A stretch of DNA of 39,113 nucleotides, from assembly GCA_007988785.1 (NCBI GenBank), contig BJUU01000026.1:1-39113 (forward strand), read 5' to 3'. The notes beneath the pieces were generated by a model, which saw only the letters and a list, made by a program, of their open reading frames with translations, searched no databases and was not told the DNA's origin. Position 1 is the first letter of the stretch, and the number at the start of each line of letters is the position of its first letter. This stretch comes from Agrococcus baldri (lineage in GTDB: Bacteria; Actinomycetota; Actinomycetes; Actinomycetales; Microbacteriaceae). Of the stretch, positions 1-39,113 are shown in pieces. The position numbers were made by a program, and so were the translations under genes.

Positions 1-21
1 GGCGGGCCGCGCCGGGTCGTC

Positions 22-420
22 CTAGAGCGCTGCCGCGCCCGCCTCGGCGACCGACTGGTCCTGCTCGCCCGAGCCGCCGCTCACGCCGACCGCGCCGACC
101 ACGGCGCCCTCGCGCGACAGCGGCACGCCGCCGGCGAAGATCGCGACGCGGCCGCCGTTGGTGGTGTGGATGCCGAAGAACTGCTGCCCGGGCTGCGCGT
201 TCTCGCCCAGATCCTTCGTCTCGATGTCGAAGGCGCGCGAGGTCCACGCCTTGCTGATCGAGATGTCGATGCTGCCGATCCACGCGCCGTCCTGCCGCAC
301 GTGCGAGATGAGGTTGCCGCCGGCATCCACCACCGCGATGTTCATCGGCTGGCCGATCTCGTCGGCGCGGGCCTCTGCGGCGGCGATGATCCGTCGGGCG
401 TCGTCCAGGGTCAGGGTCAC
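22..420 (-). CDS. GlcG/HbpS-family heme-binding-like protein
   Basis: A 132-residue protein with the GlcG/HbpS (PF03928) pattern: an N-terminal helix with LTLDDARRIIAAAEARA, then INIAVVDAGGN-like strand (here MNIAVVDAGGNLISHVR), and a C-terminal glycine-rich part with FAGGVPL and GAVGVSGGSGEQD. Family members bind heme or small oxidised ligands and often sit beside redox or two-component genes; the exact ligand cannot be read here. I chose the GTG at 420 because GGAGGA lies just upstream and the homologous core begins immediately after it; the frame stays open further upstream but is low-complexity. The gene ends close to the window edge, so its downstream neighbour is unseen. Confidence 0.85.
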   Translation of the reverse strand: MTLTLDDARRIIAAAEARADEIGQPMNIAVVDAGGNLISHVRQDGAWIGSIDISISKAWTSRAFDIETKDLGENAQPGQQFFGIHTTNGGRVAIFAGGVPLSREGAVVGAVGVSGGSGEQDQSVAEAGAAAL

Positions 421-521
421 GATGGCTCCTCCTTCGATCGAGGCGCCACCATCGGCGGCGGCGCCGGCCCCCAGTCTCGCGCGTGCGCCGGCTGCCGTCA
501 CGCGCATTTCCCCGCGCTGCA

Positions 522-1079
522 TCACCGGCTGCGCCGTCGAAGCGCCGCTGCCGGCCGCACCCGGCCCCACGGCTTCACCACCGCGAGCGCCGTCGCGAGC
601 GAGAGCGCGGCGAGCGAGACCGCCGGCGGGAAGAACAGCGTGCGCACGTCGCCGCTCGGCGCCGCGCCGCCGGCCAGCGCCTCGCCGTGCGCCACCACGG
701 CCTCCATGCCGGGCTGCAGCGCCACCACGATGAGCACGGCGAGCACGACGTTCAGCACGAGCTTCACCAGCACCCACCAGTGGCGCACGAGGCCCCACCT
801 AGTGCCGAGGCCCAGCAGCAGGCCGGTGCCGAGCGTGACGAGCGCGGCCGCCAGCATGGGCGCGACCACGAAGGTGCCGAGCGCCCGGTACGCGAGCCCT
901 GCCAGCTGCGCGTCGGGGCTGAACCAGCCGACCAGCACGAGCACGGCGACGAGCACGTCGATGCCGATCCAGGTGCCCGCGCCGAGGATGTGCAGCACGA
1001 GCGCCGCCTTCCGCCAGCGCTGCGAGAGCCAGGGGCGCGCTGACGCGGGCACGGTGCGGTCGGTCGCTGCGGTGTCCAT
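522..1079 (-). CDS. DUF2269-like integral membrane protein
   Basis: A 185-residue protein with about four hydrophobic segments: roughly residues 28-50 (LVLHILGAGTWIGIDVLVAVL), 65-92, 98-118 and 148-168. The HILGAGTWIG start resembles DUF2269-type small membrane proteins of actinobacteria, whose function is unknown. The C-terminus is basic (RRRSR), consistent with a cytoplasmic tail. ATG at 1079 is preceded by a GAGGC-type site. It is divergent from the sensor kinase gene at 1239, so the 159-bp gap probably holds promoters for both; whether the kinase controls it is inference only. Confidence 0.7.
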   Translation of the reverse strand: MDTAATDRTVPASARPWLSQRWRKAALVLHILGAGTWIGIDVLVAVLVLVGWFSPDAQLAGLAYRALGTFVVAPMLAAALVTLGTGLLLGLGTRWGLVRHWWVLVKLVLNVVLAVLIVVALQPGMEAVVAHGEALAGGAAPSGDVRTLFFPPAVSLAALSLATALAVVKPWGRVRPAAALRRRSR

Positions 1080-1238
1080 GCCTCGAGCCTCGCCCGCCGG
1101 GCCGGCGCGCGCATCCGTCACGGTGCGCAATCCGCGCCGGCCGCGTACGTCGAGGGGCGTAGGGGCGGATGCGCGCATCGGCCCGCGTCGACGGGCCCGG
1201 CCTGTGCGAAGGTGGGTTCCGCAGCGGAGGGAGGCCCC

Positions 1239-2426
1239 GTGGGCGTGGAGCGTTCTCGCGCGGCGACCGGGCGGCAGGCGGAGCGCGGCGGCCGCGGCGC
1301 CTGGTGGCGCGACGCGCTGCTCGCGGCCGTGCTGCTGGCCCTCGGGCTCGGCTCGCTGCGCTGGCTCGAGCGCTCGCGCCTCGGGGGCCCCTTCGGCGGG
1401 CCGCCCGAGGGGGCGCCGATCGACGCGCTCGCCGTCGTGCTCGTGGTGCTCGCGGCGCTCGCGATCGCCGTGCGCCGCCGCTGGCCGGAGGCGACCGTCG
1501 TCGTCTCGGTCGGCTCGGCCGCCGCCTACCTCGCGATCGGCTACCCCTACGGGCCCATCCTGCTGAGCGCCGCGATCGCCGTCTACACGATCGCCCGGCA
1601 TCGCAGGCTCGGCATCGCGCTCGCCTGGTGCGGGGCGGCGCTCGCGGCGCTGCTCGTGCATCTGCTCACGAACCCGGCGTCGCTCGACGGCGCCTTCGGC
1701 CTGCTGCCCGCGACCGGCTGGGTGGTGGTGCCGGCGACGATCGGCATCGCCCGCAGGCAGGTGTTCGAGGCGCGGGCGCGCACGCGGGCGGAGGCCGACC
1801 GGCGGCTGCTCGACGACGAGCGGCTGCGCATCGCGCACGAGGTGCACGACGTCGTCGGCCACGGCCTCGCCGCGATCCAGCTGCAGGCCGACATCGCCCT
1901 GCACCTGCGCGACGCGAAGCCGCAGCAGGCCCTCGAGGCGCTCACCATGATCAGTCGCGCGAGCAGCGAGGCGCTCGACGAGCTGCGCGCCACGATCGCC
2001 GGCATGCAGCCCGCCGACGGCGCGTCGCGCACCCCCACGCCCGGCCTCGCCAGGCTCGACGAGCTGGTCGAGCGGATGCGCGCGGCCGGCATCGAGATCG
2101 ACCTCGAGACCGTCGGTGCGCCGCGGCCGCTGCCGAGCGCGATCGACCTGGCCGCCTATCGCATCGTGCAGGAGTCGCTCACGAACGTCGCGAAGCACAG
2201 CGCCGCGCCGAGCGCGAGCGTGCGCATCGAGCACGCGGCCGGGCGCATCCGCATCACCGTCGTCAACCGGGCGGGGGAGACGGGCGAGCCCGGCTTCGGC
2301 ATCGAGGGCATGCGGCGCAGGGCGACGCAGCTGGGCGGCGCGCTCGAGGCCGGGCCGACCGGCGCGGGCACCTTCCGGGTGCGCGCCGAGCTGCCGCTGC
2401 CGCGCGGGGAAGGGGAGGACGCATGA
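1239..2426 (+). CDS. NarL-family sensor histidine kinase
   Basis: A 395-residue membrane kinase. Hydrophobic segments lie at about residues 25-41, 62-78, 84-118 and 122-141, with another near 158-171, and only short loops between them, so sensing is probably within the membrane. A HisKA_3 domain follows, with RIAHEVHDVVGHGL; His203 in EVHD is the expected phosphorylation site. The C-terminal HATPase has the N-box (IVQESLTNVAKH) and a G-box (GFGIEGMRRRATQLGG). I chose GTG 1239 because GGAGGG lies 6-7 bases upstream; GTG 1212 is in frame but has no ribosome site. It overlaps the response regulator start by 4 bases (ATGA), so the two are co-translated. The signal is unknown. Confidence 0.93.
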   Translation: MGVERSRAATGRQAERGGRGAWWRDALLAAVLLALGLGSLRWLERSRLGGPFGGPPEGAPIDALAVVLVVLAALAIAVRRRWPEATVVVSVGSAAAYLAIGYPYGPILLSAAIAVYTIARHRRLGIALAWCGAALAALLVHLLTNPASLDGAFGLLPATGWVVVPATIGIARRQVFEARARTRAEADRRLLDDERLRIAHEVHDVVGHGLAAIQLQADIALHLRDAKPQQALEALTMISRASSEALDELRATIAGMQPADGASRTPTPGLARLDELVERMRAAGIEIDLETVGAPRPLPSAIDLAAYRIVQESLTNVAKHSAAPSASVRIEHAAGRIRITVVNRAGETGEPGFGIEGMRRRATQLGGALEAGPTGAGTFRVRAELPLPRGEGEDA

Positions 2427-3073
2427 TCTCGGTGCTGCTCGTCGACGACCAGGAGCTCGTGCGCATGGGGCTGCGCGCCCTGCTCGAGGCGACGGATGGG
2501 TTCCGGGTCGCGGGTGAGGCGGCCGACGGCATCGACGCCGTCGCGAAGGCGAGGGCGAGCCGTCCCGACGTGGTGCTGATGGACATCCGCATGCCCGGCA
2601 TCGACGGGCTCGAGGCGACCCGTCGCATCGTCGCCGACCCGCAGCTGCAGGCGACGCGGGTGCTCGTGCTGACCACCTTCGAGCTCGACGAGTACGTCTT
2701 CGACGCCATCCGCGTCGGCGCGAGCGGCTTCCTGCTGAAGAACACCGCCCCCGCGGCCCTGCTCGAGGCGATCCGGACGATCCACGACGGCGGCGCGCTG
2801 CTGGCGCCCTCGGTGACGCGCACGCTCATCGGCGCGTTCGTCGACCGCAGCCCGCGGCGGCTGCAGCCCCACCCGCAGCTCGACCAGCTCACCGAGCGCG
2901 AGCGCGAGGTGGTGGGGCTCGTCGCCGAGGGCCTCAGCAATCAGGAGATCGCCGAGCGGCTCGTGCTCAGCCCCGCGACGGCCCGCACGCACGTGAGTCG
3001 GTCGATGATCAAGCTGGGCGCCCGCGACCGCGCGCAGCTGGTGGTCTTCGCGTACGAGTCCGGCCTGCGCTGA
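2423..3073 (+). CDS. LuxR/NarL-family response regulator
   Basis: A 216-residue regulator. The receiver domain (residues 1-120) has the acidic pair Asp8-Asp9, the phospho-acceptor Asp54 (VLMDIRMPG), Thr84 and Lys106 (FLLKN). A C-terminal LuxR helix-turn-helix (about residues 150-212) has LTEREREVVGLVAEGLSNQEIA and SPATARTHVSRSMIKLG. It is the cognate partner of the kinase whose stop codon overlaps its start. Target genes are not evident; the divergent membrane gene at 522-1079 is one candidate. A GC-rich hairpin follows the stop. Confidence 0.95.
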   Translation: MISVLLVDDQELVRMGLRALLEATDGFRVAGEAADGIDAVAKARASRPDVVLMDIRMPGIDGLEATRRIVADPQLQATRVLVLTTFELDEYVFDAIRVGASGFLLKNTAPAALLEAIRTIHDGGALLAPSVTRTLIGAFVDRSPRRLQPHPQLDQLTEREREVVGLVAEGLSNQEIAERLVLSPATARTHVSRSMIKLGARDRAQLVVFAYESGLR

Positions 3074-3088
3074 CGGGTGCTGGCACGA

Positions 3089-3121
3089 CGTCGGGGCAGG
3101 TCCCGCGGGACCGCCCCGACG
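3089..3121. terminator. Hairpin terminator between convergent genes
   Basis: A 9-bp stem (CGTCGGGGC paired with GCCCCGACG) encloses a second self-complementary core (GGTCCCGCGGGACC), giving a near-continuous stem. It lies between the stop of the response regulator and the stop of the convergent SHOCT gene. No U-run follows, which is usual for high-GC actinobacteria. Confidence 0.65.
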
Positions 3122-3132
3122 CCTCCGCCGCC

Positions 3133-3414
3133 TCACTCCTGGCGCAGCACCTCTCGGCGCGCGCGGTACTCCTCGGCGTCGATGTCGCCGTTCGCGAAGC
3201 GCTCGGCGAGCGCCTGCTCCCCGGCGCGACGGCCCGCCCACCGCTCGCGGCGGCGCCGGCCGAACCAGAACAGGGCGATCGCGCCGGCGATCAGCACGAA
3301 CCACAGGATCGGGAAGATCCAGAACGGGAATCCGCCGCCTCCCGCCCAGGGGCCGACCCCGTCGTGCGCGGCCAGCGCTGCGCCGGCGGCTGCGGTCTCG
3401 ATGGCTGCGAGCAT
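3133..3414 (-). CDS. SHOCT-domain small membrane protein
   Basis: A 93-residue protein with one strongly hydrophobic segment (about residues 28-51, FPFWIFPILWFVLIAGAIALFWF) followed by basic residues, so the C-terminus should face the cytoplasm. The last 30 residues (EQALAERFANGDIDAEEYRARREVL) are a typical SHOCT motif, a short C-terminal oligomerisation-type domain of unknown role found in many small actinobacterial membrane proteins. ATG at 3414 has GGAGGACATC directly upstream. A short hairpin (GCCCGC, 5-base loop, GCGGGC at 3435-3451) lies in the upstream leader. Confidence 0.88.
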   Translation of the reverse strand: MLAAIETAAAGAALAAHDGVGPWAGGGGFPFWIFPILWFVLIAGAIALFWFGRRRRERWAGRRAGEQALAERFANGDIDAEEYRARREVLRQE

Positions 3415-3586
3415 GATGTCCTCCTGATGTCGATGCCCGCGCTCTGCGGGCTGTGCTCACAGCGTGCTCGCACGGGGGCCGCGCGCCATCCGCCGGCGGG
3501 CGGCATCCGCGGTACGTCGAGCGGCGCAGTCGGGCCCCGTATCCTCGGACGCGGTGCGGCCTCGCCGTCCCGGGAGAGGAGAGCGG

Positions 3587-4063
3587 ATGCTCGGCACGGT
3601 CGTGCTCGTGCTCGCGGCCGTCGCGGCCGGGGTCACCGCCGGGGTGTTCTTCCTCTACTCGAACGCGATCATGCCCGGGCTGCGCCGCGTGGACGACCGC
3701 ACCTTCGTCGGCGCCTTCCAGGCGATCGATCGCGCGATCGTCAACCCGCTGTTCCTCGTCGGCGGCTTCTTCGGCACGCTGCTGCTCTCGATCGCCGCGG
3801 CGCTCCTGCACCTCGGCGACGGCGACGTGCTCTGGTGGGCGGTGGCCGCCGCCGTGCTGCAGGCGGCCGTGATCGTCATCACCGGCGCCGTCAACGTGCC
3901 GCGCAACGACGCGCTGAAGGCCGCCGGCCCGCCCGACGGCATCGACGCATCCGCCGCCCGTGCCGCCTTCGACGAGCGTCGCTGGGTGCGCTGGAACCAC
4001 GTGCGCGTGCTGCTCTCGGTGGCGGTCGTCGTCTGCCTGGCGATCGCGCTGCTGGGCGCCTGA
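3587..4063 (+). CDS. DUF1772 (anthrone oxygenase-like) membrane protein
   Basis: A 158-residue membrane protein with four hydrophobic segments at about residues 3-25, 52-76, 82-103 and 136-157. The pattern GVFFLYSNAIMPGLRRVDDRTFVGAFQ, then VNVPRND and FDERRWVRWNHVR, is the DUF1772 signature; this family includes anthrone oxygenase-like proteins, but bacterial members are mostly uncharacterised. ATG 3587 follows GGGAGAGGAGAG. It ends five bases before the stop codon of the convergent TauE gene. Confidence 0.87.
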   Translation: MLGTVVLVLAAVAAGVTAGVFFLYSNAIMPGLRRVDDRTFVGAFQAIDRAIVNPLFLVGGFFGTLLLSIAAALLHLGDGDVLWWAVAAAVLQAAVIVITGAVNVPRNDALKAAGPPDGIDASAARAAFDERRWVRWNHVRVLLSVAVVVCLAIALLGA

Positions 4064-4067
4064 CGCC

Positions 4068-4820
4068 TCAGGCCAGCAGCGCCGCCGTCCCGGCGATCAC
4101 GAGCGAGGCGCCGCCCAGCAGCGAGCACACGATGATCGCCCAGCGCACCGCGGTGCGGTCGACCCGGTGCGCGAGCCGGTCGCCCAGCACGACGCCGAGC
4201 ACGACGGGGGCGACGAGCGCCAGCCAGCCCCACAGCGGCCAGTCGGGCGCGCCCTCGGGGGCCACGAACGGCCGGATCGCCACGATCATCCCGCTCACGA
4301 GCGCCCAGAACGGCTGCATGGTGGCGACGAAGGTCCTGTCGTGCCAGTGCGAGACGAGCGAGTAGAGGCCTACGATGGGTGCGCCCATGCCGACGCTCGC
4401 GTTCAGCAGCCCGATCGTCGAGCCGGCGGCGAGCCGCACGCCCGGCCCGTCGCGGTGGCGGGCGGTGCTCGTGACCGCCACCGAGACGATCACGCCCGCG
4501 ACCGCGATCGCTCCGACGATCACCCGCAGCAGGTCGGTGTCGAGCGCCTGCGCGAGCAGCAGCCCGGGCACCATGAGCGCGACCGCGGGCAGCAGCAGCC
4601 ACAGCAGCCGGCGCCAGTCGATGTCGCGCCACACGCGCGGCACGATGATGAGGCACGCGATCGCGCCGTACAGGTTCACGACCAGCACGGCCGCGAGCGG
4701 CCCGGCGACGAGCGCCACCACGGGCGTCACGACCAGCCCCCAGCCCATGCCGATCATGCGCTGGCCGGCGGCGCCGACGAGCACGGCGACAGCGGCGATC
4801 AGCAGCGAGGCGAGATCCAT
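4068..4820 (-). CDS. TauE/SafE-family anion permease (paralogue 1)
   Basis: A 250-residue membrane protein with 7-8 hydrophobic segments, typical of TauE/SafE (DUF81) sulfite/organic anion exporters. Two halves are visible: an N-terminal GAAGQRMIGMGWGLVVTPVVAL motif and a central GLLNASVGMGAPIVGLYSLV motif, which is the family's repeated motif. Substrate is unknown; relatives move sulfite, sulfoacetate or other organic acids. It is 13 bases downstream of the IclR gene and runs the same way, so they are probably one transcript with the second permease at 5656-6417. The two permeases share about the same length and nearly the same motif spacing, so they are tandem paralogues separated by their likely regulator. 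Confidence 0.9.
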   Translation of the reverse strand: MDLASLLIAAVAVLVGAAGQRMIGMGWGLVVTPVVALVAGPLAAVLVVNLYGAIACLIIVPRVWRDIDWRRLLWLLLPAVALMVPGLLLAQALDTDLLRVIVGAIAVAGVIVSVAVTSTARHRDGPGVRLAAGSTIGLLNASVGMGAPIVGLYSLVSHWHDRTFVATMQPFWALVSGMIVAIRPFVAPEGAPDWPLWGWLALVAPVVLGVVLGDRLAHRVDRTAVRWAIIVCSLLGGASLVIAGTAALLA

Positions 4821-4833
4821 GCGCGGCCGGCCG

Positions 4834-5556
4834 CTACCGCAGGTCGGATTCGATGGCCCGCGCGACCCGCTGCACGGCGGCGCCCAGCGCCTCCGTGTCG
4901 GGCTCGCCGACCGTGACCACCGCGACCGAGGCATCCGTCGTGCCCCGTGCCCGGATCGGCGCGCCGACCGAGGTGATGCCCTGGATCACCTCGTTGGCAC
5001 TGACCGCGAAGCCGCGCGTGCGCACGTCCTCGACCGCGGGGTGCATGGGCTCGTCGTGGCCGAGCTCGCGCCAGGCCGCTTCGCTGAGCATCGCCTGCAG
5101 CGCGATGCCGGGCGCGCCGAGCGCGATGGGGTGGCGGTGCCCGGGGTGCTGGGCGACGGATGCGTTGACGCCGCGGGGCACGGCCGTCACGAGGGTCACG
5201 GCGTCGTCGCCGTCGCGCACGGCGAGGAACGCCGTCATGCCCAGCTCGTCGGCGAGCTGCTGCAGGTGGGGGAGCGAGGCCGACTGCAGGTCGTGCTCGA
5301 CGTCGCGGGCGAGGATGACCAGCTGCGGGCCGAGCGAGAGCGAGCCGCCGCTGTCGCGCACGACCAGCCGGTGCTCCTCGAGGGTGCGCACGAGCCGGTA
5401 CGCGACCGAGCGGTGCACGCCCAGCAGCGCCGCGAGCGACTGGATGCTCTGGCTGCCGTGGTCGGCGAGCAGCGAGAGCGCGGTGAGCCCGCGCGAGAGC
5501 GTCTGCGAGCCGGTCGTCTCGGCCTTCGCGGTGCGCGTCTCGGGGGTTTCGGGCAT
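4834..5556 (-). CDS. IclR-family transcriptional regulator
   Basis: A 240-residue regulator. An N-terminal winged helix (about residues 18-80, with LSRGLTALSLLADHGSQSIQSLAALLGVHRSVAYRLVRTLEEH) is followed by an IclR effector domain (SVAQHPGHRHPIALGAPGIALQAML, FAVSANEVIQGITSVGAPIR). I prefer ATG 5556; a GTG at 5613 would place the start inside a palindrome that looks like an operator. It lies between two TauE/SafE permease genes on the same strand, so it plausibly senses the organic anion they carry. IclR proteins in actinobacteria often control aromatic or organic-acid genes. A shared motif upstream of the flavin hydroxylase gene (8294-10186) suggests a possible second target. Confidence 0.93.
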   Translation of the reverse strand: MPETPETRTAKAETTGSQTLSRGLTALSLLADHGSQSIQSLAALLGVHRSVAYRLVRTLEEHRLVVRDSGGSLSLGPQLVILARDVEHDLQSASLPHLQQLADELGMTAFLAVRDGDDAVTLVTAVPRGVNASVAQHPGHRHPIALGAPGIALQAMLSEAAWRELGHDEPMHPAVEDVRTRGFAVSANEVIQGITSVGAPIRARGTTDASVAVVTVGEPDTEALGAAVQRVARAIESDLR

Positions 5557-5595
5557 CGTCGCTCGCTCTCGTCGCGGCGTCCCAGCGGACGCCTC

Positions 5596-5622
5596 TGCTC
5601 GAGCATAGAACACGGCGTTCAG
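5596..5622 (-). promoter_or_regulatory. Candidate IclR operator and promoter
   Basis: Two palindromes abut upstream of the IclR gene: a perfect 10-mer TGCTCGAGCA (5596-5605) and GAAC-N5-GTTC (5608-5620). On the minus strand TATGCT (reverse of 5602-5607) could serve as a -10 box, so a bound dimer would cover the promoter. Autoregulation through such sites is common in the IclR family; binding here is inference. Confidence 0.5.
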
Positions 5623-5655
5623 ATAGCGGAGCGTCGGCGACGCCGCGCGCCACCG

Positions 5656-6417
5656 TCAGGCGCCCCCGGCCAGCCCGATCACGCCCGTCACGATGACGAC
5701 CGTGCCGCCCACGACCGAGAGCGCCACGATCGTCCAGCGCGCGACGCCGGCCGAGATGCGATGCGCGATGCGATGCGCGAAGAGGGTGCCGACGACCGCC
5801 GCCCCGCTCGCGCCCAGCCACGCCCACCACGGCCACTCGGGGAAGCCGTCGGGCACGAGCAGCTGCCGCTCCGCGAGCGTGACGAGGTTGAGGATCACCC
5901 AGAACGGCTGCATGGTCGCTGCCAGGATGCGCGGCTCCCAGCGGCTGACGAGCGCGTAGACGCCCACGAGCGGTGCTCCCACCCCGACCGCCGCGTTGAA
6001 GCCGCCGATCGCGAGCCCCGAGCCGATGCGGGTCGTCGCGCCGTCGAGCGTGTGCGAGGTGCGGGTGAAGGCGACCGAGACCAGCACGCCCGCGATCGCG
6101 ACGATCCCGATCGCGATGCGCAGCGCATCCGTCGGCACCATGCGCGCCACCAGCAGCCCGGCGACGCTCGCGGGGATCGCGGGCACGAGCAGCCACGTCA
6201 TGCGGCGCCAGTCGATGTCGCGCCACACGCCCGGCAGCATCAGGCTGCAGGCGATCACCGCGAAGATGCAGTTGAGCGGCACGGCCGCGATGGGGCCGGC
6301 GACGATCGCCGAGACCGGGCCCATGACCAGGCCGAAGCCGAGGCCGATCACCCGCTGCGAGACGGTCGCGACGAAGATCGCCGCCGCGTAGAGCAGCAGC
6401 GTGACGGGATCGATCAC
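5656..6417 (-). CDS. TauE/SafE-family anion permease (paralogue 2)
   Basis: A 253-residue multi-pass permease homologous to the one at 4068-4820: SQRVIGLGFGLVMGPVSAIV matches the first repeat and GGFNAAVGVGAPLVGVYALV the second; VWRDIDWRR and ATMQPFW are shared by both. The start is GTG 6417; no ATG fits, and homology with the paralogue begins right after it. The stop lies 99 bases before the IclR start. Having two different TauE proteins around one regulator may mean two substrates or a heteromeric exporter, which is inference. Confidence 0.9.
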   Translation of the reverse strand: MIDPVTLLLYAAAIFVATVSQRVIGLGFGLVMGPVSAIVAGPIAAVPLNCIFAVIACSLMLPGVWRDIDWRRMTWLLVPAIPASVAGLLVARMVPTDALRIAIGIVAIAGVLVSVAFTRTSHTLDGATTRIGSGLAIGGFNAAVGVGAPLVGVYALVSRWEPRILAATMQPFWVILNLVTLAERQLLVPDGFPEWPWWAWLGASGAAVVGTLFAHRIAHRISAGVARWTIVALSVVGGTVVIVTGVIGLAGGA

Positions 6418-6454
6418 GCGGCGACGGCTGCCGGCGCGCGATCAGCGCGGGGGA

Positions 6455-7087
6455 TCAGAGCTCGATCGCGTCGCCGGGAGCGAGGCGGTGGTGCTCGCCG
6501 CCGCCCTCTGCCACCGCGCCCTCGATGCGCGCGTGCGCCATGCCCAGCCCCATCTCCGACAGCGGCGCGTCGTGCACCGCGAAGGTCGCGCGCGGCGCGA
6601 CCTCGGCGACGAAGTCCATCACCTCGCCGATCTTCAGCCACGGGGCGCCGGCCGGCGTCGCGAGCAGCTCGACCGGCACGTCGGGCGTCGCGTAGGAGTC
6701 GCCCGGGTAGTAGAAGCGCTCGTTGACCAGCACGCCGAGGTTGTCGACGAGCGGGATCGAGCGGTGGATCTCGGCGTGCGTGCCGCCGAAGAAGCGCAGC
6801 CGGAACGGGCCGGCCGTCACGCGCTCGCCCGCCTCGACGACCGTCACGTCGAAGCCCTCGGCCGCGGCGGCGACGCCCGCGGGGCCGTAGATGGGCACGT
6901 TCGGGTTCGCCGCGCGCAGGGTCGCGAGGTGCTCGGCATCCCAGTGGTCCGCGTGCTCGTGCGTGATGACGATCGCGACCAGGCCGGGCGCCGAGACCGG
7001 CCCCGTCTGGTTGCCCGGATCGATGACCAGGGTCTGCCCCTCGTCGCCGAGGATCATGCACGCGTGCTCTCGCTTGGTCACTCGCAT
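6455..7087 (-). CDS. Metallo-beta-lactamase-fold hydrolase (UlaG-like)
   Basis: A 210-residue soluble protein with the metal-binding motif THEHADHWD (HxHxDH) near residues 45-53, a later glycine-histidine motif FFGGTHAEIH, the GDS of YYPGDSY, and AVHDAPLSEMG near the end, together giving the metal ligands of the UlaG-like branch. Such enzymes hydrolyse esters, lactones or phosphodiesters; substrate not predictable. ATG 7087 has no clear Shine-Dalgarno, but TATCGT sits 7 bases upstream, so the mRNA is probably leaderless. It is divergent from the lipid kinase gene at 7147. Confidence 0.88.
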   Translation of the reverse strand: MRVTKREHACMILGDEGQTLVIDPGNQTGPVSAPGLVAIVITHEHADHWDAEHLATLRAANPNVPIYGPAGVAAAAEGFDVTVVEAGERVTAGPFRLRFFGGTHAEIHRSIPLVDNLGVLVNERFYYPGDSYATPDVPVELLATPAGAPWLKIGEVMDFVAEVAPRATFAVHDAPLSEMGLGMAHARIEGAVAEGGGEHHRLAPGDAIEL

Positions 7088-7094
7088 GCCAGCC

Positions 7095-7100
7095 ACGATA
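7095..7100 (-). promoter_or_regulatory. -10 box TATCGT of a leaderless transcript
   Basis: On the minus strand TATCGT is followed by seven bases and then the ATG at 7087, so transcription should begin at or next to the start codon. Confidence 0.5.
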
Positions 7101-7134
7101 TCTGTCGCGCGCCGTCGAGGGCGAACCCGCCGCC

Positions 7135-7140
7135 TAGGCT
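7135..7140 (+). promoter_or_regulatory. -10 box TAGGCT of a leaderless transcript
   Basis: TAGGCT is followed by six bases and then the GTG at 7147. The same TAGGCT-N6-start layout occurs before the EamA gene (21947) and the CinA/MoaB-type gene (34515). Confidence 0.6.
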
Positions 7141-7146
7141 CGGCAC

Positions 7147-8037
7147 GTGCACGTCGTCGTCGCCTCCAATCCCACGGCCCGGTTCGGCCGCTCCGAGCCG
7201 GTCGGCGCGCTCGTCGCCACCCGCATCGCCGAGCTGGGGCATCGGGTGCAGCACATCGCCGCCGTCGACTTCGCCGGCCAGCTGGAGCAGACGCGCTTCG
7301 CGATGATCCAGGCGGATGTGCTGGTCGTCGTGGGCGGGGACGGCATGGTGCACCTCGGGGTCAACGTCGTCGGCGGCACGTCGAAGCGCTTGGCTGTCGT
7401 GCCCGCGGGCAGCGGCAACGACTTCGCGACCGGCCTGGGCATCGCGTCGACCGAGGCGGTGCTGGGGGCACTCCAGGCGACGCTGGCCGCGACGCCCGAC
7501 CGGGTCGACCTCATCCGCATCGAGCACCCCGACGGCGTGGCGCTCGCGGCCGGCATCGTCTCGGTCGGCTTCGACGCCGACGTCAACGTGCGCTCGTTCC
7601 GGCTCACGCGCGTGCCGCATCGGCTGCGCTACCGGGCGGCGATCGTCGCGACGCTGCTCCGCCCGCGGCACCGGGCCTTCCGGGTGCGGCTCGACGGCGG
7701 GCCGGAGCGCAGCTGGCGCACCCTCATCGCCGCAGTCGCCAACCACCGCACCTTCGGCGGCGGCATCCCGATCGCGCCGAGCGCCGACGCGCGCGACGGC
7801 CGGCTGACCTCGGTCTTCGCCGACGAGCTCTCCTACCCGCGCTTCCTGTGGCTGCTGGGCAAGGTGCTGCGCGGCCGGCACGAGCACGATCCGCGCGTGC
7901 ACGTGGTCGAGAGCGGGGCGGTCGAGCTGGCGAGCGACGAGCCGGTGATCGTGTGCGCCGACGGCGAGATCGTCGGCAGGCTGCCGGTGCGCTGCAGCGT
8001 CATGCCGGGGGCGCTGCAGGTGCTGCGCGCGCCGTGA
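7147..8037 (+). CDS. Diacylglycerol-kinase-family lipid kinase
   Basis: A 296-residue protein with the DAGK catalytic domain: N-terminal VVVASNPTA, the nucleotide-binding VVVGGDGMVHLGVN (about residues 59-72), and VVPAGSGNDFATGLG (about 83-97). The C-terminal lobe has GGGIPIAPSADARDGRLTSV, as in YegS/BmrU-type kinases. It probably phosphorylates diacylglycerol or a related lipid in membrane phospholipid turnover. GTG 7147 lacks a ribosome site but lies six bases after a TAGGCT -10 box, indicating leaderless translation. The tRNA-Glu gene follows 71 bases later. Confidence 0.92.
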   Translation: MHVVVASNPTARFGRSEPVGALVATRIAELGHRVQHIAAVDFAGQLEQTRFAMIQADVLVVVGGDGMVHLGVNVVGGTSKRLAVVPAGSGNDFATGLGIASTEAVLGALQATLAATPDRVDLIRIEHPDGVALAAGIVSVGFDADVNVRSFRLTRVPHRLRYRAAIVATLLRPRHRAFRVRLDGGPERSWRTLIAAVANHRTFGGGIPIAPSADARDGRLTSVFADELSYPRFLWLLGKVLRGRHEHDPRVHVVESGAVELASDEPVIVCADGEIVGRLPVRCSVMPGALQVLRAP

Positions 8038-8108
8038 TCGGGGTCGATTTGGCGCGCGGCCGAGACCTGTGGCAAACTATCCAGGTTGCAATCGCAAGTG
8101 CGCAGCGA

Positions 8109-8181
8109 GGCCCCATCGTATAGCGGCCTAGTACGTCGCCCTCTCACGGCGGTAACGCGGGTTCGAATCCCGCTGGGGTCA
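8109..8181 (+). tRNA. trnE: tRNA-Glu (anticodon CTC)
   Basis: A 73-base cloverleaf: acceptor GGCCCCA pairs with TGGGGTC (one G-T) with discriminator A8181; the anticodon arm is TCGCC-CTCTCAC-GGCGG with anticodon CTC at 8143-8145; the T arm is GCGGG-TTCGAAT-CCCGC. CCA is not encoded. A possible promoter is TTGGCG (8049-8054) and CAAACT (8073-8078), 18 bases apart. A strong hairpin follows at 8188. Confidence 0.97.
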
Positions 8182-8187
8182 CACGCA

Positions 8188-8221
8188 GAAGAGCCCCCGG
8201 TCCACGGACCGGGGGCTCTTC
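8188..8221 (+). terminator. Strong hairpin terminator after tRNA-Glu
   Basis: A perfect 16-bp stem (GAAGAGCCCCCGGTCC with its complement) and a 2-base loop (AC), starting seven bases after the tRNA 3' end. Confidence 0.9.
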
Positions 8222-8251
8222 GCGTCGTACGGGGCATCACGCGGTGACCGG

Positions 8252-8278
8252 TGGGTCCCGGCCGTCGACCGGGACCCA
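8252..8278 (-). terminator. Hairpin terminator of the flavin hydroxylase gene
   Basis: A 10-bp stem TGGGTCCCGG / CCGGGACCCA with a 7-base loop, 16 bases beyond the stop codon at 8294 on the minus strand. With the tRNA terminator it insulates the two convergent units. Confidence 0.8.
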
Positions 8279-8293
8279 TCCGCTCGTCTGCGG

Positions 8294-10186
8294 CTACCGC
8301 GCGGCGGGCCGCAGCGCGCCGCGGAAGAACGCGGCCAGCTCGGCCTTCGCGCTCAGCGGCAGCACGTGCGCCACGTAGTGGTCGGGCCGCACCACGACCA
8401 CCGCGCCGTCGCGCGAGATACCGCGCACGTCGAAGATGTCGTCGCCGGGGATTGCGGCGTAGACGTTCTCGAGGTTGACGAGCTCGAACGGCCCCACGAC
8501 CGGCTTGAACGCATCCGGCACGTCGTTGAGGTCGATGTCGTCGTGCACCTGCTGGTAGATCGCGCGGATGTCGAGCAGCGCGCTCGTGTCGGCGCCCGCG
8601 GGCGTGTGGGCGGCGATGGGCGACTCGGGGTCGTCGGCGATCCAGTCGGCCCAGTCGGCGAGGGCGGATGCCTCACCCGGCTTCGCGGCGTCGGCGAAGG
8701 CGTAGATGCGCCAGCGCCCGTCGGCGGTGTGGAAGTGGCCGATCTGCACGTCGTTGGTGTCGGCGACCTTCGTGGCGCGCGCCGACTTGAAGCGCTTGCC
8801 AATCGGGAAGCCGGTCGCGAGCTCCTGCTGGGCGCTGTCGGCGACGATCATCGAGGGCGCGTACTCGGTCATGAAGCCGGCCGGGAACTCCATGGTCTGC
8901 GTGTAGAAGTCGGCGACGGCCTGCGGGTCTCCGAGCTCCTCCGGCCTCTTCGCCATGAGCGTCGACCACTCCTTGTCGAAGTCGATGAGGTTCTGGGCGA
9001 CCACCTGGCGCTCGAGCGAGTAGGTGTCGAGCAGCGCCTCGTCGGCGCGGCCGTCGAGCACGTGGCCGAGCTTCCAGCCGATGTTCCAGCCGTCCTGCAT
9101 CGACACGTTCATGCCCTGGCCCGCCTTCGCAGAGTGCGTGTGGCAGGCGTCGCCGGTGATGAACACGCGCGGGGTGCGGGTGCCGCGCTCGTCGGGGAGC
9201 ACGTCGTCGAAGCGGTCGGTGATGCGGTGGCCGACCTCGTAGATCGAGCTCCAGGCGATGTCCTTCACGTCGAGCGTGTAGGGCGCGATGATCTCGTTCG
9301 CCTTGCGGATGACCTCCTCCATAGGCGTCTGGCGCACCTTGTGGTCGTCGTCCTCCGCGACCTCGCCGAGGTCGACGTACATGCGGAACAGGTAGCCGCC
9401 CTCCCGGGGGATGAGGAGGATGTTGCCGCCCGACGCCGACTGGATGGCGCACTTCGTGCGGATGTCGGGGAAGTCGGTGTTGGCCAGCACGTCCATGACG
9501 CCCCAGGCGTGGTTCGCCGACTGGCCTGCGAGCGTGCAGCCGATCGCCTGGCGCACGCCGCTGCGCGCGCCGTCGGCGCCGACCACGTACTTGGCGCGGA
9601 TGACGCGCTCGCCGGTGCGCTCGCCGTCGGTGTGGGCCACGGTGACCTCGACCGGGTGCTCGCCCTCGCCGGTGACGGTGAGGCCCGTGAGCTCGTAGCC
9701 GTAGTCGGGCGTGACGCGGCCGGGCGCGTTGAGCGCGGCCTCGGCGAAGTAGTCGAGCACGCGCGCCTGGTTGACGATCAGGTGGGGAAACTCGCTGATG
9801 CCGGTCGGGTCGTCCTCGGGGCTCGAGGTGCGGATGATGCGCGAGGGGTCCTCGGGGTCGGGGCCCCAGAACGCCATCTCGGTGATGCGGTAGGCCTCGG
9901 CGATGATGCGCTCGGCGAAGCCGAAGGCCTGGAAGGTCTCGACGCTGCGGGCCTGGATGCCGTCGGCCTGGCCGATCGCGAGGCGGCCCGGGCGGCGCTC
10001 GATGATGCGCACGTTGACGTCGGGGAACTGCGCGAGCTGCGCCGCGGTGATCATGCCGGCGGGGCCGGAGCCGACGATCAGCACGTCGACCTCGTCCGGC
10101 AGGTCTGCCGGGCGGTCGAGGCCGATCCCTGCCGCGGGCTGCACGCGCGGGTCGGTGGACACGTATCCGTGATGGTGGAACTGCAC
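8294..10186 (-). CDS. FAD-dependent 3-hydroxybenzoate 4-monooxygenase-like hydroxylase
   Basis: A 630-residue flavoprotein of the phenol/3-hydroxybenzoate hydroxylase type. The start (VQFHHHGYVSTDPRVQPAAG) resembles, from memory, the N-terminus of 3-hydroxybenzoate 4-hydroxylase MobA. The FAD-binding GSGPAG is at 39-44, the second FAD motif is VFITGDACHTHSAKAGQGMN, and a thioredoxin-like phenol hydroxylase C-terminal domain occupies about residues 430-630. Expected reaction: NADPH-dependent hydroxylation of 3-hydroxybenzoate to protocatechuate, or of a related phenol. GTG 10186 follows GAGGAAAG; a GTG at 10198 is in frame but lies over the ribosome site. No ring-cleavage genes are nearby, so it acts as an orphan step here. 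The upstream region carries a 21-bp palindrome. Confidence 0.9.
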   Translation of the reverse strand: MQFHHHGYVSTDPRVQPAAGIGLDRPADLPDEVDVLIVGSGPAGMITAAQLAQFPDVNVRIIERRPGRLAIGQADGIQARSVETFQAFGFAERIIAEAYRITEMAFWGPDPEDPSRIIRTSSPEDDPTGISEFPHLIVNQARVLDYFAEAALNAPGRVTPDYGYELTGLTVTGEGEHPVEVTVAHTDGERTGERVIRAKYVVGADGARSGVRQAIGCTLAGQSANHAWGVMDVLANTDFPDIRTKCAIQSASGGNILLIPREGGYLFRMYVDLGEVAEDDDHKVRQTPMEEVIRKANEIIAPYTLDVKDIAWSSIYEVGHRITDRFDDVLPDERGTRTPRVFITGDACHTHSAKAGQGMNVSMQDGWNIGWKLGHVLDGRADEALLDTYSLERQVVAQNLIDFDKEWSTLMAKRPEELGDPQAVADFYTQTMEFPAGFMTEYAPSMIVADSAQQELATGFPIGKRFKSARATKVADTNDVQIGHFHTADGRWRIYAFADAAKPGEASALADWADWIADDPESPIAAHTPAGADTSALLDIRAIYQQVHDDIDLNDVPDAFKPVVGPFELVNLENVYAAIPGDDIFDVRGISRDGAVVVVRPDHYVAHVLPLSAKAELAAFFRGALRPAAR

Positions 10187-10231
10187 GGCTTTCCTCACTC
10201 CTGTGTGAGACGACTGACGTCATCGTCGGGG

Positions 10232-10252
10232 TGTGTTCTCTATATGAACACA
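10232..10252 (-). promoter_or_regulatory. Perfect palindromic operator TGTGTTC-N7-GAACACA
   Basis: Seven-base arms with no mismatch and an AT-rich centre (TCTATAT). On the minus strand TATAGA inside the centre could be the -10 box of the hydroxylase gene, so the site is placed for repression. The distance to the GTG start is 45 bases, leaving a leader with its ribosome site. Confidence 0.6.
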
Positions 10253-10264
10253 TGCTTCGATTAT

Positions 10265-10278
10265 TGCTCTCGAGCATA
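10265..10278 (-). promoter_or_regulatory. Second inverted repeat TGCTC-TC-GAGCATA
   Basis: TGCTC and GAGCA arms two bases apart, followed by TA, upstream of the first operator. The same word without the two central bases (TGCTCGAGCATA) stands upstream of the IclR gene at 5596-5607, suggesting shared control. Confidence 0.45.
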
Positions 10279-10379
10279 CGGGCGTCGTCGCGGCGAGACA
10301 AGCGCTCGGTGTGGCGCATCGCATGGCGGGCGCACAGGCGCGGGCGGAAGCGTGGGTCGCTCCGACGAGAGGAGACGGC

Positions 10380-10766
10380 ATGCAGTGCCCGAACGACAGC
10401 GCCACGCTCGTGATGAGCGAGCGCAGCGGCATCGAGATCGACTACTGCCCGGAGTGCCGCGGCATCTGGCTCGACCGCGGCGAGCTCGACAAGCTCATCG
10501 AGCGCTCGTACGAGCAGTCGCCCGCCTACGACCAGGCGCCGCCGAGCCACGATCCGCGGTCCGGGCCGGCCTACGGCCAGCCGGCGCCCTACGGCCAGCA
10601 GCCGGCGGGCTACGCCGGGCAGCCCGGTCACGGCCAGCAGGGCTCGAACGACACGGTCGGCCGCATCGCCGACAAGGTGATGCGCACGGTGCAGCAGCGT
10701 GCGAGCGGGCAGCGCGGGCAGGGCCAGCGCGGCGGACGGAGCTGGCTCGGCGACATCCTGCGGTAG
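10380..10766 (+). CDS. TFIIB-type zinc-ribbon protein
   Basis: A 128-residue protein. Residues 1-45 hold a zf-TFIIB-like zinc ribbon with CPND near the start (a single cysteine in the first knuckle) and YCPECRGIWLDRGELDKLIE. A long low-complexity tail rich in Pro, Gly, Gln and Tyr (several YGQ-type repeats, about residues 50-90) leads to a basic C-terminus (GQRGGRSWLGDILR). The family is widespread and uncharacterised. ATG 10380 follows GAGAGGAGACGGC. The gap up to the hydroxylase start (10187-10379) holds that gene's palindromes. Confidence 0.85.
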   Translation: MQCPNDSATLVMSERSGIEIDYCPECRGIWLDRGELDKLIERSYEQSPAYDQAPPSHDPRSGPAYGQPAPYGQQPAGYAGQPGHGQQGSNDTVGRIADKVMRTVQQRASGQRGQGQRGGRSWLGDILR

Positions 10767-10770
10767 CCCG

Positions 10771-10855
10771 CGCCGCGCCGCATCCGGCAACGCCGCGCTG
10801 CATCCGGCCCCGCCGCGCCGCATCCCGCCCCGCCGCGCCGCGCCGCATCCCGCGG
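10771..10855. repeat. 20-bp GC-rich tandem repeat
   Basis: Three units of exactly 20 bases (10771, 10791, 10811; consensus CGCCGCGCYGCATCCSGCNN) are followed by a fourth that carries a 5-base expansion. Each unit contains one GCATCC. It lies in the 307-base gap between the zinc-ribbon gene and the DUF559 gene; the rest of this gap holds the palindromic element at 10910-10991 and a short promoter. I see no gene in it. Confidence 0.8.
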
Positions 10856-10909
10856 CCGACGCCCAGTCCAGCGGCCTGCGCGCCCCAGCCCGCCCGGCGC
10901 GTGTCCCAG

Positions 10910-10991
10910 GATGAGGGCCGATTCGCGATTCGTCACGAATCGAGGACGAACGGGGCCGGATCGCGCGAGGCGTCCTCAAGTGGTGACGCGG
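10910..10991. repeat. Left 82-bp palindromic element flanking the DUF559 gene
   Basis: Begins GATGAGGGC and ends GTCCTCAAG followed by TGGTGACGCGG. Inside, CGATTCG occurs twice in tandem (10919-10932) and pairs with CGAATCG (10936-10942) over a TCA loop. The right element at 11949-12029 has the same outer words at nearly the same spacing. Confidence 0.7.
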
Positions 10992-11061
10992 CATCCGCGC
11001 CCGCTCCGCTCGCACTCCACAGCCGGCGCGTCTGAGCGAGCGGTGACGGGGCCGTCCGCGG

Positions 11062-11067
11062 CAGAGT
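11062..11067 (+). promoter_or_regulatory. -10 box CAGAGT of a leaderless transcript
   Basis: CAGAGT-N6-ATG (11074). The DinB gene has nearly the same arrangement (CAGACT, then the identical six bases GCCTGC, then ATG). Confidence 0.5.
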
Positions 11068-11073
11068 GCCTGC

Positions 11074-11919
11074 ATGCGCGACATCGCTGTGGATCTGGCT
11101 GCTGCGGGTGGCGCCGCGACCCGCACGGCGCTGCGCGCGCTGGGGCACACGAGCCGGCAGATCGGCGCGGCGATCGCGCGTGGCGAGGCGCAGGCCGTCG
11201 GCCGGAGCTGGGTGATGCCGCCGGAGGCGGATGCATCGATCAAGGCAGCACTGGAGGCGGGCGGCGTGCTCGGCGGCGCCTCGGCGCTGCGCAGCTACGG
11301 CGTCTGGGTCACCGACGATCCGGGCTTGCAGATCGCGACGCAGCCGACGAGGGGCGCGGCCGCCGTGTCGGTGGGCGTTCGCATCTGGGAGCGCTTCGAG
11401 CCGGATGCGCGGCCATGGCGCGTGAGCATCGTCGACGCCCTGGCGCAGCACGCGCGGCGGGTGGCGCGCGAGCACGCGATCGCCTCGATCGACAGCGCTC
11501 TGCATCACGGCCTCATCGCCGAGCACGACCTCGACCGGCTGTTCGCGATGCTGCCGGCGCGGTGCGCGACGTGGCGGAGGCTGCTCGACCCGCAGGCGGG
11601 CTCGGGGCTCGAGTCGCTCGTGCGCGTGGCGTGCCTCGACCGGGGCTGGCGGGTCGAGTCGCAGGTGCCTGCGCCCGGGGGCGGCTTCAGCGATCTGCTC
11701 ATCGACGGATGGCTCTACGTCGAGGCCGACGGCGACGAGTGGCACGACAACGAGAAGCAGGCTGGGAAGGACCGGAGGCGCAACCGTGCGATCACCGACA
11801 AGGGGGACCGGTGGCTGCGCTTCGGCTACGCGGAGATCGTGCACGACCGCGATCGCACGATCGAGACGATCGCGCTGGTGCTGGCGCAGGGCCGGCCCGG
11901 GTTGCGGCGCGCGAGCTGA
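11074..11919 (+). CDS. AbiEi-like HTH / DUF559 Vsr-fold endonuclease-like protein
   Basis: A 281-residue protein. Residues 1-50 look like the AbiEi_4 antitoxin winged helix (GAATRTALRALGHTSRQIGAAIARGEAQAV). The C-terminal third is DUF559, a Vsr/PD-(D/E)xK-fold nuclease-like domain: Glu in GLESLVRVA, FSDLLIDGWLYVEADGDEWH with Asp and Glu, then DRRRNRAITDKGDRWLRFGYAEIV. The full fold appears intact. Such proteins are abundant in actinobacteria as solitary genes, often annotated as type IV toxin-antitoxin AbiEi-like antitoxins, but their role is not established. No partner toxin or methylase is adjacent. The gene is flanked on both sides by related palindromic elements, the left one ending 82 bases before the start and the right one beginning 29 bases after the stop. 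Confidence 0.85.
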   Translation: MRDIAVDLAAAGGAATRTALRALGHTSRQIGAAIARGEAQAVGRSWVMPPEADASIKAALEAGGVLGGASALRSYGVWVTDDPGLQIATQPTRGAAAVSVGVRIWERFEPDARPWRVSIVDALAQHARRVAREHAIASIDSALHHGLIAEHDLDRLFAMLPARCATWRRLLDPQAGSGLESLVRVACLDRGWRVESQVPAPGGGFSDLLIDGWLYVEADGDEWHDNEKQAGKDRRRNRAITDKGDRWLRFGYAEIVHDRDRTIETIALVLAQGRPGLRRAS

Positions 11920-11948
11920 CGCGGCGGAGCAGCGGGCGCCCGTGGCGA

Positions 11949-12029
11949 GATGAGGACGGATGCGGGCAGGAGGCGAAAGCGTCCTCGTCCGGGTGCGATT
12001 CGCGAATCGGTCCTCATCTGGTGACGTGG
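11949..12029. repeat. Right 81-bp palindromic element flanking the DUF559 gene
   Basis: Perfect terminal inverted repeats GATGAGGAC (11949-11957) and GTCCTCATC (12010-12018), followed by TGGTGACGTGG. A perfect 14-bp palindrome CGATTCGCGAATCG is at 11996-12009. Relative to the left element the CGATTCG block is at the opposite end. It also lies between the convergent stops of the DUF559 gene and mdh, so a terminator role is possible. Confidence 0.7.
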
Positions 12030-12039
12030 CTGCGCGGGC

Positions 12040-13047
12040 TCAGCCCAGGTAGCCGAGCTCGCGCACCGCGTCGCGCTCCGCGGCGAGCTCGGCGACCGAG
12101 GCGTCGAGCTGCGCGCGCACGTCGGCATCCACGGCGAGGCCGTCGACGATCGACCACCGGCCGTCGGAGCACGTCACCGGGAACGAGGAGACCAGCCCCT
12201 CCGGCACGCCGTACTCGCCGCGTGAGACGACCGACATCGAGGTCCAGTCGTCGGCCGGCGTGCCCTGCACCCACGAGCGCACGTGATCGACGGTCGCCGA
12301 CGCCGCCGACGCGGCCGATGAGGCCCCGCGAGCCTCGATGATCGCCGCGCCGCGGTTGGCGACCGTCGGCACGAACTCGCCCTTCACCCACTCGCGGTCG
12401 ACCAGGTCGATGGCCGGCTCGCCGCCGACGAGCGCGTGCGTCACGTCGGGCACCTGCGTCGCCGAGTGGTTGCCCCACACGATCATGCGGCGGATGTCGC
12501 CCACCGGCGTGCCCGTCCTGGCCGCCAGCTGCGCGAGCGCGCGGTTGTGGTCGAGGCGCGTCAGCGCCGAGAAGCGCTCCCGCGGCACGTCGGGTGCGGC
12601 CGCTGCCGCGATGAGCGCGTTCGTGTTCGCCGGGTTGCCGGTGACGGTGATGCGGATGCGCTCGCTCGCGCGCTCCTGGATCGCGCGTCCCTGCGCGGCG
12701 AAGATGGCGCCGTTGGCGGCGAGCAGGTCGCCGCGCTCCATGCCCTTGCCGCGAGGCCGCGCACCCACGAGCAGCGCGTGGTCGGCACCCTCGAAGGCGA
12801 CCGCCGCATCCGCCGTCGTGTCCACCGACGCCAGCAGCGGGAAGGCGGCGTCGTGCAGCTCCATCACGACGCCCTCGAGCGCCGGCAGCGCCTGCTGGAC
12901 CTCGAGGATGCGCAGCCGCACGGGCTGCTCGGCGCCGAGCATGTCGCCGGCGGCGATGCGGAAGAGCAGCTGGTAGCCGATCTGACCGGCGCCGCCGGTG
13001 ACGGTGATCGTGACGGGGGATGCGGCGGGGGCCTCTGGTGCGCTCAT
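12040..13047 (-). CDS. mdh: Malate dehydrogenase
   Basis: A 335-residue NAD-dependent malate dehydrogenase of the cytosolic/actinobacterial type: interconverts malate and oxaloacetate in the TCA cycle. The NAD-binding TGGAGQIG is at residues 17-24 (most relatives have TGAAGQIG), the substrate-binding loop has [15 protein letters not shown], and the catalytic pair is in LTRLDHNRA (Asp) and [10 protein letters not shown] (His). ATG 13047 is preceded by GGAG at close spacing and by CACGAT six bases away, so either leadered or leaderless translation is possible. It ends next to the right palindromic element. Confidence 0.97.
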
Positions 13048-13115
13048 GGCTCCATCGTGCCGCCGCGGGCGGTGCTCGCGCCAGGGCTGGTGCGGGCCTA
13101 GGGCCGGGAGGGCGC

Positions 13116-14009
13116 CTACAGCCAGTGCTTCCGCTTGAACACCCGGTGGAGCACGCCGGCGAAGGCGAGCATGAGCACGACGGCGAAGGGGTAGCCGAGC
13201 AGCCAGTGCAGCTCGGGCATGTGGGTGAAGTTCATGCCGTAGATGCCGGCGATGAGCGTGGGCGCGAAGAGGATCGCGGCCCACGAGGTGACCTTCTTCG
13301 TCTGGTCGTTCTGCACGATCTGCTGCTCGGTCATCGCCCGCATCTCGTCGTTCTGCCGCTCGGCGACGCGCGCGGTGGCAAGCTGCAGCATGCTCGCCAG
13401 CAGATCGCGGTCGCCGCTCAGCCGAGTCGCGGTGCGCCGGGCGTGGTCGTCGACGTCGCGCAGGTGGCGGTGCAGCTCGAGCTCGCCCTCGGGGGTCCTG
13501 CTCGCCACGCGCGCCACCACGTCGCTCATCGGGTCGGCGGCCCGCTGCAGCGCCAGCACGCGGCGCATCGTGCGGTAGATGTCGACCGTCGGCGGGTGCT
13601 CCTCGGCGAAGAAGACGTCCTCGACGCCCTCGATCTGCGCGTGGACGTCCATCGCCAGCCGCTCGTGCGCATCCGCCGCGTCGTCGAGCAGGGCGTAGAG
13701 CACCGCCCTGGGGGTCAGCGCGAGCCCCTCGATACCGCCCTCGGGCTCCACGCGGTGCACGACGCAGTACTCCGTCGCGCCGTAGCCCTCGAGCTTGGGG
13801 CGCTGGCCGCGCGCGACGACATCCTCGACGAGCAGGTGATGCAGATCGAGCTCGTCGGCGACCTGGCGCAGCTCTGCCTCGGTGGGATCGACCATGTCGA
13901 CCCACGCGAAGCCGTCGCGCTCGGCGGCCGTCTCGAGCACCAGGTCGAAGGGCACGTCGCCGGCGACGCGCGCGCCGGCGGCCCACACCGCGGTGTCAGC
14001 GATGGGCAT
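13116..14009 (-). CDS. corA: CorA-type magnesium transporter
   Basis: A 297-residue CorA-family protein: a long cytoplasmic N-terminal funnel with a predicted coiled stretch (about residues 130-235), then two membrane helices at the C-terminus with the selectivity motif GMN in [19 protein letters not shown] between them and a basic tail (RVFKRKHW). Moves Mg2+, possibly Co2+ or Ni2+, into the cell. ATG 14009 follows AGGGAGG. A minus-strand TATATT (14044-14049) could be its -10 box. It is divergent from leuC. Confidence 0.94.
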
Positions 14010-14118
14010 CGGGGGCCTCCCTGCGTGCGTCGGTCACGCTCGAAATATAGGGCCCGATGTGGAATGCGGCGCGCAGCCGCTCTGTTCGCCAGAAGAGGAT
14101 CAGGACCGCGCCCCCGCG

Positions 14119-14124
14119 TAGACT
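14119..14124 (+). promoter_or_regulatory. Candidate -10 box TAGACT of the leuC operon
   Basis: TAGACT lies 45 bases before the leuC ATG, giving a leader of about 40 bases that contains a small hairpin (CGGGC, 8-base loop, GCCCG at 14132-14149) and a GGGAGG ribosome site. No clear -35 box and no leucine-rich leader peptide is seen. Confidence 0.4.
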
Positions 14125-14169
14125 CGTCAGACGGGCAAGTCGGTGCCCGACCGTGTTTGGGAGGCCGAG

Positions 14170-15654
14170 ATGGGCAAGACGCTTGCGGAGAAGGTGTGGG
14201 ACGACCACGTCGTCGCCAAGGGTGAGGACGGCGCGCCCGACCTCATCTACATCGACCTCCACCTCGTGCACGAGGTGACGAGCCCGCAGGCCTTCGACGG
14301 CCTCCGGCAGGCCGGCCGGCAGATGCGCCGCACCGACCTGACGGTCGCGACCGAGGATCACAACACGCCAACCCTGGAGATCGACAAGCCCATCCAGGAT
14401 CCGACGAGCCGCAAGCAGATCGACACGCTGCGCACGAACGCCTCGGAGTTCGGCGTGCGCATCCACTCGCTGGGCGACAAGGAGCAGGGCATCGTGCACC
14501 TCGTCGGCTCGCAGCTGGGGCTGACGATGCCCGGCATCACCGTCGTCTGCGGCGACTCGCACACCTCGACGCACGGCGCGTTCGGCGCGATGGCGTTCGG
14601 CATCGGCACGAGCGAGGTCGAGCACGTCATGGCCACGCAGACGCTGCCGCTCAAGCCCTTCAAGACCATGGCGATCAACGTCGAGGGCGAGTTGCGCCCG
14701 GGCGTGACGGCGAAGGACATCATCCTCGCCGTGATCGCGAAGACGGGCACCGGCGGCGGCGCCGGCTACGTCTTCGAGTACCGCGGCAGCGCCATCCGCG
14801 CGCTCTCGATCGAGGGCCGCATGACGATCTGCAACATGTCGATCGAGGCGGGCGCCCGCGCCGGCATGGTCGCGCCCGACGAGACCACCTTCGTCTACGT
14901 GAAGGACAAGCCGCACGCGCCGCAGGGCGCCGACTGGGACGCGGCGGTCGAGTACTGGAAGACGCTGCCGACCGACGACGACGCCGTCTTCGACAACGAG
15001 ATCTTCATCGACGCGAACGAGCTCGAGCCCTTCGTCACCTGGGGCACCAACCCCGGCCAGGGCGCCTCGCTCTCGGGCGAGGTGCCGGCGCCCGACTCGT
15101 TCGCCGACCCGACCGACCGCGCCGCCGCAGAGCGCGCGCTCGAGTACATGGATCTGCAGCCGGGCACCAAGCTCAAGGACATCCCCGTCGACACCGTCTT
15201 CATCGGCTCCTGCACCAACTCGCGGGTCGAGGACCTCACGGCCGCCGCCGACATCATCCGCGGCCAGAGGAAGGCGGATGGGGTGAAGGTCATGGTCGTG
15301 CCGGGCTCGGCTCGGGTGCGGCTCGAGGCCGAGGCGCTGGGGCTCGACAAGGTCTTCAAGGAGTTCGGCGCCGAGTGGCGCTTCGCCGGCTGCTCGATGT
15401 GCCTGGGCATGAACCCCGACCAGCTCGCCCCCGGTGAGCGCTGCGCATCCACCTCGAACCGCAACTTCGAGGGCCGGCAGGGCAAGGGCGGGCGCACGCA
15501 CCTGGTCTCGCCGCTCGTGGCGGCCGCGACGGCGATCCGCGGCACGCTCTCGAGCCCGTGGGACCTGCAGGCGCAGGAGCCGGAGACGCAGAACACCACG
15601 CCCGAGGAGATGCAGATCGCGGAGCTGCCGCAGCAGCCGGCTGAGGAGGCCTGA
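14170..15654 (+). CDS. leuC: 3-isopropylmalate dehydratase large subunit
   Basis: A 494-residue aconitase-fold enzyme that with LeuD isomerises 2-isopropylmalate to 3-isopropylmalate in leucine synthesis. The [4Fe-4S] ligands are in GSCTNSR (first Cys) and [10 protein letters not shown] (CxxC); TEDHNTPT and [12 protein letters not shown] are the other signature motifs. I chose ATG 14170 since GGGAGGCCGAG is immediately upstream; an upstream GTG at 14143 has no site. The tail after the conserved core (about 25 residues, Glu/Gln rich) is an extension. It is the first gene of an operon of seven closely packed genes. Confidence 0.97.
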
Positions 15655-15655
15655 G

Positions 15656-16264
15656 ATGGAGAAGATCAGCACCCTGACCGGCACGATCGTGCCGCTCGAG
15701 CGCTCGAACGTCGACACCGACCAGATCATCCCGGCGGTGTTCCTCAAGCGCGTCACGAAGAGCGGCTACGAGGACGCACTCTTCCACTCCTGGCGCCAGG
15801 ACCCCGACTTCGTGCTCAACCAGGAGCCCTACGCGCAGGGCGGCGTGCTCGTCGTCGGCCACGACTTCGGCACCGGCTCGAGCCGCGAGCACGCCGTGTG
15901 GGCGCTGCGCGACTTCGGCTTCAGCGCCGTGCTCGGCCCGCGCTTCGGCGAGATCTTCCGCGGCAACGCGGGCAAGCAGGGCCTGCTCGTCGGGCAGATC
16001 TCCGAGCACGCCATGGAGGCGCTGTGGGCGGTCGCGAAGGCCAGCCCGGGCGCCGAGATCACGGTGGACCTCGAGGCACGCACAGCGACCGCCGACGGCG
16101 TGACGCACGACTTCCAGATCGACGAATACACTCGCTGGCGCCTGCTCGAGGGCCTCGACGACATCGCCCTGACCCTCCGAGACGAAGCCTCGATCACCGC
16201 GTTCGAGGCACAGCGTCCCTCGTGGATGCCCACGACGCAGCCCGTCAGGGAAGGAACCCTGTGA
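15656..16264 (+). CDS. leuD: 3-isopropylmalate dehydratase small subunit
   Basis: A 202-residue small subunit that forms the active site cap with LeuC. Motifs: [31 protein letters not shown] and [18 protein letters not shown]. The ATG is one base after the leuC stop and has GAGGAGGCCTGAG in front. Its stop overlaps the murA GTG by four bases (GTGA), so translation of murA is likely coupled to it. Confidence 0.97.
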
Positions 16265-17622
16265 ACCTGACCGAGTTCAGCAAGAGCGCCGGCGCCGCCG
16301 TCGGCATGAACGTCGACACGATCACCGTGCGCGGCGGCAAGGCCCTGCGCGGCCGCATCCAGATGAAGGGCGCCAAGAACCTCGTCACCAAGGCGATGGT
16401 GGCGGCGCTGCTGGGGGAGGGCCCGTCCGAGCTGCGCAGCGTGCCGGAGATCAGCGACGTCCGCGTCGTGCAGGGGCTGCTCGAGCTGCACGGGGTGACC
16501 GTGCGGCGCGAGGGCGACACGCTCCACCTCGACCCGGCGAACGTGCGCACCGCGCACGAGACGTCGATCAACGCGCACGCCGGCTCCAGCCGCATCCCGA
16601 TCCTCTTCTGCGGCCCGCTGCTGCACCAGCTGGGCGAGGCGTTCATCCCCGACCTCGGCGGCTGCCACATCGGCGACCGGCCGATCGACTTCCACCTCGA
16701 GGTGCTGCGCAACTTCGGCGCCGTCGTCGAGAAGCTGCCGAGCGGCATCCGCATGACCGCGCCGAACGGCCTGCACGGCGCGAAGATCCACCTGCCCTAC
16801 CCCTCGGTGGGCGCGACCGAGCAGGTGCTGCTGGGCGCCGTGCGCGCCAGGGGCCGCACCGAGCTCACCGGCGCCGCCGTCGAGCCCGAGATCCTGGACC
16901 TCATCGCCATCCTGCAGAAGATGGGCGCCGAGATCCAGGTCGACACCGACCGCACCATCCGCATCGAGGGCGTCGACAAGCTCGTCGGCTACTCGCACAC
17001 GGCGCTGTTCGACCGCAACGAGACCGCCTCCTGGGCGTGCGCGGCGCTCGCCACCGGCGGCGACGTCTTCCTCGAGGGCGCCCGGCAGCCCGAGATGACG
17101 ACCTTCCTCAACGTCTTCCGCAAGGCCGGCGGCGCCTTCGACATCCAGGACGACGGCATCCGCTTCTGGCACCCGGGCGGCGACCTCAAGCCGGTCGTGG
17201 TCGAGACGGATGTGCACCCGGGCTTCATGACCGACTGGCAGCAGCCGCTCGTCGTGGCGCTCGCGAAGGCGAACGGCATCTCGATCGTGCACGAGACGGT
17301 CTACGAGCAGCGCTTCGGCTTCACCGAGGCGCTCGTGGAGATGGGCGCGTACATCCAGATCCACACCGACTGCCTCGGCAGCCACGCGTGCCGCTTCGGC
17401 CAGCGCAACTACGAGCACTCCGCGGTCATCGCGGGCCCGGTCGAGCTGCACGGCGCCGACATCACGGTGCCCGACCTGCGCGGCGGCTTCAGCCACCTGG
17501 TGGCTGCGCTCACGGCGACCGGCACCAGCCGCATCTCGAACGTCGGCATCATCGCCCGCGGCTACGAGCGCTTCGTCGAGAAGCTGGAGACGCTGGGCGC
17601 AGACTTCGACGTGGAGGGCTGA
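16261..17622 (+). CDS. murA: UDP-N-acetylglucosamine 1-carboxyvinyltransferase
   Basis: A 453-residue EPSP-synthase-fold enzyme that adds enolpyruvate from PEP to UDP-GlcNAc, the first committed step of peptidoglycan synthesis. The active-site Lys39-Asn40 is in KGAKN and the catalytic loop cysteine is Cys135 in GGCHIGDRP, so the fosfomycin-sensitive Cys form rather than the Asp form is present. An N-terminal extension of about 18 residues precedes the usual start of the family (DTITVRGG); an internal ATG at 16306 is in frame but GTG 16261, with AGGGAAGGA upstream and coupling to leuD, is preferred. Confidence 0.96.
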
Positions 17623-18431
17623 TGGCGCTGCCCGGCAGGCCGCCGAAGGGCGAGCTCAGCGGGGTCTACCGAGGGCTGTCCGCGGCAGTGATCCCGGCCA
17701 TGACCGCGATGACGAAGCTGCACATCCGGGGCCACGAGCACATCCCCGCGACGGGCGCCTTCGTGCTCTCGCCGAACCACTACAGCGAGATCGACCCGCT
17801 GGTGATGGCGGTCGCGATCTGGAAGTCGGGCCGGGTGCCGCGCTTCATGGCGAAGGCGAGCCTGTTCGACATCCCCGTCGTCGGCCGCATCCTCAAGGCC
17901 GCGGGCCAGATCCCGGTCGAGCGCAGCGGTCGCCCCAGCGCCCATGGCGAGCCGATGGCTGCCGCGCGCACGCTCGTGCGCGACGAGCTGGGCGTGATCA
18001 TCTACCCGGAGGGCTCGCTCACGCGCGACCCCGAGCTGTGGCCGATGCGCGGCAAGACCGGCGCGGTGCGCATGGCGCTCGAGGCGGGCGTGCCGCTCAT
18101 CCCCGCGGCCCACTGGGGCACGCAGCACCTCATGCCGCGCTACGGCAAGGGCATCCGCCCCTTCCCGCGCAAGCACATCCAGATCCTCTTCGGCCCGCCC
18201 GTCGACCTCTCGTCGTTCGCCGGCAAGACCGACCAGCAGTCGATGAACGCCGCGACCGAGCTCGTCATGGCGGCGATCTCCGGTCTGCTCGGCGAGCTGC
18301 GCGGCGAGCAGCCGCCGGCCGAGCGCCATGACCCGAGCAAGCACGGGCAGGCCGCGACGGGCCGCTTCCAGCAGGACGTGCAGAGGCCGGATGCGCCGGG
18401 CGCGCCGGGCGCGGAGCGTGCGGATGGCTGA
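17622..18431 (+). CDS. plsC: 1-acyl-sn-glycerol-3-phosphate acyltransferase
   Basis: A 269-residue PlsC-type acyltransferase converting lysophosphatidate to phosphatidate at the inner face of the membrane. The catalytic HX4D is His53-Asp58 (NHYSEID) and the third block is IIYPEGSLTRD. The last 40 residues are hydrophilic and outside the family core. Its start shares a base with the murA stop (TGATG) and its end overlaps gpsA by 8 bases, so it is firmly within the operon and pairs functionally with gpsA, which makes glycerol 3-phosphate. Confidence 0.93.
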   Translation: MALPGRPPKGELSGVYRGLSAAVIPAMTAMTKLHIRGHEHIPATGAFVLSPNHYSEIDPLVMAVAIWKSGRVPRFMAKASLFDIPVVGRILKAAGQIPVERSGRPSAHGEPMAAARTLVRDELGVIIYPEGSLTRDPELWPMRGKTGAVRMALEAGVPLIPAAHWGTQHLMPRYGKGIRPFPRKHIQILFGPPVDLSSFAGKTDQQSMNAATELVMAAISGLLGELRGEQPPAERHDPSKHGQAATGRFQQDVQRPDAPGAPGAERADG

Positions 18432-19422
18432 CGCCGTCGTCCTGGGCGCCGGCAGCTGGGGCACCACCTTCGCCAAGGTGCTCGCCGACGGCGGCGCCGA
18501 GACGGTGCTATGGGCGCGCCGCCCGGAGGCGGCCCGCGAGATCGACGAGGCGCGCCGCAACACCCGCTACCTGCCGGGCATCACGCTGCCGGCCGCGCTG
18601 CGCGCGACGAGCGACATCCGCGCCGCCCTGGCCGGCGCATCCCAGGTGTACCTCGCCGTCCCCAGCCAGCAGCTGCGCCAGCTGCTGCGCGAGCACGGCG
18701 AGGCGATCGCGCCCGAGGCGCCCATCGTGAGCCTCATGAAGGGCGTCGAGGCCGGATCGCGGCTGCGCATGAGCGAGGTCATCGCGCAGGAGCTGCGGGT
18801 CGATGCGGGGCGCATCGCGGCGGTCTCGGGCCCCAACCTGGCGCTCGAGATCGCGCAGCAGCAGCCGACTGCCGCGGTGGTGTCGTCGACGAGCGCCGAG
18901 ACCGCCCGCGCCGTCGCCAAGCGCGCCCGCAACGACTACTTCCACTCGTTCATCAACGCCGACGTGATCGGCACCGAGTTCGGCGGTGTGCTGAAGAACC
19001 TGGTCGCGCTCGCGATCGGCATCGTCGACGGCGTCGGCTACGGCGAGAACACGAAGGCCTCGATCATCACGCGCGGCCTGGCGGAGGTCACCGACTTCGC
19101 CGTCGCGCACGGCGCCGAGCGCGAGACGATGCGCGGCCTCGCGGGCCTGGGCGACCTGATCGCCACCTGCGGCTCGCCGCTCTCGCGCAACTTCACCGCC
19201 GGCCGGCTGCTCGGCATGGGCTACTCCCGCACCGACGTCATCGCCCGCATGGAGCAGGTGGCCGAGGGGCTCGCATCCGTCGACCCCGTCGCCGAGCTGG
19301 CGGCCGCCAAGGGCGTGCGGATGCCTATCCTCGAGCAGGTGCGGCTGGTGCTCGACGGCGGCATGGACCCGCGCGACATCGCCCCGCACCTGACGACCGA
19401 CGACGAGCCGATCGAGGAGTGA
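18424..19422 (+). CDS. gpsA: Glycerol-3-phosphate dehydrogenase [NAD(P)+]
   Basis: A 332-residue dehydrogenase that reduces dihydroxyacetone phosphate to sn-glycerol 3-phosphate for phospholipid synthesis. The Rossmann motif GAGSWG is at residues 8-13; SGPNLALEIAQ, FGGVLKNLVALAIGIVDG (catalytic Lys) and GLGDLIATCGSPLSRN are conserved signatures. The ATG overlaps the end of plsC by 8 bases. Confidence 0.97.
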   Translation: MADAVVLGAGSWGTTFAKVLADGGAETVLWARRPEAAREIDEARRNTRYLPGITLPAALRATSDIRAALAGASQVYLAVPSQQLRQLLREHGEAIAPEAPIVSLMKGVEAGSRLRMSEVIAQELRVDAGRIAAVSGPNLALEIAQQQPTAAVVSSTSAETARAVAKRARNDYFHSFINADVIGTEFGGVLKNLVALAIGIVDGVGYGENTKASIITRGLAEVTDFAVAHGAERETMRGLAGLGDLIATCGSPLSRNFTAGRLLGMGYSRTDVIARMEQVAEGLASVDPVAELAAAKGVRMPILEQVRLVLDGGMDPRDIAPHLTTDDEPIEE

Positions 19423-19424
19423 CC

Positions 19425-20546
19425 GTGCCAGAGCTCGACGAGACATCGCAGCCCGCACCCGCCAGCAGGACCCGTGTCGCCGTGGTCTTCGGCGGGCGAT
19501 CGAGCGAGCACACCATCTCGTGCGCCACCGCGGGCAGCGTGCTCGCGCACATCGACCGCGAGCGCTACGACGTGATCCCCATCGGCATCACCCGCGACGG
19601 CCGCTTCGTGCTGCAGGCCGACGACCCCGAGCGACTGGCGCTCGAGCGCATGCCGGAGGTCACGGGCGGCGACGCGGTGCAGCTGCCCGAGTCGAGCTCG
19701 TCGCGGGCGATCACGGCGACGGATGCCGCCGGCGGCGTCCGCGCGCTCGGCGACGTCGACATCGTGCTGCCCATCCTGCACGGCCGCTTCGGCGAGGACG
19801 GCACGCTGCAGGGCATGCTCGACCTCATCGACGTGCCCTACGCCGGCAACGGCGTGCTCGCGAGCGCGGTCGCCATGGACAAGCACTTCGCCAAGACGGT
19901 GCTCGAGCACGCGGGCATCAAGGTGGCGCCATGGATGACCGTCTCGCGCGCCGACTGGGCCGCCGACCGCGAGGCCGTGCGCGCCCGGCTGGGCGACTTC
20001 CCGATGCCCGTGTTCGTCAAGCCCGCTCGCGCGGGATCCTCGGTCGGTGTCAGCCGGGTCGCGACGGTGTTCGAGTTCGACCGGGCGATGGATCTCGCGC
20101 TCGCCGAGGACACCCGGGCGCTCGTCGAGGCGGGCGTGAGCGGCCGCGAGATCGAGGTGGGCGTGCTGGGCGGCCGCGACGGCGGCCGGGCGCGCGCCTC
20201 GCTGCCGGGCGAGATCGTGCTCGACGAGGGCACCTTCTACGACTTCGACGCGAAGTACCGGGGGCTGCCGACCGCGCGCACCGTGTGCCCGGCCGAGCTC
20301 GACCAGGCGACCGTCGAGGCGCTCCAGGCGACGGCCGTCCACGCCTTCGAGGCCATCGACGGCTCGGGCCTCGCGCGCGTCGACTTCTTCGTCTCGCCAG
20401 AGCACGGCATCGTGCTCAACGAGGTGAACACCATGCCCGGCTTCACCTCGATCTCGATGTTCCCGGTCGTCTGGCAGGCGAGCGGCATCGGCTACGGCGA
20501 GCTCATCACCGAGCTGATCGAGCTCGGGCTGCGGGCGCAGCGATAG
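19425..20546 (+). CDS. ddl: D-alanine--D-alanine ligase
   Basis: A 373-residue ATP-grasp ligase joining two D-alanines for the peptidoglycan stem peptide. Motifs in order: VVFGGRSSEHTISCATA, LPILHGRFGEDGTLQGMLDL, VFVKPARAGSSVGVSRV, and RVDFFVSPEHGIVLNEVNTMPGFTSISMFP. GTG 19425 has GAGGAG upstream and begins two bases after the gpsA stop. With murA it gives this operon two cell-wall steps. Confidence 0.97.
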   Translation: MPELDETSQPAPASRTRVAVVFGGRSSEHTISCATAGSVLAHIDRERYDVIPIGITRDGRFVLQADDPERLALERMPEVTGGDAVQLPESSSSRAITATDAAGGVRALGDVDIVLPILHGRFGEDGTLQGMLDLIDVPYAGNGVLASAVAMDKHFAKTVLEHAGIKVAPWMTVSRADWAADREAVRARLGDFPMPVFVKPARAGSSVGVSRVATVFEFDRAMDLALAEDTRALVEAGVSGREIEVGVLGGRDGGRARASLPGEIVLDEGTFYDFDAKYRGLPTARTVCPAELDQATVEALQATAVHAFEAIDGSGLARVDFFVSPEHGIVLNEVNTMPGFTSISMFPVVWQASGIGYGELITELIELGLRAQR

Positions 20547-20554
20547 CCGGCACC

Positions 20555-21085
20555 CTGCTCACGGTCGGCCACGGCCGGCTCGACGGCGACGCGCTGCGCG
20601 CGCTGCTGACGGATGCGGGGGTCGGGCTGGTCGTCGACATCCGCCGGTTCCCGGGCAGCAGGGCCAACCCCGCTGCGGCGCGCGATGCGATCGAGCACGA
20701 GCTCGCGGCCGGCGGCGTCGACTACCGCTGGGAGGAGCGGCTCGGCGGCCGGCGGCGGCTGCGCGCCGCGGAGGATGCCGTCTCGCCGGACGGCTGGTGG
20801 CGGGTGGCGGCCTTCCGCGCCTACGCGGCGTGGACGCGCACGCCGGAGTTCGCGGCCGGCCTCGCCTCGGTGCTGGCGGATGCGCGCGAGCGCAGGGCCG
20901 CGATCCTGTGCTCAGAGGCGGTCTGGTGGCGCTGCCACCGGCGCGTGGTCGCCGACGTCGCGACGGTGCTGCACGGCACCCGGGTGCTGCACCTCATGCA
21001 CGACGGGAGCCTGCGCCCGCACCCGCTCAGCGAGACGGCGACGCTGCGCGACGGGGGCGTGACGTGGCCGCCGGCAGACGGGTGA
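20555..21085 (+). CDS. DUF488 family protein with no canonical start codon
   Basis: About 176 residues with DUF488 signatures: LLTVGHGRL at the N-terminus, VVDIRRFPGSRANP, YRWEERLGGRR, FAAGLASVL and ILCSEAVWWRCHRRVVAD. The family is common and poorly characterised. No ATG, GTG or TTG exists in this frame for several hundred bases upstream of the conserved core. I place the start at CTG 20555; ATA 20543, which overlaps the ddl stop codon (ATAG), is the alternative. Neither has a clear ribosome site, so translation may depend on coupling with ddl. The 3' end overlaps the convergent EamA gene by 59 bases. Confidence 0.75.
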   Translation: MLTVGHGRLDGDALRALLTDAGVGLVVDIRRFPGSRANPAAARDAIEHELAAGGVDYRWEERLGGRRRLRAAEDAVSPDGWWRVAAFRAYAAWTRTPEFAAGLASVLADARERRAAILCSEAVWWRCHRRVVADVATVLHGTRVLHLMHDGSLRPHPLSETATLRDGGVTWPPADG

Positions 21086-21947
21086 GCGCGACCCCCAGCA
21101 GGCACACGATCCCGCCGGCGAGCGCGAGCGCCGGCGGCACCTCGCCCAGCAGCGGCCAGGCGGCGACCGTGGCGATCACCGGCACCAGGTAGGTGGTCGT
21201 GATGAGGCGGCCGGCGGGCATCCGCTGCAGCGCGTACGCCCAGGCGAGGAACGCGACCGCGGTGGGCACGAGCCCCAGGTAGACGACGCCGGCGGTCGCG
21301 GCCGCGGGTGCTGCCGCGAGCTGCGCGACGAGCGCGCCGCCCCACGGCAGGCTGCCCAGGGCGCCGATGACGACGCCGATGAGCGTCACCTGCAGTCCGG
21401 GCAGCCGCGCCAGCAGCGGCTTCTGCACGAGCACCGCGATCGCATAGGTGAGCGCGGCGACGAGCGCGAGCACGACGCCGACGACGCTGAGCGCCCCGCT
21501 GGCGGTGGCGAGGCCGATGAGGGCGATGCCGCCGAAGGCGACCACGGCGCCCACGATGAGCCAGCGCGGGAACCCCTCGCCCAGCAGCGTGCCGGCGACG
21601 AGCGCGACGATCAGCGGCGCCACGTTGACCAGCAGCGCCGCCGTGCCCGGGTCGAGCTCGTGCTCGGCGGCGTTCAGCGCGAGGTTGTAGACGAGGAACC
21701 AGGCGAGCCCGAAGACCGCCAGCAGCAGCCACTCCCTGCGGGTCGGCCGCACCCAGGCGCCCCGGCGCAGCAGCTGCACGGCACCGAGCGCGAGCGCGGC
21801 GACCGCGAGCCTGCCGAGCGTCAGCGCACCCGGGTCGAACACGGGCGCGACGGCGCGGATGACGAGGAACGCCGAGGCCCACGCCAGCAGCGCGACGACG
21901 ATGGCGCCGATGACGAGGATGCGCTCCCGGCGCGCTGCGTCGACCAT
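21027..21947 (-). CDS. EamA/DMT-family transporter
   Basis: A 306-residue membrane protein with ten predicted helices and two EamA repeats (WASAFLVIRAVAPVFDPGALTLGRL in the first half; YAIAVLVQKPLLARLPGLQVTLIG in the second, followed by LGLVPTAVAFLAWAYALQRM and LGEVPPALALAGGIVCLLGV). Probably a drug/metabolite exporter of unknown substrate. ATG 21947 has no ribosome site but TAGGCT lies six bases upstream on the minus strand, so the message is likely leaderless. Confidence 0.92.
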   Translation of the reverse strand: MVDAARRERILVIGAIVVALLAWASAFLVIRAVAPVFDPGALTLGRLAVAALALGAVQLLRRGAWVRPTRREWLLLAVFGLAWFLVYNLALNAAEHELDPGTAALLVNVAPLIVALVAGTLLGEGFPRWLIVGAVVAFGGIALIGLATASGALSVVGVVLALVAALTYAIAVLVQKPLLARLPGLQVTLIGVVIGALGSLPWGGALVAQLAAAPAAATAGVVYLGLVPTAVAFLAWAYALQRMPAGRLITTTYLVPVIATVAAWPLLGEVPPALALAGGIVCLLGVALTRLPAATSRPRRAASPSR

Positions 21948-21953
21948 GTCGCG

Positions 21954-21959
21954 AGCCTA
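21954..21959 (-). promoter_or_regulatory. -10 box TAGGCT of a leaderless transcript
   Basis: Reverse complement of AGCCTA; six bases then the ATG at 21947. Confidence 0.6.
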
Positions 21960-22071
21960 GGCGGGGCCGCTGACGCGCCGCGAGCGGCAGCGCTGCCGTC
22001 GGTCGGCAAGATCCCGCCAGCGCCATCCTCCCGGGCGCTCGACCGTGCCGCGAGCCGGTCGGCGAGCCCGG

Positions 22072-22257
22072 TCAGCGAGCCTCAGGCGCCTCCGGATCCC
22101 AGCCCTCCGCCGGGTTCTCCTTCGGGTCCTCGCCCACGGTGGGCTGCTGCACGTGGTGGCCGCCGTGGCCGCCGCCGCTGATCACGGCCTCATCCTGGGC
22201 GGGGCTGTGGTGGCGGTTGGTCTGCTGCGGCTCGCGCCTGCGCTGCTCGTCGCTCAT
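22072..22257 (-). CDS. Small hydrophilic hypothetical protein
   Basis: A 61-residue protein rich in Gln, Glu, Pro and His (HGGHHVQQP near the middle, PAEGWDPEAPEAR at the end), with no hydrophobic segment and no recognised domain. ATG 22257 follows GGAGAGGACGCG, a good ribosome site, which is the main support for it being real. It lies divergent from the DinB gene at 22384. The histidine cluster could bind metal, which is speculation. Confidence 0.6.
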   Translation of the reverse strand: MSDEQRRREPQQTNRHHSPAQDEAVISGGGHGGHHVQQPTVGEDPKENPAEGWDPEAPEAR

Positions 22258-22371
22258 CGCGTCCTCTCCGGCGCGGCCGCGATGCCGCGCCTGCCTCGAC
22301 GGTATCCCCGCGCATCCGCGCGCGCCACGGGTGAGTCGCCCGGGCGGCGCGGCCGCGTCGGTGGCCGGTGC

Positions 22372-22377
22372 CAGACT
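22372..22377 (+). promoter_or_regulatory. -10 box CAGACT of a leaderless transcript
   Basis: CAGACT-GCCTGC-ATG (22384); the spacer GCCTGC is identical to that of the DUF559 gene. Confidence 0.5.
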
Positions 22378-22383
22378 GCCTGC

Positions 22384-22971
22384 ATGAGCGACGCCGGCAC
22401 CGACCTGATCGATTCCCTGCTCGAGCAGCGCGACGCGCTGCGCTGGAAGCTCGAGGGACTCTCCGAGCGCGACGCCCGCATGCCGATGACGCCCACCGGC
22501 ACCAACCTGCTCGGCCTGGTCAAGCACGTCGCCTCGGTCACTGTCGGCTATCTCGGCGACTGCGTCGGCCGGCCGTTCCCCGAGGAGCTGCCGTGGTTCG
22601 CCGACACGGCCGAGGAGAACGCCGACATGTGGGCGGCGCCGGGGGAGTCGATGGCCGAGATCCTCGCCTTCTGGGATCGCGCCTGGGCGCACGCCGAGGC
22701 GGTCGTGCGCGAGCTGCCGCTCGACGCGCCCGCCCACGTGCCCTGGTGGGGGCCGGAGCGCGCCGACACGACGCTGGGGCACCTGCTGGTGCGCTGCGTC
22801 GCCGAGGTCGCGCGCCACGCGGGCCACGCCGACATCGTGCGCGAGGCGATCGACGGCGCGGTCGGCCACCGACGGGCGGTCTCGGACCTGCCGGAGCACG
22901 ACGAGGCGTGGTGGGCCGCCTACGTCGAGCGGCTGCGCGCGGCCGCCGAGGCCGCGGGCGACGCGCGGTAG
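22384..22971 (+). CDS. DinB-superfamily protein
   Basis: A 195-residue helical protein of the DinB/YfiT four-helix metal-binding fold (DUF664 type). Candidate metal histidines are in LVKHVASVTVGYLGD near residue 42, in TTLGHLLVRCVAEVARHAGHADIVRE (several His) near 145-160. Actinobacterial members include mycothiol-dependent transferases, but the individual role is not predictable. It is leaderless by the promoter layout and is followed by a strong hairpin. Confidence 0.9.
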   Translation: MSDAGTDLIDSLLEQRDALRWKLEGLSERDARMPMTPTGTNLLGLVKHVASVTVGYLGDCVGRPFPEELPWFADTAEENADMWAAPGESMAEILAFWDRAWAHAEAVVRELPLDAPAHVPWWGPERADTTLGHLLVRCVAEVARHAGHADIVREAIDGAVGHRRAVSDLPEHDEAWWAAYVERLRAAAEAAGDAR

Positions 22972-22989
22972 CCGAGCCCGCCCCGGGCA

Positions 22990-23009
22990 GCCCGCCCGGG
23001 AGGGCGGGC
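22990..23009. terminator. Bidirectional hairpin terminator
   Basis: Perfect 8-bp stem GCCCGCCC / GGGCGGGC with loop GGGA between the convergent DinB and amino-acid dehydrogenase genes. Confidence 0.75.
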
Positions 23010-23016
23010 GGATGCG

Positions 23017-24081
23017 TCAGGCCGTCACGGTCTGCCGGGCGCGGGCCGCGTCGATGCGCGCGTAGGCGAGCGCCTCGGCGGCCTCGAGCGTCGTGGTGCC
23101 GTGCTCGGCCGCGCTCGCGAGCACGCTGCGCACGGTGTCGCCGATGCCGGTGAGCCGCTCGGCGATCGCGGGCCACTCGAGCCCGTGGGCGATGCCCTCG
23201 AGGTGGATGACGCCGCCGGCGTTGACGACGAAGTCGGGCGCGTAGACGATGCCGCGCTGCTGCAGCCGGGCGGCGCCCGAGCGGTCGGCGAGCGGGTTGT
23301 TGGCGGGGCCGACGATCGCCCTGACGGGCAGCGCGTCGATCGCGGCGTCGGTGAGGATGCCGCCGAGGCCCGCGGGCACGAGCACGTCGGCCTCGGTGGT
23401 GAGCGCCCGCTCGGGCGCGATCCAGCGGGCGTCGAGCTCGCTCGCGAGCTGCTGCTTGCGGTCGTCGATGTCGGTGACGGTGAGCCGCGCGCCGTGCCCG
23501 GCGAGCATGCGCGCGAGCCGGCCGCCGACCTGGCCGAGCCCCGAGATGACGAACGAGCGCCCCTCGATCTCGCCCGAGCCGAACGCGGCCTCGAGGGTCG
23601 GGGCGATCGACGAGTAGACGCCCAGCGCGGTGGCGCCGGCGGGCTCGCCCGCGCCGCCCTTCTCGGCCGGCAGGCCCACAACGTGCGCGGTGCGCTCGCG
23701 AACGACGACCATGTCGTGCTCGGTGGTGCCGACGTCCTCAGCGGTGCGGTAGCGGCCGTCCATGAGCTCGACCAGGTCGCCGAGGTCGAGCAGCGCCGCC
23801 CGGCGGCGCTCCGAGTCGATGTGCTCGCCCATGGGGAGCGCGACGACCGACTTGCCGCCACCCGCGTCGAGGCCGGCCGCGGCGTTCTTGAGCGTCATCG
23901 CCGCAGAGAGCCGCAGCGCATCCGCCTGCCCGTCCGCCCAGCTCGGGTATGTCCACATGCGGCAGCCGCCGAGCGCCGGCCCGAGGGCGCTGGAGTGGAG
24001 TGCGACGGTGATGACGAGCCCGCTGCGGGCGCCCTGCGATGTCAGGACGCGCTCGTGCGTGAACTCAGGGATGGCGCTCAT
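23017..24081 (-). CDS. Leu/Val/Phe/Glu-type amino-acid dehydrogenase
   Basis: A 354-residue enzyme of the leucine/valine/phenylalanine dehydrogenase group: oxidative deamination of a branched or aromatic amino acid with NAD+. Lys65 (MTLKNAAAGL) and Lys77 (GGGKSVV) match the substrate and catalytic lysines; the NAD domain has ISGLGQVGGRLARML, and GPANNPLAD and APDFVVNAGGVIHLEG follow. Its length fits valine/leucine dehydrogenase better than glutamate dehydrogenase. ATG 24081 follows GAGGAGAGC. The upstream gap holds Lrp-like palindromes and a leader hairpin, which suits an amino-acid catabolic gene. Confidence 0.92.
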   Translation of the reverse strand: MSAIPEFTHERVLTSQGARSGLVITVALHSSALGPALGGCRMWTYPSWADGQADALRLSAAMTLKNAAAGLDAGGGKSVVALPMGEHIDSERRRAALLDLGDLVELMDGRYRTAEDVGTTEHDMVVVRERTAHVVGLPAEKGGAGEPAGATALGVYSSIAPTLEAAFGSGEIEGRSFVISGLGQVGGRLARMLAGHGARLTVTDIDDRKQQLASELDARWIAPERALTTEADVLVPAGLGGILTDAAIDALPVRAIVGPANNPLADRSGAARLQQRGIVYAPDFVVNAGGVIHLEGIAHGLEWPAIAERLTGIGDTVRSVLASAAEHGTTTLEAAEALAYARIDAARARQTVTA

Positions 24082-24104
24082 GGTGCTCTCCTCGTCGAGT
24101 GCGC

Positions 24105-24125
24105 GCACCGCCTCGTGGGCGGTGC
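24105..24125 (-). promoter_or_regulatory. Leader hairpin before the amino-acid dehydrogenase
   Basis: GCACCGCC and GGCGGTGC form an 8-bp stem with a 5-base loop, ending 23 bases before the ATG at 24081, just ahead of the ribosome site. It may affect translation or mRNA stability; function is inference. Confidence 0.4.
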
Positions 24126-24181
24126 GGTCGGTGTGGTCCGCGGATCACGCGGTCACCCGATCTTGGAGCGGATGCGCGACG

Positions 24182-24253
24182 CGCGCAAGCGGCCGCGCCC
24201 GGCTTGCGCGAGGTGCGCAGCCGGGTGCGGCAGGACTGCGCGCGATTGCGCAA
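24182..24253 (-). promoter_or_regulatory. Candidate Lrp/AsnC operator region
   Basis: A 29-bp inverted repeat has perfect 9-base arms (CGCGCAAGC 24182-24190 and GCTTGCGCG 24202-24210, 11-base spacer). A further 8-base palindrome TTGCGCAA is at 24246-24253. The 36-base offset between 24210 and 24246 is compatible with several bound dimers. Lrp-type regulators of branched-chain amino-acid catabolism bind such GCAA/TTGC repeats; no lrp gene is present in the window. Confidence 0.5.
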
Positions 24254-24289
24254 CTCGAGCGAGCGCCGCCCGGGCTCGCCTCGCCGGCG

Positions 24290-24910
24290 TCAGCGCCGGT
24301 CGTCGTCCGTCTCGATGCCCTCGCCCTCGACGACGATCTCCTCGCGCTGCACGGGCACCTGCACGGTCTGCATCTCGGTGACCACGCGGCGGCGCAGGCG
24401 CGGGCCGCCCTCGCGCCCCGGCTGCTGGCCCGGCTCGTGGCCCGACTGAGGGCCGACCGGGGCCGGGCGGTCGTCGCGGGCGGCATCGCGGGGGCGCTCA
24501 TCGTCGGCGGTGTCGAGCCCGTCGGGGGAGCCGCCGGGCCCGTCATGCCCGGCGCGATCCCCGTCGTCCGGCCGGCCCTGCCCGTCGTGCTGCGCGCGCA
24601 GCGGCGGCTCGACGCCGTAGTAGCGGTAGAGCTCGGCCTCCTGCTCGACCGTCAGGTCGTCCGATCCCGTGATGCGCGGCGCATCCTTCACGAAGGCCTT
24701 GTCGTAGGCCACGATCAGCTCGTCGCCGCGCTTGCTCGCCCCGGCGACCGGCACGAACGACTCCTGCATGCCGAACAGACCGGTCTGCACGGCGATCCAG
24801 GTGGGCTCGTCGGTGCCCTGCAGCACGAAGACCTGGCCGACCTTGCCGAGCTTGTGGCCGTCGCTGCCGTAGACCGGTGCGCCGTCGTCGATGGTTCCTT
24901 CGAATGCCAT
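24290..24910 (-). CDS. PRC-barrel protein with DUF2382-like C-terminus
   Basis: A 206-residue soluble protein. Residues 10-85 form a PRC-barrel (PVYGSDGHKLGKVGQVFV, EPTWIAVQTGLFG, SFVPVAGASKRGDELIVAYDKAFVKDAPRI). A long acidic, Gly/Asp/Pro-rich linker (about 105-170) leads to a short DUF2382-like end (RRRVVTEMQTVQVPVQREEIVVEGEG), truncated relative to the usual repeat. Such proteins are associated with envelope or desiccation stress in actinobacteria, by annotation habit rather than proof. ATG 24910 follows GGAGGACAGC. Confidence 0.85.
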   Translation of the reverse strand: MAFEGTIDDGAPVYGSDGHKLGKVGQVFVLQGTDEPTWIAVQTGLFGMQESFVPVAGASKRGDELIVAYDKAFVKDAPRITGSDDLTVEQEAELYRYYGVEPPLRAQHDGQGRPDDGDRAGHDGPGGSPDGLDTADDERPRDAARDDRPAPVGPQSGHEPGQQPGREGGPRLRRRVVTEMQTVQVPVQREEIVVEGEGIETDDDRR

Positions 24911-24954
24911 GCTGTCCTCCTCCATGTGCGGCCCGCGGGTGCGAGCCGGGTGGG

Positions 24955-25233
24955 TCATGCGATGCGGAAGCCGCGCTCGTCGCGCGGGTCGATGTCGTCG
25001 GCGTCGACGTGCTCGACGCGGGCGGCGGGCGGGCCGTGGGCGAGCCACGCAGCCATCTCTGCCACCGCATCCGGCTCGCCCTCGACCTCGGCCTCGACGG
25101 TGCCGTCGAAGCGGTTGCGCGCGCTCCCCGCCACGCCCAGGCGGCGGGCCTCGGCGGCGGCCGCCATGCGGAAGCCGACGCCCTGCACGCTGCCGTGCAC
25201 GACGAAGCGGCGGCGGATGCGGTCGGCGATCAG
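24955..25233 (-). CDS. Acylphosphatase with probable CTG start
   Basis: About 92 residues of acylphosphatase, which hydrolyses carboxyl-phosphate bonds. The signature VHGSVQGVGFR (catalytic Arg) and the catalytic Asn in GSARNRFDGTVEAEVEG are present. No ATG, GTG or TTG lies before the first beta-strand: GTG 25200 would remove it. CTG 25233 overlaps the stop of the upstream gene (CTGA) and has GAGGA about seven bases in front, so I use it. If the true start is GTG 25200 the protein would lack part of strand 1. Confidence 0.8.
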   Translation of the reverse strand: MIADRIRRRFVVHGSVQGVGFRMAAAAEARRLGVAGSARNRFDGTVEAEVEGEPDAVAEMAAWLAHGPPAARVEHVDADDIDPRDERGFRIA

Positions 25234-25574
25234 GGGTGGTCCTCGCGCGAATCGGTCTTGCGCGCCTCGACCTCGCTGTAGTCGTCCTCGCCCGACTCGA
25301 CCTCGTGGGCGGCCGGGTCCTGGCCGCTCGCCTCGCCCTCGTCCCACTGGGCCGGCAGCGCTTCGTTGGGCGTGCCGTCGCCGTGCACGGCTTCGCCGGT
25401 GGCGGGATCGTGCGCGGCGCCGTCGTGGCCCTCGCCGGGCGGGAACTCGTTGTGCCGGGTCGCGAACGAGCTCGCCGATCCGCTGCCCTCGGGCACCTCG
25501 TAGTGCTCGAGGTACTCGCCCTCGGGGTCTGTCTTCCGCTCGTCCGGATCGGGTCCGTGCTGGTGCCAGCTCAT
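25230..25574 (-). CDS. Small acidic hypothetical protein
   Basis: A 114-residue very acidic, His- and Gly-rich protein without membrane segments or recognised domain (WHQHGPDPDERKTDPEGEYLEHYEVP at the start; GEDDYSEVEARKTDSREDHP at the end). Two ATGs stand in tandem (25577 and 25574); AGGAG gives a better spacing to the second. The stop overlaps the acylphosphatase start. The composition recalls small stress-related proteins; function unknown. Confidence 0.65.
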   Translation of the reverse strand: MSWHQHGPDPDERKTDPEGEYLEHYEVPEGSGSASSFATRHNEFPPGEGHDGAAHDPATGEAVHGDGTPNEALPAQWDEGEASGQDPAAHEVESGEDDYSEVEARKTDSREDHP

Positions 25575-25688
25575 CATCGCTCCTGTCTTGGGTCGTCGAC
25601 CTGGCCTCACACTAGGTGCTCATGCTGGGACGTTCCAGGCCCCGTCTCGTGCGCACCGCATCCGTCTGCCGCGTGCCGCGCCCGCCGG

Positions 25689-25694
25689 TAGGCT
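25689..25694 (+). promoter_or_regulatory. -10 box TAGGCT before ychF
   Basis: TAGGCT is followed by eight bases and the GTG at 25703, with no ribosome site between, implying a leaderless or nearly leaderless message. Confidence 0.5.
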
Positions 25695-25702
25695 GGTCTG
25701 TC

Positions 25703-26776
25703 GTGGCACTCACCATCGGCATCGTCGGTCTCCCCAATGTGGGCAAGTCGACCCTCTTCAACGCTCTCACCAAGAACACCGTGCTCGCGGCGAACTACCC
25801 GTTCGCCACGATCGAGCCGAACATCGGGGTGGTCGAGCTGCCGGATGCGCGCCTGACGCGCCTGGCCGAGATCTTCGGTTCGCAGCGCATCCTGCCCGCC
25901 GCCGTGTCGTTCGTCGACATCGCCGGCATCGTGAAGGGCGCGAGCGAGGGGGAGGGGCTCGGCAACAAGTTCCTCGCGAACATCCGCGAGGCCGACGCGA
26001 TCGCGCAGGTGGTGCGCGGCTTCGGCGACGGCGACGTGGTGCACGTCGAGGGCACGGTCGACCCGTCCTCCGACATGGAGACCATCAACACCGAGCTGAT
26101 GCTCGCCGACCTGCAGACGCTCGAGAAGGCGATCCCGCGCCTCGAGAAGGAGCTCAAGGGCAAGAGGATCGACGCCTCGGTGCTCGCGGCCGCCATCGAG
26201 GCGAACGAGATCCTCAGCTCGGGTCGCACGCTGTCGCAGGCGGGGTTCGACACGACACCCATCCGCGAGCTCGGGCTGCTGACCGCCAAGCCGGTGCTGT
26301 TCGTCTTCAACGTCGATGAGGACGTGCTGGCGGATGCGTCGAAGAAGGCTGAGCTGGCGGCGCTGGTCGCGCCGGCCAAGGCGGTCTTCCTCGACGCGAA
26401 GGTGGAGTCGGAGCTCGTCGACCTGGAGCCCGAGGAGGCGCTCGAGCTGCTGCAGTCGCTCGGCCAGGAGGAGTCGGGCCTCGATCAGCTCGCCCGCATC
26501 GGCTTCGAGACCCTCGGGCTGCAGACCTACCTGACGGCGGGGCCGAAGGAGTCGCGCGCCTGGACGATCCGCAAGGGCGACACGGCACCGCAGGCCGCCG
26601 GCGTCATCCACACCGACTTCGAGCGCGGCTTCATCAAGGCAGAGGTCGTCTCCTTCGAGGATCTGGATGCGCACGGCTCGATGGCCGACGCGAAGGCCGC
26701 CGGTCGCGTGCGCATCGAGGGCAAGGACTACGTGATGGCCGACGGCGACGTGGTGGAGTTCCGCTTCAACGTGTAG
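25703..26776 (+). CDS. ychF: Redox-regulated ATPase YchF (Obg family)
   Basis: A 357-residue Obg-family P-loop protein that binds ATP rather than GTP and associates with ribosomes. The Walker A GLPNVGKST is at about residues 9-17, the switch motif DIAGIVKGASEGEGLGNKFL and the altered base-recognition motif FNVDED (replacing NKxD) mark YchF, and a C-terminal TGS domain ends in VMADGDVVEFRFNV. GTG 25703 fits the family N-terminus exactly. Confidence 0.97.
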   Translation: MALTIGIVGLPNVGKSTLFNALTKNTVLAANYPFATIEPNIGVVELPDARLTRLAEIFGSQRILPAAVSFVDIAGIVKGASEGEGLGNKFLANIREADAIAQVVRGFGDGDVVHVEGTVDPSSDMETINTELMLADLQTLEKAIPRLEKELKGKRIDASVLAAAIEANEILSSGRTLSQAGFDTTPIRELGLLTAKPVLFVFNVDEDVLADASKKAELAALVAPAKAVFLDAKVESELVDLEPEEALELLQSLGQEESGLDQLARIGFETLGLQTYLTAGPKESRAWTIRKGDTAPQAAGVIHTDFERGFIKAEVVSFEDLDAHGSMADAKAAGRVRIEGKDYVMADGDVVEFRFNV

Positions 26777-26791
26777 CGGCAGGTCTGTGCG

Positions 26792-27646
26792 TCACCCGTG
26801 TCGCATGTCCTGGAGCTGGTCGGCGATGCTGCGGGGCTCCCGCCCCAGCAGGCGCGCCAGCGTCGGGTCGGACTGCGCGAAGTGGCCGCTCCGCGTGGCC
26901 TGGAACATCGACAGGGCGAAGCGTGCAGCCGGTTCCGGCATGCCGGCCGCGACCTCCTCGGCGACCCACGCCTCGTCATCGACGATGGCGCGCTCGATGT
27001 GGCGCCCGGTGAGCTCGGACGCGGCTGCGGCGAAGTCGGCAAGGGTGACGGGCGGGGACGGCACCAGATCGACGGGACCGTCGTACGCCGCATCGCCGGC
27101 GAGGATCGCAGCCGCCGCTTCGGCTGCATCGCGACGGTCCACCCAGGGGAACGGGCCGTCGGCAGGCTTGGCGATCGTCCCCGTCCTCTGCCAGGGGCCG
27201 AGCAGCTGCGGCAGGTCACCGTAGAAGCCGTTGCGAAGCGCGGTCCACGGGACGCCGGAGGCAGCGAGGTGCTCCTCCGTGGCAGCGTGGATCGCCAGTG
27301 GCGGGTACGGGGTGTCGAAACCGGCTCCGACGGTGCTGGTGTAGAGGATCCGCTGTGCACCTGCGGCGACGGCGGCATCGATCGCTCTCCGGTGCTGGGC
27401 GACGACGTCGGCCGCGATGTCGCTGGATGAGACCAAGAGCACCTGCTCTGCCCCGGCGAAGGAGCGACGCAGGGCCGCGGGGTCGTCGTAGGTCCCTCGT
27501 CGCACGCGGATGCCGCGGCGTGCGAGGTGCTCCGCGCGAGACGGGTCGCGGACGCTGACGCCCAGCCGCTCTGCTGGGACTCGTTCGAGGAGGTGCTCGA
27601 CAGTGAGCCCGTTGAGTGCTCCGGTCGCTCCGGTCACCACGATCAC
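26792..27646 (-). CDS. NmrA-like NAD(P)-binding protein (quinone reductase-like)
   Basis: A 284-residue atypical short-chain dehydrogenase of the NmrA/QorB group. The dinucleotide motif GATGALNG is at residues 6-13, followed by RDPSRAEHLARRGIRVRRGTYDDPA and LLVSSSDIA. QorB-like proteins reduce quinones; TetR- or HxlR-controlled members respond to electrophiles. GTG 27646 is preceded by AGGAGACC. It is divergent from the TetR gene and the gap between them has two operator-like palindromes, so the TetR protein probably represses it. Confidence 0.9.
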   Translation of the reverse strand: MIVVTGATGALNGLTVEHLLERVPAERLGVSVRDPSRAEHLARRGIRVRRGTYDDPAALRRSFAGAEQVLLVSSSDIAADVVAQHRRAIDAAVAAGAQRILYTSTVGAGFDTPYPPLAIHAATEEHLAASGVPWTALRNGFYGDLPQLLGPWQRTGTIAKPADGPFPWVDRRDAAEAAAAILAGDAAYDGPVDLVPSPPVTLADFAAAASELTGRHIERAIVDDEAWVAEEVAAGMPEPAARFALSMFQATRSGHFAQSDPTLARLLGREPRSIADQLQDMRHG

Positions 27647-27703
27647 GACGGTCTCCTTTCAGAGGGGTGCTGCGCTCGCCGAACCGCGCCGCACGGCGAT
27701 GCT

Positions 27704-27728
27704 GAAGTTGATCGGGTCGGTCAACTTC
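27704..27728. promoter_or_regulatory. TetR operator 1
   Basis: GAAGTTGA and TCAACTTC form a perfect 8-base inverted repeat with a 9-base spacer. Its core is TTGATC-N5-GGTCAA, matching operator 2. On the minus strand TTGACC could serve as the -35 box of the NmrA-like gene. Confidence 0.7.
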
Positions 27729-27749
27729 CAGTCGCGTACGATGGTGCAT

Positions 27750-27775
27750 GAAGTTGACCACCCGGGTCAAGTTTC
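27750..27775. promoter_or_regulatory. TetR operator 2
   Basis: TTGACC-N5-GGTCAA (27754-27770, perfect) extended by GAAG on the left and GTTTC on the right. It lies 18 bases before the tetR start and 46 bases downstream of operator 1 (start to start). Confidence 0.7.
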
Positions 27776-27793
27776 GTGTGGAGAGGGGCGACG

Positions 27794-28375
27794 ATGACCG
27801 CATCCGGCGCTCCACCGACGCTGCGGTCGGATGCGCGCCGCAACGTCGACCGGATCCGTGTGGCGGCAGCGGAGGTCTTCCGTGCGCGAGGCCTGTCTGC
27901 GCCGCTCGAGGACGTGGCTGTGGCGGCCGGCGTGAGCAAGGCGACCATCTTCAATCGCTTCGGAGGGCGCATCGGGCTGATCGACGCGGTCATCGATGAC
28001 CTCGTCGCGAAGGAGCTGAAGGGCGTCATCGAACAGGCGCGGGCGGTCCCAGACGTGGGTGAGCGGATTCGTGTCTACGTCGGTGCGCTGCGGGAGCTGC
28101 AGTACCGACTGCCGGCTGTCAACGGCGTGCTGCTGCGGCAGTTCCCCGACTCGGGGTCCCTCATGGATCTCTGCCGCACAGGAGAAGCCTTCCACGGCGA
28201 ACTCGTCGCGCAGGGGCATGCCGCCGGCATCCTCGCCGACGGCTTCACCGCGCATGATCTCCATGCGCTGACCATCGACAACGCTCTTGCGCTCGAGCAC
28301 GGTGGCCGGCCACCCCGCGCGGACTACGACCGTCGGACCGCATTCGTCCTCGATGGGATCCGTCGACCTGCGTAG
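27794..28375 (+). CDS. TetR-family transcriptional regulator
   Basis: A 193-residue repressor. The N-terminal helix-turn-helix (about residues 12-60) has NVDRIRVAAAEVFRARGLSAPLEDVAVAAGVSKATIFNRFGGRIGLIDAVI; the rest is the ligand-binding helical domain. I use ATG 27794 with GGAGAGG upstream; GTG 27776 is in frame but lies on the ribosome site side of operator 2. Divergent with the NmrA-like gene and next to two matching palindromes, it most likely represses both. The inducer is unknown. Codon use is a little less GC-biased than in the core operon, consistent with accessory status. Confidence 0.92.
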   Translation: MTASGAPPTLRSDARRNVDRIRVAAAEVFRARGLSAPLEDVAVAAGVSKATIFNRFGGRIGLIDAVIDDLVAKELKGVIEQARAVPDVGERIRVYVGALRELQYRLPAVNGVLLRQFPDSGSLMDLCRTGEAFHGELVAQGHAAGILADGFTAHDLHALTIDNALALEHGGRPPRADYDRRTAFVLDGIRRPA

Positions 28376-28453
28376 CCGTTCGCGAGCGCGAGCACCGCGG
28401 CCTCCGTCGGGCCGTCGTGGATCATGTTCGCCGGCACGTCAACCGCGGATTCC
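28376..28453 (-). pseudogene. Relic of a short-chain dehydrogenase gene
   Basis: 78 bases that match the intact SDR gene (30024-30101) at 68 of 78 positions without a gap. In the SDR reading frame the piece reads through the active-site region but HYGTTK has become HDGPTE, so both the catalytic Tyr and Lys of YxxxK are lost. It fills the gap between the TetR stop and the stop of the convergent dehydrogenase gene. No other part of an SDR is present here. Confidence 0.8.
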
Positions 28454-28458
28454 CACGC

Positions 28459-29655
28459 TCACCGGCCGGGCCGGATGTGCGGATAGGCCGCATCGCGGCC
28501 CTGGAAGCTGAGGATGCTCTGGTTCTTGATCACGCCGTCATGGATCTCGATCGCGCGGGAGACCGTGAGGCTCTGCTCCCATGCGGCCGGCCCCTCCATG
28601 ACCGTGCGCAGGAACGGCAGCAGCGCCTCGCTGATCTCCCAGGTGGCCGAGTTCCACAGGTACGACGGACTGTGATCGACGGCGTAGTAGTTGACCTCCT
28701 GACCGACCGTGAACATCGGATCGTCGAACGTGGTGGGCTTCGCCCACTCGAAGCCCATGCCCTCGTCGCACGAGACGTCGATGATCAGGCTCCCCGTGGC
28801 GAACCCATCCAGATCCTCGGTCCGCAGGTAGGTCATCGGTGCGGAGACGTCCTGGAGCGTGCAGTTGACGACGATGTCGTGCGATGCCAGGAAGTCCGGC
28901 AGCAGGACGTTGCCGTCCTTCGTGAGCACCTCGCTCAGGTGGATCGGTCCCTCGTCGGTGTTGAGCTGGGAGATGTGCGCGCCGTGGATGGGGGAGCCGA
29001 CGGCCGCGATGCCGCGTTGCGTCAGGACCTGGATGTCGTGGATGCCCTGCGCGTTGAGGGCGGTCACGGCACCCCGCGCCGTTGCGCCGAATCCGATCAC
29101 GACCGCGCTGCGTCGTGGCCCGTAGTCACCCGTCGACCCGACCAGCCGCAGGGCATGCAGCACGGAGCAGTAGCCGGCCAGCTCGTTGTTCTTGTGGAAC
29201 ACGTGCAGGCTGAAGTCACCTCGACGAGTCCAGTGGTTCATCGCCTCGAAGGCGATCAGCGTCAGCCGGCTGTCGATCGCCGTCTGCGTCATCGCGGCAT
29301 CCTGCACGCAGTGCGGCCAGCCCCACAGCACACGTCCCGCGGGGATCGCCGCCACATCCGCCGCCTGCGGCTTCGGCAGGAGCAGCACGTCAGCGGCCTC
29401 GATCACCTCGGAGCGCACCGCGACCCTGCCGACGCGCGCCTCGACGTAGCCGGGCTCCAGCTGGAAGTCGGCACCGTAGCCGCGCTCCACGATCATCCGG
29501 GCGCGCACATCCGGATCGATCCGATCCAGGTGGTGAGGATGGATGGGCAGCCGCTGCTCGTTCTCCATCGAGGATCCTGCGAGCAGGCCGAGCGCGAGCA
29601 GACCACCGCTCGAAGATCCGGTTGCGGCTGGGGAGGACTGAGCGGTGCCGGACAT
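28459..29655 (-). CDS. Alanine dehydrogenase/PNT-family oxidoreductase
   Basis: A 398-residue NAD(P)-dependent enzyme of the alanine dehydrogenase, saccharopine dehydrogenase and N5-(carboxyethyl)ornithine synthase group. The N-terminus has LGLLAGSSMENEQRLPIHP and LLPKPQ (substrate-binding Lys), the Rossmann domain has AVVIGFGATARGAVTAL, and NCTLQD and IIDVSCDEGMGFEWAKP follow. The closest match in my memory is the carboxyethylornithine-synthase-like branch, so a role in an opine-like or amino-acid reaction is possible; the substrate is unproven. ATG 29655 has GGGAG five bases in front. The first 20 residues before the core are Ser/Gly-rich. It lies between an SDR relic and an intact SDR. Confidence 0.8.
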   Translation of the reverse strand: MSGTAQSSPAATGSSSGGLLALGLLAGSSMENEQRLPIHPHHLDRIDPDVRARMIVERGYGADFQLEPGYVEARVGRVAVRSEVIEAADVLLLPKPQAADVAAIPAGRVLWGWPHCVQDAAMTQTAIDSRLTLIAFEAMNHWTRRGDFSLHVFHKNNELAGYCSVLHALRLVGSTGDYGPRRSAVVIGFGATARGAVTALNAQGIHDIQVLTQRGIAAVGSPIHGAHISQLNTDEGPIHLSEVLTKDGNVLLPDFLASHDIVVNCTLQDVSAPMTYLRTEDLDGFATGSLIIDVSCDEGMGFEWAKPTTFDDPMFTVGQEVNYYAVDHSPSYLWNSATWEISEALLPFLRTVMEGPAAWEQSLTVSRAIEIHDGVIKNQSILSFQGRDAAYPHIRPGR

Positions 29656-29731
29656 CCGGACTCCCATCATCGGGGAACCGAGAGCAGCTCCTCGCCCGAG
29701 CCTACGCCGCGCGGCCGGCCGTGCTCGCCGC

Positions 29732-30523
29732 TCAGAGGATCGTGGTGAGCGTTCCTCCGTCGGCGCGCAGCGCGGCTCCGTTCGTCGCCGAGGAGTGCGG
29801 GGAGGCGAGGTAGAGCGCCAGGCTCGCGATCTCCGACGGCTCGATGAAGCGCTGCAGCAGCGACGTCCGGTTCTGTTGTGCGATCGCGGCCTTGGCGGCA
29901 TCCACCGGCATGTCTCGCGCTCGCGCGAGCTGCTCGACCGCCGCCGCGACGCCGTCCGAGTAGGTCGGCCCGCCGAGGATGCTGTTGACGGTGACGCGGG
30001 TGCCTCGAGTGGCCTTTGCGAGGCCGTTCGCCAGCGCGAGCGCCGCGGCCTTCGTCGTGCCGTAGTGGATCATGTTCGCCGGCACGTCGACGCCGGACTC
30101 GCTCGAGACGAAGATGATGCGTCCCCACCCGCGTTCGAGCATCCCGACGAACACCTGCCGGGAGAGGCGGACCCCGCTCATCACGTTGACGTCGAGGTAG
30201 CGCTGCCACTCGTCGTCGCTGATCGCGGCGAAGTCGCGGATGTCGAACACACCGACGTTGTTGACGAGGATGTCGACCTCGCCGACCGCGGCCACGAGGT
30301 GCTGCACCTGCGCCGCATCCGCGAAGTCCGCGGCGATCCCGGTGACATCCGCGCCGGGCACCGATGTCGTCAGCGCATCGACAGCGCGCTGCACGCCGCG
30401 CTCGTGTCGCCCGTTGAGCACGATCCGCGCGCCCTCGCGAGCCAGGCCCTCGGCGATCGCGTAGCCGATCCCGCGCGTCGAGCCGCTCACGAACGCCCGC
30501 TTGCCCACCAGCTCCAGATCCAT
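29732..30523 (-). CDS. Short-chain dehydrogenase/reductase
   Basis: A 263-residue classical SDR. The cofactor motif GSTRGIGYA is at about residues 14-22, NNVG at 89-92, the catalytic Ser in IIFVSSESG and the YxxxK in HYGTTKAAAL. ATG 30523 has GGCGAGGAGAGGC upstream. It is divergent from the MarR gene and the 100-base gap contains a 39-bp palindrome, so it is the probable target of that regulator. Substrate unknown. A part of a second copy survives at 28376-28453. Confidence 0.93.
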   Translation of the reverse strand: MDLELVGKRAFVSGSTRGIGYAIAEGLAREGARIVLNGRHERGVQRAVDALTTSVPGADVTGIAADFADAAQVQHLVAAVGEVDILVNNVGVFDIRDFAAISDDEWQRYLDVNVMSGVRLSRQVFVGMLERGWGRIIFVSSESGVDVPANMIHYGTTKAAALALANGLAKATRGTRVTVNSILGGPTYSDGVAAAVEQLARARDMPVDAAKAAIAQQNRTSLLQRFIEPSEIASLALYLASPHSSATNGAALRADGGTLTTIL

Positions 30524-30553
30524 GGTGCCTGCCTCTCCTCGCCATCACAATCA

Positions 30554-30592
30554 CTTGCTCAGGAAAGTGAATCTGACTTTCCTGCGCAAGTC
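30554..30592. promoter_or_regulatory. 39-bp MarR operator palindrome
   Basis: Arms ACTTGCTCAGGAAAGT (30554-30569) and ACTTTCCTGCGCAAGT (30577-30592) match at 15 of 16 positions over a 7-base spacer, the longest near-perfect palindrome I found in the window. It lies in the intergenic region of the divergent SDR and MarR genes. On the minus strand TTGACT (30589-30594) is a likely -35 box of the SDR gene. Confidence 0.8.
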
Positions 30593-30611
30593 AAAACCCG
30601 CGCGAGCCCGA

Positions 30612-30617
30612 TACGGT
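30612..30617 (+). promoter_or_regulatory. -10 box TACGGT of a leaderless transcript
   Basis: TACGGT-N6-ATG (30624). The DUF4262 gene has the same hexamer and spacing at 35326. Confidence 0.6.
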
Positions 30618-30623
30618 GGACGC

Positions 30624-31127
30624 ATGGCCGCACCCGACGCATCCGCACCCCTGACCGACGAGGAGCTGGAGACGTGGGCTGCGCTCGCGACCGTGCTGGA
30701 GTGGCTGCCGGCGGCCCTCGACGCGCAGCTGCAGCGGGATGCGCAGCTGACGCACTTCGAGTACGGCGTGCTCTACGCGCTCGCGAACGCTCCCGACGCG
30801 ACGCTCCGGATGAGCGTGCTCTCGGGCTACGCGAACAGCTCGCTCTCGCGCCTGTCGCGGGCCGCTGCGCGACTCGAGGCGAGGGGCTGGATGCGCCGCG
30901 CGCCCGATCCTGCGGACGGCAGGTTCACCTTGGCGATCCTCACGGAGGCGGGGCGGGACACGGTCGATCGAGCGACACCCGGCCACGCGAGCCTGGTGCG
31001 CGATCTCGTGCTCGACCGCCTCACGGGCCCGCAGAAGCGACACCTGCAGGAGAGCATGCATCGCATCATGCGAGCGACTCGAGGCGACAGCGGGTGGGTG
31101 CGATCCGGGGCTCGCTCGCTCAGTTGA
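30624..31127 (+). CDS. MarR-family transcriptional regulator
   Basis: A 167-residue winged-helix regulator: LTHFEYGVLYALANAPDATLRMSVLSGYANSSLSRLSRAAARLEARGWMRRAPDPADGRFTLAILTEAGR covers the HTH and wing. It probably represses itself and the divergent SDR through the 39-bp palindrome, released by a phenolic or similar ligand as is common in the family. Its last dozen residues (SGWVRSGARSLS) are encoded by one copy of the 33-bp direct repeat (31083-31115), so the C-terminus may have been rebuilt by the rearrangement that brought in arr. The 3' end overlaps the convergent arr by 8 bases. Confidence 0.93.
   Translation: MAAPDASAPLTDEELETWAALATVLEWLPAALDAQLQRDAQLTHFEYGVLYALANAPDATLRMSVLSGYANSSLSRLSRAAARLEARGWMRRAPDPADGRFTLAILTEAGRDTVDRATPGHASLVRDLVLDRLTGPQKRHLQESMHRIMRATRGDSGWVRSGARSLS
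31083..31115 (+). repeat. 33-bp direct repeat, left copy
   Basis: Identical to 32244-32276 except at two positions, with a run of 21 identical bases (31095-31115). It lies within the 3' end of the MarR gene. Confidence 0.85.
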
Positions 31128-31524
31128 TGATCTCGGCGTTCGGGTCCATCTGGGCCAGCCGGTCGCGCCACTGCTGCAGCGCCTCGGCCGACAGTCGCGC
31201 CCAGTCGTCTACCTCGCGCACGATGCGCAGCGGCTCGGTGCTGCGGTACGAGCGGGTCGGATTGCCGGGGAACTTCTTGTCGGTGACGTTCGGGTCGTCC
31301 TCGAACACGCCGATCGGCTCGACCAGGTACACGCGCGGCGGTGCATCACCGGGCGCGAGCTCGGCAGCGAGGCCCGCGCCCTCGCGCAGCGCGGTGAAGT
31401 AGATGTGTCGCATCACCACCTCCGGCCGATAGTTCGACCGGAACCCGGCCGTCAGCAGCGCACCGGGCTGGAGGTCGGCCTTCGTCCCGTGGAAGAAGGG
31501 CCCTGCATCGGGTGCGGCGGTCAC
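31120..31524 (-). CDS. arr: NAD(+)-rifampin ADP-ribosyltransferase
   Basis: A 134-residue protein with the whole Arr pattern: FFHGTKADLQPG near the start, HIYFTALREGAGLAAELA, VYLVEPIGVFEDDPNVTDKK, then the hallmark FPGNPTRSYRSTEPLRIV. Arr transfers ADP-ribose from NAD+ to a hydroxyl of rifamycins and inactivates them. Length and motifs are complete, so the enzyme is probably active. GTG 31524 is chosen because TACCGT stands six bases upstream on the minus strand, giving a leaderless message. It lies within a segment bracketed by a 33-bp direct repeat and next to a wrecked SUKH gene, which suggests it was gained by rearrangement rather than being part of the ancestral order. Confidence 0.93.
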   Translation of the reverse strand: MTAAPDAGPFFHGTKADLQPGALLTAGFRSNYRPEVVMRHIYFTALREGAGLAAELAPGDAPPRVYLVEPIGVFEDDPNVTDKKFPGNPTRSYRSTEPLRIVREVDDWARLSAEALQQWRDRLAQMDPNAEIIN

Positions 31525-31530
31525 GGGCTC

Positions 31531-31536
31531 ACGGTA
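31531..31536 (-). promoter_or_regulatory. -10 box TACCGT of arr (leaderless)
   Basis: On the minus strand TACCGT-N6-GTG (31524). Confidence 0.55.
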
Positions 31537-31572
31537 GCGGCTCGGGCCCGGCCTTCCGGCGCGCTCCCTGCC

Positions 31573-31731
31573 TCAGGCGTCGAGCCAGTCCGGCGGCAGC
31601 TGCCGCCCCACGGTGCCGGCGAGACGCTCGAGGTCATCGTCGCTGACGGGCCCGCGGAGGGTGCCCGCGACCTCCGGCAACCGGTCGTGCAGCACGCCTT
31701 CGATGATGTCCTATGCGGTATCGATGTCCGC
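31573..31731 (-). pseudogene. SUKH (SMI1/KNR4) gene remnant with internal deletion
   Basis: A broken copy of the intact SUKH gene at 33106-33669. The last 15 bases (stop and four codons) are joined directly to the first 144 bases, with 405 bases missing between. 405 is a multiple of three and the junction has two bases (AG) of microhomology. The 144-base part differs from the intact gene at three positions: one removes the GTG start (now GCG), one turns Trp7 (TGG) into TAG, and one is elsewhere. The remnant ends exactly at the stop codon of the SseB-like gene. It cannot make a SUKH protein. Confidence 0.92.
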
Positions 31732-32195
31732 TAGTCGTCGCCCTGCCGAAGCTTCGCGAGGTTCGGCAGCGGGCACCAGGAGCGGATCCGCGGGTAGTCG
31801 ATGGTGACGCCGATGACGCCGTGCTCGCCGAACGACATCGCCCAGTCCAGCGCTGCAGGCAGCTGCACGATGAACAGCGGGACGGGCTCGCCGGGAGCGA
31901 TGAGGCCGTTGGCCTCGGCTGCCTCCTTCGCGCGGGTGGCGCTGCTGAAGACGCAGAGCATCGGGCCGGCCTCAGCGGCCAGCATGTAGGGACGAACGCT
32001 CTCGGGCGTCCCCCGATTGATGCCTATCCAGAACTCCAGGGCAGCCACCGCTCTCCAGAGATCGATCTGCGGCTGCAGCTCGTCGGGCCGAGCACGCGCG
32101 ACCTGGTCGAGCCGGTCGATCTCAGCGACTGCCTGCGGGCTCGGCTCCAGCGCGCCGCGAGGCGGATCGGTCTGATCGGAGTTGGATGTGCTCAT
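31731..32195 (-). CDS. SseB-like small protein
   Basis: A 154-residue soluble protein. The middle and end (RPYMLAAEAGPMLCVFSSATRAKEAAEANGLIAPGEPVPLFIVQ ... GVIGVTIDYPRIRSW; quoted in parts) resemble the SseB N-terminal domain, which recurs beside immunity proteins and secretion-linked genes. The match is by pattern only. The first 30 residues are polar. ATG 32195 has TACGCT six bases upstream on the minus strand, again leaderless. It lies between the SUKH remnant and the right copy of the 33-bp repeat. Confidence 0.6.
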   Translation of the reverse strand: MSTSNSDQTDPPRGALEPSPQAVAEIDRLDQVARARPDELQPQIDLWRAVAALEFWIGINRGTPESVRPYMLAAEAGPMLCVFSSATRAKEAAEANGLIAPGEPVPLFIVQLPAALDWAMSFGEHGVIGVTIDYPRIRSWCPLPNLAKLRQGDD

Positions 32196-32201
32196 CGCGG
32201 A

Positions 32202-32207
32202 AGCGTA
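32202..32207 (-). promoter_or_regulatory. -10 box TACGCT of a leaderless transcript
   Basis: On the minus strand TACGCT-N6-ATG (32195). Confidence 0.5.
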
Positions 32208-32243
32208 CGTCGCCGTCCTGGCCGCGAGCCGCGAGCCGCTCGC

Positions 32244-32276
32244 GGCGACGGCGGATGGGTGCGATCCGGGGCTCGC
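32244..32276 (+). repeat. 33-bp direct repeat, right copy
   Basis: Same orientation as the copy at 31083-31115, with two mismatches. It lies in the 184-base gap upstream of the SseB-like gene; the rest of the gap shows no gene. Confidence 0.85.
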
Positions 32277-32379
32277 GAAGGCGTGCGAACTCGCCAGCGC
32301 GGCCCGCACCATCCTCGATCGTCGTGCGTGTCACGCAGAAGGACGGCTTGCCGAACGATGGAGCGGAGGCGCCACCGCA

Positions 32380-32976
32380 CTACACCGCTTCGGGCCAGTC
32401 GTCGTCGACCCAACCGAAGCCGCGCGAGCGGGCGGCGTTCAGCCGCGCGACGGCGTCGCTGGCTGCTGCGGCGGCGCGGTGATCCAGCTGCTCCACGAGC
32501 CGGCGCTGCGCGAGCACTTCGGCGACCTCGCGCTGGAGGTCGACCGACACCTCGACCGCGCAGGCGACGAGCGCGTGCGCGACGCCGAGGAGGTGCTCGT
32601 CGGAGAGCGCCTCGAGTCCGCGTGAACGCTGCTCGGCCCGCACCTCCTGGGCGCGCTCCCAGGCTGTCTGCTCGCGCTGGGCCATTGCCGCGAGCCAGTC
32701 GTAGTCGCCCTGCTCGTCGAGTTGGCGCAGGCGCGGCAGGGCGAGCTCGGCGGTCAAGTGCCGCTCGTCGAGCGGCAGCATGCGGCGGATCTGCATCGGC
32801 AGACTCGTGGGCGTGCGGCCGATCCGTCGCGCGATCTGCTCGATGGACGCCCCGGATCGGCATGCTTGCATGATGGCGGCGAAGTCCTCCTCCGCCCAGG
32901 GCTGTCCGCTGCGCGGAGCCGGTGAGCTGCGGAACTCTGCCAGGAGCTGGTCATCGTCGGAAGTGCGCTCGTTCAT
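32380..32976 (-). CDS. Hypothetical protein with a Myb/HTH-like segment
   Basis: A 198-residue protein I do not recognise as a whole. Residues about 22-65 (GQPWAEEDFAAIMQACRSGASIEQIARRIGRTPTSLPMQIRRML in two parts) look like a SANT/Myb-type helix-turn-helix with a Trp and the IARRIGRT recognition turn, as in proteins that start RxWTxxE. The rest is helical and charged, with Glu/Arg/Gln-rich stretches that may coil. ATG 32976 has CAGAGT six bases upstream on the minus strand. A role in DNA binding is inference. Confidence 0.7.
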   Translation of the reverse strand: MNERTSDDDQLLAEFRSSPAPRSGQPWAEEDFAAIMQACRSGASIEQIARRIGRTPTSLPMQIRRMLPLDERHLTAELALPRLRQLDEQGDYDWLAAMAQREQTAWERAQEVRAEQRSRGLEALSDEHLLGVAHALVACAVEVSVDLQREVAEVLAQRRLVEQLDHRAAAAASDAVARLNAARSRGFGWVDDDWPEAV

Positions 32977-32982
32977 GCGCAT

Positions 32983-32988
32983 ACTCTG
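32983..32988 (-). promoter_or_regulatory. -10 box CAGAGT of a leaderless transcript
   Basis: On the minus strand CAGAGT-N6-ATG (32976), the same hexamer as the DUF559 gene. Confidence 0.45.
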
Positions 32989-33105
32989 CGCGCGACGGCG
33001 AGCGTGCTGTGCGACTTCAGCCATCACCTGTGGAGAACGCCGGTCAGTGCTGGCCGCCCATCCGTCGCTCGGCCGCAGCCGTCGTTGCCGCGCGCCGGGA
33101 CTGCC

Positions 33106-33669
33106 TCAGGCGTCGAGCCAGAGGCCGAGCGTGTCGTCGATGGTGAACGCTCCAGCGTCGAGCTTCTCGGCCAACGACGACAGCCACGCCCCGTAGGAGG
33201 GGAACTCGGGAGCCGGGGTGGGCCCGTCCACCGGCAGGAAGATGACCTGACCGACCTCGCCGGCCGGCAGCGGATCGAGGTCGAGGGCGTAGCCCTGGCT
33301 CTCCGCGGCGGTGAACTGCAGCCATCCCCGGCAGTTCATGATCGGTCTGACGCGCTCCGGCGACATCCACTCGATGATGTCGTCGACGTTGTCGCCGAGC
33401 GCGCCGACGCGCATGTCGGAGGTCTCGATCATCGCCTGGGCGCTGAGCAGCGTGAAGTGGTCGAACAGGTCGAGCAGGGCGGTCGGGTTGTCCTGACCGT
33501 CGTGCCGGCGCAGGCTCGCCACGAAGTCCGGCGGCAGCTGCCGCCCCACGGTGCCGGCGAGACGCTCGAGGTCATCGTCGCTGACGGGCCCGCGGAGGGT
33601 GCCCGCGACCTCCGGCAACCGGTCGTGCAGCACGCGTTCGATGATGTCCCATGCGGTATCGATGTCCAC
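33106..33669 (-). CDS. SMI1/KNR4 (SUKH) family protein
   Basis: A 187-residue SUKH-superfamily protein: early LERLAGTVGRQLPPDFVASLRRHDGQD, which is the family's LP-x-DF/Y pattern, then LLDLFDHFTLLSAQAM, RGWLQFTAAESQGYALDLDP and GEVGQVIFLPVDGP. SUKH proteins are common immunity proteins against polymorphic toxins, usually in arrays. No toxin is seen here, so it may be an orphan immunity gene. GTG 33669 has TAGTCT six bases upstream on the minus strand. It is the parent or sister of the remnant at 31573-31731. Confidence 0.88.
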   Translation of the reverse strand: MDIDTAWDIIERVLHDRLPEVAGTLRGPVSDDDLERLAGTVGRQLPPDFVASLRRHDGQDNPTALLDLFDHFTLLSAQAMIETSDMRVGALGDNVDDIIEWMSPERVRPIMNCRGWLQFTAAESQGYALDLDPLPAGEVGQVIFLPVDGPTPAPEFPSYGAWLSSLAEKLDAGAFTIDDTLGLWLDA

Positions 33670-33675
33670 GGCTCG

Positions 33676-33681
33676 AGACTA
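33676..33681 (-). promoter_or_regulatory. -10 box TAGTCT of a leaderless transcript
   Basis: On the minus strand TAGTCT-N6-GTG (33669). The same spacer in the remnant copy is no longer followed by a start codon. Confidence 0.5.
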
Positions 33682-33790
33682 CGGGCCGCTCACTGTGCAT
33701 CGAGATCTTCTGGATCATGGTGCGTCAGTCGCTGCGGCGCATGCCTCACGCGAGGCTCGATCCGCGGGCGGGGACTTCAGCAGCCTCTGC

Positions 33791-33796
33791 AAGACT
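33791..33796 (+). promoter_or_regulatory. -10 box AAGACT of a leaderless transcript
   Basis: AAGACT-N6-ATG (33803); a weaker match to TANNNT but with the same spacing as the other leaderless genes. Confidence 0.35.
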
Positions 33797-33802
33797 GGCG
33801 TG

Positions 33803-34495
33803 ATGACCGCCCCCGTCGTCACGCGCACGCCGGCGGCGAGCCTCCGAGTCACCTTCCGACCGGATGGCGCCGCCCTGCTCGAGCTGCTCGTGGACTGGTA
33901 CACCGTCCTCGGAGCGGCAGAGTGCGCAGTCGACGATGCGGAAGGCATCGCGAAGGTCCTGAGGTCCTGGGCGACGGCCGCGCAGCCGGAGGCTCGGCCG
34001 CGGCACGTCGCGCGCCCCGGTGCCGCGTCCTCGGAGCTCCGGCACGACTATGGGAGAGGCTTCGCGGTCACGCTCGTCCAGGCGGCACCGCGAGCGGCAT
34101 CCGCGACCGCGGGTCGCGGTGACGGAGAGCGCTTCGTCGAGATGTTCGGCAGCGAGGTGCCGACAGACGTCGGGCGAGTCGACGCCTTCGTGAAGCAGCT
34201 GGCTCACGCGGTGGGTCGCTGCTTCCGCGACGCTCGGCGCTCGGCAGAGCAACGCCTCGCCGGTGGCGCATATCTGCCCGTGCTGCGCACCTATCTCGAT
34301 CAGCTGCGGGCCCTTGGAGACGATCCGTCAGCCTATCGACGGCTCGAGCACACGCTGGTGGCGATCCTCGAGACCGAGCGCTACCTCAGGATCGCGGACG
34401 ACGAGGGAGCGCGTCGGCTCGTCGCAGCCATCGACGACGAAGTCAGCCGTCTCTACGGGCGAAGCATGGATCTCGAGCGGGGCGGACAGCGTTGA
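33803..34495 (+). CDS. Hypothetical protein, unrecognised family
   Basis: A 230-residue soluble protein without a domain I can name. The N-terminal 45 residues (SLRVTFRPDGAALLELLVDWYTVLGAAECAVDD) look like a beta-then-helix start; residues 135-225 are strongly helical and charged (VDAFVKQLAHAVGRCFRDARRSAEQRL, ILETERYLRIADDEGARRLVAAIDDEVSRLYGR) and could form a helical bundle. There is no signal peptide and no membrane segment. It is divergent from the SUKH gene and ends 19 bases before the CinA/MoaB-type gene, which has its own -10 box. Confidence 0.65.
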   Translation: MTAPVVTRTPAASLRVTFRPDGAALLELLVDWYTVLGAAECAVDDAEGIAKVLRSWATAAQPEARPRHVARPGAASSELRHDYGRGFAVTLVQAAPRAASATAGRGDGERFVEMFGSEVPTDVGRVDAFVKQLAHAVGRCFRDARRSAEQRLAGGAYLPVLRTYLDQLRALGDDPSAYRRLEHTLVAILETERYLRIADDEGARRLVAAIDDEVSRLYGRSMDLERGGQR

Positions 34496-34502
34496 GCGCT
34501 CG

Positions 34503-34508
34503 TAGGCT
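34503..34508 (+). promoter_or_regulatory. -10 box TAGGCT of a leaderless transcript
   Basis: TAGGCT-N6-ATG (34515), directly after the stop of the preceding gene. Confidence 0.6.
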
Positions 34509-34514
34509 GAGCCC

Positions 34515-35237
34515 ATGACGAACCCGACCGCCGCCATCCTCGTCATCGGCGACGAGATCCTCTCCGGACGCACCCGTGAGGCGAACGCCTACCACCTGGC
34601 CGGCCGGCTCGTGCAGGTCGGCATCGACCTCGTCGAGATCCGCGTCGTGCCCGACGACCATCGCGCGATCGTGGACGGGCTGCACGCGCTGAGCGCGGCC
34701 GTCGACCACGTCTTCACCTCCGGCGGCATCGGTCCGACCCACGACGACATCACCGCCGACGCGGTCGCTGCCGCCTTCGACGTCGCCATCGATGTGCGGG
34801 AGGACGCTCGCGCCATGGTGGCCGCCGCGGTCGGCGACCGCAGGCTGACCGACGACCACCTGCGCATGGCGCGGATCCCCGAGGGCGCGACGCTCATCGC
34901 CAACGGCATCAGCGGTGTGCCGGGGTTCAGCATCGGCAACGTGCACGTCATGGCGGGCGTGCCGAGCATCTTCGTCGCGATGCTCGATGCCGTGCTGCCG
35001 AGCCTCGGCTCGGGGGAGCCGGTCGTCTCCCGCGAGGTGCGATTCGAGGTCGGGGAGGGGCGCATCGCCACGCCGCTGCGCAGGCTCGCGGCGCAGCACC
35101 CGAGGCTCAGCCTCGGCTCCTACCCGTTCGCCGACGGCCGCGTGTTCGGCACGAACATCGTCGTCCGCGGCACGGACCCGGCGGCGATCGATGCGGCGGT
35201 CGCCCAGCTCGAGGAGCTGCGCGGGTCGCTCGGCTGA
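34515..35237 (+). CDS. Molybdopterin-binding (CinA N-terminal/MoaB-like) protein
   Basis: A 240-residue protein with the MoCF-binding domain: AAILVIGDEILSGRTREANAYHLAGRL, VVPDDHRAIVDGL, and TSGGIGPTHDDITADAVA, followed by NGISGVPGFSIGNVHVMAGVPSIFVAML. It matches the N-terminal part of CinA (COG1058); the C-terminal nicotinamide-nucleotide amidohydrolase domain is absent. Stand-alone forms are common and their role (cofactor handling or nucleotide pyrophosphatase activity) is not certain. Confidence 0.92.
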   Translation: MTNPTAAILVIGDEILSGRTREANAYHLAGRLVQVGIDLVEIRVVPDDHRAIVDGLHALSAAVDHVFTSGGIGPTHDDITADAVAAAFDVAIDVREDARAMVAAAVGDRRLTDDHLRMARIPEGATLIANGISGVPGFSIGNVHVMAGVPSIFVAMLDAVLPSLGSGEPVVSREVRFEVGEGRIATPLRRLAAQHPRLSLGSYPFADGRVFGTNIVVRGTDPAAIDAAVAQLEELRGSLG

Positions 35238-35325
35238 GCACTGCGGCAATCGATCGGGGACACCGACGGCGCCTGGCTCTCCACAGGTGCGTCGCCGGCG
35301 AGCGCGAGCGTCGATGGGCTGCGCC

Positions 35326-35331
35326 TACGGT
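35326..35331 (+). promoter_or_regulatory. -10 box TACGGT of a leaderless transcript
   Basis: TACGGT-N6-ATG (35338), identical hexamer and spacing to the MarR gene. Confidence 0.6.
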
Positions 35332-35337
35332 GCCGTC

Positions 35338-35820
35338 ATGCCTCATCGCTCAGACGCTCAGACGCTCGCTTGGCTCGATCAGCAGGATCGGCGCACGACG
35401 GAGATCATCCGCGCGCACGGATGGGCCGTCGAGTACATCTTCGGCGAGGCGAACTCTCCGCCGTTCGCCTACACGATCGGACTCTTCGGGCTCGGCCATC
35501 CAGAGCTCATCGTCTTCGGCCTCGATAGCGGATCCGCGATGAGGATCCTGAACATGCTCGCTGAGCGGGTCGAGGCGAACCAGGATCTGCGGCCAGGTGA
35601 GATCGCCGAGCTCGAGGGCACGAGCACGCGCATCCGCGTCGACCCGTTCCCGCATCCCGAGCGCGCCCTGTTCGCCGCCAATCGGTTCTATCAGCGCCCC
35701 GACGAGGCGTCGGTGCCGGCATTGCAGATCACCTGGGATGTCGACGGCGCCTTCCCGGGCGAGCCCGAGTACTCGCTGCCCGCGTGGCTGCAGCCTGCGC
35801 CCGGCAAGTACCGCGGGTGA
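35338..35820 (+). CDS. DUF4262 domain protein
   Basis: A 160-residue protein with the DUF4262 pattern: GWAVEYIFGEANSPPFAYTIGLFGLGHPELIVFGLDSGSA (in parts), then LAERVEANQDLRPGE and a C-terminal TWDVDGAFPGEPEYSLPAWLQP. The family is widespread, small and soluble, and of unknown function. It begins with a leaderless promoter and ends 23 bases before the stop of the convergent arfB. Confidence 0.88.
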   Translation: MPHRSDAQTLAWLDQQDRRTTEIIRAHGWAVEYIFGEANSPPFAYTIGLFGLGHPELIVFGLDSGSAMRILNMLAERVEANQDLRPGEIAELEGTSTRIRVDPFPHPERALFAANRFYQRPDEASVPALQITWDVDGAFPGEPEYSLPAWLQPAPGKYRG

Positions 35821-35843
35821 CGCGGACGCATCGTCCACACCCG

Positions 35844-36302
35844 TCACTCGGGGCGCGGCGGCCGGCGGTGCTGCTTCGTCTCGGAGCGCCTGGTCTTCGC
35901 CTCCAGTCGGCGCCGCTGCGAACCCTTCGTCGGCCGGGTCGCGCGCCGCGCCGTGGCGGGCGCCACGGCGTCGCGGAGCAGCGCGACGATGCGGCGCCGC
36001 GCGGCATTCCGGTTCTCCAGCTGCGATCGGTGCTCGGAGGCGCTGACGGTCAGCACCGTGCCGGTCAGCCGCACAGCGAGCCGCCCCAGCGCGCGCTCGC
36101 GCTGCGCGTCGCTCAGCGCGCTCGTGGTCGACAGGTCGAGGCTGAGCTGCACCCGCGAGTCGGTGGTGTTCACCCCCTGGCCTCCCGGCCCGGACGAGCG
36201 CGAGAACTGCTCGAGGAGCTCCGCTGCCGGCACCCGAAGGCCGCGCGGCGCTCCCGGGCAAGGCGGCACCTGCAGGTCGTCCACGAGACGAGTGTGTCCC
36301 AT
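35844..36302 (-). CDS. arfB: Alternative ribosome-rescue factor / peptidyl-tRNA hydrolase ArfB
   Basis: A 152-residue release-factor-like protein. The catalytic GGQ is Gly40-Gly41-Gln42 in FSRSSGPGGQGVN, followed by VQLSLDLSTTSALS and the basic C-terminal tail (RPTKGSQRRRLEAKTRRSETKQHRRPP) that reaches into the empty mRNA channel of stalled ribosomes. It hydrolyses peptidyl-tRNA to rescue non-stop ribosomes. Two starts are possible; ATG 36302 is used here, ATG 36314 adds four residues. Neither has a good ribosome site. Confidence 0.93.
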   Translation of the reverse strand: MGHTRLVDDLQVPPCPGAPRGLRVPAAELLEQFSRSSGPGGQGVNTTDSRVQLSLDLSTTSALSDAQRERALGRLAVRLTGTVLTVSASEHRSQLENRNAARRRIVALLRDAVAPATARRATRPTKGSQRRRLEAKTRRSETKQHRRPPRPE

Positions 36303-36400
36303 GCGGGGATGCATGCGCTCTCAGCCGACCTCGTCCATGCGCTCGTGATGGAGGGTGTCGGCGACGGGCGCAGCCGGCGTCCGCCGAGCCTGGCGGCAGG

Positions 36401-36406
36401 TAGCGT
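36401..36406 (+). promoter_or_regulatory. -10 box TAGCGT of a leaderless transcript
   Basis: TAGCGT-N7-ATG (36414). Confidence 0.5.
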
Positions 36407-36413
36407 TCGAGGC

Positions 36414-37331
36414 ATGGACGAGCGCCCACCGCAGCTGCCGGACGACCTCCGTGCCGGCCGCATCCCGAGCCAGAGCGGCCGCACCTGGCTCGTCACCGGG
36501 GCGACGAACGGGATCGGCCGCGAGGTGATGCGGGCCGCAGCGCGCGCCGGCGCCAGGGTGATCCTGCCGGCCCGCGACGCTGAGCGCGGTGCCGAGGTCG
36601 AGGCCGAGCTGCGCGCGATCGGCGCTCAGGCGCGAGTGCTGCCGCTCGACCTGGCCGACCTGGCGTCGATCCGCGCCTTCGCCGAGGCGCTCGACGAACC
36701 GGTCGACGTGCTCGTCAACAACGCGGGCGCCGTGACGCCCCGCCGCCGGGAGACCCGCGACGGCTTCGAGCTGGTGCTGGGCACCAACCTGCTCGGCCCC
36801 TTCGCGCTCACCTGCCAGATCGCCGATCGGGTGCGCGGCCGCGTCGTCGTCGTCGGCTCGGGCGCGCACCGCGCCGGCCGCATCGATGCGCGCGACCCGC
36901 ACTTCCGGCATCGCCGCTGGTCGATCAGCGCCGCCTACGCCCAGTCGAAGCTCGGCGACATGCTGTGGGCCCGTGCGCTGCAGCGCCGGCTGCAGCTGCG
37001 CGGCAGCGGCGTCGACGTGCAGCTCGCGCACCCCGGCTGGTCGCACACGAACATCCAGAACGTCACGGGCGTCGCACTGCTCGACCGCATCGTCACCGAG
37101 GTCACCAGGCCGATCGCGCAGCCGCCGGCCGCAGGGGCACTGCCGCTGCTCGCCGCCGCGGTCGCCGAGCTGCCCCCGCTGACCTACCTCGGGCCCGACG
37201 GCTGGCGACGGTGGCGCGGTCGCCCCGCAGGGGAGCAGCCGTCGGCGCTCGCGCGCGACGACTCGGCGGCGGATGCGGTGTGGGCGCTCTGCGCGCGGGA
37301 GACGGGGGTCGACCTGCCGGGCACCGGCTGA
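36414..37331 (+). CDS. Short-chain dehydrogenase (retinol dehydrogenase-like)
   Basis: A 305-residue SDR of the long, retinol-dehydrogenase/oxidoreductase-like kind. GATNGIGREV (cofactor) is at about residues 29-38, NNAGAVTPR near 102, GTNLLGPFALTCQI, VVVGSGAHRAG (catalytic Ser region) and AYAQSKLGDML (YxxxK). The C-terminus has AHPGWSHTNIQ and a 60-residue tail. The substrate is unknown. It is unrelated in detail to the SDR at 29732-30523. Confidence 0.92.
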   Translation: MDERPPQLPDDLRAGRIPSQSGRTWLVTGATNGIGREVMRAAARAGARVILPARDAERGAEVEAELRAIGAQARVLPLDLADLASIRAFAEALDEPVDVLVNNAGAVTPRRRETRDGFELVLGTNLLGPFALTCQIADRVRGRVVVVGSGAHRAGRIDARDPHFRHRRWSISAAYAQSKLGDMLWARALQRRLQLRGSGVDVQLAHPGWSHTNIQNVTGVALLDRIVTEVTRPIAQPPAAGALPLLAAAVAELPPLTYLGPDGWRRWRGRPAGEQPSALARDDSAADAVWALCARETGVDLPGTG

Positions 37332-37365
37332 CGGCACCGGTACGCGCGGCCGTCCACGCCCGGCC

Positions 37366-37743
37366 TCAGCGCAGCTCGAGCCGGATGCCGGGATGCTCGG
37401 CGAAGACCTCGAGCACCAGCTCGAAGTAGGTCGTGCCGGTGCCTGCCAGCAGCTCGTCGAGCTGGCGCCGGATGCGCGGCTGATCGAACCTGCCCGGCTG
37501 ATCGAGCTTGGCCTGCAGCCAGCGGCGGGTCTCCTCCACGCCCAGCGCCTCGCGGCTGTGCTCGTGGTCGGCCCACACGAAGGTGGCGCCCTCGCCGTCG
37601 AAGCGGTGGAGCACGTCGTGCAGCGCGTCGAGGCTCGGCCCCAGCGTCCACGACGCATCCGCCATCAGCAGCGCATCCAGCTGTGCGTAGAGATCGGCGA
37701 TGCCGTGCACCGCCGCGCCCTCGATCCGGTAGTCGTCGGTCAC
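37366..37743 (-). CDS. Barstar-like protein
   Basis: A 125-residue protein resembling barstar-family RNase inhibitors: GAAVHGIADLYAQLDALLMADASWTLGPSLDALHDVLHRFDGEGATFVWADHEHS (in parts) follows the barstar order of strand, helix, GxxLDAL loop, and strand with a Trp. The end (LELVLEVFAEHPGIRL-type, here YFELVLEVFAEHPGIRLELR) also fits. No barnase-type RNase gene is near. GTG 37743 is preceded by CATGCT six bases upstream on the minus strand. The function as an RNase inhibitor or immunity protein is inferred. Confidence 0.8.
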   Translation of the reverse strand: MTDDYRIEGAAVHGIADLYAQLDALLMADASWTLGPSLDALHDVLHRFDGEGATFVWADHEHSREALGVEETRRWLQAKLDQPGRFDQPRIRRQLDELLAGTGTTYFELVLEVFAEHPGIRLELR

Positions 37744-37749
37744 CCAGAC

Positions 37750-37755
37750 AGCATG
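37750..37755 (-). promoter_or_regulatory. -10-like box CATGCT of a leaderless transcript
   Basis: On the minus strand CATGCT-N6-GTG (37743). Confidence 0.35.
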
Positions 37756-37900
37756 GTCGACGCGGCTGAGCGCACCGCCGGAGCCCGCGCACGCGCCGGC
37801 ACCGGCGCATCCGGGATCATGGCACCCGATCGCACCGGACCGCGCCGATCGGGTGCGGCGCGGCTGCAGCGCGAAGGATGGTCGGGACAGGAAGGACCCC

Positions 37901-38764
37901 ATGATCGGCACGCTCAACGCCCTGGTCGAGCTGGTCGAGCGCAGCCTCGACGAGACGATCGACGTCGCCCGGTTCGCGCGCGAGCACGGCACGACCGAGT
38001 ACCACCTGCGCAGGATGTTCTCCGCGCTCGCGGGGATGCCGCTGTCGGAGTACGCCCGCCGTCGTCGCATGACGCTCGCGGGCGCGGATCTGGCTGCCGG
38101 TGCCCCGAACCTGCTCGACGTCGCGGTGCGCTACGGCTACGGCTCCGTCGAGGCGTTCGGGCGCGCGTTCCGGGCGGTGCACGGCACCGCGCCGGCGGAC
38201 GTGCGCCGTGACGGGGGCCCGCTCAGCACACAACCCACGCTCCGGTTCCGCCTGAGCGTCGAAGGGAGCACCACGATGGACGTCACCATCACCGACCGAC
38301 CCGAGCTCGTGCTCGCCGGCCACGCCGCGCGGGTGCCGCTCATGCACGTCGGCGTCAACCCGCACATCCAGGCGCACATCGCCGCGATCGCGCCCGAGGA
38401 GCACGCGCGGCTCAAGGCGCTCAGCGGCACCGAGCCCGCCGGCATCCTCGCGGTCACGCACGGGCTCGAGCCCGATGCGCCCGAGGGCTCGACGCTCACG
38501 TACCTGCACGGCGTCGCGATGACGGCGGATGCGTCCGTGCCGGACGACCTGGACACGATCCGGGTCGAGGCGGGCCAGTGGGCCGTGTTCGCCGCGCGAG
38601 GGCCGTTCCCGGACGAGCTGCAGCGCATGTGGGCGGCGACGGCGACCGACTGGTTCCCGTCGAACCCGTGGCGGCTGCGGCCCGGCCCGACGATCCTGCG
38701 CTACCTCGAGCTCACCGAGAGCCACGCGAGCTGCGAGCTGTGGATGCCGATCGAGCGGGCGTGA
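37901..38764 (+). CDS. AraC-family regulator with GyrI-like effector domain
   Basis: A 287-residue regulator. Residues 8-105 are two AraC-type HTHs (VARFAREHGTTEYHLRRMFSALAGMPLSEYARRRRM and LLDVAVRYGYGSVEAFGRAFRAVHGTAPADVR). Residues 125-287 are a GyrI-like/effector-binding domain (VTITDRPELVLAGHAARVPL and a C-terminal ESHASCELWMPI), as in SAV2480/Rob-like proteins that bind cationic hydrophobic compounds. ATG 37901 follows AGGAAGG. It probably activates a multidrug or stress gene, but no target is visible. Its stop abuts that of the DksA-like gene. Confidence 0.93.
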   Translation: MIGTLNALVELVERSLDETIDVARFAREHGTTEYHLRRMFSALAGMPLSEYARRRRMTLAGADLAAGAPNLLDVAVRYGYGSVEAFGRAFRAVHGTAPADVRRDGGPLSTQPTLRFRLSVEGSTTMDVTITDRPELVLAGHAARVPLMHVGVNPHIQAHIAAIAPEEHARLKALSGTEPAGILAVTHGLEPDAPEGSTLTYLHGVAMTADASVPDDLDTIRVEAGQWAVFAARGPFPDELQRMWAATATDWFPSNPWRLRPGPTILRYLELTESHASCELWMPIERA

Positions 38765-39106
38765 TCAGCGCGCGCAGCTGATGCAGGTCGTCGCGTCCGG
38801 GCGCGCCTCGAGCCGCTCGGGCGCGATCGGCCTGCCGCACACCTCGCAGATGCCGTCGTCGCCGCGCTCGAGGCGGGCGGCGGCGGCGTCGATCGCCGCG
38901 AGCGCATCCCGCTGCGACTGCTTCAGGCCTTCGAGCCGCGACCACTCCGACGACAGCGAGACGCCGTCGGGGTCATGCTCGTCGTCGTCGGAGAGGCCCT
39001 CGCGCAGCGTGCGCAGCTCGGTGAGCTGCTGCTCGAGGCCGGCGAGCTGCTCGACGACTTCGCGGCGCCGTGCCGCGATCTGCTCCGCACGCGCGCTCGA
39101 GACCAT
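38765..39106 (-). CDS. DksA/TraR-type zinc-finger protein
   Basis: A 113-residue protein with a long N-terminal helical hairpin (about residues 1-80, high in Glu/Arg/Leu) and a C-terminal C4 zinc finger, ICEVCGRPIAPERLEARPDATTCISC, with the CxxC-x(17)-CxxC spacing of the family. DksA-type proteins reach into the secondary channel of RNA polymerase; many actinobacterial short forms are poorly studied. The start is at the window edge, so an upstream in-frame start cannot be ruled out. Confidence 0.9.
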   Translation of the reverse strand: MVSSARAEQIAARRREVVEQLAGLEQQLTELRTLREGLSDDDEHDPDGVSLSSEWSRLEGLKQSQRDALAAIDAAAARLERGDDGICEVCGRPIAPERLEARPDATTCISCAR

Positions 39107-39113
39107 CGGCCCA

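Follow-up and report, generated by a model that had tools for sequence, protein, structure and literature searches.

Comparison of a 39,113-nucleotide stretch of Agrococcus baldri DNA (hereafter the window; contig C26 of a 3.16 Mb genome) with related genomes revealed an association, almost certainly genuine, between a DUF559 nuclease-like gene and the palindromic elements beside it. A first-pass annotation of the window had proposed a REP-like link of this kind, and this part of its proposal was borne out: the elements border the gene in relatives, occur dispersed through the genomes that have it and are spelled in a species-specific way, and other DUF559 clades have palindromes of their own. 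Its further suggestion that gene and palindromes move as a unit was not upheld, as 12 Agrococcus orthologs are syntenic and many dispersed copies occupy old shared sites. No report of a DUF559-palindrome association was found in the literature searched, which consisted of titles and the beginnings of abstracts and included few subscription journals. On balance, we favour a REP-like partnership of gene and repeat with an unusual enzyme, in which repair following nuclease action would copy the repeat.

The gene encodes a protein of 281 amino acids for which DUF559 was the Pfam match over its cut-off (21.8 versus 20.6 bits); REase_MTES_1575 was under threshold (27.4 with a cut-off of 38.2) and NCBIfam gave no match. 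The structure predicted from an alignment of 15 relatives was confident (mean pLDDT 89.5). Its top two Foldseek targets among solved structures were the AbiEi antitoxin 6y8q (E 4.8e-4, the sole one of the two under 0.001) and 3r3p (E 2.6e-3, probability 1.00, target TM 0.78), which is the catalytic domain of I-Bth0305I, a homing endonuclease, the latter giving the predicted structure the catalytic-domain fold of EDxHD homing endonucleases. The residues E180, D207, E217, D219 and H224 were each invariant in all 77 aligned DUF559 proteins and, by analogy, are the likely catalytic residues. PADLOC yielded a weak match of AbiEi type (E 6.4e-4) and, for one relative, a weak homing-endonuclease match (E 0.0019). 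Several DUF559 proteins with AbiEi-like N-termini were present per genome in the genomes examined here, and to our knowledge such proteins have no accepted role.

Table 1. Features of the DUF559 locus (positions in the window).
Feature	Position	Strand	Basis or remarks
5' palindromic element, 85 bp	10903..10987	+	Comparison with relatives
Parts of the 5' element	M1 10903-10918; hairpin spacer 10919-10931; M2 10932-10947; centre and decayed M3 10948-10971; M4 (inverted) 10972-10987	+	
Nuclease gene, 281 aa	11074..11919	+	N-terminal part AbiEi-antitoxin-like, C-terminal part Vsr/EDxHD-like nuclease
Nuclease domain, about aa 178-272	11605..11889	+	Holds E180, D207, E217, D219, H224
3' palindromic element, 84 bp, inverted copy	11942..12025	-	Comparison with relatives
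Parts of the 3' element	M1 12010-12025; hairpin spacer 11997-12009; M2 11981-11996; centre and decayed M3 11958-11980; M4 11942-11957	-	

Comparison with relatives showed the element to be built of four 16-bp motifs on the plan ->13->5<-2<-, 84 bp in total, that is, M1 forward, 13 nt, M2 forward, 5 nt, M3 reverse, 2 nt and M4 reverse; M3 has decayed in the two copies of the window. The spacer of 13 nt, of the CGATTCGCGAATC type, forms a small hairpin by itself, and the end that faces the gene on either side is the one without this spacer; the 5' element stops 86 bp ahead of the start codon. The strings quoted in the first-pass annotation were all in place: GATGAGG at 10910 and 11949, GTCCTCA 62 and 61 bases on, the TGGTGACG[CT]GG ends, the CGATTCG hairpins and, in the right element, a perfect 9-base terminal inverted repeat. 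The paired elements it described are real but have different limits and are mutually inverted (Table 1), which explains why the hairpin lies to the left in one and to the right in the other. Self-comparison of the window aligned 10903-10948 with 11980-12025 as an inverted pair (46 nt, 74%). A covariance model (R1), with both elements in its training set, matched the 5' element with an E-value of 5.1e-12 and the 3' element with 3.0e-13. Judged on the window by itself, the two elements have self-similarity scores (32 and 34) that show no excess over decoy spacings; the elements are judged real on comparative grounds, namely dispersed copies within their own genome, orthologous loci, paired changes and decoy-spacing controls over 21 stretches. 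When 21 elements of 8 genomes were aligned, 24 of 36 pairs had both-sided changes, a figure matched by 1 of 500 shuffles (0 of 500 for the covariation score); this covariation is descriptive only, because the 21 elements are mutually related and were selected by eye for their fit to the plan. Searches against Rfam gave no match at the elements and a single sub-threshold match located inside the gene. The window contains further repeats: GC-rich 20-nt tandem units of the CCGCGCCGCATCCGG type at 10768-10847, between the Zn-ribbon gene and the 5' element, and a 143-nt direct repeat of 99% identity at 31587-31729 and 33525-33667, 1.9 kb apart.

Some DUF559 match was present in all 24 Agrococcus genomes, and a close ortholog of the window's gene (at least 63% identity) in 12 of them, the other 12 having none over 49%. 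All 12 orthologs lie at one locus, marked by mdh, the Zn-ribbon gene, a monooxygenase gene and a diacylglycerol-kinase-like gene, not all of which occur in each genome (the contig of G017 begins at the DUF559 gene and shows one side of the locus). Each ortholog has at least one element alongside, partly by-eye readings in G012, G017, G019 and G020. Elements stand on both sides of the gene in G000, G001, G002, G005, G014 and G021 and near it on one side in G009, G010, G012, G017, G019 and G020; G012 has a second element past the Zn-ribbon gene and G019 an additional partial one. The motifs are spelled GAGGA in G000, G001, G005, G014, G021 and mostly in G012, GCGGA in G002, CAAGGA in G017, GAGGC in G019 and G020, and GAGTC adjoining the gene in G009 and G010. 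The spelling beside the ortholog therefore differs by species, and it matches that of the dispersed copies where these were found. At the same mdh locus, the order of the DUF559 and Zn-ribbon genes and the orientation of the DUF559 gene vary among species (orthologous loci L043-L053), a pattern suggestive of frequent local inversions or moves. In G001 (L028), the final motif of the 5' element has grown into an 18-bp tandem array in which GCTTCCTCTGCTCGCGAC is repeated.

Dispersed copies were sought with R1, built from the 21 elements, in the 24 Agrococcus genomes; distinct places with E <=1e-5 were counted, gene-adjoining ones included and second-strand matches excluded. There were 22 places in G002, 15 in G005, 12 each in G000 and G001, 11 in G021, 8 in G014, 6 in G012, 5 in G022, 2 in G009 and 1 each in G010, G011, G016 and G019, and at this threshold none in G003, G004, G006, G007, G008, G013, G015, G017, G018, G020 and G023. 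The nine genomes with neither an ortholog nor a 43-48% homolog (G003, G006, G007, G008, G013, G015, G016, G018 and G023) had one place in total. These counts are biased upward, since eight positive genomes went into the model; outside its training set, G022, which has three distant homologs (one fragmented), gave its 5 places, and the ortholog-bearing G017 and G020 and G004, with distant homologs, gave none at 1e-5. Matches were listed down to an E-value of about 0.0015. In single-contig genomes the element places were spread along the chromosome.

A sequence-blind geometry scan, which scores the mutual likeness of M1, M2 and M4 at fixed spacing with decoy spacers as control, was applied to the window and 20 loci. 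With a spacer of 13 it gave 12 matches scoring at least 38, a few of them overlapping, and 12 decoy spacers from 7 to 19 gave none; at thresholds of 31-33, decoy spacers of 8, 11, 14 and 17 matched or exceeded the counts for 13. The scan also recovered elements of wholly different spelling next to distant homologs of 43-48% identity (L056 and L057), with TCACGAAATGTTGACC flanking the gene on both sides on contig C82 of G022 and GTGCTGAAATGCTGGG adjoining the gene on contig C42 of G004. Of 8 distant-homolog loci, these 2 had an element, giving 3 sides at every threshold; decoys gave at most 2 sides at 33 and none at 35-36.

The setting of the dispersed elements bears on whether they act as regulatory sites. 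Among 82 loci, a custom ORF caller placed 33 between convergent, 30 between tandem and 3 between divergent genes, with 16 unresolved; background gene pairs with gaps of at least 60 nt were convergent in 28 cases and divergent in 39. The elements are thus extragenic and lie mostly between convergent or same-direction genes, as the REP/RAYT definition has it. A self-regulating DNA-binding protein with a regulon, whose AbiEi-like part would act via the 5' element as a repressor of its own gene and via the dispersed copies as one of other genes, with the nuclease incidental, would suit the AbiEi-like N-terminus, the element finishing a short way upstream of the start codon, and the concerted motif change described below, as expected of sites that track a changing protein. 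We regard it as unlikely nonetheless, given that the dispersed elements avoid promoter regions (3 of 82 divergent), that a second copy lies downstream of the gene in the window and in five other genomes, and that the nuclease residues are invariant. A promoter regulon was accordingly rejected on the context of the elements.

The 82 loci comprised 77 stretches round R1 matches, some weaker than 1e-5, and 5 earlier loci of the window's genome. Under the requirement that both flanks be collinear, 52 between-genome pairs of loci, in 16 clusters, represented the same site (one G021 locus, doubled in its assembly, supplies 3 repeated pairs of the 52). The collinear flanks imply that the sites were inherited, and the orientation of the element was shared in 48 of the 52 pairs. 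Motifs were compared in 69 loci, the remaining 13 being excluded for having no scan-recognised element. In G002, GCGGA was found in 33 of 36 M1, M2 and M4 motifs of scan-recognised elements, and GAGGA in 113 of the 117 such motifs of five relatives. The core identity of G002 with these relatives was 0.642 over 12 same-site pairs and 0.649 over 456 different-site pairs; within G002 it was 0.785 (66 pairs). For all genomes the values were 0.733 at same sites (34 pairs), 0.634 at different sites (2064 pairs) and 0.793 within genomes (248 pairs), the intermediate same-site value being expected because close relatives are included. Spelling follows the genome and not the site, so the motifs change in concert. 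Such concerted spelling at old sites would be accounted for by a recognition protein that changes or by gene conversion among the copies. A second motif type on the same four-motif plan, GAGCAGCGGT, occurs in G009, G010 and G015 (L129, L130 and L169); one site of this type is common to G009 and G015, the latter holding a mere remnant of the ortholog.

Old shared sites of conserved orientation, concerted motif change and places spread along single-contig genomes would also be in keeping with elements that organise the chromosome, as barriers, anchoring sites or repair-control sites, the DUF559 protein being a binding or processing factor kept for the benefit of the cell. An ortholog missing from 12 of 24 genomes and decayed in G015, together with a copy number that ranges from 2 to 51 within one family, sits badly with such a service, and we consider this reading quite improbable, more so than a regulon.

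The history of individual sites was followed in genomes with and without the gene. At the groEL site, the element was present in four gene-bearing genomes (G001, G005, G014 and G021) and was not seen in nine gene-less ones; at site S1 it was present in 6 of 11 matched gene-bearing genomes (G000, G001, G002, G005, G017 and G021), and none was seen in nine gene-less genomes, five of whose gaps were viewed in part. Both patterns are illustrative, because the sites were picked for having the element in gene-bearing genomes. When G001 was compared with G014 and G020 in search of a footprint at S1, the gap was wider than the element and had no clean insertion boundary; G014, 96-97% identical to G001 in the flanks, is without the wider intergenic stretch as well as the element. 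No clean transposition footprint was therefore seen at S1, the one site compared closely, the difference being a wider deletion or replacement and not an element-sized gap; movement of gene and palindromes as a unit, as proposed at first pass, was not seen in this comparison, nor was any fresh insertion observed in the genomes studied. Other palindromes occur at both sites: at groEL, several Agrococcus genomes (for example, L253, L256 and L258) have another common palindrome, GGTCTCGATACG...CTCGACCAGCGG, irrespective of the DUF559 ortholog, and at S1, the intergenic site that the DUF559-linked element occupies in other species contains another repeated palindrome, GCAGAGTTCCGGCACTCTGC, in G009 and G015.

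Signs of gene loss were found as well. In G015 a remnant of the ortholog, 72 residues long, persists next to mdh, and G016, without an ortholog, has a decayed-looking match at a site common to three other genomes. A case from another genus is G048, in which two elements enclose the gene and about 15 places match its element at E <=0.1; its relative G124 has about 16 such places and no profile match better than 2.2e-41, and the gene's own place there holds a single truncated element between flanks about 90-96% identical. We read G124 as a case of recent gene loss. Its copies without the gene imply that copies outlive the gene for a time. The main refuting outcome named in the first-pass annotation, an element found genome-wide with no link to DUF559 genes, did not arise. 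G124, with its element-matching places and no close ortholog, counts against the favoured reading.

The place of the gene in G124, with its one truncated element and collinear flanks, the fold match to I-Bth0305I and the weak PADLOC match of a relative would also suit a homing-type cassette, in which the element is the nuclease target, gene and elements invade or restore a one-element site, and single copies are targets or remnants. That 12 of 12 close Agrococcus orthologs share a locus and that the G015 remnant has decayed in place make this improbable, to about the same degree as a regulon, and matches to plasmids (2 records) and phage (1 record) were partial and weak. On those matches, a plasmid- or phage-borne element was rejected.

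A profile search of 398 Microbacteriaceae genomes extended the association beyond the genus. Among the matches listed, 14 loci in other genera belonged to the same subfamily (at least 230 bits), the rest scoring at most 195. Nine of the 14 had an element (scan score at least 33, within 500 bases of the gene), and related palindromes were seen by eye in L204 and L205 too; the spellings include GACCGGAG, ACAGCAG, ACAGGCC and CAACAGGTGC. With spacers of 12-14, the numbers of flank sides were 13, 11, 9 and 7 at thresholds of 33, 34, 35 and 36; decoy spacers of 3-5 gave 6, 4, 4 and 2, and the other six decoy sets 0-2. In 10 loci of other subfamilies the four-motif plan showed no excess (2 sides per threshold versus 0 to 5 for decoys); one of them, L211, has an element pair.

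Other DUF559 clades were assessed by comparing the 5' flank of each gene with its own 3' flank. A flank pair scoring at least 40 was found in 29 of 60 further DUF559 loci (17/30 in Agrococcus, 12/30 elsewhere) and one scoring at least 36 in 35; 31 loci were under 40. No pair was found at any of 95 control ORFs (maximum 33), which were all drawn from 13 Agrococcus stretches, some being orthologous to each other. The majority of high scorers resemble palindromes some 50-100 bp long whose sequences are unrelated; several of those scoring 40-41 are short matches of 20-45 nt and less clear-cut. When flanks of 350 nt were used, a score of 36 was reached by 12 of 17 other DUF559 loci; the corresponding null, from flanks of different loci, had 95% points of 29-32 and a handful of very high values that probably stem from near-identical loci. 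Of the close orthologs, 5 of 10 reached 36 and the window scored 37; no more of them pass because their elements have drifted and some genomes have just one beside the gene. One palindrome, GCAGGCGAT...ATCGCCTGC, flanks a monophyletic clade of four DUF559 genes in G006, G007, G008 and G013 (support 100/100), all of which are without the window's ortholog. Copies of it numbered 51 in G006, where two identical ones bracket the gene, 26 in G007, 2 in G008 and 35 in G013, with 0 for a reversed-pattern control; elsewhere the pattern occurred 6 times in G009, once in G015 and not in G010, and the sampled DUF559 genes of G009 and G015 included none of this clade. The C5 paralog in the window's genome has a flank pair, yet no convincing dispersed copies. 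If the elements were common intergenic palindromes or terminators adjacent to the gene by coincidence, they would be palindromic and often between convergent genes, as is seen. The excess of flank pairs over control genes, the species-specific four-motif plan and the absence of Rfam matches at the elements render chance the least credible of the alternatives, and a very improbable one; a plain terminator was rejected on the Rfam result and the negative control genes.

We infer binding, cutting and repair copying from features read in the sequences, namely the architecture, the gene association, dispersal, old shared sites, concerted change, conserved residues and recurrence in other clades. 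In the favoured gene-and-repeat partnership, the AbiEi-like N-terminal part would read the 16-bp motif of the 84-bp element, and the DUF559 protein probably recognises its element. The Vsr/EDxHD-like nuclease would then introduce a nick or cut at the element, probably while the palindrome is in extruded or single-stranded form, and the break would be repaired from another copy, so that copies spread, are kept and are homogenised; gene-adjoining copies would keep the gene within range of its own activity. That the nuclease drives the spread or homogenisation of the element is, in our judgement, somewhat better than an even bet. More tentatively, orphan AbiEi-DUF559 proteins might be the enzymes of an unrecognised superfamily of palindromic repeat systems in Actinobacteria, with clade-specific palindromes that bracket the gene and in some genomes are seeded along the chromosome, and with the nuclease driving their copying and concerted evolution through break-induced gene conversion, as a homing-like counterpart of REP/RAYT whose enzyme is unrelated; this broader proposal we rate below the partnership itself. 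If true, a large uncharacterised gene family would gain a function and a DNA target legible from the sequence beside each gene, REP-like repeats would gain a second enzyme class, and the concerted evolution of dispersed bacterial repeats would get a testable, nuclease-driven mechanism, for which natural specificity variants (GAGGA, GCGGA, GAGTC and ACAGGCC) are at hand.

Several known systems share parts of this arrangement. The AbiEi antitoxin of type IV toxin-antitoxin systems, encoded next to the nucleotidyltransferase toxin AbiEii, resembles the DUF559 protein in its N-terminal fold and through the weak PADLOC match, whereas the DUF559 protein fuses the AbiEi-like part to a nuclease domain, and the mapped neighbours (seven window genes traced in relatives) are housekeeping genes. 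The EDxHD (Vsr-like) homing endonuclease I-Bth0305I, described as having a long target of nearly 60 bp (PMC3943268), shares the catalytic-domain fold; the DUF559 gene differs in being chromosomal among housekeeping genes and between palindromes, its product has an AbiEi-like N-terminus, and homing would be only putative. TIRtrons (TIRYT) are outlined as RAYT-like genes between long terminal inverted repeats, some of them dispersed (PMC3733652); a gene between a repeat pair and, in some families, a moderate number of dispersed copies are common to both (PMC3733652), but the enzyme family is unrelated. The organisation also resembles that of REP/RAYT, presented in PMC3116915 and PMC3733652 as an enzyme gene beside its own palindromes, which are dispersed between genes, mostly convergent or same-direction ones, and differ among enzyme genes. 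Here too a chromosomal gene is adjoined by palindromes that are also dispersed in the genome, the C5 paralog excepted. The differences are that the enzyme is AbiEi-like with a Vsr/EDxHD-like nuclease and not an HUH Y1 tyrosine transposase (IS200/IS605-like), that the window element is a four-motif 84-mer and a REP a GTAG-tagged hairpin, the tag being absent from the element ends in the genome motif consensuses (for example, GTCnCgAgcnGAGGAC in G005) and the 21-element alignment, that copy numbers are under the >100 quoted for REPs (PMC2817692), and that many dispersed sites of the DUF559-linked element are common to several species. As its enzyme is not of the RAYT type, the DUF559 system is not a member of REP/RAYT, though it would appear to work like one.
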